NCBI GenBank assembly: GCA_020081605.1
Contig: JAHREC010000062.1
Coordinates: forward strand, 4,459,758 to 4,523,757
DNA from: Albifimbria verrucaria
Lineage: Eukaryota; Ascomycota; Sordariomycetes; Hypocreales; Stachybotryaceae
Length of the DNA stretch: 64,000 nt
Direction of reading: 5' to 3'
Each line of letters opens with the position of its first letter. Within the stretch, counting starts at the first letter, position 1. The notes under the pieces were generated by a model. The model saw nothing but the letters and a program-made list of their open reading frames with translations. It was not told the origin of the DNA and did not search any database. Below, one piece after another: positions 1 to 64,000 of the stretch. The translations under genes were made by a program, and so were the position numbers.

Positions 1-98
1 GCTTAAATTGTTTGATGAGATAAACGCCGTGTTTGTATGCAAGATCGATATAGCGAGACCAAGAGATATGCGAGAGCAGAATGACGTCGTATAGGCCA

Positions 99-2165
99 TT
101 AAAAGTCCCACAATGTTCCGAACGCGTGCATTCCAGCTGAAAGAAGCATGTTAGTTTTAGTAGAGGTTTGAGAAGCCACGGAGCGTACCTTCGAGACAGC
201 CCTGCATCATTTCGTCGTTTCCTGACATGTTTGAAGTGATGAAAATGACCTCAGCGCCGAAGCTCTTCCATGTGTCCTTGAGGAGCTGCATGGTATCGGG
301 ACGTCCACCACGCTTCTTGGTGTCCCAAAGAATCATCCTTTCAGGCTCAATGTTGTTGTGGATAAGACCGGATATCGTTGGCCCGAAAGTCTTCTCTTGA
401 TCGGATCCAATCCAAATGAGAAACCTGGTAGAAAGTTAGAGTGGTAATACGATCAGGACCTGGCCACGTACCAGTTTGGGCTTTGAATGCAGGTCGACAA
501 TGCCGCACCAATACCCGTGCCTGTGCAGACACGAATGCCTCTTTTAAACATAGCAGAGGCATGCCCAACACCGGCGAACTTCAGTTCTCTTGTCCAGACG
601 TCCTTTGGCGGGTTGGCTACGAGGCTCTTGGTGAAGTCGCCTTGCACGCCACAAACCATGTAATGGTAAGGGATTTTCGGCCTTCGCTAATTATTCCGAA
701 TGCGTGGTACTCCATAACAGATGTTCTTGAGATTCTTCCTAAAAGGCCCTGCTGCATGCCACGGTTGAAACGAAGGACAGCGACCTTTGGGGATGGCTGC
801 ACAGGCGTTGTTAGCTTAGAGGGTGGTCGACTTTAGAGGGCCACTCACGATTTCCACCTCAACAGGAACTCTCCGAACTGTTACCCAGGGAATTGCAATG
901 CTAAGAATATTAGCAAATAATCGTATAAGCGTTCGAAACACCTACAATATCGTCATGAACACGGCGAACCACAACTCTTGGGTACTAATCAAGGAGTTCG
1001 CATCGGCCCTCCATTCTCCATGTTTGATGTCATACGAGTTTCCTAGAATAACAAAGGCCCAGGTAGCCTAGTTAAAGTCAGTATAAGTGAGTATGATGAA
1101 GAAGAGGCCTCCGTACCGCAAGCCCGAGCCATCCAATAAAGCGGTGGTGCTTCTCAAAAGCGTTGTGATAGTTGCTAGGGCTTGGTCAGCTACTATGTAC
1201 GTGAAGAGACTTCAGCTACTCACTTTCGAACCCAAGGAAATGCGCTCAAAATAGAGATGAAGACAAGGGTGCTCGTTACAATGCCGGTAGCAACAATCGA
1301 GCTGTGTTGCACGGAGCGGTGCTTGATGATATCAACAATCTTATATAAAAGCCAACTTGAGATATTGTTAGTAGCATCCATTATTTGGCTATGGCAGTAC
1401 TTACGCAGCGCCGGATAAAGCACATCCAGAGTGAATGCCGCCAACATGCTGCAGGACCGAGGTAGCAGCCAGCTTGACAGAAACAGGAGCCCACTGACCA
1501 CAAACGTTAGATATCAGTTTGTGAGGCCGTATAATTCAAACTTACACTTCGTAGCCCATAGATCGCAATTGTGTAAAGAATTCTGAGGAAAAGCTCGTTT
1601 CGCATAAGCACAGCGAAAAGCAGGTTACCCAAAACCAAGGCACCGAGGTGGCCCTGAGCATAGTCGAATCGACCGACAGCGGCCATGACCATTCCGATAA
1701 GGTTCAGTGAGGTGGTGAGGATGAAGAACTTGCGGTAGGTATTGAACCATAGCTGGAAAAGAATCCACCTGCTGATTTTCGGTTTCGTTCGAGCTGGCTT
1801 TTCGGTCAACGGTGTCGTCGACGAAGTTTTGTTGGTAATAGTTCCTGACAGTGACAGTACTGGTACGCTAGATGCTGGGGTGATGCCCTCGTGAACTGGT
1901 GAGATGGGGATGGAAGGCCTTCAATGCCAACGATTGCCTTCTTTTCCAGGTGGGCGAGAGGCGGCGATGCCGGTAAGCTTTGTGTGCTGTCGTACATGCC
2001 CTTCTCTGCGTCGTCGAAGTCCTCACTACGAGAACCCGGCGTGGGGTCTCCCCACGAGGCCAGCCAGCAGACATATCGAATCACGTTGAGTGGTGCAAGG
2101 GATGAGGATGGAGGAGGGGTTGAGTTGGGATGGTGATCGCCTGTGGGATTGACAGAGGCGGGCAT
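99..2165 (-). CDS. tmpA-like: TmpA-like integral membrane flavoprotein
   Basis: Multi-pass membrane protein with a C-terminal nucleotide/flavin-binding half, like the TmpA family, which in Aspergillus nidulans affects conidiation signalling. I read about nine exons joined by GT..AG introns of 45-70 nt. After a polar N-terminal region, membrane segments include FNTYRKFFILTTSLNLIGM, the stretch ending ALVLGNLLFAVLMRNELF, and a later SSIVATGIVTSTLVFISIL. The cytosolic C-terminal half has the ferredoxin-reductase-like motif RVCTGTGIGAALS and ends in AFGTLWDF, the usual end of this family as I remember it. The frame slips by one base at the G runs 1906-1909 and 670-672; adding one C on the coding strand at each restores a continuous protein. 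The start at 2165 is the first in-frame Met but is not otherwise supported. The family call is fairly sure; the physiological role here is inferred. Confidence 0.75.
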
Positions 2166-5100
2166 CTTTAACTATTCACGGAGATGCTCTGAGATTAACC
2201 TCCACAACCGGGAACTAGACTGTATGACGGGCGGTGCTGGTGAAACTCACGAACGAAATGGTGGCCAAGCACGGCCGCAGGAGGCATTCGCTCCACTTCC
2301 CCAACGTTCCGAGATTCGAACCTGCTTCCGTTCCAACTACGCGGAAGAGGGTGGGCAGCATTTCCGCCAGCTATGATATCACTTGAAGCGGGTAGAGTGA
2401 AGCACCAAGGCATAATCTCACCCGCGTTGGGCATTTGACACGGCCACAATCTGGGGTTGCTCGAAGCGAGCTTCTCTCGCATGCCGCCGTGTGCAGGATA
2501 CCGCGTCTCCATATGCGCATCTACGTCAAGGCGGCTCTCCTCCGCAGTTCTAATGAGGCCCGGCCATCCAGATTAAGGCGGCTTTCTCCAAACCAAACTT
2601 TTCAATAAGGCGGAGCCCCGTGGGGTGGCTCTTCTGCAGTAGGTTCCCGTGGTAAGCAAGCAGCTGAGACACACGGTATTTCCTGATGAGGCCTGGCGAG
2701 GGAGTCCAATGCCACGCGTTTGTGCGATGGGCGGTCCAGGTTCATCGCATCTACTGCCCAATACGTGGTCTTGGATCCCTCAACACCTTGTTTCCTACGA
2801 ACCCGCTGCGCCGGGCGCCTACCACGGCGTCATCGAGGATCGACATTGTGCATATCGCTTTGATAGGCGAAGCGGCCGACGTCAAATGGCTGCAACGATG
2901 CTCAGTCCGTCTGGCGCAAGGTGCGGCTTTTGCAACGGTCAGGCTCGCGTACTGCGCTTTGGTACGTCCTCTCACAGCGCCGCCGCGTCGTCATGCGCGC
3001 GCGGAACTTCGAGCCGTTGGACCGATGGAACAGAACTGGATTAAGGTAAAGGGGTGTGAGCGGGTCGCGAGCCAAGCATTTCGTGCCTTTCCTTTCCCTG
3101 CTAAGTCTTGTTCCTGAAACCTCCTGACGTCGTTGGCGATGCTTCCGTTATTTCCTATTCGGGGTCGGAGCGACGTTGCAGCAGACAAGGGTTGTGTCAC
3201 GTGCCCCAGCTATTGAGGCATCCTTGAGATCCAGAACTCGCGCGTGTCATTTAAAGAGATGGTCCTCGTCGACAAGCGCCTCCATCCATCCGCCTTTTGT
3301 GGAAAGGCGGCTGTCGTAGCTCCGTGCAACTCCATTCAGCCAGTCACGATTCAAAGCCCATACACCTCCAACACCGAGGTAGTTCCGGTAGAAAATCTCT
3401 CGAAATGACGCTTCAACTGATCTGAAGGCCTCGAAATATAGCATTCCATGGGATTACATATTGGACCAAGCCGAGGAAATCCAAGGAGAGTCCTCATCGC
3501 CTCGCAACACGATTGGGTGGCCTCGTGTTAGTCCTTGCATCGTATGATGATGCTCCCATCCAAAGCTAGCCGGGCGTGATCGATGAGTCGATCTCATGCT
3601 ATCTGATGTTCGAGCACGGCAAGTAAAGGGCCGAGCTGAAAAAAACATGTATGAAGGCTATTCAGCTGTAGTGTTTGTAGTTAATTGTTCCAACAAGTCA
3701 ACAACCGGCCCATCGCACCAACATCTCAAGGCCTATGTATAAGTCGGTCAATTAAGACTTGGCGGACTGTAGTCGTACCGCGTCAATGGCGGCTTATTTT
3801 AGCCCCGGCAAGGCACTTTGTCCTTGGCATCATGGCATCAGGTAAACATGTATAGACAAAGGCAGCCCTCGTTTAGGCTCAGATGAATCGACAAATTGGA
3901 GAATACTTAATAGGGGTGACACCCTCGAGCAGGGGCTACAGGCTCCACTAAACGGCGCCGAGCAAGCCTTGTCATGGGTGATCTCAGGATCTAGATCTAA
4001 CCTCAACAATCTGACCCAACCCACCGTCACCGCGTTGGTAGGCGCAACACCCGGGTGTAGTCATCGTGGTCATTCACCACCGGTTGCGTACTCACGGCAT
4101 GCCCACCAAAGATGGGGCTAATTGAACACACGTGCGGAGACATCAGGTCCCTTCGTGCCGTAGTCCATTTTCCTTAACCCACTCCCCAAGTTGGGAAGTC
4201 CGTCATATGGCGCATTAAATCTGCATCATCGAACGGGACAGCCGTATGCGTGATTTGGGGTTAGGCTCTATGACAACATCAAGTGGAAGATCGGCCCTTT
4301 GGCGAGGTTGCACTTCGGGCCGTTCACGATCTGACAGTTCCACCTCAGCCAAGCAACCCCGAGGCAGGAGATGGGAGGGGTGAAGCATGGCACTAAGGCC
4401 CGACGATCAGCGTCCGAATTGCCTGTGCCTGGATGGAAGTGAAAAGGCTGAACAAGGGGCGGGACCGAGGTTGAGCGACCCACAGCTTTATCATGACTCG
4501 GAGCCTTTGTGGTGTCTTAGCTTATCATGGAAAATCCCACGACATAGTGGTGTTCGTCATGAGCGATTTGAATTTTGTGTCTACCTAACAAATGGTTCAA
4601 GTCAGGCTGTGGCTGAGTTGATAAACGTCAGCATCCAGTAGATAGCATGGGCTCAAATGATGGGCCTGAAACATGACATCTCAACGGTAGATTGCGTCAG
4701 AGGCTACAAAATCAGTGATTTTGGACATGATTATGACGCAGCTAACAAGGGACAAGTAGCAGGATACACTCCACGCTGTTGCCAAGAGCTGCCTATCAAG
4801 CTGAGCCAGCGGGCGTCTACATGATACGAATAATGCTCTAGGGCACCCAAATGTCCGGATGCATACACAAGTAGAAATTAAGGATTGCATGTGATTATTC
4901 GTTGGCGCCACTGCCACAAATCTGATGATATAGGCTCCTCGCGAGACTATTGGATGGACTTCTCGTTTAAGAAGTGAGATTCTCCCGCTGCTTCCGACGA
5001 CACAGCCTGAATTGTGATAGTGATAAGAGCTGCACATGGGTCAATGCCCAGGACGTAGCGGGATGCGTATTCATATCAGGTAAGGTGAAACTTCTGATCT

Positions 5101-5212
5101 CAGCCCAGAGCCACGATCGATATTTGACAGTCTGAGCAAGTTTTTCATTCGTATCGAGAGAAATCCATATAATTAAACGCTGCATCTTCTTCCTCTGCAT
5201 CTTGCGACTTCC
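2166..5212. other. Gene-poor interval
   Basis: I see no recognisable protein family on either strand in about 3 kb. Open frames are short, lack domain-like composition and overlap each other on both strands. The part up to about 3,250 is GC-rich, while the rest is more mixed. A 5' leader for the gene ending at 2165 must lie at the left end. Confidence 0.5.
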
Positions 5213-6529
5213 TTATACGGTACGGAACGGTGTGCTTTCTTGTGCTTTCGATAGTCTGGGCAGGGTCAGCCACGCGTCCATGAATTTTTTTCTAATGAGC
5301 CTTACCCGAAAATCCCTCACGCATTCCAGAATCGTTGCAAACATGAGTATGAGAGCTACTATCTGTCCAAATCCCCATGCATTTTCAGAGTTGCCAGTGA
5401 GGCGGTCTTCATTGACAGCCCGCATAGCAATGACCATATAGAGATGCAGGGATACTGCAACAAAGCGACAAACACAATAGAGGGCGCCAGCCTCTCCGCA
5501 GCGTGCCTACTTGCTACCCTATGCCATAGCCTCTGAGCTTTGCCTGGGTCATCTGGCACCGAGAGGGCTCCGTGACAGCTCAGACACATAAGCAGAGAGC
5601 ATAGACAATAGGTGCAAGTTATACCTAAGTAGACTTGATCGATAGTAGGGTGGTATCGGTCTGAGAATGCAATGGTTGAGGCATCGTAGCAATGACCCGA
5701 AATCGTATTGCTCCAGCCTCCAAGCCTCACGCCAAAGACCACTGCAAAGGAGAAGTAAGTGCTTGTGAATAATACAAGTGATCCAAAACGGGTCCATCGT
5801 TTTTCGTGGTTCCGTCCAAAAACATGAACCAAACTCGCACAAATTGATATCCTAAGTCATCTTAATTAGCACCCTCAAAGAGTTTGAGAAACAAGCCAGT
5901 AAAAGCAGACTAAAGAGGGTCTGACCTACGCTGTAAAATTGGCTGTGTCATAAAGAATGTGCATATGATAAAGACTTAATGTCTTGGACTGTATGAGTCC
6001 AGCAATAAGTAACGCAAGAGCTATAGCTTATTAGCCTGTTGTTGCGACACATTCTCTGTGGCTGCTACTTACCGTTCATCGTTTGGAGATCGCTCACTGT
6101 GAGCAGGATTTGATCGATGATTTTCTTCTGTAAAACCCACCGCGACTCATATTTGTCATACCAGATTCTTAGTTTTCGGCGTTGGTCTCCATTCTGAGAG
6201 CTTTCACTTCTGCTTAGCTGTAATGTTTCTCCGGAATTTAATGATGTGTTGTTCATTTTCCGTCTCCTTCTCCAGCGGCATATCCATGCAATGAGCAAAA
6301 GGAATGGGCTAGCATGACGTCTATGTCCACCTAAAACGGAATCGATTGCGGGCTTCCATAGTAACAAAGACCATATAGATAAAATTAGCGAAATGCCCGC
6401 CTGGGTTGCAAAAGAGATGACAATCTGTCTCAAAGTTAGTCGATCCAGCAATGATGGCTGTGTAGAATAATCTCCTACCCCAAGTCCCGCAATATCTGTG
6501 TTTGTTCTACCCACGTCCTCACAGGTCAT
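5213..6529 (-). CDS. Fungal multi-pass membrane protein, function unknown
   Basis: The N-terminus MTCEDVGRTNTDIAGLG is followed by an intron (gtaggagatt...gagacag) and then a hydrophobic exon beginning IVISFATQAGISLILSIW. I recognise this start as typical of a widespread family of uncharacterised fungal membrane proteins. Further exons give LALLIAGLIQSKTLSLYHMH, a DTANFTA segment, SLVLFTSTYFSFAVVFGV, YLGITCTYCLCSLLMCLSC and a last segment IVALILMFATILECVRDF, about six to seven membrane spans. A basic, serine-rich cytosolic loop lies between the first spans (residues ~60-110). The frame slips at the G run 5449-5451, where one more C on the coding strand links QYP to LHLYMVIAMRAVNED. The exact C-terminus is uncertain. 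The degraded ankyrin-type sequence lies upstream on the same strand. No substrate or partner can be named. Confidence 0.65.
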
Positions 6530-6734
6530 ACTGAACTCTCACACAACCCAGACGTGTCTACTTAATTCACAAGCTGGCTACAATAAGGAGATGGAGGAGG
6601 AGTAGTCGCGTGCAAAGGTTAAAGCACGTGAGACGCTATTGTTACTACATTCCAAGACTAAAACGTTTAGTATGGATAGTTGTAAACTTTATCACTATTC
6701 TACGGGGCTAAATTCTGCGATCACATTTTGTTTT

Positions 6735-7150
6735 ACTTAATAGATCCCACGATTGGCACGTCTGCTTCGTTGATCGTCCTTGGCTGTGTGCCTTTAATCT
6801 TAGGAACGGATCTGTTTATGCTCCAAAAGATAAGCAGAATCAGTACCCTAGAACTTCGCCATGAGGATTTCAATAATTTCTTCGGTGAGGATATCATGGC
6901 TCCGATACTAATGATCGAACGCTTGCAGTTCATCAAGCTTCAGACAGTGTTTTGGGCCCCTTAAAAAGTACCTTAATGCAGAACATTGATGAAGTGTATT
7001 TGCCATCCATCTTCTTAATCAAAACAATAAATACCAAGAGAATCGAAATTTGGTACGAGACAACGTTCTCCAACGTTAAGGGGTGGTGTAGCTGTGGAAC
7101 AGGATAATCCATCATATTCATCATTCCCACCCATCCTTTGCATAACATTG
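6735..7150 (-). pseudogene. Degraded coding remnant with internal stops
   Basis: On the minus strand a coding-like stretch starts near 7113 (MMNMMDYPVPQLHHPLTLEN, then a hydrophobic segment SYQISILLVFIVLIKKMDG). After a possible intron it continues as ELQAFDH, YRSHDILTEEIIEILMAKF and GTDSAYLLEHKQIRS. These last blocks are separated by in-frame TAG codons. The stop pattern suggests a decayed gene; C-to-T change at CpA (RIP-like) is one explanation. I cannot name the family. Confidence 0.25.
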
Positions 7151-7156
7151 CTCAAG

Positions 7157-7800
7157 CTAACTCGCGACATTCCATCTGACCGACTTGTTACCATGCAGAT
7201 TGAATAGAACCGCCTTGCATGCGTTGTCATGTTTGCCTCCTTTGGCCCGTATACCCGCCCCTTTGCCGGTGAGCCATTTCAGTATACACAGCTTCCCATT
7301 TGCCGCTGCATCATATACAGTAGAACCATATTCGGCACTTGCAGCATGCAGATCAGCACCCTCATCCAGCAACCTATCCATAATTTCGATATTGCTTGTG
7401 ATTTCCACGCTTCCAAACCATGCCGCTGCTGGGACCACGGATTTTTGAACAACTGGCAATCATGCGTGCATCGGCTCCTCGGGACAAGATCAACCCCATC
7501 ATCTTGGCATTGCTTTGTGATGCAGCTTCGTATGATGCAGCCCCAAATTGAGCCTCCAATAGCAATTACCGGGACTTTTGTCGATCTAAGCACCGATCAT
7601 CTCGGGCATCTCGCTGCAACGGCTTGTGATGGTGTAGAGCAATTAGCTCCTTTTCCACTGGGCCCTGCTCCTCAGTTCAGGAGTTCAGCTGCAATCTCCT
7701 GAAGGTGTCTTCTTACAAAGTGGCGGCCAATAAGTGCAAGCGATAAGGGGTTAGCTATGTGGGTGAGATACCATCCGGAAGCCCTGTTTGTATGGTTTGT
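7157..7800 (-). pseudogene. Degenerate ankyrin-repeat remnant
   Basis: Fragments in several minus-strand frames look like ankyrin repeats: NAKMMGLILSRGADARM, then IEIMDRLLDEGADLHAAS followed by YGSTVYDAAANGKLCILKWL. The signature LL..GAD and the A-A-x-x-G spacing are the usual repeat landmarks. The fragments are out of frame with each other and no start or upstream effector domain (NACHT, HET) can be assembled. It is probably the tail of a decayed ankyrin protein. Frame breaks may partly reflect the base losses seen elsewhere in the window. Confidence 0.4.
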
Positions 7801-9657
7801 ACAGTGCTTGCTATGATCTCCCTCTCTGGCCTTGATTATAGTGCAAGGCTGGATTCAGTTTCTTTCAGTATAAACTATCTCGCAATGATACTCCTCACAT
7901 TTGAATCGGACATCCAAGCCAAGAATATATCGAGTGAGCCGCTATTAGGTAGTCCTGTATGCTTGATTGGTGCGCTGTGAGTTTGGAAGAGAAGGAGACA
8001 GTAAGTAATATCAGCTTTCTTTCTATGCATTGTGTTCTACTTGACGTTTGTGCCGATACAAAAGATGACTTTGCTCCGAGTCACTAGATTTGTACTATCC
8101 CAACACTTCCTGTTGTCGTATCCAGGGTTCATTTTCTAAAATAGGAGGGTTAAGCCGGTGGCAATGCCCAGAATTATTCCTCTAGAACCTCAAACTTCTA
8201 CTTCAAGGCAGAAGACTTCCATGACAGAACTAAATCGGGGCATAGCTACATTGAATGCAGAACTAGAAGACTGCTTCTTCACTGGTGCCATCAACTTGTA
8301 ATTTACAACCAACACACGGCACCATTTAGTATTTCTTGGATTCGGACTGAAACTGTATGCTATTTCATATTTAACTTGCAGGAACAACAGAATCAAACAT
8401 ATCATGAGGCACCAACGTGAGGAAACTGAATACGGGGCTCAGAGGGTTTGGGAGAGATTTTGGGCTTCATCTACTTTGCCATACTGACAATCTGTGAGAC
8501 AGGGTTAGTTTGCAACCTGGCGCTGCATCATGTGCAAACCTACAGATTACGATCTCCTCCGTGAGAGGCTGCGACCGGGACAAACTTGAGCATGTTCATT
8601 GCACAGGTTCGCGATTTCATAGACCCCTTTCAGTCAACTGGCAGCTGCAGAAATCAAGAATATGTGGTAGGTGCCTTCTCTTTAGCGCACTGTTCTTCGA
8701 TTGACGAATTCAGCCCTGGGCTTAGCATGAGAGTAAATTAACTCTTCGGGCCGAAACCTTGCCAATTGAAAATCATCCTCTACGATCATCAATCAATCAT
8801 GGTCGTGTTCAAGATTTCCAGGTGTGTAACTAAAATGTCTTCGGGATCCTCCAATCTCTTGAAGGCGCCCCGGAGCAGCCGGGGATCATTGGAGCGAAGG
8901 AGATAGAGATAGGCTAATCAGCCCCTGCAGGTTTTGTTCATCTGTGCACGTGTTAAATACAAATACTGATGCAGTGCCTGGTGGGATGCTAGGCCATTCT
9001 CCAAACTATTGCATCTGAATAGAGGAGATTCTGGTCAATTCGATGAAGCCTACAGCATATTCACATGGCAGGTTCTACGCTGGCTGGAGAAATATGTCAA
9101 CGACCTGGGTTCAAGCTGCGGTCGGAGCTGATGTACAGGCGGTCCCCTACCTGGGGTCAGGGATGCTCACTTATTACAGCAGCAGACTCTTCACACTAGC
9201 AACCAAGACATACGCTAAGGATAATTCATCTATTTTTCTCGGAGACCACGGATCAGCCGGATTGGATTGAATCTCCTCGAGTGTCATTGTGGAATTGTTC
9301 CAGTGGTCTCCGGCGGTTGGCTAGCCAAAGACAAAAAACGTCAGATATTCCACCCGTCCACCCACCCGCCCCATAGACCAGGATGCTGTCTCCCAAGCTC
9401 CCAAACGTCTTAGCCCATTCCCATCTTGCCCACCTCCTTTTCATCCCCTTTGACAGAGACTAGCATTGTGGGTACGCAGTACGTACCCCAATCAATGCCC
9501 ACCCCTTGGCTCAGCCACACGCCAGACAGCCGGTCCAGCGTGCAAATGCCACCACCGCCTTTTCAGCCGCCTCATCGATCTTCCCTCCAGCCATGATCAC
9601 ATCTCCAGTCCCGGCCTGACAGCTCCTGGTCCCCCACTGCGACTCTGGGCGCGCAGC
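7801..9657. other. Intergenic, no recognisable gene
   Basis: About 1.85 kb without a family I recognise. One plus-strand open frame at 9043-9270 (75 codons) has no domain features. The final 300 bases are C-rich and pyrimidine-rich and probably contain the leader of the regulator that starts at 9658. Confidence 0.45.
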
Positions 9658-12436
9658 ATGGAGGACTCCGAGGCCGTCCAAAGCGCCGAGTTGCGAAGCA
9701 CCGCCTGCGCCGAGTGTCAACGCAGGAAGCAGAAAGTGCGTGCTGACGAATGCCGGTGAAAAAACGCCCACCGGACACCCCTCCCCATCATCCCATCTCC
9801 TCTCATCTTGATTGAACCCGTGTCAGCCCACCTCAGGGACGGACGTGCGCTCCGATAGCCGATATCCCTCCATCCCCCGGCCACCTTTTTGCCTTCCTTT
9901 GCCTTGCACAGGCTGACATACATACACTTGCTCACCGTATGCGGCAGTTGACTGACTGATGTGCCTCGTGTAGTGCAACCGGTTGTGGCCTTGCAATCAC
10001 TGTCGTAAGCGCAAGGTCGCGGACAAGTGTCTCTACAATGACTTCAAGTTGCCCGTGCCGACTGATAAGAAACGTGCTCGAAGCTCGGATCGGCATGTTG
10101 GCACCGACGATGAGGACGAAGAGGACGAGAACGGTGCTTCCGATGGATCCTTGGATGCTATTGACATCCAAACCCTCGGTTACATGGGTGGCCCTCTCTT
10201 GGCAAGCTTTGGCCTAGATTCACAGGTATGCAATGGCATGACACTCCTCTCTTCTCATCCGGATACTTACGCGATGCTTCAACTACGAAGAAACCCGCGA
10301 AAACCTCGAGCGAGGTTGATTGGCGGACACCTGAAGAGTGCCCGCCCTCAAGGATGTGCTCGATATCTTCCCACCACGGACGCAGATGGGTGAGTAGTTG
10401 GAGCAAATCAGCATGCCGTCTTCCCATTTGTGTCCTGTCTTGACACCAACTGACGGCTCATAGACACTCTGCTCCAATTCTTCTTCAACACCATCAACAA
10501 CCACTACTACATCATCTATGGTCCCAAGTTCTTGGAGGATTACCATCGATGGTGGGAGAGGAGGACCGGAACAAGCCACTTAGCATCCAATGGACGGCCC
10601 TGCTCACTGTTATTTGTGCTGCTGTGATCCAACACCTCCACGTCGAATCTGAGGCATGGGCTGGCCTCGGTCAGAGCGGCACCCTGATGAGCTCTCAGAA
10701 CGCTTTCATCAACTCGGCCGAACCCTGGCTCAATCAGTCCCTGCTCGTCGCTACCATCTCCTCAACATACAACGGCTGCTTCACTCCATTTATTGGTACA
10801 AGGCAGAAGCCAGGTTCGTCGAGGCTTGGCACGACATAGGTGCTGCGATACAAGAAGCACAAGAACTTGGTAAGCCCCTGATGGAGTGATCATCATGGCA
10901 CCACCTTGCTGATTACCCCCACCTTTAGGCCTCCATCGCGAATCTGTTTCCGATGAACTATCAGACTTTGAGCGTGAAATGCGACGTCGAGTTTGGTGTA
11001 TATTGATAGCATGGGACTGGTAAGCCTCGACATTGACCGTCCCAAGTATATTCTGCAACTGACATGTTCTAGGCAATTCGCTTCTGGTCTGTGTCGCCCA
11101 ACTCTCATTGACCACACCGACGTCGATGTTGCACAGCCTACTCTTTCCCTCGAGAACTTTTATCCGTCTCCTTTACTTTACATGAAACTTCAATCCGAGG
11201 TGATTGAACTACTCGCTGCTCGTTTCGGTGCGCCTAAGAATGTCAAAACACCCGCGGACATTCTCAGGTACAAAGAGATTCTTGAGCAGTGGATTAGCTC
11301 ATTTCCTCCCATCTTCGACACGGTTCGTCCAGACTTGTCCAGAGATCGAGAAAAGCCATGGATAACGCATCATCGTTACTACATCCACACCATGGCATAC
11401 CTCATGATCCTCAATCCGATTCGAGTATATATGGCCAATACGTACACGCTCTCCTCCCTGCGGATGAGCTCGAGGTTCGCGCACACGGTGTCACTTACTC
11501 ACTCAGGAACCTCGATGCGACTACTCATTGGGCCAACTATGCCCACCCTCGTGATGGCAGGTTTCATTTTATCATCTTCTCACTTTTTGATACAGCATCA
11601 GTGCTTGCTGCTGCAGTATTGAAGGATGAGGAAAACACGCTTCCAAGAAAAGACGAGATATCGGCCGCTATTCAAAATGCCGTCACACTTCTTCGTACGC
11701 TGGCCGCAAAATCCAAAACAGCGCAAACATCATACAATATTCTAGCCAAGATTGTGAAACGGTTGCCTCGTACGCCACAATCTCGAAGTAGGAAGCGTCT
11801 CAAGGGTGCTGAAGTGTCTGCCTCAGTCGGCACTCCATGCCCAACGTTGACTACCTCACCTTCGACCATCGATACCACCAACTTATCCGAGAGGGCCATG
11901 TCTGGATATCACTCTGATGCCAGCCCACCCAGTATTTTCAACGGCTCAGCTAGTGTGGGTTCCGGTTCAATCAATCGGAGTAGTCATGGCTTGACCCCGA
12001 AAGCACCGCTTCAAGCAGCGAGCCACCAATGCGTGACAATACCAGTCCGCCCGTCGTGATTACACAGTACACGCCTGCTGACGGACACAATTTTGTCGAT
12101 CCCTCCATGAACAGCATGACACAGCCCGAAATCAACTTCACTAGTGCACAGCACGACTACACACAGTTTGGCCCTTCGGTCACTTATGATAATCAAGTCT
12201 ACATGGATTCTGCCTATGCTCTACCTACTTACAACCAAGAAGTTTCGTTAGAGCCGATTACGGAAACAGATTTGGGGATTTCTCCAGATTGTGGGATTGG
12301 CGGACTCTCGATTTCGGCTTCATTGTCCCAGACGACACCCAATGATTGTTATGATGATGGTATAATGGAGAAGCTGCGCCCGGTGCAGGCTTCCCATAGC
12401 CCGACTAGTTCGTCGGGTAATTTTGTTCTTGTTTAA
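9658..12436 (+). CDS. Zn2Cys6 fungal transcription factor
   Basis: Predicted nuclear DNA-binding regulator. Exon 1 (from ATG 9658 to 9735) ends TACAECQRRKQK; a long intron of about 238 nt joins it to CNRLWPCNHCRKRKVADKC. The cluster is C-x2-C-x6-C-x5-C-x2-C-x8-C. An acidic DDEDEEDE stretch follows. The middle contains FFFNTINNHYYIIYGPKFLE and REMRRRVWCILIAWDW, typical of the fungal regulatory middle region, and the C-terminus is Ser/Thr/Gln-rich. Four one-base slips lie in C or G runs (10563-10564, 10739-10741, 11456-11458, 11995-11998); each is cured by one extra G or C. The region around 10300-10380 is poorly resolved and may hold one or two more. The gene converges on the GH31 alpha-glucosidase gene. 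A role in carbon regulation is only a guess. Confidence 0.75.
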
Positions 12437-12795
12437 CGAAGTGGAAATATTAAAGGGCATGGGCCGCCGTTGGGAGGGACTGGATACATGAGTAGACTTC
12501 TGTCGCCAGAAGGAACCTCTTATGCATGTATTCAGTGAAATTTGAATGATATCAGTCAGTGTTTGGAGAACCAGATCGGGAAGAAAATGGGCTGCAGGGA
12601 ATGCTCGGGGCGTTAGTTGCGAATTCTCTTACATACTTGGGCGTGCCAAAGAGTAAATCACTTTGAAATCAAAATATTGTTTATCCTTGTCTCTTCGGTG
12701 CTGCAAATCTGGGATATAGCCATAAATCATGGAGCTCAATGCGACAGCTCTTGTATCTTGTTTATCTACATGCAAGTTCATCTCTGTCTATGTCT

Positions 12796-15333
12796 CTATC
12801 GCAACTCAAACTGCCTGCGACCCTGCGTATCCTTGCCCAAATCAGTTGCGGACTGTCCGTCCTCGCCCTTTACAATTCTCTCATCTCCTGCCGGCAATAC
12901 CACCACCAAAGTCTTCCAAGGAGCGGTGAAGCCGGAGCTCTCGTCTCTGGAGAACTTGACCAAAACCTCGGTCTCGGTCGTCGAGTAAGAAATCTTATAC
13001 TCAGAGATCTTGTTCTTAGTCACAACCGACACACCATCGTCTTCATACCAAGTGGTTTCGTACCACTTGCCCTTAGAGTCACCTTGGGGTGTAAAGACCT
13101 CGATAGCACGGTAATCGTCCAGAGGCAAATCCGCAACGTTCTCCTTCTCACCAGGAGACAGCACTTGGACATCTCGTCCAATGGGGATAGCTGTTCCAAC
13201 CTTGCCCAGCACGGGAATGCCGGCACCATGCCATTCAGCATCAATCTCAACCCACTGGCCGGCCTCAAGATGCTGGAAAGGAGCATTGAGGTTAAGGAAG
13301 CCCTCGTCATCCTCTGATGCCTTCGGCAGGTAGACCCTGGCCTTGCTAACACCAGGCTCATATACACCTCCAACCAGAAGAGCATCACCAAGCCAATATT
13401 GCGTCTCACCGTTGGTGATCTCAGTGGTCCATACCTCGGGGTCCGACTCATAGCCCCAACCAGTCCAGCGCTGAGGAGGAATGGCGCTGCGATGACTCTC
13501 AAGACTCAGGGAGTAGATGTATGGGATCATAGCGTAGCGACGCTTGATAGTCTTCCTCACAAGTGGGGTAATGGCAGGGTACATCCATGGTTCAATCACG
13601 TCTCCGACGCTATTATCCTTGCCAGTCTTGAAGCAGTTAATGGCAAATCTTGGTGAGTAGATTCCGAGCTGGATCCAGCGCAACAACAGTTCTGGCGAAG
13701 GCTGGGGCCTTCGAAACCACCAATGTCATGGCCGTAACATTGCATCAAACACATGCCAGCAGTCAAAGACAGGGCATTCGCACCCTTCATTCCCGGCCAG
13801 CAAGTACTGTTGTCTCCACTCCAAGTACTGCAGGCGTATCGCATGGTTCCTGCAGTTGCACTTCGAGTAAGGACAAATGGACGAACGTCAGGCTCGACAG
13901 CCAGCATGGCATCGTGAGAAGCCTTTCCGTGAAGTTCTGTGTGCATGCTGCGACCCCATAGGCCAATCTCTGGTCGCTTCCTATCCTCGTCTGATACAAG
14001 CAGGTCCGGCTGGTCTAGGGCGCATTGCCAACCATCATCAGTGACGGTATATTCATTGTTATCGTTCCACATGCAGTCAATGCCCTGCTCCTTGAGCTTC
14101 TTGATGCCGTCAAACCACCATTGGTAGCCAGAGGCTGAGGTAAAGTCAATATGACCACCCTCACCACTTTCACCACCACCTGCACTCCAGAGTCGCGTCA
14201 CAGCGGTCTGCTTGGTGTGGGATCAGTAAAGAGTGCTCCAGATTCCTTAAGCTTTTGGTATTCTGGATGGTTGGCCAATACATATGGCTTGACATTGGCA
14301 ATCAGACGCATTCCCATCTTGTGGTACTCTTTGATGAAGCCCTCTGGGTCAGAGAAACGATGGCGATTCCAAGTAAAGACATTGCGCGTTTTCGGAGGCT
14401 GCTCTGCTACAGTGTATCCAGAAGACATCTGGTAGGCGGAGCAAGGAATGTCGTTCTCCTTCATCTTTCGGGCCAACTCAAGCAGAGCTTCTGATGCAGG
14501 CGGGTCGTCCAACATGGAGTACTTCATTCCGCCTGAAAGGTAGCCGAAAGCCCATCGAGGGACGAGCAAAGGAAGACCGGCAAGGGAAGCGTAAGTAGTA
14601 ACGATGTCCTTTAGGGTCTTACCGACGATGACATACTCCTCAAGTCCACCAAAGTCTTGACGGTAGACTTTGTAGAAGCCCCACATGCCATCCATTTCAG
14701 CTCCAATGGAGTATTCTCCACGGGAGTGGCTGGTGGTGAACAATGCAACGCACCCGTTGGGGTGGCATTGATCAGCAATGGAATGTTCTTATATAGAGGG
14801 TCTGTTCGATGGACATCGTAACCGAAGCTGTCTGTGGCTGAGATCTGGAATCGACGTCCGGAGAGGTTCATAGGTGCAGCCTTTTCTCCAAGGCCCACGT
14901 GCAGAGTACCCCGGTGGTATCTGGAGTAGCGAGCAACACCGTCGCCATTGATGGCGTATGAGCGGTTCGGGACGTCTGTGTGAAGAGGAGCATTGTCTCC
15001 AAGAGAGACTGAGACCACGGGTGTGGTCTCTGACCAGTCTACCTTGGCGGTAACGTCGCCTAATTTGATTTCCTTTTCAGACGCGGAAGAGGAGACGGTA
15101 ACCTTAGTGTCACCCAATGCTGCGCTTACGCGAGGGACGCTTGGGTGCGGAGGAGAGGGTGGCTCTCCGATGTAAAGGTTGTTCGAAAGACATTGGGACG
15201 GACAGCCTCAAACGAGAACTTGAAAGGAACGCTTGCATCTGAGCAATTGAGGCGGACTGAGGGGAGTTGTCAGAGCTGTCGGTCTGGGATGTCTCGATCC
15301 CCAACCGGTAGGGACTCGCTCTGCTTGCGGCAT
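12796..15333 (-). CDS. GH31 alpha-glucosidase-type glycoside hydrolase
   Basis: Intronless gene of about 847 residues once frame slips are bridged. It should hydrolyse terminal alpha-glucosidic (or related) bonds. The catalytic domain shows GIDCMWNDNNEY, with the GH31 nucleophile Asp in WNDNNE, and TWSGDNSTCW with the acid/base Asp. CYGHDIGGFEGP is another family landmark. The N-terminal beta-sandwich has FEAVRPNVFRTTF. No signal peptide is evident at the chosen ATG (15333; MPQAERV), suggesting an intracellular enzyme. Six frame slips sit at G runs on the plus strand: 15311-15313, 15261-15264, 15152-15153, 14759-14762, 14219-14221 and 13704-13707. All are cured by one added C on the coding strand. 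The active-site residues are intact, which argues against a decayed gene. The precise substrate (maltose, isomaltose-type, xyloside) cannot be told from sequence. Confidence 0.85.
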
Positions 15334-16278
15334 TGTGTTCAGAAGGCGAAACCACAAGAGTCGTCAAGTATAAAATGAAAAGAATGAAGAGAAGTCTGAA
15401 GGCTAACTCATTGAGGTTGCAAGTTGGGGAGGAGGCAGATTTTGTATGCTCTGCTGCGCAACTGAGCTCCTACATCATCTCCAATTTGTCTAACCGGACT
15501 CCGAATGCGGGAGTCTTCAGACAACGGCCCCGCGCTTTCGATACTGGGATCCATATGGTGCAATGGGATCATTTGCCCGACCATAGCCGATTGTTTGGCT
15601 TGCTGCTCGCTGCTATGGCCGAGGGCCGCGCTGCTGATCGGAGAAGACCACCAGTTGTCCGAAAGACAACAGCTAGTGACAGTGCATTGTGACTTTTGGT
15701 CGAACCTTTATGGACCCCTCACAGTCTCTAGCGTATAAAGAAGGGTGATATGTCATTAGTGTGTCACCCCGCACGCTAAATCTCCAATAACGCTGTGGAA
15801 GTGGGCTTGAGGGCAGGTTGGGGATGGTCCGGGTGGGATCTCCGTGGGGCCTCATGACTTTAGGACGGACATATCAACCGAAGCCCGATGCTCGTAACTG
15901 CCGACTGCCACCGGGTTCCACATTCATGGTGCAGAATGGCCCGAGGTTCTCCTAATCATGGTTCTGAATCAACTGATTCACCAAACCCCACAGTCTTGAT
16001 TCCCCGTGGGGATTCATGGGGGTTGGTGAAGTAGCTCGGATTGGTCGAACAAATCCGAATGCTTACCTCTAGTGCGCCAGAGAGAACCAAAGCATATATC
16101 TAGTCATACTTTTCCTTTCTTTTATCGAACTTGGTCTTCCTCGTCATCAGGAACCACAGCCCCGGCACTGTTTCCTCTCTGTTGCAAGCGGAGAGCTTCG
16201 AGTTTCGTTGCTTCTACGACGTGCCGTACAAAGCTTGTCAACTTGATGCTGTGGTGAAAAAAATTTGCACATCTCAAA
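15334..16278. other. Divergent promoter region GH31 / permease
   Basis: About 0.95 kb between the divergently transcribed GH31 gene and the Dal5-type permease. It contains the nested inverted repeat at 15977-16030 and pyrimidine-rich stretches near 16120-16160 just before the permease start. No further gene is visible. Confidence 0.5.
15977..16030. promoter_or_regulatory. Nested inverted repeat with CreA-like site
   Basis: The outer arms TTCACCAAACCCC (15977-15989) and GGGGGTTGGTGAA (16018-16030) match as an inverted repeat at 12 of 13 positions. Centred between them is TCCCCGTGGGGA (16001-16012), a palindrome with a GT spacer. GTGGGG fits the CreA consensus SYGGRG. The site lies about 250 bases upstream of the permease start and 650 upstream of the GH31 start, so it could serve either gene. 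Binding by CreA or another dimeric factor is inferred. Confidence 0.4.
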
Positions 16279-18319
16279 ATGTCGAACCTACCCAAAGATC
16301 AAAATGACCCTATTGAGGTTGAAACTGTTCAGGATCGCGATGCAGAGGCTACTGCTCCAGTTTCCGGCTCAGCCGGCAACAACAACATTGGTTCACAACC
16401 TCCTGTCAGCAACCAACCAGCCGTCAGAGACAAAGCCGCTCAGTTCCTCAAAGAGGCTGGTCACCCAGTCGTAGTTACCGCTGCCGACAACCGCCGTGTG
16501 CTTCGCAAGATCGACATGCGGCTTCTGCCACTTCTCCTCTTCGTCTACTGTCTTCAGTCTTTGGATAAGACGACATTGTCCTATGCCTCCGTGTTTGGAC
16601 TCCTCGAGGACACTGGCCTGGTCCGCGATCAATTCTCATGGCTAGGCTCTATTGTATACATTGCCCAGCTTGTCTTTCAACCACTTGTAGCATATGCTCT
16701 GGTGCGTTTCCCGATCGGCAAGTTCTCTTCTATCATGGTCTTCTGCTGGGGTGCCATTCTATGCTGCATGACTGCGGCACACAACTTTACGGGCTTGATG
16801 ATTACTCGTCTTCTCCTCGGTGCTTTTGAAGCTTCTGTTGGTAAGTTTTCTATATCCTCTCTCTTTCAAAGATCATGCTCTAACCTCTCTTATCAGCGCC
16901 GACATTTATCGCTGTTGTTCAGATGTGGTACCGACGCCGAGAACAGACGAAACGAAACGCTTCCTGGTATGCTATGCTGGGAGTTGTCAACATGGTGAGT
17001 ATTCTATCTGCTCGTTCATAATCTACAACAGTTAACATGGTCCGGTTCACAGCTCGGAAGTTTGTTGACCTATGGTTTGGGTCACATTCAATCTACTCTT
17101 AAACCATACCAAGTATGCGAGAACCCTTGCAACAAATACTGCATTCAGACGGCTAATGTCTTTTTAGGTCATCTTCCTTTTCTGCGGAGCTGTAACCGTG
17201 GCTTTTTCGGTCATCATGTTGTATGTTTAGGCTTCCGTGAACCGAAAAGCAGTCCGTGCTAATATTATTACTCCAGCCTTCTCATGCCCGACTCTCCTGT
17301 AGAGTGCAAGTTCCTCTCCAAGGACGAAAAGCTGATTGCCATCGAGCGTTTGCGAATGAACCAACAAGGTATTGGATCCGGTGTCTGGAAGTGGGATCAT
17401 GTCTGGGAAGCTCTGCTGGACCCCAAAACCTGGCTCTGGTTCTGTCTTCTTTTCGTCATCTCGTGAGTAAACCCATCCTTGTTGCCGGCTTGCTCTTAGC
17501 CTTTCAATTTGCACTCTTTGTGTTAGGAGTTTACCAGAAACTGCCTTTACTAATTGTTACATCAGTATTCCCAGCGGTGGCATCTCTACATTCGGCCCTT
17601 TGATTATTGAGTCATTCGGATTCGGTTCGTCTCTCCTGTGCTTTGCGTTGACCCTTATACTAACCTTGTCCTTAGATCGATTCACAACTATCTTGTTCAA
17701 TATTCCATTCGGTGCTGTTCAGATGATCGCCACCCTCGGTGGAGCCTGGCTTTCCGACAAGATTCAAATGAAGTCCCCAGTTCTCATGCTCCTTTGCCTC
17801 CCTCCTATCGCGGGCCTATCTATCCTGTACACGGTCGGCCGAGAACCTAGCGACCGAGGCGTCCTACTTGCTGGTTACTACATCATTTCGTTCTATCCGG
17901 GCATCTCGCCTTTAGTTTACTCTTGGTCTGGCCAAAACACCGGAGGCGACACCAAGCGGAAAGTTACCACTGGCATGCTCTTCATTGGCGCCAGTGCTGG
18001 TAACATTGTCGGTCCTTTTCTCTTCAGACCGTCAGAGAAGCCTCGATATGATCGTGGAATCAAGGCCAATCTTGGCCTATTTATCGCCCTGTTCGTTCTT
18101 ATTGCCGCTGGCATGTTTCTCATCAAGATCCTCAACAAGAAGCAAGCAGCCAAGCGCAAGGCTTTGGGCAAGTCCGAGCACATTCAAGATCTAAGTATGG
18201 CTAGCAAGAAGAAGGACGATGGAGACGACTTGATCAACCAAGGTGACGAAGGCGTGGGCGAGAAGGCTTTCGACGATGTAACCGATTTGAAGAACGAGGA
18301 CTTCATTTACGTGTACTAA
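16279..18319 (+). CDS. MFS permease, Dal5/allantoate (anion:cation symporter) type
   Basis: Plasma-membrane transporter of the anion:cation symporter branch of the major facilitator superfamily, which takes up organic anions such as allantoate, nicotinate or pantothenate. The start MSNLPKDQNDPIEVETVQDR opens a hydrophilic N-terminus. The first span follows RKIDMRLLPLLLFVYCLQSL and is typical (D-x-R-x2-P). Six GT..AG introns separate exons; joined reading gives APTFIAVVQMWYRRREQTKR, the usual family landmark after TM4, then MLGVVNMLGSLLTYGLGHI and PDSPVECKFLS in the central loop. The C-terminal half includes NTGGDTKRKVTTGMLFIGAS, also diagnostic of the branch. The tail is Lys/Asp-rich. The gene reads through with no frame slip, unlike most neighbours. 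The substrate cannot be assigned. Confidence 0.88.
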
Positions 18320-19320
18320 TATGTTAAGCCGAGACATGGTTGTATATACTCATATAGTAAAGCGAGCGGGTATCAGTTGTGGAAACTAGTCAAGATTTCA
18401 GTACATCAGTATGAATCCATTTTACGTCGTTAAGTACTGCATTTACAGGAGGTTATTAAATTCCGAAGTAGACAGTAAGAAATATCCGTGTTCAAGTCAT
18501 CAACAGCTCATTAAACAGGTGGCTTTTGGAATATCGTGATTACTCAACATGTTATGTTCTTGTGAACTGTGTCTACCAGCTGGTTTTGTTACCTACCGAC
18601 AACACGTAGATCGTCTGCTTCAGCTACGGGACAATAATCCATTGTAGTGACTACTGACTAGTTGATTCCGAAAAGGAAGGGGTCATGAAGCCGATGCGCC
18701 ATTTTTTAAAAACAAATCACACGATAATAACCTGAATCCACCGGCGGAAGTTTGTGTCCTTTATCTCACAATTGCAATCTAACCATGATCTCATCCGTTA
18801 CACATCGGTAAACCCATGAAAAGTGTCAATGAACGTCATTTCAAGTATAATTATTCCTGATTCGAAGTGAAAACGAGCACCGCATAACACCTATACTCAA
18901 AACTCTCAAATTTCGCCCCTTACAACTTTCAAATTGCCATCATCGCCTTGGTACAGGGTATCTCTTTCAAAATCGAGTCGGTAAGCTACGGCTAACTGAG
19001 GGTAATGCGGAGAAAAATGTGCTCGGACTCTGGCCGAGCTGAAAGTTCCCAGCCAAGCCCAATGCCCACATGGATCGGATTTTTTCACAAGAAGTCCGAT
19101 ACGGGGTTTTGAGGGAACTCCAATGCTGTGTCTCCACTGAAACCTCGAAACCTGACTCGTGGTTTGAACTGGCTACCCCAACCACAGTTAATGCTCATCA
19201 TCCTGGCATGACTGCTTGCCAAGAAGAGTAGGTTGGCATCCGGCCTCTGCCTTGGACGCGGAACTTACTGTTCATCATTATTGTGCAAGTGAGACTGCAA
19301 GGCTTGGAACTACGCCTACC
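18320..19320. other. Intergenic, no recognisable gene
   Basis: One kilobase, rather AT-rich, holding the 3' end of the permease transcript and the promoter of the next regulator. I see no protein family or strong repeat in it. Confidence 0.5.
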
Positions 19321-21721
19321 ATGGAGGATGCCAATTCAGAAGTGCAGCCTTCAGCCAAGCACCGCAAGAAGAGAATTCCTGTTAGCAACAATCCCTGCTG
19401 ATTTCTTGAGCCACGACTGCATCAGGAGGTGCTAATTGATATCATGACCTCAGAAAGCCTGCGGTTCTTGTCGACAGTCAAAGGTAGGCTTGAGATTTGC
19501 ATAATCTCGCCACATGACCCCAACTTTGTATTGATTCGTTCTATCTAGGTTCGATGCGATGGTCAGCGTCCTTGTTCTCGGTAAGACTCCGTTAGCTGAC
19601 AAGGCATGATTCTTTTTCATGGGCTTGAAGGCCGTACTAATGCATGGCTCGTCAAGATGTCGAACGTTGAAAAAGACGTGCACTTTACAGAACGACCCAA
19701 GGACCCTAATGAAACGTACGTGCCATCTTCATAGTCCAAAGATCAAACCAAAATGACTGATTACCATTTGCAAGAATAGGAAGATTGAAAATCTGGAGAA
19801 GGAATTAGAGTCGTTGAAAGAGCGACTGCAAGCCAACTCTGGCCAAACGGACACAGCTGCAGCCGGATTTGTAGCAACGCCTATATCGACTCATCCTCGT
19901 CAATTGTCCATCGAGATGCAGGAAAGCAACATAGCTAGCATGGCTGCTGCTGATGGCAATGATGCGCCCTCTCTAGAAAGCCCTAACAATATCGCGACTT
20001 TTGACTCGAATAGCAGCCTATATCAAAGTCGATTAGGCTCCAGCGTCGAATCTCCTGGAAGCCGATTGTTCAACAACACTCGAAAAGGAAACGACCCCAA
20101 TTCGAGGTTGGAAACTCGGATCCAGCAGACTTCATAACTGCAGGTCTTCTCACAGTGGAGCAGGCCGAATCTTACTTCTGTGCCTTCTTCCAAGGATGTG
20201 ATCAGTTTGTGCCTGTCTTCGATCCTCAATATGATTCCATGCTTAGCGTCCGGACGAGAAGCAGCCTACTATTTAGCACAATTTGCACAGTTGGCTGTCG
20301 TGTCGTCAGCGGGACCGATTCACAGCGCTGGCGCTTGCTCAACTTCCACAACCGACGGATGCTTAACGCTGCAATAACGAATCCTGCGATGTCATCTCTG
20401 GAGACGGTGCAGTCTTTGTTGGTCAGAGCATGCTACGTATCTGAGCGATCGCTTTTGCTGGCAGTTGCAACAAGGATGGGCCTTGACCTGGGATTTCCTG
20501 AGGCGTACGACATCCTCAGCAACACTTTGGTCACGAAGGGCCTGCAAGCTCCAAGCGAGGTCGTACAAGAGGGCGCAATGCTAATGAGAAAAGCTCGTAC
20601 GTGGCTACATCTGCTAGTATTGGGCCATATTATGCACGTCGATGCCGGAGATATGCCAAGTTTCAAGTTCTTAAATGATGCCAGGCGATGCCGCATTCTC
20701 CTTGAAAGCCCACACTTGACGGAACTTGATCTTTTCCTGCTCCCGCAAGTTGAGCTGAATGTTCTACGGGCCAGAATAAATGATTCGATCGCAAATCACG
20801 GCAGTAGCCTGAACGATGACGATATCATGGATGTTGTTCGAGATGCCAAGATCGATCTTGAGATTTGGTTCAGTGACTGGTCACGAATTTTAGAAAGGCA
20901 CCAGCCAGGCCTTCCATGGTTAAACCCAAATTTGCAAGTACAGAAGTGTTGGGGGAAACGATGGCTTTGTGTCGGGCCATGCGTGCGGCAGGAGTGGAGA
21001 ATGTCGAAGCTATGTCTCCGACACAGCGATCAGTTTTGATCATGACAAAGGAAGCTTTGCAGCGTCATCTTGACATAATTCTCTGCGAACCGCGTCTTTA
21101 CCTGCGAAAACTGCGTTATGCCATGGATTTTGTATGGGCAAAGTGTGCTTTCTGCTACTTGCTATTACTCAAGCTGTCTCTGCTCGTGCCGGACGATAGC
21201 GAGCAATACAAGAATGCTCTGATAGAGCAAGGTGTGATGCTTCTATCTGAACTAAATACAGCAGGCAAAGGAGCAAGTCGAAGTAGTACGGGAAGGGTGT
21301 ATCAACAGCTGCTGCAAACGGGCATCGACAAATATCGAAGTGTTCTCATCCGGGAACGAGACTCTGGCAAGTTACCAGCGACATCAAATCAACCTCAAAC
21401 ACCCCTCAACTGCCATCAACTGGAACTAGTAGCACCAGTGGCGAGTTTGAGTCCTTTGTGCCTGAACAGTTTGTGTTTGAATGGGATTTTCCGGGACTTA
21501 CGTTGTTTTCCTCACCTACAACCGAAGCAGGTTGGCTTGAAGATCTTTTAATGGGCACATTGACAACTAGCGAAGACTTTTATGGTTTTGGATGGACGGG
21601 GAGGTCGGCATGTAACGTGAACATATCTGTCAATGTTAATAATGGTTATGACTACTTGATATTTGTCATGGAACTCAATCCAGGGCACCCTGGCGTGGTG
21701 ATGGCAGTGTCTTTGCTGTGA
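19321..21721 (+). CDS. Zn2Cys6 fungal transcription factor
   Basis: Predicted nuclear regulator. Four small exons build the N-terminus: MEDANSEVQPSAKHRKKRIP, then KACGSCRQSK, VRCDGQRPCSR and CRTLKKTCT. Together they form C-x2-C-x6-C-x5-C-x2-C-x6-C. A short coiled coil, KIENLEKELESLKERLQ, follows as the likely dimerisation element. The middle region from FITAGLLTVEQAESYFCAFF to LLLAVATRMGLDLGFPEAY is characteristic of the fungal transcription factor domain. An acidic/aromatic C-terminus (FVFEWDFPGLTLF) may activate. One-base slips occur at C runs 20095-20098, 20925-20927 and 21402-21405. The last 40 or so residues are uncertain. Its position between a Dal5-type permease and a small membrane protein suggests no definite target. 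Confidence 0.78.
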
Positions 21722-22212
21722 ACTGTTTGACCATCGCACAGACATAATGACCTGCCCGAGGCACGGCAGGGAGCCATAGGAGTGGGAACAAACACTGAAA
21801 GGTACGTAGATAGATCAAAGAGATGGCCTAAGCCTTTAATGTTATAGGCTTATGGTTGGAATTATCTTGAGAATATCAGAGTAAACGCACTTGTCCACTC
21901 AAATAATTTACTTTCTTTTTTCATGACTACATGCATGTCTATAAGATAGCACTTGATGCTTCATGGTCTTTAAATGGCAAGTATGCGCCCATTATTCGAA
22001 GCTGTAAGATTCCTGGCCTGTGCACGTCAAGAAGGCCAGTCATAAACCCTGTCTTGACACAGCTATGTCTCCGAACCGAGGTAGCTCCACACTGCCAAGG
22101 GCATGTGTCGGTGTATAAGACATGATGTCTTGCTCTGCGCACCCGAGACGTTGACTGAGCAGGCACAATCAAGTCTTGTACTTCGACTTCAGTAAATACA
22201 ACTTTCATCACA
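21722..22212. other. Intergenic spacer
   Basis: About 490 bases between two same-strand genes. No gene or notable repeat is seen; it should contain the terminator of the regulator and the promoter of the small membrane protein. Confidence 0.5.
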
Positions 22213-22771
22213 ATGCTTGAATTTCTTGCTAATACGGGCTTTCTCAAAACTTTGTATGCTGGGAATGCAGTAAGTTTCTTACTGTGAAGGATACCATTGG
22301 CTTTATTCCTCAATTAACGCCTTCTTTTCGCAGCTATGGCACACCAGTGCGTTTGTACACTTCTGTTTCAAACAACCGGCAGTGATGCGAAAGATCTCCA
22401 AGCGTCGTATAAGCAACAATGCTGCTATTCGAAAATTGACTGAAGGCGATGCCTGGCACCATGATATTATGGCCTATCTGGGGGCTATAAATACGCCGAT
22501 GGTCCTCTTGGCTCTATTGAGACTTGTTACTATATTCAAACCCATAAAAGGTCTATCGAACGGGTCAATCGATGATGACATTCCGCTTGATGTAATGGCA
22601 CTATTTGTCCTTGGGCTGGCAAACTTTTCGCAGGCGTACATGAACTTTTGGTCGGGATGGCGAACAGACCGATGGATCATGGGCAAAGGACTTGATAGGA
22701 TCACAGTCCTTGATGCTCTTTTCACTATCCTGGACTGGAGTGCGGCTATCAAGAAGCTTTCGCTTGTATGA
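22213..22771 (+). CDS. Small fungal membrane protein, function unknown
   Basis: About 166 residues in two exons. Exon 1 is MLEFLANTGFLKTLYAGNA; the intron (gtaagttt...cgcag) leads to LWHTSAFVHFCFKQPAVMRK. Hydrophobic stretches at NTPMVLLALLRLVTIF, VMALFVLGLANFSQAYMNFW and VLDALFTILDWSAAIKKLSL suggest three or four membrane spans with a basic loop (KISKRR) after the first. The reading frame is uninterrupted. The layout recalls small endoplasmic-reticulum scaffold proteins such as Erg28, but I see no diagnostic motif and do not assign the family. Confidence 0.6.
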
Positions 22772-23065
22772 TAGGTCTCAGCGTAATAATGCTACCAGAA
22801 GTTGCTCGCCGTTCTAGGGTGGGCTAACACTTTGGAGCGCGAGAATTTGAATATTAGCCGCACAATTTTCAGGGCCCTTAATATCATTTGATGGTGACAA
22901 CACCAGATCCCTCACACTCTTGAGGTTGTATTTAGTCATTGAACCGTAAAGACACAATCGAAATGAAACAGCATGTTCTTGATCATATAGTTATGCTGAT
23001 TAATAGGGTAACATCTCTCTCGTATTATCGTTACTACCATAATGGCAGGCTTCGTTGTCTAGAGC

Positions 23066-24456
23066 TTAGCTTTCGCCACTACTAGAGCTAGAATCACTGC
23101 TTCTGTCTGGATGCGAGGCTCCATGTTTTGATACCGGGATATAGAGTCGAGTCAGATTGTGTCCGCCATTCGCATTGCAAGTAAGACCTCTGTCGAGACA
23201 CTTTTGGCAGATGTCCCAGTCCCCTGCATCGCAGATACTGCAGTGATAAAAATTACCCTGGATGAGCTGATCGCAACCATTGCACCAGTATTTGGGATAC
23301 ACCTTGACGAGTAAATGCTTCCCACGGCCATTGCAGGTTGCGCCTTGTGCAAGGCAATCGCGACAAATATCGTAATCGCCATCATCACACTTGGAACAAT
23401 GAGCGTATGGACCACTGATAGTGTGGTTGCAGATATTGCATTCTAATGGAAGCTCCATTGTCGGGTAGGATGAGAAATCGCTGAAGTCTGCCGGCGTCCG
23501 TCCATGGCGTTTCTTCTTCTTTCTTTTGTCTTGAATGAACAATCGTAAATAAAGTGAACAGAAATGAGACGTTTTCAGAATCAATAGACTCACCGAGAAC
23601 ATCATTGATGTAGTATCCTGCAATGCCACCTGCAACAAAACCTCCCGCCGCGGAAGCGAACATAGCCTTGAGGGTGGCTTCCTTGCCCCATCACTTGCTA
23701 ACTTCCCAGATTTCTAGGAACATGTTAGTATCATTTGATTACTCTAGCCCCGGCAGCTCTAATCACGTACCATTCCTGGATATGGTGGCATCGGACCCAG
23801 AGATGGGAGGCTTTCGGGCGGGTTCAAGCATCTTTTGCCAGTTGTCTCAGCATAATACCATTGCTGGTCAGAATCTGACCAATATGGTACCCATGGTGGA
23901 GGAATCGGACTCTCAGTGACGTGAGAATGGGAAGGTGATGGGTAAAGCTGAGGTGCAGCTGGAGGACCCATCGTCGTATAACCTGAAACCCCGGCAATGG
24001 AATTTTGTTGAGATTGTATTGCATAGCCCGGAGAAGACGAGAACTGCGATGGTACTGGCTGTGAGTACTGGGTTCTCTGTGAACTCATGTTATTTGCATT
24101 AACGGTCTCTGTCAAAGCAGGCGTTGGCGGTTGCATATGGTATTGGTTTTCATTGCCAATCAAGTTAGAATTTCCGGAGCCGTATCTATTGAGGTTGTTC
24201 TCGTGGTGGACATGCGGAGCTCCTGGCCGTTGTATGCATAGCCCAGTTGCGATGGATGGTAATTTAGTGAGGGTAAGGGCATGGAAGAGTGGTTGTAATT
24301 GGATGCTTCACAGGCGTGTTGTCTTAGCAAAATAAAAGCCAGTATATGGTATTCAAGTACTCGACTTACTTTGGTATATATTCTGTTTATCATTTTGTGC
24401 ATCATCGTCGATATTGAGCGACTCTAATCCTTTTTGACCTTTTTCAAAAACGACAT
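23066..24456 (-). CDS. WW-domain and double ZZ-type zinc-finger protein
   Basis: Multi-domain protein likely acting as a binding scaffold. Exon 1 begins MSFLKKVKK (ATG 24456). A Pro/Gln/Ser-rich region leads to a WW domain, PPPWVPYWSDSDQQWYYAET. A short glycine-rich hydrophobic segment, ASAAGGFVAGGIAGYYINDV, follows, then two ZZ-like zinc fingers: CNICNHTISGPYAHCSKCDD with CRDC, and CNGCDQLIQGNFYHCSICDA with CQKC. The C-terminus is Ser-rich. Frame slips lie at 24429-24430, 24225-24228 and 23686-23689, each cured by one G or C. The second WW tryptophan position reads Leu (CLNPPE). ZZ fingers and WW domains bind peptides (proline-rich or N-terminal tails), so a protein-interaction role is inferred. 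The partner is unknown. Confidence 0.72.
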
Positions 24457-25647
24457 AATGGCGGGTGGTTCAGGGAGTATTGGCCTGCGGATGTTCAGTC
24501 TTTTTAATCCTCACCTTAGTGCTGACCGGTCAGCCCTACCTTTCCATTGTATTAATATCTTAAGTGGGCTGTTACTGAGACCAAATGAGACCTACCGAGG
24601 CTCCCGAACGCACTAATGTCGAAGATCTGACAAGTTGCAAGCATCTTGGCTGTCGTAAGACCAACCGAGGATATCAGCCGTGGATGTGCTCCAGTTAACT
24701 CTGAAAGTATCTGGTAAGATACCTTTCCTGGCAGCTTTACCTAGAATAAACTTAGCTTTCATTTGGCAGCTTAGCTAACACAACCCTGTACGCATAAGCT
24801 GTCTCCTCGATTCTGGGTAGTGGGTCTTCGCCTTCATTTACCCTCAACAAAGGGTAAGAGGGTCAAAATGTATCTAACAAAGCTTTGCAACAATTGTGGG
24901 ATATCACATAGGTAACAAAACTTCCAAAGATAAAAGCACACATATTAAGCATAATAGGTGAATGAGCCTTCACAAATCTGGAGAGACTCAAAACATTGTT
25001 TATTCAGGCGTATCTCAACTACATGCTTCTAATTCTGAGCAGACCATGGACTGCAGCTTTGTAATCTACCTGATACCACTCGGAACATAAATACTCTGGA
25101 ACAAATGGGAAAGAAATAGAGACCAACTTTAAAAGACGCTGTTAATATTTTCCACTTGATCAACATGCGCGCTGTGTGCCTTGAATTTGCTTAGCATAGC
25201 GAGAATTGCCATCGATCAGTAAATGGTGGCTTTCTCCAAATGAAATTTGTTTTCCAATCTGCTCAATCCCTCCTAAACAATTGAAATAAGGTGCGCTTCA
25301 TCGGGATTCAAAGGTATAAATAGAATGTTCTTGTTTCAAGAGTCTGCCTGTTGAATGAAGACACGTCGGTCGCATATTGCCTACATGCATGTCACGGACA
25401 GATAACGGGAAACGAAAACTGGGAAACGCTGGAATTATCATCATCATATATAGTAGTATTGCGTCCAAAAACGCTATATCATAAGTCTGAGCCACTATGG
25501 CTGAGTAATATACAAGTGCAGGACAGAGCCATTATGGGGCCGTTATGCACATCCAAACTCCCTTAACACCTCGGTTCCAAAGTTATACCGTTTACACGGC
25601 ATTGTTAGACTTCTCAGAGTGAGAAGCATCTGCATAGGCGGCGCCAT
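24457..25647. other. Intergenic, no recognisable gene
   Basis: About 1.2 kb between the WW/ZZ gene start and the 3' end of the sugar transporter. It is AT-rich from about 24,700 onward. No family was recognised on either strand. Confidence 0.5.
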
Positions 25648-27398
25648 TCAAGGCTCCTTATCGGTTGCATCTGCTGCACCCGCATGAGAAACGCTTTGAC
25701 GGTGCTCCCATGTCTCACGAGGACGCCACTTGGTCGACTTGCGAGCAACCTTGACCTCTTCATAGAGCTGGTCAACCTCTTCGAGACTCAAGCCCTTGGT
25801 CTCATAGATGAAGAAGTAGACGAAGGCAATGCACAGGAAGCAGCATCCAAACCAAATGAAGAAAATCTTGGACTGCAAGTTGGCATAGCCATCGCCATAG
25901 TTAACCAGGTAGGAGTCGAGTAAGCAATGGCCCAGTTGAACAGCCAGTTTGTCGCCGTGGTCATACTGAGCGACTTGGCGCGAGTCTTCAAGGGAAGATC
26001 TCACCAGTCACCACCCATGCAAGAGGGCCCCAGGTCGAAGCGAAGAAGAAGATGTAGATGCACACAAAAGACACAGCGGCCTTCTGACCATTCAGGTTCT
26101 TGACATAGATGTCGCCGTTGTCGCGCTGACCAGTTGACAGTGTGCCACACATGGCCACGATGAACTGGGAAACACACATGCCAACAGCGCCCCAGAGCAG
26201 GAGAGGTCGACGACCCCACTTATCGATGGCGTACATGCCAGGGATGGTCGATCCAACGTTGATGGCAGAGGTAATCATAGAGATGACAAAGCCGCTGGAA
26301 ACGCCGGAGTTCTGGAAGTACTTGGTGCCATAGTAGAAGATGAAGTTGATGCCAGTAAGCTGTTGAAGTGCTTGCAAAGCCATACCGGTAAACTGGCGCT
26401 TCAGGATGGGTGGTTTGAAGCAGTCAATGTAAGACGACTTTCCAAGGCTGCTCTCATAATCGTGGTTGGCCTTGACCTCCGCCAATTCTGATGCTATAGC
26501 AGGATGAGCGGGATCGAGTCTGCGAATCTTGCCCAACGCGCGGGCTGCCTTTTCCATACGACCAGAGCGAATGAGATATCTCGGTGTCTCAGGAAGGAGC
26601 AACATTCCAAGGAAGAGGATGAGAGACCAAGCAAATTGCACGGCGATGGGAATTCTGTATGAGCCTGTGTCGTTGCGATTGGCGGTGGCATTGTTTACAA
26701 CCTGGGCGCATGTTAGTCGGGACTTGAGTTAGGGACACAAGGATATCTTACAGCTGCCAAGAGTAGTCCGATCGTGATACTCCATTGATAGGCTCCCACA
26801 ATGGCACCTCGGATCCACTTAGGGGCAGTCTCAGATTGGTAGAGGGAACTGTGAAGAGAGATGTCAGTAGACATTCAATATCCTCATGCGTGAGCCAATG
26901 GACTTACTAAGAGCGGAAATCAGGCCGACGCCGAAGCCGGCGAAGAAACGACCCGCGAGGAACATGGGGATAGCTGTCGCGGCCGTCTGGAGGATGACGC
27001 CCAGGTTGAAAACCCAGGTGCTGGCAAGCAGTGCTGGTCGTCGACCAACATAGTCGGCAAGGAACGGAGAAGCAAGCGCGCCAAAGAATGTGCCAGCTGA
27101 GAGAATTGAGACAATAGCAGACTCCTGGTCCGTTGTGATGTTGAGGTTTCCATCTGTGTCCCTGTATCCAGTACTGAATAGCCTTTGCCAATATGGCATA
27201 GCCAAGATACCACTGATTGTACCAGTGTCATAACTAAGATATACGATTAGAATCAAATCCTCTCGGAGTTCTAACGTCTCAAACATACCCAAACAGTACA
27301 CCACCGAAGGCGACGAAGAAGCCCATGGCAATGGCAGGCCATGACTTGCCTGCCTCTTCCGCCGGTCTGGAAATAGAAGCTTTGCGAAGGAAGCCCAT
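25648..27398 (-). CDS. MFS hexose/monosaccharide transporter
   Basis: Sugar:proton symporter of the plasma membrane. Exon 1 reads MGFLRKASISRPAEEAGKSW then FFVAFGGVLFG; after an intron, YDTGTISGILAMPYWQRL. Family signatures are present: ADYVGRRPALL in loop 2-3, PETPRYLIRSGRMEKA in the central loop, QALQQLTGINFIFYYG in TM7, DKWGRRPLLLWG in loop 8-9, and YETKGLSLEEVDQLYEE at the cytosolic end. Twelve spans can be traced and the length (about 530 residues) is normal. Frame slips sit at G runs 26844-26846, 25992-25994 and 25912-25913. The promoter carries a CreA-type palindrome and a repeated 16-mer, which suggests carbon-source control. High-affinity glucose-type transporters are the closest match I recognise; quinate or other sugar specificity cannot be excluded. 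Confidence 0.88.
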
Positions 27399-27554
27399 TG
27401 TGATTGATGCCGCGAGGGCGGTTCACGGCAATAAGGACGATGTGTATATGAAGTGAGTTGGTACAGACAGACCAAACGTGATGAATTTATGTGAATGATG
27501 GAAAGAAAACAACCTTAGAGGCGGGTGCGTGACGCTTTATAACCACAACAACAG

Positions 27555-27738
27555 AACCCGATGTTGGTCGAGAACCAGGAATCGACATCAAGACTGGGGT
27601 AATGGTTGGAGCTAAAACAGGGTCCCCGCGGGGGTTGGGTTGAGTGGTCATGGAGCTAAGAGGAAGCAGCGAAACGTAGGAAGCTTGGAGACTACTGACC
27701 GGCAGGGAGGCGCTTGAGGCACAACCCGATGTTAGTCG
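27555..27738. promoter_or_regulatory. Repeated 16-mer and CCCCGCGGGG palindrome
   Basis: AACCCGATGTTGGTCG at 27555-27570 recurs as AACCCGATGTTAGTCG at 27723-27738, matching at 15 of 16 bases. Between the copies is CCCCGCGGGG (27624-27633), whose halves read GCGGGG on both strands and fit the CreA consensus. All lie 160-340 bases upstream of the sugar-transporter start. The repeat is a candidate binding site for a transporter regulator; its identity is unknown. Confidence 0.45.
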
Positions 27739-30310
27739 TGTGACCGGCCCAGGATAAGCTAACTGGTAGGGCCGAACACGGTGCTACGCGCGCATCCACA
27801 TATCTCTAGAACCACGCACGTTCAACGGAAAGACGACGAGGACAGACGGGAGAGACGGTCGATGCCTTAGCAAATGGGGCTGCACTAGCTGTGGCAACAA
27901 TTGGTGCAGATCCGCGATTTGGAGTAACCTTGAACTTGGAAGGAATCGTTCTACCTACAGATGCATACCCTAGAAGATGGGAACTTCCCGGATTTGAAAG
28001 AACAGCTACATGTTGTATAGGTAATGATTTGCTTTTTCTCTTCTTCTCCCGCCTGAATCTCTCCTCTTGGTTAGTTTACAAGACCATGTGAGGTGAAGTA
28101 AAGGGGAAAGCGAGGAAATGGTGCAAGGTAGATTGCGTTCCCACAAGAGGTAGGTAGATTATGGTATTGCGTACGCAACAAAGCGCCGAGCACACAAAGT
28201 CCGATGCTACACCATGCAATACTACCCCACAATCCATGATGACTAGACTAAAAGACGGTGAGAACAACTCCTTTCACTGCAACTTCTCTTGATGGGGTGT
28301 CAACATCTTCAACACAGGGAATGACATACACGGCAGTCCCGAAAGCTCGACGAACTACCACATTACGGAAACGAACAAATGCATGACGGAAACCCGCCAC
28401 CAAATCGTGAGGGTTGCTTCCTATGGCCAATCCGGAAAGGGTCAGACGTGTCGTACCCGGCAATCCCTCCTCTCCACACACACTTCCTTACGAGGCTTGC
28501 ATAACAGACAGAGCCATGTGTTGCGATTTTCGGCAATTCTCAGCCATTAGGCGCTGATAAACTTTGGAAGGATGGCTGGAATGAAATTGTCGGAGCGACA
28601 AGTGAAGGGGAATCCGGTGGGTGCTGCAAACCCCTGATCCCTCTGCCTTGGGTTGCTCAGCTCACACTGAACCCTGGAGCTTTCAGCCTTGCCAATGCTC
28701 GGCACCGGCACTTGTCAGTGCTACTGAGGAAATTAAAAGGAGAAGTTAACGCCGATCTCAACGCCAGGCTTGCAAGAATCCATGCATCATTACGTTAGCC
28801 GGGCGGGGTCTGCGGCTCATCAAGGCCAAGAAACAGTCCGCCGATCAGAGCAACAGCGCTAGAATGGCATACCGGACCCGAAATGACGAGACTGTTGGCT
28901 TGGGTGTGATAGCTAACGGTCTAGATTTACTTTGAGGTAGACCCAAGGACTTGGTTGAAATCATTACGGGGAGGCCAACGGTACCGACCTGGAATCTCCG
29001 TGTCCAAGTGACAAGCTTTGGCCCATTGCTGGTACAATGCTACTACACGCTAACAAGGGAGGGTTGAGCTGGTCTTGTGATGGCAAGCTTTTGCCATCAG
29101 CTAGTCCGCAACCGCTCGTGCAGACAAACTCAGTTTGGGTAAGGATGGGTCACTGGCCAATCTTCAGAGGTCGGAGGCCCCTCCTGTTGGGTTGCACAAG
29201 ATTTATACCATTTGCAATTGGTGTTTCTCTAGACCTAGTTGTGCCGTTCTCGTGCCACCACCTCGTGGCGCTGAAGATAAATTGGCTTTGACTAGTTATC
29301 ATCGCCTCAGACAGTCTCGAAATCCTGATCTTTCTTTCCAGTGCCTTTACCTGCCATCAGCAGCATCTAGCTTGCCATACGCATTGTTAACAGCACATTA
29401 TGCGTTTCGCTTCACACTAATCGGACCGATCTTGCGTGCCGGCGACCGGGCGAGAGGCCATCGTCCGGGCAGACCCGCTGCGGACGGCCCGAATTCAAGT
29501 CGCAACTTGAAGCTAGTGATACAAATCGCTCAACCGCTTAGTAAAAGGTAGACCTTCGATTTGGTATTGTTCCTTTTCGAGATTGGCATGAGAGCTGCGC
29601 CGTCGACAAGGTTACCTGGGACGGTCTCGACTTTCTGTAAGGTCAAGGATGTGTGGCCAAGACCTTTTCCATTGTGTTTCTTGTGAGCCTAGATGATATT
29701 GGATGTGAGTGGATGCTTTGCGAATTGCTAATTTGCTTTGGAGCTCTCGTTAGGCGTGCTCACCGTAGTAATTTGATCACGGCGTATGCAATGCTGATTA
29801 CCTTCTCTTTTTCATTTGGGTACGCAATCCATATGATTGTCTGGATACGGCCTTGCAATCCACTTCTTTGAACTATGACCCACAATGAATCAGCAGATCA
29901 TAAGACTTGGGAACTGCCAGGCAAGAGGCCAAATGGCTGAGCTGATTGCACAAGGCGAACGCGTTGGTTCAACTGGACTTATCTTAACATTGACTCAAAT
30001 CTCTCGTCTGATAATCGATTAAGGGACGAAGAACAAACAATTCTACGGCGTCTGGCTTCAGTGTGGAGGTTCCTATGCCATTGAAGCTTTCCTAGTAGTG
30101 AATGTGGTGACCGCTTCTGCTGCTGAAGCTACAGCTAGTAGAATCTCACGTTGTCAGTGCAACATTATATCCTGAGAAATGTCTGATTTCTTTCCTAAAC
30201 TTGAATCTATTCATCCCCTCATCACGAGGAACTTTTTACTTTTATTGCTATCGTTGTCAACTTCACAATTCAAGCGACAGGGAGTTAGGCTTCTGGTAAC
30301 TGCGCAAATC

Positions 30311-30394
30311 TTCACACGGTGGGTAATGTGCTTAGCTTGATAAGTGTCTGGGGTTCCAGTTGACACATTGTGCTAAGCACCCCAGTTGTGTGAA
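30311..30394. repeat. Imperfect nested palindrome
   Basis: Nested inverted pairs occur in one 84-base span: TTCACAC (30311) with GTGTGAA (30388), TGCTTAGC (30329) with GCTAAGCA (30372), and GTGTC with GACAC nearer the centre. A transcript could fold into a long interrupted hairpin. It lies in gene-poor DNA, so a remnant of a small inverted-repeat element is one explanation. Confidence 0.35.
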
Positions 30395-32927
30395 CCCACA
30401 GTGGTTTTGCTTAGAATGATACACAGCCCATGCCGCCTTGGAACAAAAAATACCCCATTACCGCAAGTGACTGTGTAGATGAAAGTAAAAGGATAGTGGG
30501 CCAAAATTAGATGGTAGATGGCTCCCCTCCCCAAAAATAAAAACGCGAGCTATTATATATCCGTGAAAGACTAAAAGGCCCTTTATGACCCGATCACATT
30601 GCTATAATGAAGACCTGAAGGAAACAAGTCTACCCAGCCACACATAAACCTGTCAGACTATGATCTATTTGGCCAGATGTCGAATTTGAGGGGAACAGTT
30701 TACGATCCTAAGATAGTGACATTTGAACTAAATGTTCTCCCCTTCTCTAGTGATTCGTGAACGACGAAGATACGGAAGAAGAAAAGTAAATGTTGCCAAA
30801 ATTGAGCTGGTGTGGAATTTGGTTTCCAGAGCCATAGAATGTATGAAAGCAGAAAAACATTGATAGTGTCTCTAACGGATTTTTAACAGTTTTGAAACTC
30901 CTAGTTATATTTTTCGTTGCATAAACCAGTTAATACTCCTGATTCCAGTGCAACACAACCCCAACCGACCAACACAAATTGAGATAACAGCACCAACGGA
31001 GTCTCTTTAGTAACAGCACATAGTTAGAAGTCTTAGCAGCTCTTTGGAAAGAAGCCTGGATTTTGCTAATGGCTTCCAATGACTAATTGTCATTAGCTCG
31101 AACCTCGGACAACATTGAACTCCCTCTGCTCTAGTAGGCGACCACAACTTGGGACATCCTTGCTATCGACACACATGTAACATGACAGAGCGTCAGATAG
31201 TCCTAGCTACAAATCTTTTAATATATGTATAGCTAGATTCAATGAACAAACATAATTTTCTGACTCCATAGGCAGTGTATAGTGATACAGGGAGGCCCTT
31301 GGGGTCGTCTATATAGAGAATATTTCCTTCGGACTCAAGAAAAGTCAACGATTTATCTAGCCACGTAGATATTTATACGTTTAGTTACTCATACCTACCT
31401 AGGTTATTTGATTAAACTAGCTAGCGCTCTTAAAGGTTCCTGCTAGGAGGCATTTACTATTGAATGCGCTGTCACTCCTCAGGTGAACCTGCATATGCTT
31501 CCTATAATAGTCCACAGAAGAAAGACACAAAACACCCCAAATAATAAGAGACGAATCTCATTAGATGAACTTAAAATCAGTCCGCTGGGACTCGTAGCAA
31601 GTATGAAAATGGTTACTACGTTGAAGTGTATAAGGATAATGCGCATTGTCTGTTTGAAATTTACTCATGCTTCTGGGGCTATCATCCCATGGATAAGGGT
31701 TTTGCTTGCGTTGCCACGTAACTCATACTAGATAGATCCTAATGTTACAATCGGTTTGACAAGAGTTTCAAACACGAGAAGCCGACACCAGGTATGGCTG
31801 GTCCGATAGGGGCGCTTGTCTTTGGAAGAGTGATAGTTCTGCATAGTCAAGAACGCAATGGTAAAACTTTATGCATATCAAGCATGACGCAAGTCATGAT
31901 ATTATCCTGTTTGTGCCTGTTTGGTGACTCCTAAATGTGGTTTTCAATGGAGCCGGAAATGACCCATGCATATTAAAGATTCTGCCGGTTATTTCATGCT
32001 TTCGTCAATAACCGAGTTCGATGCCTGTGCAGCTCTGTCGATCATCCTCCTGCTGATGGAGCCGAATCGCTGAGATCTCATCGTTCTGCTTAATATGGCA
32101 CATAACAGGATATGACTGATAGCGGAATATTATGCAACAGAGCCATTTGATCCACGTATCCTATTTCTCAACCCTCGTCAATATCAACCATTGTAGACTG
32201 GTTGACTGAGATGTAATGAGATGGATGACAATAAATTGAATATGAGCTAAGAGTTCAGTCTGATGGACGCTAAGAAGGATGGTTTTTGTAGATTCTATTG
32301 GCCATCTAAGACTTCTATCATGCGAGAATCACTTATACACAGGGATCCTTCAGATTGGTAGCCTAATATCAGCTCGAGTTTATCGGAGATCCACGGTATT
32401 GGTGCGGTTTACAAGATGCAGGCAGAACTACAGCCTGATCACACCCTCCATGCAGATCTGTTCATTCAGCTTGCACTGTAACCCTAGCCGTTACTACCTT
32501 CACTTTTCATGTATCAAGTCAGAACGTCTGGATCTTGCGGCGGCTGATATTATTGTAAGCAAGTCTTTAGCCGCCGGGTAAATTATTGGCGAGCAGATAC
32601 TCTCACGGCCCCAGCGGCAACGTCGATAACAAATTTCGTGCATGTGTTGATTCCAGACTCTGATTCCTTGACAAAAAATGCACGCAAGGTCGTATATCTA
32701 ATATAGGCTGAGGTGTTGCAGAGACGCGGGTAGACTTCACGGGAAGATGTTTCAGCTTGCGTGGTTATGGCTGATGTCGGGCCGTAGCCGAATACCGATT
32801 TTGGGGATGCATCGCAGGATAATGTATGTAAGCTATGAATCATATAAGAGGAGCACAACCCGCAAAGAACAGAACAAATTCCTTTCAACGACCAAGGAAA
32901 ATTCATACGCTTACTTCCATTGATAAA

Positions 32928-33760
32928 ATGGTATCTTTCAAATCACTTTTACAAATTCTTTCGGTGGCTGTTGGGGCTGTCAACTGTCTTGATTTTGATC
33001 AAGTCAGTGACGATGTTAAGAGTGCCATACTTGCACGCCAGAACGGCATTTCCTATACGCAGTACTGGGCGAATGAATACGCGGATCTGAACTGGACTAG
33101 CGGTCAAGGAGGAAACTACCAAGTGATATGGGACCAGGGATTTGGTGGCAACTTTGTTGTCGGAAAGGGTTACAGGCCAGGAGGTGACAGGTATGTGATC
33201 GGTACTGTGTTTTTTTTTTTATTTTTTTTTAACAAATATTTAACATCTCTGATTCAAACAGGGTTGTAAATTACACTGGAAACTTCCAGGTAAATGGAAG
33301 GGCCTACCTTGCTCTGTATGGTTGGACCACAAGTCCCTTAATTGAATGGTATGTTATTGAGTCTATGGGTATACACAACCCTTCAGACAACCCGAATGCC
33401 ACCTGCTATGGCACCCACCAAACCGACGGTGGAACATATGAGGTTTGGATGAAATGGAGAGTTGATGCTCCCTCGATTATTGGTGATGCAACCTATCAGC
33501 AGTTTTGGTCAATTCGAACCAGACGGCACGTCGGCGGGAGCATCAACACTACGGCCCACTTCGAAGCCTTCAAGAAGGCAGGCCTGAAGCTGGGACGACA
33601 CAACTTCATGGCTGTTGGTATTGAGGGACAACAAGGTAGCGGAGCAGCCAATATTACAGTAGGTGTGCCACCTCCAACGCGGGTCGCGGAGTCAGCAACA
33701 CCTACCCAACGCACTGAGGTTCCTCGTCGATCCAACACCTGTACTGCAAAGCTCTCCTGA
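32928..33760 (+). CDS. Secreted GH11 endo-beta-1,4-xylanase
   Basis: Secreted hydrolase cutting the xylan backbone. A signal peptide (MVSFKSLLQILSVAVGAVNC) is followed by a propeptide-like stretch and the jelly-roll domain starting SYTQYWANEYADLNW. One intron with two T tracts (about 33190-33261) interrupts GGDR/VVNYTGNF. The nucleophile Glu lies in PLIEWYVIESMG and the acid/base Glu in AVGIEGQQGSGAANITV; both are retained. The thumb region PSIIGDATYQQFWSIR matches the family. Differences from standard GH11 enzymes are the ESMG in place of the usual ENFG/ENYG and the RRHVGG block. A Pro/Thr/Ser-rich tail of about 30 residues follows the domain and ends in Cys-containing sequence without a complete carbohydrate-binding module. 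The frame is intact. Confidence 0.85.
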
Positions 33761-34522
33761 TGATTGAGGTGAACTGGGACACGTTTGGAATTACGATCGG
33801 GTATAAGTAATAGGTAGCTCGAATCTACATAGATATTTGGTTGAGGGCGTCGTAGGATTAGTCCAAAACCTCACCCGATATGATTTCAAAGTGACAAAAT
33901 GTCATTTCTCGATGATATTCAGAACTTTGATGTACTACCTCGTCACCACGTCAACGAGGAAAGAATCAAGGCGATACACTAAAAAATCCTGTCATTCTTC
34001 GTCATGATTCGCAAACCATGAGTCTTCAATTGTTGGTGATGGGAATTCAGCTTGGCTACCTAGTTAAATGTTTGTTTCCTCTACAATGTTGAACTTCCTT
34101 GTTTTCATGGTCACAAAATCTATCTGTCTAAGAGCTTTCTCGGGAGATTCAGGAGAAAGGAGATATGCAAGAAAGGCAACCCAGTCTTGGCTGGTTAGTA
34201 CACTCATTTCCCATCCAATGCATGTAGAGGTCATATTCGTGTGAAAGTGGTTAGTGGTCCAGCACATGAATACGACCCAAGGAAATACGAATCCTAGTAC
34301 TCCACACGTCGCATGCTGTACGAGACTTGGCAGTCTAAAAATACGATTTCGATGAAACTCCTTCTGGCTAGCACAGCCAGGCACAGCAAATGAGTCAGAA
34401 ACGTATGCACAGCCACAATACTGGTCTCTGTCCATTGGAACAGTGGCTTCTGAAACCACTTTTCGACAGTTCTTTCTTGAGCTTTCTCCTAGCAAAATTA
34501 CTGAAGTTCAAAGTTCGCGGCA
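33761..34522. other. Intergenic spacer
   Basis: About 760 bases. A 143-codon minus-strand open frame (34064-34495) contains a hydrophobic segment (CGVLGFVFPWVVFMCW), but I recognise no family and codon context is not convincing. I leave it uncalled. Confidence 0.4.
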
Positions 34523-35746
34523 ATGGTGACTAAAGATTTCTATCAGTCGCTGGAGTCTCTTTTCCGCTCACGTTTCCACATTGTGCCCACACGCACAAAT
34601 CGACAGGATCAGTGGTATAAACGCAACTATCAAGCGTGGAAAGCGGAGAATGGCGACTGTGAGCCCTGATCTTGTCTCCCAAAGACTCAAAGGAGCTTTG
34701 GGCGCAAGAATTGCAAGAATTGGCGGCCAATTTTGCCGTGACAGTACAACAATGCGCTACTGAAGTAGCTGAACACCAAAGAACTCTTAATTCACCGTCT
34801 GAAAACAAACTCTTTAACGATTCAGTTCTCGAAGGTCCATTGACCATCTTGAAGCCCGAATACTTAGACAAGAGACCTTTGACACCCGTGATGCAACGGC
34901 TTTCATACTGGACCACATTGTCAAGAATAAATTACAATGAACAGGAACAACATAGCAAGGCCATCAAGGCACTTCTGGAGTGCGAGGAGATAAATGTTCT
35001 ACTTTACCTTGCGCAGCATCCTCGCACAAATCAAAACGGCAGCGACTTTAAAGATCCCCGGTTCGAATCAATATCATAGCCTTGATATTGGCTGGGTATC
35101 TATTGCCAATGAGGCTCTGGAGACTTTGGTGTTCTTGGTGATTCTGAAGTGTTTTCCCGAAGCACTACTGGTAAGAAGTGGGTATAGAAAATGGATTCCA
35201 TTCGCTTTGGTGCCAGATTCAATTCGTTGCAGTGGTACCTCTGTGATACGTTTCATGGATATATTCAGTCAACAACGGCCTGGAGTTGCTATGAAAGAAG
35301 AAGAAATGCAGCACTATATCGAGTGGTGCTTCCGCGTCGTCACCACAACCCAGGTCCTATCCCAAGCCTGCAAGCTCCCAGAACTTGATTGGGGGCGACG
35401 TATGGTGGACACCTTTCTATATTTTGTTGGATTTGAGGCTTGGAATAGAGAAAGGAGGGGCGTGGGTTACCTGAACTGCGACCTCAACACCACCAAAAAC
35501 GAAGCGTGGCTGCGGAAAACCTCGGGCTTGCAAGAAAAACAAGAAAGAGTTGAGATCATCCCAGTAAGTAAACAAACAAAGCCAAGAGATCCGCTTCTCT
35601 TACATGACGCCAAAAAATGCCATAAGCCGGAGCCTACTGAGGAGGAAAATGCAATGTTGGAAAAATTAGCTGGCTTAGAGGTTGAAGAGGCTGTGTATGG
35701 ACGGAAAAGAAGCACAAAATACAGAAGAGCCTCACCGGCTCCATAG
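34523..35746 (+). CDS. Unrecognised fungal protein
   Basis: A coding stretch of about 410 residues that I cannot place in a family. It begins MVTKDFYQSLESLFRSRFHI (ATG 34523). The first frame slip, at the C run 34664-34666, joins it to SPKDSKELWAQELQELAANF. A second discontinuity near 35056-35059 (CCCC) needs two added bases to reach SLDIGWVSIANEALETLVFL. The middle is mostly helical in composition (LETLVFLVILKCFPEALL; IEWCFRVVTTTQVLSQAC). The C-terminus is charged, with EENAMLEKLAGLEVEEAVYG, then basic. No signal peptide or clear membrane span is evident. Long clean frames and non-random helical composition support it being real. No function is proposed. Confidence 0.5.
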
Positions 35747-37214
35747 TCGTATGGAAAGCCAAGGGTTGATTGTATCATGTTATCTTTTCCGTAGCGAAAT
35801 TGAGCATAAAGTGGCACAAATACTTTCTCATGACTTGCCACGACTCGCATCACGCATCACGGTGTGGGTTCGCCAAGTACCATTACAAATGCAGCGTTGT
35901 AGACGCTTACTAAAGCAAGAAAAATGATGCGAATTCGATGGGCCCGAGAAGTATCCGGAGAGGCATATAAGAACTCCAGGTGATTGGAGCATGTACATAT
36001 ATCTATATATATAATTAGATCACATAAGAATATGCTCTCATTTCATGCAGGTCGCATAGTAGCCAGAAGAAGAGCACATGATTGCCTGACATATAGTGGC
36101 TCGTCTCAATGACCAGTAGATACAAGTATTTCTCTCGTAGGTCAACGTCTCATTTAATAAACGCAAGAAGCTTTACGATGTGACAACTAAACTGGCTGTA
36201 TACTCATGGCATACTACGGCCCTGGAGATATTCAACATTTAACCCATGCCTCTACTTCTCACTAAATATCTTGAAGTGTGGTTCAAATTGGTCGATGAAA
36301 CATCACAGTTTCACGAAAATTGAACCAAGCCTTGGGTCGAGTCAGGGATGTTCTTGTGCAGAGCATCCACATGTGTTTCCCAACAACCTTGCATTTTGAT
36401 CATTGATAGGAAGCATACTACTTGACCCAAGAGATATGAGCTCGTTGTAGAAATGTTTGTCCTTTTAATTGATGCCTGCGCGGCCAGAGTAAGCAGTGCC
36501 ACAAGTAGTTGTTCCTGGCAGAGTGTAACCCCTTGCTGCCACCACGGGTATTCTCTACATCGCTCAGGCCGCCAAAGAAGTGCGGTGTTTTGACCAGACT
36601 GAAGATCTATGGAGCACTGCTGAAGCTTTGGTATGATAGAATTAGTCATCAGTCGAGGAGACGGCGTGATCTCAAGTGATGCCCGCTTCAACCTAGTCTA
36701 TCTATGGACAAGTCCAAAGAAGCATTTTTGAAGATTGATAATACATAGTATGGTGTATGCGGGTCATTGGTATCAATTTTTCGCATGATAAGTTTTACGC
36801 GACAGAATGACGCCATTAGTAGATGCTAGAATCTCCATGCTGTTGCTCGACTGGCCGTGGGCGGGCCATGGCTGGGCAGCCCCATCAAAATACCATAACA
36901 ACGCCATTGCTTCGACATACATACATAGTCTAGGGCCCCAACTTATCCAGTCTTGGTTTAGTTCGAAAGCTTTTGTTAGACCTCCTTGTGAAGCTATTCG
37001 AGCAACCTTCTGTGGCTTACAAACCAATCTGCTGGGAAAAACTGAATCACAGTCAATTACGTAGCCGTGGCCGTGTACACCGCTAATGGGTCTCAGAACA
37101 GTAGCATATTAATAACATATCAGATCTCCAATCTGCATTTAATACCTCCCGAAGATCCCTCGTTTCAGTTCCCCTTTCCATCCCCTAGGCGATTACAGAT
37201 CTCCTTTACACAAA
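35747..37214. other. Intergenic, no recognisable gene
   Basis: About 1.5 kb. A minus-strand open frame at 36311-36691 (126 codons) has no recognisable domain. The last 150 bases form the likely leader of the oxidoreductase gene. Confidence 0.45.
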
Positions 37215-38636
<1,422 letters not shown>

Positions 38637-39366
38637 TAAAATCCTTTAGATGCAGACCCAAGGCAAAGCTTTCCATGAAAGGAAACTGTGAAGGAACTAT
38701 TGAAGGAAGTCATTAAGGTTACTTTGGGCGAATGCTAGCATTCTGGTAATGGAAATAGCAAGTTCAGAGGCACAACAGATTACCCTAATTGACGACAACC
38801 CTTTCTAGAAGGATTTCCACAATATGAAATGCCAATCGCACAATCCCGATTCTCAAGGAACCTGCAGTGGTGAGATGTTAGCGACGTACGTTATCATTAT
38901 GTGAGAGATCTACCTCAGGCCGATTATCCGTTGCCTCACCTGTTCTCAATGTATCGAGTAGGCCATCCGTGTACAGCAATTGTGATGCTGTTTGAAAACA
39001 TTTCCTTCCACTTTTTCATTCATTATAACTCCAGCAAATAAAGTCTATTGCCTAAAAAATGATAAATTCCATCTCACATCTCTGACTATAGAAGCATTAA
39101 CTTGACGTATTGATGTTACCGGCGCTTTTGAGATGCAATGCGAGTGGGTAGCTATGTGAACCCAGTAAGAGCAATCATTGCAGCCCTTTTCTTTATTTCC
39201 AGAATTTATGATATGAGTAGCCTGCCCAATCACCTACTTGTCAAGTTCTGTTAAATTTTCATAACCTCAATGTTTTATGCATGGATTATTCTAATCATGA
39301 CGGATGGTAAGCATGGAGAGTACCTCACTGGTCCTGGTTAGATTGCAGTCTGTATGTAGCTCGACA
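38637..39366. other. Intergenic between convergent genes
   Basis: About 730 bases between the 3' ends of the oxidoreductase (+) and amino-acid oxidase (-) genes. Only terminator sequence is expected here and no gene is seen. Confidence 0.5.
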
Positions 39367-41793
39367 TCAGTGATAACTTACGACACTGATCCACCGGGCG
39401 AACCACTTCTCTACTGTCTCCTTCGCTTCGTCTATCAGGCCGAGTTCTATCATAGCAGTTATCAGCCTCTGAATATTGAATATTCTTGTATACCTTACCA
39501 AGAAGAAGCTGAACCCCACCACGGATACCAGACTCAAGGGCTGACGCGATCCAAGCATGTGTATGCGAGGTATGTTCTCCCACGAAGATCAACTTTCCAG
39601 TATTAGCTTTCACAGTTTAAATGGCTCAAATAGACGGAAAACAAACATGGCTATGGGTCTTGAAGTATTCAGGCAGATATGTCTCATGATTTCCAATGGT
39701 GGGTGAGGCCCATCCTCCGGATGCAAGTTCATCCAGAGTCCAGCAAATACGGGAATATTTGCCTGTGTATTCATCCAATGCAACTTGCCCATGAATCTCT
39801 GCCATAGCGTCGATGACATACTGCACGTGCTGCGATTCGGGCACGCCAGCCCACGGAACACCGTAAGGATGACCAACTTCATATGATGCAAGAACCGATG
39901 CTGGACCTGTTCCGTTTATGTTATATGAAGGGTAGCATATGCTTCCAATGCCAGGTATGTCCGTCGTAGTAGAGCACGACCCATAAATGGGCTTTTCAAA
40001 GTGCTCCCAAAAACGGGTACGGTACTCAAGCGCAACTTTGCAGCCAGACTCGTAGACTAGAGTATCAATAGCGTTGCGCATCGTAAATTGAATGTCTGTC
40101 AAGTCAGGACAACTTTCTTTGTTTCCAAGGTATGACTTACCAGGCAAGCGCATTCGCTGAACAACTGTGAAAGGTGTGGCGATAACTGCGTAGTCATAGT
40201 CTTTTGATTCGAGTTGTTCAGAATAATTCCCGCGCCATTGTAATGTAAGCCTCTCCGTTTTTTATCAAAACGGATACGCTCAACCTTCTTCCCGAACTTG
40301 ATGTTGTCACCAAGCAAAGAACGAAATGCCTCGGGCAATCGGTTCATCCCTAACGCCAAGTCAATCAACGTAGTGTTTAGAGCATTTGTCCTGCGTACCG
40401 CCATCGATAGTTTTCATGATAGTTGACGGTGAGAAGATGACGGAGTAATACAACTAAAACTATTGTGAGCTCCGAGTATATCTTACGTCGAAGAGATGTT
40501 TTACTCTACTGAAGAAAGAACTCTGGTCGATCCCGTTTGTAATAGCGTTCGCGTCAGTGACAGAAGCTTTCAAGTAGTTCACCATATAGGCGAACTCAGA
40601 CCATTGATCTCCAGGCAATCCGCTTGGCCCACGATTCTCTGCAGTATGAGATTAGCTGAAGTACCAATGGATCCAAAGATTATGAGACGTGCTCAAAAAG
40701 TCTGCATGGGCCTGCCAGAAATTCTCGGTAATGTTCAATAAGAAGTCCTGACCCGGGAGTGCGGCGTTGATTTGCTGACGGAGAGCAGAAACCGAGTCTG
40801 GATATTCAATTCTCGGAGGACCTAAGGAAGAGTTGAGTGCAAGGTCAGCCTGGGTAGGTGGTAGACCATTTTGCAGTCTTGTCCCTTGGAAGTAGGCGAA
40901 GCCATTGGGACTATTCTGAATAAATGGAATTAGATCAATACGGAGATCTGCATCAATTCCCTCGTTGAGACGATTCATTTCTTCTATGACCTGGAAGACA
41001 ACAGCCTGATCGGAAAGGTTATAAGTGGTGTTGTTGATAACAGTCATCTGTGGGAGACGCATAGGGCCCATCTCCTGATATGAATAGTCTTTGGGGCCAC
41101 CAGACAAGTACTCGGTGCGGACGCGGCCTCCCAAGCGATTGCTCCCTCAATCAAAGTAAGGTTCGTGAGACCAGCCTGCTTCAAGACGAGGTATGTCATC
41201 AACCCAGCCATGCCTGCACCCACGATGGCAACCTCACTGCCCTTTGCAGCTTCAACGTCAACATGTTTGCCATTCTTACTCTCAAGAAGAGCAACTCCAT
41301 CGAACCATGGACCCCAGATATTAAACCCAGTCTCATTGGTCATGACAATTCGTTCATTCGTACCGTTGGATCGTCTCTTCACAATGTTTCCCTGTGGGTG
41401 CAGCACATATTCAAATATCTGAGGAACACTACGCCCTAATAGCCGGCCATACTTATCCCAAACAGAAAGGCAGTCCCCAGAATTAGCATCCTTAGGAATT
41501 AACCACACAAGTCGGTGAGGTTTTTCTGAACTAATTCTGCGAGCCACGGTATGATGCGCATCGATCTCAGTCTCAGCGCTACAGGAACCATAGGTGAAGG
41601 TAACTGGGCCTATTGAAGAACTGCGATAAACTGCATGGATATTTGCCAATCGAGAATTGACCGCGAGCTGCGTGTCAATGTGCACCGCTGGGATCGAGGC
41701 ATAGGTCAGTTGGCTCTGACTCAATAAGAGTCCACCGGTTAAGAGTACGTTCGTGAACCACAACATTTGAGTCGGACTGAGCAGTTTCAGCAA
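39367..41793 (-). CDS. Secreted L-amino-acid oxidase (flavin monoamine oxidase family)
   Basis: FAD enzyme that would oxidise L-amino acids to keto acids, ammonia and hydrogen peroxide. The N-terminal hydrophobic segment LWFTNVLLTGGLLLSQSQL suggests secretion. The dinucleotide fold is VAIVGAGMAGLMTYLVL, followed after a frame slip by RLGGRVRTEYLSGG. Further exons give IDGGMNRLPEAFRSLLGD, KDYDYAVIATPFTVVQRMRL and, near the end, LIFVGEHTSHTHAWIASALE with GIRGGVQLLL, the FAD-contact end of the family. One-base slips lie at 41144-41146 and 40255-40256. There is also an in-frame TAA (40652-40654 on the plus strand) that no normal intron removes. The gene therefore may be inactive in this isolate. 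Trichoderma-type L-lysine oxidases are the closest class I recognise; the substrate is not determined. The C-terminal exon joins are approximate. Confidence 0.75.
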
Positions 41794-42708
41794 AAACTAG
41801 TATGCACTTGGATATATAATAGGGCAGAAAGTAGCGATTTAGCATGTATTTATCCTTGACCGCCTTAAGATTGAACATACGCATCCATTCCGAAATGTAG
41901 GAAGCTTGGCAAGGATGCGTGCATGGCAACTAAGCTCATTGTGGCAGGCTGTTGCCTATCTTTCCTTGTTCACGGGGATGTTAAATATCCGTTAACAGTA
42001 AGCCGGGCTAATGTTAAGGAAGGATTACGTGTGGGCGTGCTCTTAAATGATCAACTATCGATGCAAAAGCAAGTCCACATACCAGGGCTATACGAGGTAT
42101 TAATGCGATGGAATGGCCACGACGTTTAAACCCTTGGGTACTCCCCAAAATAGGTTGAAGGCCATTTATCTGAAGTTGCCGCGTTATAATGAAGCCCACA
42201 AGGCTAGGGAGCATAGTTCTTCGACTGTAGAAAAATTTAAGATTCGGAGTCATTTGAAGTCACTGTATCAGGAGGGAATTTCACGAGCAGCCAATGCTCA
42301 CATGTTTCGGCCGAACCTACTACTAAGCATTGCTGCAAGAGAAAACCTCATGAGGATCATATTTTACATAGCACAATAATATATATGGAAGTGAGCGTCT
42401 GAGAAGGTGGGTTTCTCGGCTATCAGGTAAATACAGGGCAAGCCCAAACTTGTCCGATATATCACTACTATTCTACCCAGTATGACATATTTCTGCCTAT
42501 GGAGCGATCTCGTCAATCTTTTACCAAAAGTTTCACTCTAGGAAAGGTTTAAATGGGCATGTTTACTAAGACTCTACCAAGAATCTTGAGAACCGTTTCC
42601 GACGACTTGGGGAACTAATAGATTGTAAACAGAATATATGCACTTTCCTCTTCAAGTTTCAACCGAACTAAGATATGTAGAAGCATTTGTGCTGCCACAT
42701 TTCCGCCA
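41794..42708. other. Intergenic spacer
   Basis: About 0.9 kb between two minus-strand oxidase genes. Plus-strand open frames at 41923-42129 and 42113-42379 have no domain features. It should contain the amino-acid oxidase promoter. Confidence 0.45.
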
Positions 42709-44236
42709 TCATTCATAGACAAAACAAAAAGGTGTGCCCCAAGTGTATCAATGAGCTGGCCTAATTTCCGCTTTCTGTTCAGAGGCTCAAAGAGTAAGAC
42801 ATCCTCAAGTGTCGCATTTTGACGCAAGGGAACACTCGACCATGAACGAGTTCCTGCAACATCCTGTACCAAATTTCGTTAGAATACAGTGAAGGGTATG
42901 GCTGCGTTGCTCATTGTCATGAATAACTAACTTGTCTGTTTTTCCAATCAAGATTTTGCCACACAAAATATAACCTATCCAGTTGCTGGTGATGAAGCCA
43001 GAATGCGGGTTCCAATGGGCTGAAGAAGAAATCACTCCCAGGATCGCCACCTACAAGTTGGTAAGCCAGGGTGCATCTCCCAGTGCAAGTAGACTAGCTA
43101 TACTTACTGACGGTAAAATGCCCTCCAACGTGGACCCCAGAGAACTGCTGAGTAACTTCCGGGTACCGCGTATCCCCTTGCATAACAGCCTGGAATAATT
43201 CTATGTTTGGGCTGTCAAGAATGAGTTCAGTCGCGTTGCGTAATGAAGCCCACTTTGCACAAACATGTGGGTTCAAATCTCTTTTAAGCATCGAGGATTG
43301 TACCTCGTAGGATCAGGGTCAACAATGGTACCCATATTGACAGTATAGTTAACGAATGGCCCGTTGTAAACACAACCGCCTCCAGTACCCAGTGGTGTTC
43401 CAGGAACCTCAAGTCCCGGGATGGGGCCTGATGTACGGTCTGGTATCCATTTACCATTGCTGCCAAGAGAAGTTGGCGAGCCATCAAATAGGGGAACCAT
43501 TGAGATTACCACAATCAAGTCCCCATTCCCAGTAGGGGATTGTGCCTGAAATGATTTCAGTTCAGATAGGTAAGACTAAATTCGAGAAACTAACCAGCAT
43601 AGCCACACTCTCGGAGGCCATCAGCGTATGTATGCAGGAAGTAACGGTGGAACAATAAGAAGGATGCCTTGGGCCACTGGTTAATACAAGCTTCCGTGCA
43701 TTTTGGGAATGGAAAAGGAGAGGAAGAATGAAAATAAAAATAAAAACGAAAACAAAAACAGACTTACAGATACATGTACATATTGTGCTAGGAGTGCATG
43801 CAACACAGCGAAATCGTCATAGGCGGTTCTACATTCGTTAGAACTGTTCTAAACAAACAGGTGTTCCACTCACTTGGAACCTTCAAATAAAGAAAGCTTC
43901 CCAGGCTTGTTCATCAAACATTGGACAGCGTTTGTGTAGGAGATCCGTTCGTCTCCTGGTATTTTCCTCCTGTGTTTACAGAAATGTATTAGCATGGGCA
44001 TGATTCCATCTTCATTTTAGGATGCAATACCATTCTCTGAAAACTTTGACATTTCTCTGATTGCAGGCTTTAGAGCCACTATGCTCTAGTCTTTTCATAG
44101 CATTGTTAAATGCAGCCTTGCTCAGTTCCTTCAAAACTTTGCCGGAGTCAATATCCACTTGGTTGGGGCGAGCCGCACCACAAACGCATTCAAGAACAAA
44201 AAGAATAATGAAAATGGCATTTCTTGATGAAATCAT
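42709..44236 (-). CDS. Secreted tyrosinase (type-3 copper) domain protein
   Basis: Dicopper oxidase acting on phenols or catechols. The start MISSRNAIFIILFVLECVCG is a signal peptide. CuA ligands appear in YDDFAVLHALLAQYVHVS and SFLLFHRYFLHTYADGL; TIPYWEWGLD follows, as in the family. CuB ligands are in FSGVHVGGHFTV and PAFWLHHQQLDRLYFVW. All six copper histidines are present. The length, about 390 residues, fits short secreted fungal tyrosinases without the C-terminal shielding domain. At least five introns are seen. Frame slips: two bases at 43491-43494, one in the T run 43282-43285 and one at 42737-42740; the last restores a PFCFVYE end, usual for the family. Its co-oriented neighbour downstream is the amino-acid oxidase. 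Confidence 0.82.
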
Positions 44237-44859
44237 TATGAGTTCAAACCAATGTTTACTTGTCCAAGATTGCAATATCGTGCTACTTCACTTTCCTCAA
44301 TCTGAGCTGGCGTTATGACACGTTAAATATTTCAATCTGACCGTGCCCTCAAAGACACTCAAAATCCCATTGGCCATAAACGATGTTTCAATGATGCACT
44401 ATCCTCAACTTGCATAATGTATCAAGCAATACCATGCAGATGGAGGTTATGGTCTTTATGTAGTTCTCTGGCTTACCATTGGTCTGATGTCTGTTACAAT
44501 CTGCACTGCAACATCGTGCGCTGCATCGTCTTACGTCCATTTGATACAAAGTATAAGAAGTCTGATTAATTCAATAGATTTATTCGCTTTGATGGTGCAG
44601 TGAACCAATCGCATCGCAAATATCGGCAGTAAGAGAGCTTGGGAATATTACCATTCGTCAACCAGAGGTTTCGTCATATTAACAACCTCTCATCCTCTAA
44701 GCTTACAACAAAATCTCTCCAACCGGGAGTCCAAGGCGAAGAATTAAGCTGCAGTTTAAAGTGATGTTTCGCCACTCCGTTTATCTCATGCTTCTTGTCA
44801 GGCTAGACTGCTGAGGCAGTAAGCATGGGCTGACACTGCATGTCAGAACCTGTGTCACA

Positions 44860-45026
44860 GTTGTGTAACACCCCAGTGATGGGGCTTGACAACCTTCTGA
44901 CTGGGAACTGACCGCAAGTCTAATAATTGTGATAACTCAGGTGACTAGCGTGGTCAAGGAGGACATTAATGGGGTTTGACGCCTAATGAGGCGAATGGGT
45001 TTCCTAAACTGGGTGTCTTACACAAC
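44860..45026. repeat. Short inverted-repeat (MITE-like) element
   Basis: The left end GTTGTGTAACACCCCAGT (44860-44877) is matched by the right end ACTGGGTGTCTTACACAAC (45008-45026), whose reverse complement is GTTGTGTAAGACACCCAGT. The arms agree except for small indels and enclose 130 bases without an open frame. I see no clear target-site duplication, so a miniature element is only a possibility. Confidence 0.35.
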
Positions 45027-45940
45027 CTTCTTAGACTATCAAGGCTCTGCTCACTCATCGGAGATCATCTTCCGTTGCCTTAAAATTCCCACATCAGCTG
45101 CTGTGACACCAACGAGGTTGTGTCTTGTGGACGGATTGTTGATGCCCAATTTGTCTTGAAAGAAGCAAGAGGTGAAAACGAACATTTGGAATTAAACTCA
45201 CAAGACCATTCATCTCTTTTCACTTAGTTGGATTGTTAAAGTAGCTCAGTGGTTCCTGTAAATATAGCAAAATGCAAGGCTCAGTTATTTCGTAGCAAAT
45301 ACCGCCGCTGTAATCCAGAGCCTGATACTGTACCCTGGTTTCATTTGGGGTCACTTTAGCATCTAAATGAGACGCAGGTCAATAATAACTTAGTCAATGT
45401 CATAGCATATATCACCAAATGTACTACTAACACCTGGCACTATATGCAGTAGGAGGAACGCAATGCCTTAGACTGTCACAACTGCTTCTAATTTGATCTA
45501 AGAACAGTCACCAAGACATAATCGCATAGTCCTTGCTACCAAAATTCTTTCTCGTTTGTGTTTAAAGTTTGTGTGGAACAAAATCGTGAACATTTCACTT
45601 CGTAACAGTTTGCGGCAGTTCCAAATGTCATAATCAACAGGTAACTTACGGCACTAAACTTGTGCATTTACCGCGGAGCGACAACATCCCCAACTATAAT
45701 AGGGGTCTCTTTGGACATTTGAGTAAATCCATGCATACAACGTGACAATATCGGTATTGCTACAACTGTGCTTGTGGCTCATGAAAGTTATGCAAATTGG
45801 TGCAGGGTAGCTCCGTTGTTGCGCAGAGGACTGGTAGGAAGGCCAAGCTTTCATGGGGCCCGAATATATAAGATCGATCTATTTAGGATCACCATATCAG
45901 ACATTGCATCGTGGAGATATAATATTGACAAGAACACCTT

Positions 45941-46799
45941 TCAACTTATTTTCATATTCAAGATAGAGCACCTAGCAAAACGCTCAATAACACAGGTATG
46001 CCAAGGAGTTACATTGATGTATCCACTCTTGGAGTCCTGGAGCGTTCTTAAGACCTGTCGCAAATAAAGTGCAGGGTCAACTACTGCCGGCGCAGCTTGT
46101 TGACAGTCAGGTGGGACTCGTGTTACAGATGGGTTTGAAACGGAAGGGTACCCAATCCTCCCGTGCGATAGTGCCCAGCCTATTGACGAGCTAAATATCA
46201 AGCTTAAACGTTTGATTTGCTCATTTGCACTGTCGAATAGACGATTCATGGACATAATTGGATAAGAGGAGCCTTTCATAAAAAGTGTTCCCATAGTCAC
46301 TGTACTTGTCTGCCATGGCGGGCTATAGTGAACCGGGTCTACAGTATACTGAAAGGAACACAACAGCGAAGGCACTTACGCGTTGACGTACATGAGCGGA
46401 GGATTGGGATTGTGATGGCGCGTCTTGGGGAATCTGGTTGCAGACTGGGAGTAGCCGCTGTTGCAACTGTATCAACGATGCTTTCCATGCCATGCAAACA
46501 TGCTGGAATTGATACCAGAGCTCATATGCCGCACCATTGTCTCCGCAGTGGCAAGGATGCCACGGCCACTTTGCACCACCCCAATCGAGAGCCTTCCACC
46601 GAGCTTGGCATCCGTCTGATGAGTTTCTGTGACTAATGTGACGGCCATAGCCTGGTTCGTCTTGTCCCAAGTGAACCAGGGTATACTCTGTAGCCTGCAG
46701 ACGTCCTAGAAATTTGTGACAGGCACCCTTGTTGACGAGAAAACGATCACTTGTTGGTCCTTGCCCTTGAGTGGCGGTCTCATATTGTAATCCCATCAA
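45941..46799 (-). pseudogene. Coding-like patch, unidentified
   Basis: Minus-strand frames show plausible protein composition but no continuous gene: FLGRLQATEYTLVHLGQDEP, then in another frame KLGGRLSIGVVQSGRGILAT, and later LFDSANEQIKRLSLIFSSSI with ALYLRQVLRTLQDSKSGYIN. The pieces may belong to one gene broken by base losses or may be decayed. I recognise no domain and propose no function. Confidence 0.25.
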
Positions 46800-47197
46800 T
46801 CGAAGGACTAAACAGCCACATGCATTTGCCCCTGATCCTTTGTTACCATACTGTTATTTTTCGGAGAGGCGATTTCTTAACTACCCGACCTCCTTGGATG
46901 CGCCTCCATCTCGGCTTTCAGTCTGGTCACGCAATGTTTTAGACGCCTACCCATGCCCCGTGCCACATGTCTTGTTTCAAGGTTTAATGGGATTATATAG
47001 AATAGTGACCGCCGGCAGAAATGATAAAATTACATGCCGGTCGATCCCTAAAAATGTTCTTCGCCATCCTCATGTCTTGACCTACTTTACACACGTCTTA
47101 GACTTTTCACTTCTGCCCCTGGTGTGGCTTCATTACTGTGCCCTGGTGGCCGCTCTAATATTTTAATTCAACCCTACTCTGTTATTTCGCAACAGAA

Positions 47198-50100
47198 ATG
47201 ACGATGTCAGAAGCATCATGTCCCGTCTCAGGGTCGATAAGAGGGAGATGTCCTGCTGGTATGATTGGCTCTGGTGGTAGCAGCCGAGAGACTAGCAGAA
47301 GCGCTGGGTTTCCGAGGGGATGTGCATTTTCCGGCTTTGCTCAGCCAGGTGACATTCATAGTGCTTTCGATGTGAGTTAGGAGAATGAATGGCAACCTGC
47401 ATGGGCTAATGGAGACAGATCCCCAAGGGCGTCGATGCTGACGAATGGCTGCGCATGAGGTTAGTTGCTCCCCAATACAAAAAGCTGAATGTGTCGTTAA
47501 CGAAGTGTAATGCAGGGAGCGCAAGACTATCAATCAGATTTTGTATCACAAGATGCCATCTGTGAAGGAGCTCAGTGCTGCCGCTAGTCAAGCCGAACTC
47601 GATGCTTTCAACGTTAATGAACAAGATGCATTAGCCGTGGCCCTGGGTGCACCGGCTCGCCAGGTCATTCTTAGAGCGCAAGATATTGGACCCTCAACCG
47701 GATGGAGGGATGGATATCTCAGTGTTGAGCATGGAATGTGTCCTCCAGACTACGACGAATCTCCTGGCGCTCTCGCAAAGTCGCCAGGCCGGGTATGGTC
47801 GGACTTGTGCGAGCGCCTACCTGGAGTTGTTGCGCGTGGCAGAGTTCGGGCTGCTACTGCTGCACTGCCTCTAGTAGAAGGAACAGAGGATGTCATTCCA
47901 GATCAAGCACTCTGGGCTGCCGTCGTTGCGCTTGGCATGATATGCTCCATCTACCGTTTCGAAGATAGAAACGACGGCCAGGATGGAGTAACTATCAACC
48001 CTTCCAACACAAGGCCGAATTGCCCTATGGGCGATGAACTGGGTGAGGAGCTTGCGAACATTCCTCTTACAGTTGCTCTACCGTATTACCAAATCTCCCG
48101 TCGATTGGGAAGAGTCCTCCCACACCTGTCTTTCCCCGACCAATCCTCTTACAATCTCAAGATACGAGACGTGACTTCAAAAACACCGTATCTGGCACGT
48201 TTTGACAACACCGAATTGCGATGGCCAGCTTTTGGAGAGAGAGCAGAGGTTGCATTTCTGAAGGGCTGTGCGGATACATCAGGTATGGATTTCTCGATGT
48301 ACTTGTTGATAACTTCTGACATATTTTGTAGCATCCTTTCAACATGGACCTGACGCAATTGCTGCTTGCCAGGAGCACGTTATGAACAGAAATGTTGAAG
48401 GGTTATTGCGAGAAATGATTCGACTCAAGGAGATTCTTGAAAGAATGCCCAACGCCTTTCACTCCATCTCAACAAACCCGAACTCAGGCGAGAACTATGT
48501 TCCGGCTCAACAGTGGGTTCACTGGGGCAAGTTTTCGACACCGCTTTCTAGAAGATGTCCTGCAGCATCTGGCTTGCAGTTCCCTCCATATTTGGTCATG
48601 GATGCATTCCTTGGTAGAAAAAGTGAGCTAAAGCAATCTCAAACCTGAGTTACAGATTTGTTGTGATTCTTGATTCCAGAGCCTAGAAACTTACGAGCAA
48701 ATAGGTACAAGTCGTTTCTGGGCATCGAAGGTGTGCATCTTCGAGCTTGGCTACCTTCGAATCATCGAGCATTCATCGCCGCGATTGAATACCATTACCG
48801 AATTCCCGAATTTGTAGAGCAGTCAGGCGACCCACGCTTGATGGGTGTTTTGGATGGCATAGTCGAAGCTTACACAGGCGAGCGTGGATTCATGGGCGTG
48901 CACAGATATAAAGTCTTTGGTATCCTCGAAGTTGCCGGCAAAACTGGCCGAACGGAAACAAACGGCCTTTCAGGAGCTGCAGATATGTCGCGACCGTGGG
49001 AGGAAACTCATCGTCAATTCTCCGAAGCCATGAAAGAACGCCTTGAGCCCTACAGAGGATCCCTGGCAGTTGAGCCACACGAGATGCGAGGAACCTTCGA
49101 AGAGTGCCGATACGTCTCCCGTATTTTCAGCCGCATGCCTGTGGACACTGATCCTGCTCGATCTATAGCAAAGGTCACCTTAGATATCCATGACACCGGA
49201 ATCTCTTTCAAACCTGGCGACCGGCTCGCCATCATGCCATTGAACAACTGGGAAGAGTGCGCCAGAGTTGCTACCGCGCTTGGATTGGAAGATCTCATTG
49301 ATGTACCGCTCGAGGTAGAAGGAAAATGGGCGCGCTTCGAAGCTCATTTGGCATCGGTTAGACATGCGATGCAACGCAAACTCACCGTCACAGACATACT
49401 TCGACGCGGACACTTGGCACCTATCACCAAAGAACTGGCCCTCAAGGTTCATACTCTGCTGCACGCATCTTCAAACACTGTTTTACAGGTCCTAGCCACA
49501 AATGAATGGCCTGTACGTGGCTCACTTGGTGATCTACTTCAAGGTGCTCTTGTGGACACACCTCCTCAAATATGGGACAGGGCGTTCGATTTGGACAAAA
49601 TTTCAACATGGCTTCCTGATCTTATTCCCTGGAGGTGCCGCGAACATATTCAATTGCCAGCTATACCGAGGAGCTGCTTCCAAGTACTGTCGACTTGGCT
49701 GTTTCGCGAGCCGAGTTTGAGCTATGTGACGCATTCGCTAAGGGGAGTCAATTTCGCGAGCTGGTGTTTCGAGCGGGTTTCTAAACCCACATCCTGCCAT
49801 GGACGTCTTTGCATCTGATGAAGAAGAGGAGATGTTGATCGGAGTCTCACGTCCTGTTGCATTCCAGCTGCCCCATGATTCAATGGCGCCTTGCGCTTTC
49901 TTCGCTGGAGGGAGTGGCATCGCACCATTCCGGGGCTTTTGGCAGTCACGCTTAGCGTCTGCTGGCCTGTCCGGAGGACGTAATTATCTCTATCTGGGAG
50001 TTCAGTCCCGTGAGAAATTCTGTTTCGAAGACGAGTTGAGAGAGCTTGTTCATGCGGGTTTCATGGAAGTTCATCTTGCTTTTTCAAGAGATTCTCGTGG

Positions 50101-52082
50101 CCTTGCTTATGACGCACACACTCGAGATCTAGTGGACAAACAAATACCTCCTCGGTATATAGACTCGCTTATTGTTGAACAAGGCAACACTATATGCGAC
50201 TTGGTCATGTCCAAAAAGCAAGGCGGTTTGGGTGGACACCTATTTGTCTGCGGGTCTGTATCCGTCTTCGACTCAGTAATGAACGGAATCCGAAAAGCGT
50301 TGTATACCTACCGCACTGCAACTATGGACAATGTCGACATGATTATCAACAAAGCTTTCGCTGAACGGAGATTTATGCTTGACGTTTTATGACACCTAAG
50401 CCGCTACCATGTGATTTGCCTACCATTTCACTCTCGGATCTTGCAACTCATACTGGGCATCGAGACAACTCGCGCATGTGGATTGCGGTACATGGAAGTG
50501 TATACGATGTGACTGACTTTTGTCCAATGCATCCTGGAGGAACGCTAATTATTCAGTCCAACGCTGGCGTTGACTGTTCGGCGTCATTCGATAAGCTTGC
50601 TCATACCAATAACCCCGAAGTTTCGAGTCTGTTGACCAAGTATTTCATCGGACATCTAGCGCCAAAGCCCGACTACCAGAACAACGAAGCTCTCTCGCTG
50701 CTTTATGACCTGTGGGCGAACTACTTGCGGACCACAGTCGAAACATTAGTTGCACATCAATTCGAGATGCACGAGATCACAGGCGGAACCAGGGAATCTT
50801 CCTCGGCATGGGACCCAGCCGGCTCCTCGAACATGTGGTTGCAGGAAAGCTTACCAAACAGCTATGCAGTACGATCTTTCTACGGTTATCAGAGCCGGCT
50901 ATTACAAAGTGGATTCAAATCCTTGTTCGGGAGAAGCTACAAGAGCTTGTCCTCAAGTTGTCCTTCAATCTTGCTAGTGCTAGTGGACCAGGCCTGAATG
51001 CTAGGCTACCGGATGTACTCGGGACGATCGCACGAGCCAGGGCTAGTCCTGATGCAATTACTTGCACTAAGGAAATTGGTCTTGTGGGTAACTTGGTTTG
51101 CGACCAGGACTCCTCTCTACGGTTCCATGAGCGTGGTGTCTTTGCCTATGCTGCTCGGAGCGTAGAGCTTGACATCGAATTGCTGGAAGATCTTCGCCAA
51201 GAAGCATGCTTAGGCATGGATGCATTGGATGCAATAGCTGCAGACTTTATGACGTCCAACGACGACGATCAAGATGAGGAGTTGGATAGGCTTGCTGAAG
51301 TGTCAAGCTTTCTATTGCAGCTACTCGAGCGTATGGCTCGACGTTTAACAATCTTCTACACGAAGCTTGCGCAGTGCTCGGTGTATAATCCTGCAATGGA
51401 GCGCAATCCAGCCCGTTCAAGATGGGCACGTGTCTTGACATACATTCGCGATGGCAGCTTCTTCGTTTTGACCAGTACGGCGGCGGAGAGCAACGCTATA
51501 AAAACAGGACAAAAGTCAACATACTACATGTCAAGATCGAACCCCAACCAGAATGTTGACTTTGATAATGTAATGTCGCGGATAAATGCAACTCTCGCAT
51601 CCACGAAACTGCGCTCGCATGACAGGATCTCTCGTCCCCAAACCCTTAATGCTGTCCATCATGACAGAGGGAGGAAAACAGGGAACCTTAGTGCTGCTGC
51701 AGAACATGAAAATGCAAGTGCGCTTAAGGCGATGAGTCAATTTGTGGAGAAGAACCGCAAGGCAATTCACAGGCTAAGCAAGCTACCCGTGGTGGGTGTG
51801 GAGACGCTGGAAGATCTTCGCAAGATGTCTGCTGGGATGGATCGACATGGGGAAAGCCCAGCGAGTCTGCCCAATTTCGAAAAAGAAGAGATGAACGGCC
51901 CCATGAACCACCTTCACTCGAGGTCTTCTTCATTCCATCGCGCACTTAGTAAGATGAGCCAGTCGTCGCGGAGCAGATCCCCATCGTTGAGCAGGCAGCC
52001 CTCAAGAAGCAGCATCTCAAGCCAAGGCTCCTCGCCAGATATCCCATACTGGGACAGCAACTATTGCAAAAGATCTGAGTGA
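47198..52082 (+). CDS. IDO-like heme domain / NADPH-FAD reductase / cytochrome b5 fusion
   Basis: Single gene, five exons, about 1,560 residues after bridging frame slips. Residues ~1-560 are related to indoleamine 2,3-dioxygenase: SFQHGPDAIAACQEH, LVMDAFLG, LPSNHRAFIAAIEYHY, and RGFMGVHRYKVFGILEVAG with the probable proximal heme His. Residues ~560-995 form a sulfite-reductase/P450-reductase-type FAD and NADPH module: KPGDRLAIMP, RTYSIAS, GVSSGFLN, FFAGGSGIAPFRGFWQSR, LYLGVQSREKFCFEDEL. There is no flavodoxin domain. Residues ~997-1090 are cytochrome b5 (HPGG and KLAHTNNPEV carry the heme histidines). The remaining ~460 residues are helical, then Ser/Arg-rich, and unrecognised. Slips are at 49627-49629, 49742-49745, 50385-50388 (T run) and 50785-50786. 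Internal electron flow NADPH-FAD-b5-heme is inferred. The substrate is unknown. Confidence 0.82.
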
Positions 52083-53482
52083 TGGGCAACCACCCTGTCT
52101 TCGTTGATGGGACGCTTGAATTACAGATCAAGAGGTCATAGTGTTCCCCCTCCTGCGAGCGCTACAAGGCTCACACACAATTTTAAGGGAGTCCCACGGG
52201 CTGGGTCACTAATGAAGGAGGATGACACTTCTAGAAGTGAACGTGGGATGCAGACTAGACGAATGCCTGCTTATCAAAGAGGGATAGGAGTGCGGTCTTG
52301 ATGGCACCTAAGTCAAATTGTTTAACACACGATATAAACTGGAGCTTTGTTAGGGATGGCACATTTAGATCACGGAGCTACCATCAACTCCAATCACAAG
52401 CACAATTCCCTTTCTGCTTGGAAAACTTCCTTGTTTGTACACGTGACTTACAGCAAGATGTAAATCTACGATTAGACGAAAGTAATTGACTATGATCTCT
52501 GCCTAGCTTCTCCTATCTCGTCCTTCCTCCACAAGTAGCCATGCAACCTCTTGTTCAACAGTGATTCATTTATACACAACTGGACCTCAATATTCAGAGG
52601 GAAGTAGTCAATATTGGACAATGTCACAGTAACAAACTCTCGGGTAAGATTGGGAAATCATGACGAAACTCCACGCGAGCCGTGGCATGCGCCTCCATCA
52701 GGAATGTCGAGATGGAAGCCCGATTTCGTATCGACAAATCGACGTAGCAGATCGCTCCTAGACGCCTTGAAAGTGGATTTCACTGAGATTGTGAGCATGC
52801 GCTAAGGCACAAGGGGGCATGGCTGTGGATCATCCCATCAGAAAGAAAAGGGCCTGGAATGATTTGGGGAGAGCTCGGATGGTAGCGCTCTTCATCAGCT
52901 TAGATTGCGTGTCAACACGTGCTTTGGCTCTTTCAAGCAATCAGCAGCAATGCTAGCCTGCCCATCACGCGCCAGAGAAGACACTTTCGCTGATCATGCA
53001 GCGCCCTGTGCGCTCGATCAGTACTCGATCTTGCAGACTTGACGATCGTGGGTGGAAGTGGCCCCGCATAGCTCATAGAGCCGGTGGTCCGGTCGCTAGT
53101 CTCACTAACCTTGTCGTCGACAACGAATCAACTGGAGAATCCGGCGTAACTAACGGGCTGGTCCGAGACAGTGTCTCTGGAAGCCGCTTGGACTACTGTC
53201 CAGCCACGACACAGGGAGGCGAGTAATCCTAGGCCCTGGGCAGCAGAATCACCCACAATATGCCAATGTCCAAACTACTCGAGTAATGTCATGTCACTCC
53301 TACTTTTCAATCGGAGAAGATTTCCTCTCGGGCGCTAGATGAAAATGACGTGACCCTTATCCTCCAAGCCTTATATAAGTATAACGCCCATTTGGCAAGC
53401 CTCATCCTGTAGACAAGTTAGCCAAAGTTTGACCTCAGCCTAGCTCACCTTTTTCGTCATCGCAATCTGACTGCGTACCGGC
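52083..53482. other. Intergenic, promoter of the RGS-LOV gene
   Basis: About 1.4 kb separating two same-strand genes. No family was recognised. A TATAAG-like motif (53371-53380) lies about 110 bases before the presumed leader ATG at 53483. Confidence 0.45.
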
Positions 53483-53659
53483 ATGTTTCTCTCTCGACGT
53501 CAGGCCATTGTGAGGGTAAGCTTCTTGGCTTGATTTACGCTGTTCCATTTCGTCTTGTCTCACAAGGTGCTCGTGCCACCAGGGAAAGGGGCAAGAAGGC
53601 AACGTTCACCAACCGCCGCGTCAAGGGTAAACGAAATGCTCCTTTCTTGTCATTTCAGC
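53483..53659 (+). promoter_or_regulatory. Leader intron with upstream ATG
   Basis: A small frame ATG-TTT-CTC... starts at 53483 and ends at a TGA at 53531-53533, 16 codons. It overlaps a good donor (GAGG/gtaagc, about 53516) that pairs with an acceptor tttcag just before the main ATG at 53661. Splicing would remove most of the leader and the uORF stop. The arrangement may regulate translation of the photoreceptor. Confidence 0.35.
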
Positions 53660-53660
53660 C

Positions 53661-55899
53661 ATGTCTCAAACCTTCGTTCATGACAGCCACCACGGCAGCC
53701 AGCAACCCCACTCGAAGGACACCCATAAAACGATCCGTGCGCTATCGGCATTTGACGCTGGCGGAGAAGATAGTGGAGGTGCAGCCTCTCCAAGCATTCC
53801 TATGGGAACTCGGGAAAGCAATGCATGCATAGTTGAGCAGATTGCATTTGATCCTGCTTTCAGAAATAAAGAATCGTCGAAATCGCAAGGAAAACGGAAT
53901 AATTCTTACGCAATGCCAACTTATCGAACGTCATCGCCAAGAGCATCACCAATGTATGCTTTCCAATTTCCTTGAATCCAGGATTTCACTAAGAGTAAAA
54001 CAGGTACCGCAGGGATAACCACTCTGTGCCGCACATCGTTGATGGGAATCAAGGCGTCGATGATATTCCTGGCGAGTATAATGTACGGCCACGTTCGGCT
54101 TCGACTGTTTCGTGGAGTGCAACCTCTTGCCGCTCACAGTCTAGATCGCCATCACATCTGGTGTCTTCCACCTCCTCAATTCATGGGCCCAACACTCTGC
54201 CCGGTCTTCAAGTGAAAAGCGACGCCGACCAAGATGGCCTTGAGCCACTGGTTGAGGAAGAGTTCGACCCTGCTTCATTTGACCTAGTGGTACCGGCGAG
54301 CGGGCTCACCAAGTCCTACAGCCTGGAGACTCAGTCTGAGCTACTATTCTCAGCTAAACATCTCGCCACGATATTTGATGACCCGTCCCTTCTACAGCGC
54401 TTCACAAACTATCTCCATAAATGGCGACCAGAGTCATTACCCCTTCTAGTGTACTATCTTGATGCACGCAAGGCGCTGAAGGCTGTTCAGTACGCCAATG
54501 CCTTGAGCGCCCATCTTCAAGTGATTGAAGGACTTGATTTCACTGCGGGCCGAGCTCAACCCATTGCGGATCAAGCAGTTCGTGAGAAAGCCGACAAAGC
54601 TTTTGAGACCCTCCTGAATGAGGATCTTCCTGCGTTTATTACGCAAACCTATATTCAAACAGTCAGCCTTACCATTAAACGGCGGATTGCGAATACCCTA
54701 CCTACTCAGCTACGAGAACAGTCAGAAGGCCTTGCGGAGGTGTTCTGTCTGACTGACCCATCGAGACCTGACAATCCAATCGTCTTTGCAAGCGAAGGTA
54801 TGATCCCCTAGATCTGATTTGAAGAGTACCTGGTTATTGAAACTTGGCAGAATTCCATAAAACCACCCAATATGGCATGAGCTACGTCCTTGGACGCAAT
54901 TGTCGTTTTCTACAGGGACCAAAGACCAATCCTTTCAGTGTTAAGAGAATCCGCGAAAAGCTGGCAGCTGGGAAAGAACATTGCGAAACATTCCTGAATT
55001 ACCGCCGCGACGGTTCACCATTCATGAATCTCCTCATGATCGCACCTCTCCTTGACTCTCGGGGCGTAGTCAGGTATCACATTGGCGCTCAAGTCGACGT
55101 ATCTGGTTTAGTGAAGTCATGCGCTGGGTTAGAATCGCTATCGCATGCGATGGAGAGAGAAGCTCATCAGACCTTTATGGGACTCAAAAGGGAGCAGCAG
55201 CAGGTTTCAGAGGAAACAGACTCGATGAATGAGTTCCGGGAGCTGGCTGAAATGTTCAATCTGGCAGAATTAAAAACCGTCCGAGAATCCGGTGGCGTTT
55301 TGCATCGTACCCAGCAAGAAGACGTAGCGTCTACCGAAAGAGTTCACAACTGGCACAGACCACGGCTACTAATCAGTGACGATGCTACCATCGACAGAAG
55401 GAACTCGGATCCGATCTTGCACGATATCGATATTTCCAACAGTGGCCGGCTCAGCGGTGTCTACGAGCATTATCTACTGGTTAGGCCGTTTCCAAACCTT
55501 CGAGTCCTCTTTGCCTCTCCTTCACTCCGCGTCCCTGGCATGTTGCAGAGTTCCTTCGTGGATCGCATTGGGGGTTCTGAGACGGTACGCGATACCATCA
55601 TACAGGCTTTTGCCGAAGGTAACGGGATCACTGCCAAGGTCCGATGGACGACCAGAATAGATCACCAAGGTCGAGGCCGGCCACGCTGGATTCACTGCAC
55701 ACCACTTCTGGGTCTTAATGGAGCTGTTGGAGTCTGGATGGTTGTGCTTGTGGATGATGAATCCGACACTCACAGTCGACCCCAGCGAAGAGATGCGCCG
55801 CCCATTAGCAGACACAATGTTCATCCCAAACGACAAGATGATGATCAAATGAGCTTGGGCAGTTTTGCCGAGGCCCATAGGGTCAATGACGATTATTAA
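53661..55899 (+). CDS. RGS-LOV blue-light photoreceptor
   Basis: About 711 residues in three exons with uninterrupted frame. A Ser-rich N-terminus leads to an RGS domain at ~205-345 (SELLFSAKHLATIFDDPSLL, FTNYLHKWRPESLPLLVYYL, AFITQTYIQTVSL). The LOV domain at ~345-465 carries VLGRNCRFLQGPKTNP, with the photoactive Cys of NCRFLQG, and ends NLLMIAPLLDSRGVVRYHIG and AQVDVSG. An amphipathic linker follows, then a PAS-like segment near 560-670 (LRVLFASPSLRVPGML; RWIHCTPLLGLNGAVGVWMV). RGS-LOV proteins such as Botrytis BcLOV4 bind flavin and move to membranes in blue light; membrane recruitment here is inferred from that. The intact Cys indicates a working photocycle. It lies 1.6 kb downstream of the heme/reductase fusion. 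Confidence 0.88.
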
Positions 55900-56486
55900 T
55901 AATGACCCTTGCGGGTCGATGAGGCGACCCAATATGCAGAATGCCACCACTAATTACGGCATCAACCCTTTAGGCCACCTCGTGGCACCGACTATCACTT
56001 GCCAAAAACGCCGTGATTTATTGCACGGAGCCGTTTCACTCATGGCCTTGGCCGCGAATAATGTCGTTGAATCATAAGATTTGAGCTTATGGACAGAGAT
56101 AAATACAAATATTTAATACAGCTAATCAGTTCGTCAGTACGTTTGGCTTTGTGTCAAACAAGTAGCAACACCAACCTTTTTTTTACGTGTGACTAAAGGT
56201 GCAATTCTTAGAATTTATTTCTGGATCGTCACTCGCAAGTGAAGAGTGTAAATGTTCGCTGAGAATTATATGTAGCGAAGAAATATATTTTACTCTTAAA
56301 ACTCCACGCACGTGAAACGAGGTTCTCTATTTGCAGTACGCAACATTTATTTGTTCATAGCATATCTAATACCACATCCCTTCCTCCCAGTTCTTGCCTG
56401 TCATTCCAGCATTCGGGGAGAATGCAAAGCCTGTTAATTATCTTACAAAATTACAACAATCTGTTCTGCAGGTGTTGCCCAAAGTT
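55900..56486. other. Intergenic between convergent genes
   Basis: About 590 bases between the ends of the RGS-LOV gene (+) and the NmrA-like gene (-). It is AT-rich after 56,080. No gene is seen. Confidence 0.5.
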
Positions 56487-57449
56487 TCAAGCCTTATAGG
56501 ACTCCTTGACCCATGTCCTTGTGTCCTTTAACTGCGGGTGAATCTTCTTCAGCTCCGCAATGTTCGCTGCATAACCTTCATTCTCAAACCATGCGAACAT
56601 ATTACGCATCTCTGTCGACATCCAGAAAACTGCCTTGACAACCAATCCCCATGTCTGCGGTGACTTGGCGCCTGTTTCCTCGAGGAATATTTTGTCCAGC
56701 TCCTCAAATGTAAGCTCGTCGCCGGCGAGCGAAATCGCCCTGTTCTTGAACTGTTCCACGTCCAGAAATGATTTGGCTGCAAAGATACCGATATCTTCTG
56801 TGGCAATGAGCTGCAAAGGCCTATGAAGGGTTTTCTTCCAAGCGGTGGTGAAGATTGAAGCCATATTCTTGACGTTCCAATTATCCATAAAAGCCACCGG
56901 GCGCAATATAGTCCATGTCATGTCACTCTTTTCGGCCTGCTTGATCAAATGGTGCTCAATGTTATGTTTGCTGATGAAATGAGGCACATCGGTGGGGTTG
57001 TCAATAGATCGGTCGCCATGCCGGTCTACAGAGGAGTAGACAAAGTGCTTCACGCCATGTTTAAGTGCTGAGTCAACGAGCGCTTTTCCCTGTTGTTGTT
57101 CAATCGTGGGTCCATCTTTGTTGAATGCAGGTACCTATAATGCTTGTGTTAGCCTTTCATTGTATCAAGCGATCTTTCATATGCTGCTCCTTACCTGAAC
57201 ACTAAAAACTCCCCATATAGGTTGACTTGAAGCAGCTTTGGCAGTCTTGAAAACATTTTCCGTGTCGTTTAGATCGCCCTGGACAATTGAGATGGCTGGT
57301 GACTTAGCCTTGAGCTTCTGGGCTGAAGAAGAGTTGGCGTCACGGGTAAGGGCAAGGATATTGAAGTCGGCGTTAGCTGCCAAAAGAGCATTGACTACGG
57401 CACCACCTTGATTGCCGGTGGCGCCAGTGACTAGAATGGTTCGACTCAT
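56487..57449 (-). CDS. NmrA-like NAD(P)-binding protein
   Basis: Atypical short-chain dehydrogenase/NmrA family protein of about 300 residues. The N-terminal MSRTILVTGATGNQGGAVVN is the Rossmann GxxGxxG motif. NILALTRD and IVQGDLND follow as expected, and VKHFVYSSVDRHGD replaces the catalytic YxxxK region with the NmrA-type pattern. MTWTILRPVAFMDNW is another family landmark. One intron (near 57135-57190) splits WGVFSVQ from VPAFNKDGPTIEQQQGKA. The frame is intact. NmrA-like proteins sense NAD(P) redox state or bind transcription factors; some are metabolic reductases. Which applies here is not decided by sequence. It is convergent with RGS-LOV. Confidence 0.87.
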
Positions 57450-58174
57450 GACGATGAGATTGGTTGTCTGAGATGGGTGTTTATGGGTAATGAGTCTTGC
57501 TCGGGTTATGTGTGCGTAGCTTGAAGTTTTCGAAGATGCACTTCGGATGTGTTGTATAAGATGTGTGATGGAAATTGAGATGCATCATGGATGGTATTGA
57601 CTCCAATCATTTATATATACATCTCTACGGGTAATCTATGCACCCCATGATGCGCTCGGTATTCCTCGCATTACCATGATTGTTCATCATTGAAATGTGG
57701 ACTAAGCAAATCTCCCCACTTGTGAAACAGTTAACCAATAAGAAATGGCTCGGTATTTGCGAGATTGACCGACGAGACATGCCAGCTAAATTAGTTCACG
57801 GACTCCGATTAGGACCGGGGCTAACCAAGTGATTACCAATCCCTATTGTATCTACCCTTGAGCCTCATCTGAACTAAAAGGATAGCCAGTGTGTGAGGCA
57901 CATCTATGGGAATTATTTTCAATAGGACAACATATCAAGGTGGTGCAGCTGCGGAATGGTTTGTTTCTAAACGGTAGTGATAGCAATCTGAATCATGTTC
58001 CATAGCGAATTGCAAGACTTGTACATGACGCATTACAGGGAATATCATTCTTCATAATCGGAAATATCGCCATTGGTTACACCCATCGTGTCCCTTTTGC
58101 CTGAGGCGTTAGCTGACTTGACCAATGCGAAGCCTGTTTCTTAAGTCTTTGAGCCTTTGCTATACTCTGAAATT
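57450..58174. other. Intergenic spacer
   Basis: About 725 bases upstream of the NmrA-like gene and downstream of the dynamin gene. No gene or clear repeat is present. Confidence 0.5.
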
Positions 58175-60487
58175 CTAGCTCGTTGCCTGTACTAGCGTAT
58201 GTGGCCACCCCTCCTGGTATTGCGATTGACTTGGGTGTATAGGAATTGACAGTATTTCGGGTTCTGCTCTATCATGTCCCGCTGTCGACAATGATTCTGA
58301 GTCGTTTGGAACCAATACGTCTGATTTTGCTTGTATTTGCGGATGAATAGGAGCCTTTAACCCTCTGTGCCTATGTAGTCGCTTGATATCCTGAAGACCT
58401 TTTTGCAACGTTCTCAATTTCTCGGTGAGGTTCGACCGTTCAAACTCAGTTTCCTCGCTTTCACCAACAAGTTGCGCAACCTCCAAACGATCGAACTTCA
58501 GAATCTTATCGGGTGTTAAGAGGGATGGCAATTTGCTGATCAGGCATCCTTCAATAGCAATGACGCTGATGTCGTCAATAAATCTGTCCAGGGCGACCTG
58601 TACGAGAAGAATTGAATAGAGTTAGACAGCAGCAGATGATGTTCAAGTGCGGCAGAAAGGCTTACCTTGTAGTATGCTTGCATATAATCCACCGCTATTG
58701 AACTTCCAAACCGATTCATATCTTGCTCAGTTTCGTTGAGAAAAATGTCCACAATCTGGGCAGGATTTACGTATATCTTGTTGTCAGGGTCTTTGAGATG
58801 TTTCCTACCAAAAGTCTCATTGATCTTTCTAGTTATTGCGCGTTTGTTTCGTGCTCGCTGGGCCTCCTGCACATTTATAGTGAGCTGGGGTTGTAGGTAA
58901 TAGCATGAAGACCATTGTGTGGTTGCAAAAGCCCCTCAATCGTTTGGTCCATGTCCATCTTCAACTTTTCAATCTCGTTATTTAAAATAACCAGTATCTC
59001 GTCCGCAACCTCGTTAGCGGCAGTTTGCTTAATGATCAAGCGGGTAGCTTCATATACGCTGCCAAGAATACTTTGCGTTAGTTCGAGCACAATGCCCCTC
59101 CATGGTTGACATTGTAGAGAGAATAGTTCGCCAATGATTAGAGCGTTGAACAGTCCTGGAAGCTCACAACCTCTACTCAAACGCATTCGGCTTTTGACGT
59201 CTTCAATGTAGTCAGAGCGTGTGATCCTTCCTGGGCCTGTATCCTCATCCACATCAGAGTCTATGATGGTTTGGCTCTCTCCATCCGATCGCATTTCGCG
59301 GGAGAATGCGGCAAGCCGATTCTGGACCACTGCGCGAAGACGTTTATGGTAGCCGTCAAATGTCTTTATATCCCCAAAAATACATGACTATAGTTTCCGT
59401 CAACCGCAGCTTTTGTCAAGGAAGTAAAGTCCTGACTGACACGAGACAGGTACTGTAGCTGCTCTTCTGGGGATGACCTGGTAGCTCCGAGTCGATCGAG
59501 CCTAAGTTTGCAGTCATGAATGTTGCGTTCAACATCTTCGATCAAACTTGGCAATTGCTGCATAATCTGTTGTTTCAAAACGGAACTGAGTCGGGACTTG
59601 AGGCTCCGAATACCACAGCAGTTGGAATCAATGGAAGTCCATACTCCTTTATTGAAGAATTCTTCTTCCGCGGTGTCTCGCTGTGCTGATGTGTAATCCC
59701 TTTCATCATAACTTCGGTTTTTAAGAACATGCCAGCCAAGATTCAACGTCACATCTTTGTTCAAAGCAAGATCAACCCATTTGCTCTCACTATCAGATCC
59801 TTCATCCAACTTATCAGGCTTGGTAATGAGACCTATAGTGCGCAGTCCATCAGGATCAGCTGCTTTTGCCAAAGCAGTTACCTCCTGAAGAACGTATCCG
59901 GTATTTGCAGAAACCACAGCCAAGATGATACTGCGAGGTCTCTTCATAAAGTTGGTTACCATGTTTCTGACCATCTCCACATTGTCCGCAGACTGTTCCT
60001 TATTACCTGCCTTGAACAATCCAGGTAGATCGACCATTGTAAGATGTGGCTGGTCAGGTCCAGACAGCTCGACACGAAGAATGTCGTTGCTGAAGATCTT
60101 AGTACCTTGAAGGCCCATTTTATCCTTTGCTTCTTCAATAATTTGTTTGAGCCCGTCATTCTCAAGATTGACCTCCGGCTGCCAGCTGGTCAAAACATCC
60201 TTTTCATCTGGATATCTTCCAGGATCAGGTATGATTGACACCTTGACGTTGGTTGTAAGGTCTCGTCGCAGTATAAGCTCAGTAGCGAAGCGAGTGCAAA
60301 GGCTGTCTTTGGTAGGAAATGACATGCCCGATATGGCTTCAAGTACGGAGCTTTTACCAGCACACTGGTCGCCACAAACAATGATCTCAGGTAGATCAAC
60401 ATATTGATTGATGCCCTGAGATCGAAGTTGATCGATGATGTCGAGGAGATCTCTATGATCCTTTGATTGAAGATCGGCAGCAGACAT
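58175..60487 (-). CDS. Dynamin-family GTPase with GED
   Basis: Large GTPase of the dynamin/Mx group, about 750 residues. The G domain starts near residue 35: G1 is GDQCAGKSSV, G3 is TMVDLPGLFKAG, and G4 is LITKPDKLDEG. The middle/stalk region contains LSSVLKQQIMQQLPSLIEDV and LLQPHNGLHAITYN. The C-terminal GTPase effector domain has MQAYYK (splice) VALDRFIDDISVIAIEGCLI. No membrane span or PH domain is present, as in fungal Mx-like proteins. Frame slips are at 59372-59375 (joins VFLG to DIKTFDGYHKRLRA) and 58887-58890 (joins TYNP to QLTINVQEAQRARN). GTPase motifs are intact. Such proteins remodel membranes or oligomerise on targets; the target here is unknown. The next gene on the same strand encodes a deaminase-like protein. 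Confidence 0.88.
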
Positions 60488-61277
60488 GGCGTGTAATAGT
60501 CAAGTAAAGAAAGGAGCTTGTAGGAGTGAGTTGGAATGATTCTCTGAAAGAAAGGCTAAAATGCGATGGTAGATGTGCTTGGTGCGTGAAAACAAAAAAG
60601 AATGAGAAGTTCAGGAGCGTGATCCTGTTTTATCCTCAATTCTACGCTAAAAAGCGAGACCAAACTCGCGAACCACGCCTGTGGGCGGGGATGTTTGCCT
60701 CATGGTAGGCCTCCTGGTAGGCCTCTTGCAGCTTTATCAGGCAGCAGGGTAGGAAGCGTCGGGCAATATGCATATTTGAGTAGCATTCTTGGTGTTGTAA
60801 CGCTTCAAATCAGGCATTCAGGCATAGACACGTGGCTGTCTGTTTGCTTCAACAGAAAGATATTCGTCACTTGTGCTGCGGTCATACCTCTGAAGATTGT
60901 TAAACCAGAGATGGCATTTCTTTGCAACACAATCGGTAACTTAAATACTACGTCAATCAAGCCATTGGTCCATTCCTATGGCCTACATCTGCATCAATCA
61001 CAAAATGAGGGGAATACATCTGCTCACAAAAACAACAAATACCAATTTCTATCCGCCTGCAGATTTGTTGCTAAAGCTAGCCAGAGACATGACAAACTTC
61101 CATCCATAAATCTATGAATAGACATTTCTCAGGGATTGTAGCGATTTTCTGAAAAAAACGTATACTTGGAATGAAAGATTCACTGAAAGCTTGGTCCTTT
61201 AATCATACAGAAAATGAGAGAAATGAGAGAATAAGAAGGTCATTCGTAATTTTAGCAATCATGTTAAAACCCATAAG
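60488..61277. other. Intergenic spacer
   Basis: About 790 bases between the dynamin gene start and the deaminase gene end. No gene is seen. The region next to 60,487 should hold the dynamin promoter. Confidence 0.5.
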
Positions 61278-62713
61278 TCAACGTTTATAGGTATTCATTT
61301 GCCAATCCAATTGTTTCAAGTTCCCTCCAATAGATAGGGACCGAATATTGCTAAGAAAAGTGAGTGAAGGTCCTGCCGTGGAGTCGAGATTGGGAGGTCG
61401 CCGGCGATCCAATCCACTCTGAAGCTCACGAGCCACTGACTTTTCCAAATGGCCTTTAAGCTCCCACAGTAGATGTCTGTGTTTTCTCGGACAGACGTCG
61501 AGCAGGGATAGTCTGGAACCCAAGAAGGGTACAACTTTTGATGGCATGCTGAGACCGTCATGCGAAGTGGATGTCGGAACAGAAACTCATGGCAAAGATA
61601 ACAGGCTTTTTACTCGTACCCATGAACAACAGCCGGGGATGAGTTCTGGGTGTTGGTCATAGAAGCTGATGAGTTGCATTTCTGCATGTACCGTGAGCCC
61701 ATGTCGACATTTCTGGCGAAAGTGCTTGCTAGGATCACTTGTCTGCCAAATTTGACCCAGCTTCAACGTGATCTGATCAACGTCATTTTTACTAACTTTT
61801 TTCAGTAAAGCATTTAACTTATTTTCATCTTTCAAGGAGAAATTCTTCGGTGCTGGAGCTTCGATGGCCTCCACATGGATAGAGGTAAAAAGCTTGGTTG
61901 TTTGAGGGCGAATTTAATCATAGCCTGAGTTGCTACGTAGTACCGACCGAGTTTATATGTCGTGTAGACCCATTTTGGCAGGTTAGCCTGGTTGTCGGAG
62001 AAGGCCTTTTCAATTGCTCTGAATGAACCCAGCGAGCTTCTGATGCCCATTTAATGTGGTGCATCATGGTGAACATGTCGACATCGTTCGGAATTAAGGC
62101 TAATCGTTCAAGATTGCCAATCCAACATCTAAATTTGTAATCATCATCACTTGGGAGAGCATTAGTTTGCCTTAGTTTCAAGATGCCGCTGTTGATGTCT
62201 CGCCGTACATTCGGTTTACGAAAATGATCGAAAAGAGATGTAATTTTCTCCTTGTCGAGCTCCACAATCTTATACAGTATTCTCTTCTCGAGTTCAGATG
62301 CGACAGAACCTGCAGATAACATATAAGATTCATCATTAGAACCTTCCCGTGGAGGTGACTTACGGCTTCGCGGGATAGTCTGAAGGCATTCCAATATCTC
62401 CTGTAGACGGGATATGAGATCTGTGGGAACGCCATGATTTCGAGCAAGTCGCAGAATAGTCCCTGAGTTACTGCCTTTCTCTAAACAAACTGCGGACGCA
62501 GTCTCGCCTCCTTTTTTGCGGTGGAGCATATAAGGGCAAATGACTCCAAAACTTTTTCTTGAGGTTATCGTGCATCCATGAATTGTCGTCAGGGTGTTTA
62601 TCAATGCCATGTACTGTTGCACTGCCCCTCACAGGATCGATTAGGGACAGAAGTGTTGAAATAGCAATAAAATCTTCATGAGCGTGATCTGTAAGAACTT
62701 GTTGCTGAGGCAT
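61278..62713 (-). CDS. Fungal OTT_1508-like deaminase-domain protein
   Basis: About 460 residues after bridging at least six slips. The N-terminus, MPQQQVLTDHAHEDFIAIST, leads into a helical region (SSGTILRLAR-type GTILRLARNHGVPTDLISR, then VASELEKRILYKIVELDKEK). The C-terminal part carries LTVHAEMQLISFYDQHPELI and, after slips, SKKPCYLCHEFLFRHPLRMT. HAE plus PCxxC is the zinc-binding signature of the cytidine-deaminase fold. The arrangement matches the fungal OTT_1508-like deaminase family as I know it. Slips lie near 62551, 62511, 62028-62030, 61897-61898, 61634-61637 and 61604-61605. Whether the substrate is nucleotide, RNA, DNA or something else is unknown. It lies beside, and in the same orientation as, the dynamin GTPase. 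Confidence 0.7.
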
Positions 62714-63024
62714 GGTTCAATATTGACAGGAAAGTCTGCATCAACATCACAATTAAGCCGCGAGAGGAGTAAGATCCGAAACAAGGCTCCAGCTAGATAT
62801 ATGCCATGAAACTTTGGAGCCTCCGTTCGCTGATTCGTGGTGCGACTTTAGTGGCCAGAATATCATGCGGGAGGCCGACGCGATGAAACCAAACCAGCCA
62901 ATCATATCAGACTTAAGGTCGGATTACGACTTCAAGAAACTTCGAGTCTAATTGTAGTTATTAATATCTTAATGGCAAGTCTAATGGGTAACCAGGCGGG
63001 TTGTCTAATATGATGTTCTCTAAT
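62714..63024. other. Intergenic spacer
   Basis: About 310 bases between the deaminase start and the phosphate permease end. No gene is seen. Confidence 0.5.
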
Positions 63025-64000
63025 CTAAGCAAAGTGAGGGGCGTTCAGGAACAGACCCATCAAGCAGCCAGCCAGGGTGCCAGCAATAGGAATGGTCATG
63101 ATCCATCCGAAAAGAAGAAGCCCGACTCGCTGCCAGTTGATAGCCCGGATAGTTCCATTGCACAAGCCAACACCGATAGTAGCACCAGTAATGCACATAG
63201 ATGTAGAGACGGGGAGGTGGTACTGCGAGGCCAGCAAGACAGTGATGGCGGCTCCCATCTCCATGGAGCAACCACGACTAGGAGAGTGGTAGGTCAATTT
63301 GTTACCCATAACTAGAGTTCTATTAGCATCGGCGTTTGAAAATTGAGGAGGTTCACATACCCTTCATGATGTTGTAACCATAGGTGATGAAGCCAACAGC
63401 CAGAGTCAAAGCAAGTACAGCAAGTTGCCAGATAGGAACTGGGGCTTTGGCAGCCTGGGCATCTCCTGACTTCCAAGCAGCATAGAGAACAGCCCAGGGA
63501 CCGACCGAGTTTCCAATGTCGTTGGCACCGTGGGCAAACGAAGCAGTGCAAGCAGTAAGAACCTGGATGAAGGCATATGTATGCTCAACCTCGTTGGGGT
63601 ACTGCTTAGCATGGCTATAGACACGAGCCATACGGGCACCTTCGGGGTTCCCATGATACCAGTCTGAGCAGAGTGAATGTCGTAGTTAACACCGTAGAGA
63701 GCAGCTACGACAATCATGGCAGGCAGGCGGACAAAGCAACGGCGGATGTTGTGGAGCTCATAAATAGAACCGGCACCCATGGGATGATCGCGAAGAGTCT
63801 TAAGAGCCCAGCCAAGGGACCGCCCTTCTTAATAAGCTTATCATGCAAGCGTGTCTGATTCTGATGAACGAGCTCCCTGTACTGATCGTGGGTAGCCTCG
63901 GCGTAGGCAAGATCTTTCTCACGAAGCTGGGACTTGTCTTCTTGGCTGTTCTGAGGCTCTTTACCATCACCGGTCTCGGTCTCGCTTTCCGCAGAGGCAA
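63025..64000 (-). CDS. PHO4-family phosphate permease (partial)
   Basis: C-terminal part of a PiT-type inorganic phosphate symporter (PHO-4 of Neurospora, Pho89 of yeast); the start lies beyond the right edge. The large hydrophilic loop (EATHDQYRELVHQNQTRLHD) comes first, then PMGAGSIYELHNIRRCFVRL and YDIHSAQTGIMGTP. The signature TASFAHGANDIGNSVGPWAV is intact, as is SMEMGAAITVLLASQYHLPV with STSMCITGATIGVGLCNG. The end is LMGLFLNAPHFA. One intron lies near 63310-63360. Frame slips are at 63644-63647 and near 63812. The protein would import phosphate with sodium or protons at the plasma membrane. Confidence 0.88.

What the first reader, a model, noticed from the sequence alone, without database searches (positions are those of the whole stretch)
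47198..52082. Natural fusion of an IDO-like heme domain with its own NADPH-FAD-cytochrome b5 reduction chain
The sequence shows one coding unit with an IDO-like domain, a reductase module with RTYSIAS and GGSGIAPFRGF but no flavodoxin, and a b5 domain with HPGG. In animal cells cytochrome b5 and P450 reductase have been reported to keep IDO heme ferrous. Having all these parts in one chain suggests a self-sufficient dioxygenase or monooxygenase. I know of no described enzyme with this architecture.
Basis: partly seen in the sequence, partly recalled or inferred. Interest (0 to 1): 0.88.

Follow-up and report, generated by a model that had tools for sequence, protein, structure and literature searches.

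The report
Fungal self-powered IDO-like heme enzyme
A fungal gene joins an IDO-like heme domain to an NADPH/FAD reductase and a cytochrome b5 in one chain; matching intact proteins occur from a chytrid to mushrooms to moulds, so it looks like an old oxygen-using enzyme whose substrate is unknown.

Summary
The window is not one open frame. Besides four probable introns, its 3' half changes frame at least four times. Similar breaks occur in this genome's HSP70 and CCT chaperone genes, and 274 of 276 near-invariant family positions are kept, so assembly errors are likelier than a dead gene.

Best reading: an old, self-sufficient, His-ligated heme oxygenase fed NADPH to FAD to b5 to heme, probably a monooxygenase; substrate unknown. 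Ten literature searches of an open-access library found no description. New variant of a known kind: the sequences are public, the enzyme apparently unstudied.

The parts
47204..47371 (+). Exon 1: N-terminal segment with CPVSG / CP / GCAFSG cysteine motifs; likely start codon at 47204
   Evidence: Matches P0003 residues 1-56; similar Cys-Pro motifs in many relatives
47372..47418 (+). Probable intron 1 (GT..AG, 47 bp)
   Evidence: Homologue match continues in a new frame on the other side
47460..47515 (+). Probable intron 2 (GT..AG, 56 bp)
47516..48282 (+). Exon 3: N-terminal part of the IDO-like heme domain
   Evidence: Pfam IDO 4.5e-5; 77.7% identical to P0003
48283..48331 (+). Probable intron 3 (GT..AG, 49 bp)
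48332..48622 (+). Exon 4: IDO-like domain, including the Ser404 region (P0003 numbering)
   Evidence: 96% identical to P0003 residues 325-422; near-invariant residues
48623..48704 (+). Probable intron 4; acceptor unclear (one ending at 48679 is in frame but adds 8 residues that five homologues looked at lack)
48705..49060 (+). C-terminal part of the IDO-like domain; proximal heme His codon at 48901-48903 (His488 of P0003)
   Evidence: His in 119/119 and 188/188; fold match to IDO1/2 from a relative's model
49061..49835 (+). FAD-binding module of CPR/NOS/SiR type with RTYSIAS at 49641-49661; two frame changes, near 49.63 and 49.75 kb; outer borders approximate
   Evidence: FAD_binding_1 2e-7; frame changes; fold match of relative P0164
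49836..50388 (+). NADPH-binding module with GGSGIAPFRGF at 49907-49939; ends RRFMLDV at a frame change near 50.39 kb; left border approximate
   Evidence: NAD_binding_1 7.2e-8; S881 R882 D883, C936 and F982 188/188
50434..50658 (+). Cytochrome b5 domain, axial His codons 50530-50532 (HPGG) and 50602-50604
   Evidence: Cyt-b5 5.5e-18; His1030 187/188 and His1054 188/188
50659..52082 (+). C-terminal region and variable tail, no Pfam match; frame change near 50.93 kb; true end uncertain
   Evidence: The piece after the frame change is 51-68% identical to P0001, P0002 and P0003 by tblastn; no Pfam or NCBIfam family reported there in P0003

Best explanation
One gene of a filamentous fungus (by identity in or near Stachybotryaceae) encodes a roughly 1600-residue self-sufficient heme oxygenase: IDO-fold heme domain, then FAD/NADPH reductase, then cytochrome b5, then a long C-terminal region. 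Shown: the order of domains, single-chain homologues, conservation of the heme, flavin and nucleotide motifs, a wide distribution in Fungi. Inferred: NADPH gives a hydride to FAD, the b5 carries single electrons in place of the missing FMN domain, and the His-ligated heme is reduced and activates O2. A permanently attached electron supply fits a reaction that consumes electrons in each turnover (monooxygenation or a similar oxidation, perhaps of an aromatic metabolite) better than kynurenine-type dioxygenation, which needs electrons only to start. The window copy is probably an intact gene misread by indels in the assembly.
Against: No activity, spectrum, transcript or substrate is known. Both structure models belong to relatives and are of low confidence (mean pLDDT 55 and 62), and no model holds all domains, so the b5-to-heme route is untested. 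The Foldseek match has TM 0.55 by target and rmsd 9.1. PMC13142367 says that whether b5/P450 reductase act on IDO1 in vivo is unclear, and for the related PrnB b5 and P450 reductase gave no product (PMC11791213, passages). The window copy has at least four frame changes; a recent loss of this one copy cannot be excluded. The median homologue breaks no near-invariant column and 53 of 188 break two or more, so the window's two changes are within the ordinary range, not proof of function.
Confidence: 0.72

Rival explanations
1. A self-primed tryptophan (or indoleamine) 2,3-dioxygenase: the reductase and b5 only keep the heme ferrous, as proposed for animal IDO.
For: IDO fold and conserved His; b5 and P450 reductase are reported reductants of human IDO1 (passages of PMC13142367 citing Maghzal 2008, Vottero 2006, Pearson 2010; those papers not read). 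Ser404 aligns with the serine of GGSA in a canonical IDO of the same genome, weakly (hhalign probability 35%, E 4e-4).
Against: The genome also holds separate IDO genes. The Pfam IDO match stops at profile position 211-214 in 8 of 8 relatives scanned (one of them, P0190, is a partial protein that ends soon after), before the Phe226/Arg231 region, which did not align to the canonical copy.
Confidence: 0.18
2. A nitric-oxide enzyme: an NO dioxygenase working like flavohemoglobin (His-ligated ferrous-oxy heme plus attached FAD/NADPH reductase), or an unrecognised fungal NO synthase.
For: Functional layout like flavohemoglobin or NOS (recalled); best single-sequence PDB match is the nNOS reductase; some members are annotated 'related to nitric-oxide synthase, salivary gland'. 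The source of fungal NO is unsettled (PMC10889981, PMC4948021, passages).
Against: The heme domain is IDO-like; the label probably comes from the reductase part. I found no experiment linking this family to NO. The NOS-like knockouts that were tested in Neurospora and Magnaporthe gave no change in NO (passages); whether any of those genes is this family was not determined.
Confidence: 0.07
3. The window copy is a decaying pseudogene.
For: At least four frame changes in about 1.3 kb and no second copy found in the genome. Two of three RPB2_6 domains in this genome lie in one open frame, so breaks are not everywhere.
Against: The same kind of abutting or overlapping frame change occurs in 4 of 5 HSP70 loci laid out and in 3 of 6 multi-piece CCT loci laid out; 274 of 276 near-invariant residues kept.
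Confidence: 0.12
4. Heme or redox sensor rather than catalyst: N-terminal Cys-Pro motifs and two hemes report heme or redox state.
For: At least two CP dipeptides in the first 60 residues of 128 of 188 full-length members. That CP motifs can be heme-regulatory is recalled, not tested.
Against: A complete NADPH-driven chain with conserved catalytic-type motifs is costly for a sensor (inference).
Confidence: 0.05

Closest known systems
Indoleamine 2,3-dioxygenase (PF01231; human IDO1/IDO2, fungal IDOs)
   Same: Fold of the heme domain and, by motif reading, the proximal His; Ser of the GGSA motif aligns weakly
   Different: Phe226/Arg231 region not alignable; reductase, b5 and C-terminal region fused on; separate IDO genes coexist in the genome
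[quoted passage not shown] PMC11791213 passages)
   Same: His-ligated heme, relatives of IDO/TDO with chemistries other than Trp cleavage
   Different: Natural-product enzymes; no attached reductase is mentioned in the passages seen
Self-sufficient P450s (P450 BM3; fungal CYP505, recalled) and nitric-oxide synthase
   Same: Heme oxygenase and NADPH-FAD module in one chain; same reductase family
   Different: Heme domain of another fold and His-ligated; no flavodoxin domain matched; b5 instead
Nitrate reductase, Ncb5or (recalled)
   Same: b5 paired with a flavin reductase in one chain
   Different: Different reductase family and order; no IDO domain (recalled, not tested)
Flavohemoglobin (recalled; Gardner review PMC3820574 seen in a search listing only)
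   Same: His-ligated heme plus FAD/NAD(P)H module in one chain
   Different: Globin fold; no b5

Membership tests
IDO/TDO fold family (PF01231) | IDO fold of the heme domain | tested here: met
IDO/TDO fold family (PF01231) | Proximal heme histidine | tested here: met
   His488 188/188 and in the window; placed opposite IDO1 His346 by motif reading, since the profile alignment ends just before it
Tryptophan 2,3-dioxygenase (true IDO) | Phe226/Arg231 substrate motif (recalled) | tested here: inconclusive
   Pfam match stops before it in 8 of 8 relatives; low-confidence profile alignment puts a conserved Gly opposite Phe226; not aligned by hhalign
Tryptophan 2,3-dioxygenase (true IDO) | Forms N-formylkynurenine from tryptophan | not testable with these tools
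   needs an enzyme assay
CPR/NOS/SiR FAD-NADPH module | FAD_binding_1 + NAD_binding_1 with RxYS, GGSGIAP, SRD, conserved Cys and terminal aromatic | tested here: met
Diflavin reductase (CPR, NOS) | FMN-binding flavodoxin domain | tested here: not met
   No flavodoxin match in P0003, P0120, P0279, P0252, P0250, P0269; short spacing between modules
Nitric-oxide synthase | NOS oxygenase domain | tested here: not met
   No NOS oxygenase family among Pfam matches of the same six full proteins, which match IDO instead
Cytochrome b5 | HPGG and second axial His | tested here: met
   Cyt-b5 5.5e-18; His 187/188 and 188/188

The most novel reading that the evidence does not exclude
Founding family of a new class of enzymes: old fungal self-sufficient His-ligated heme monooxygenases, an IDO-fold counterpart of P450 BM3 in which cytochrome b5 replaces the FMN domain, working outside the kynurenine pathway in a metabolic step kept from chytrids to mushrooms and moulds.
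Probability: 0.4. Interest if true: 0.85.

Novelty: new variant of a known kind. Interest (0 to 1): 0.63.

Why it matters
A natural single-chain IDO-fold enzyme with its own NADPH supply would be a new design for self-sufficient oxygenation, useful for mechanism and biocatalysis; I know of no other IDO-family enzyme with an attached reductase (recalled, and not found in the searches). Its conservation (the chytrid protein P0279 is 58% identical over 99% of a query made from two divergent metagenome fragments) points to an unrecognised step of fungal metabolism. Database names such as 'sulfite reductase alpha' or 'nitric-oxide synthase' hide it. The claim is testable with one purified protein.

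Tried and rejected
Rejected: that the four frame changes are introns (pieces abut or overlap). Not supported: that this is one of the published fungal NOS-like genes (the passages seen give no such link). No sign of a biosynthetic cluster: of the 57 other ORFs of 130 residues or more in the window (62 listed, five of them in this gene) I scanned 30 against Pfam, and no PKS or NRPS domain appeared; the other 27 were not scanned. The extra N-terminal 900 residues of P0001 (a Paramyrothecium gene model that also lists hydratase and transcription-factor domains) have no match in the window; it looks like a merged annotation.

Led nowhere: no relative confirmed in bacterial/archaeal or viral contigs, with two peptide patterns each (53 and 66 pattern matches, none confirmed; low sensitivity). 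A plasmid search with the NADPH piece gave 70 records, all under 60% identity, some annotated sulfite reductase. Literature searches found no description of this architecture; the library holds few subscription papers. PMC8639356 (HDAO superfamily) is not held. TDO and PrnB are not among the 50 VIA rows shown; that is no evidence against kinship. The IDO-only protein search could list only proteins of about 270-855 residues that share words with the query, so it does not exclude distant stand-alone relatives.

Full report
What is in the window. On the + strand between 47.2 and 52.1 kb, single-frame pieces match, in order, Pfam IDO, FAD_binding_1, NAD_binding_1 and Cyt-b5; the IDO and FAD pieces alone are slightly below Pfam's curated scores, while the intact relative P0003 passes all four. 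The genome is a 48.4-Mb, 41-contig assembly. The closest protein, 84% identical over 94% of the query, is from Paramyrothecium foliicola, followed by Stachybotrys at 77-78%, so the host is probably a fungus in or near Stachybotryaceae (inference). No second full copy was found in this genome; separate IDO genes are present.

Gene structure. Three GT..AG introns of 47, 56 and 49 bp are well supported and a fourth, after 48622, is probable, though its acceptor is ambiguous. Against the intact 1642-residue Stachybotrys chartarum protein (P0003), the window matches residues 1-1603, with four further frame changes near 49.63, 49.75, 50.39 and 50.93 kb where consecutive matches abut or overlap. Introns cannot explain these. 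The match also runs through a stop at the 3' end, so the end is uncertain.

Error or pseudogene? In HSP70 genes of the same genome, five junctions of this kind occur in 4 of the 5 loci that I laid out; three loci with a single matching piece, and one overlapping piece of the C10 locus, were left out. In CCT chaperonin genes, overlapping pieces in different frames make five junctions in 3 of 6 multi-piece loci laid out. Many ketoacyl-synthase domains are also split across frames, though introns may explain part of that. Against this, 2 of 3 RPB2_6 domains lie in one open frame, so the rate is moderate. The window pieces keep 265 of the 267 near-invariant columns covered (at least 185 of 188 homologues alike; 276 columns in all); the nine uncovered ones fell in a stretch I had cut out, and all nine agree. 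The median intact homologue breaks none and 53 of 188 break two or more. Assembly indels are the likelier cause, but raw reads are needed.

The fusion is real and widespread in Fungi. A search with the translated pieces found 389 proteins, 120 listed, of which 117 list all four Pfam domains by my reading of the table. An IDO-only search gave 98 proteins, many of which look like fragments of the same fusion; because of its length and word limits it does not exclude other stand-alone relatives. A third search with a chimera of two divergent fragments found 399 proteins (120 listed), with names from Dothideomycetes, Chaetothyriales, Onygenales, Leotiomycetes, Pezizomycetes, Agaricomycetes and the chytrid Gaertneriomyces (class names from my own knowledge of the genera). 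A Pfam scan found all four domains in the chytrid, Volvariella, Ascobolus and one metagenome protein, FAD_binding_1 being below its cut-off in two. A FastTree of 60 chosen sequences, rooted by me on the chytrid, broadly follows taxonomy and shows two clades that each hold Dothideomycetes and Leotiomycetes, as expected of an old duplication; several deep and inner nodes have low support. No relative was confirmed in bacterial, archaeal or viral contigs at low sensitivity.

Anatomy. In 188 full-length proteins His488 of the IDO domain, R734-T-Y-S737 (FAD), S881-R-D883 (NADPH type, recalled), C936 and F982 are invariant, and the b5 ligands are 187/188 and 188/188. F982 sits where CPR-type reductases end (recalled), and the b5 follows at a nearly constant distance: 50 residues in 155 of the 165 proteins with the pattern, of 302 fetched. 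No flavodoxin was matched in six proteins scanned, so b5 may take the place of the FMN domain as one-electron carrier (inference). The C-terminal region has no Pfam match; that it is helical is an impression only. Of 188 full-length members 128 have two or more Cys-Pro in the first 60 residues.

What it does. The conserved His and, weakly, the GGSA serine are kept, but the Pfam IDO match stops at profile position 211-214 in 8 of 8 relatives scanned and the Phe226/Arg231 region could not be aligned. Together with separate IDO genes in the same genome this argues against plain tryptophan cleavage. P450 reductase with or without b5 supports human IDO1 in vitro, though its role in vivo is called unclear (PMC13142367, passages), so the electron path is plausible; for the related PrnB such redox proteins gave no product (PMC11791213, passages). 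I favour an NADPH-driven oxygenase of unknown substrate, more likely monooxygenase than dioxygenase.

Literature. Ten searches of the held open library found no description of this architecture; most subscription papers are not held, so this is not proof that none exists. Papers on fungal NO say the enzyme source is unsettled (passages); some members of this family are labelled nitric-oxide synthase, probably because of the reductase half.

Noticed in passing
window and G000 genome-wide: The assembly seems rich in small indels: HSP70 and CCT genes, and perhaps ketoacyl-synthase genes, change frame between abutting or overlapping pieces.
   Followed up: partly
47204-47371 and N termini of homologues: CPVSG / CPxG / GPRGCxF cysteine motifs at the N terminus of the fusion, seen in part in many Ascomycota and Basidiomycota members; possible heme-regulatory or metal-binding motif.
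   Followed up: partly
G000:C10:6758426-6759720, C10:6410713-6411905, C33:725175-726447, C10:3964261-3965553: Separate IDO-family genes in the same genome, matched over the Pfam cut-off.
   Followed up: no
54841-55896 (+), 56490-57584 (-), 59369-60499 (-): Downstream neighbours: a PAS-domain protein, an NmrA-like protein in two pieces and a dynamin-like GTPase.
   Followed up: no
32832-33757, 37738-38367, 39629-41146: Upstream neighbours: GH11 xylanase, old yellow enzyme-type oxidoreductase, flavin amine oxidase.
   Followed up: no
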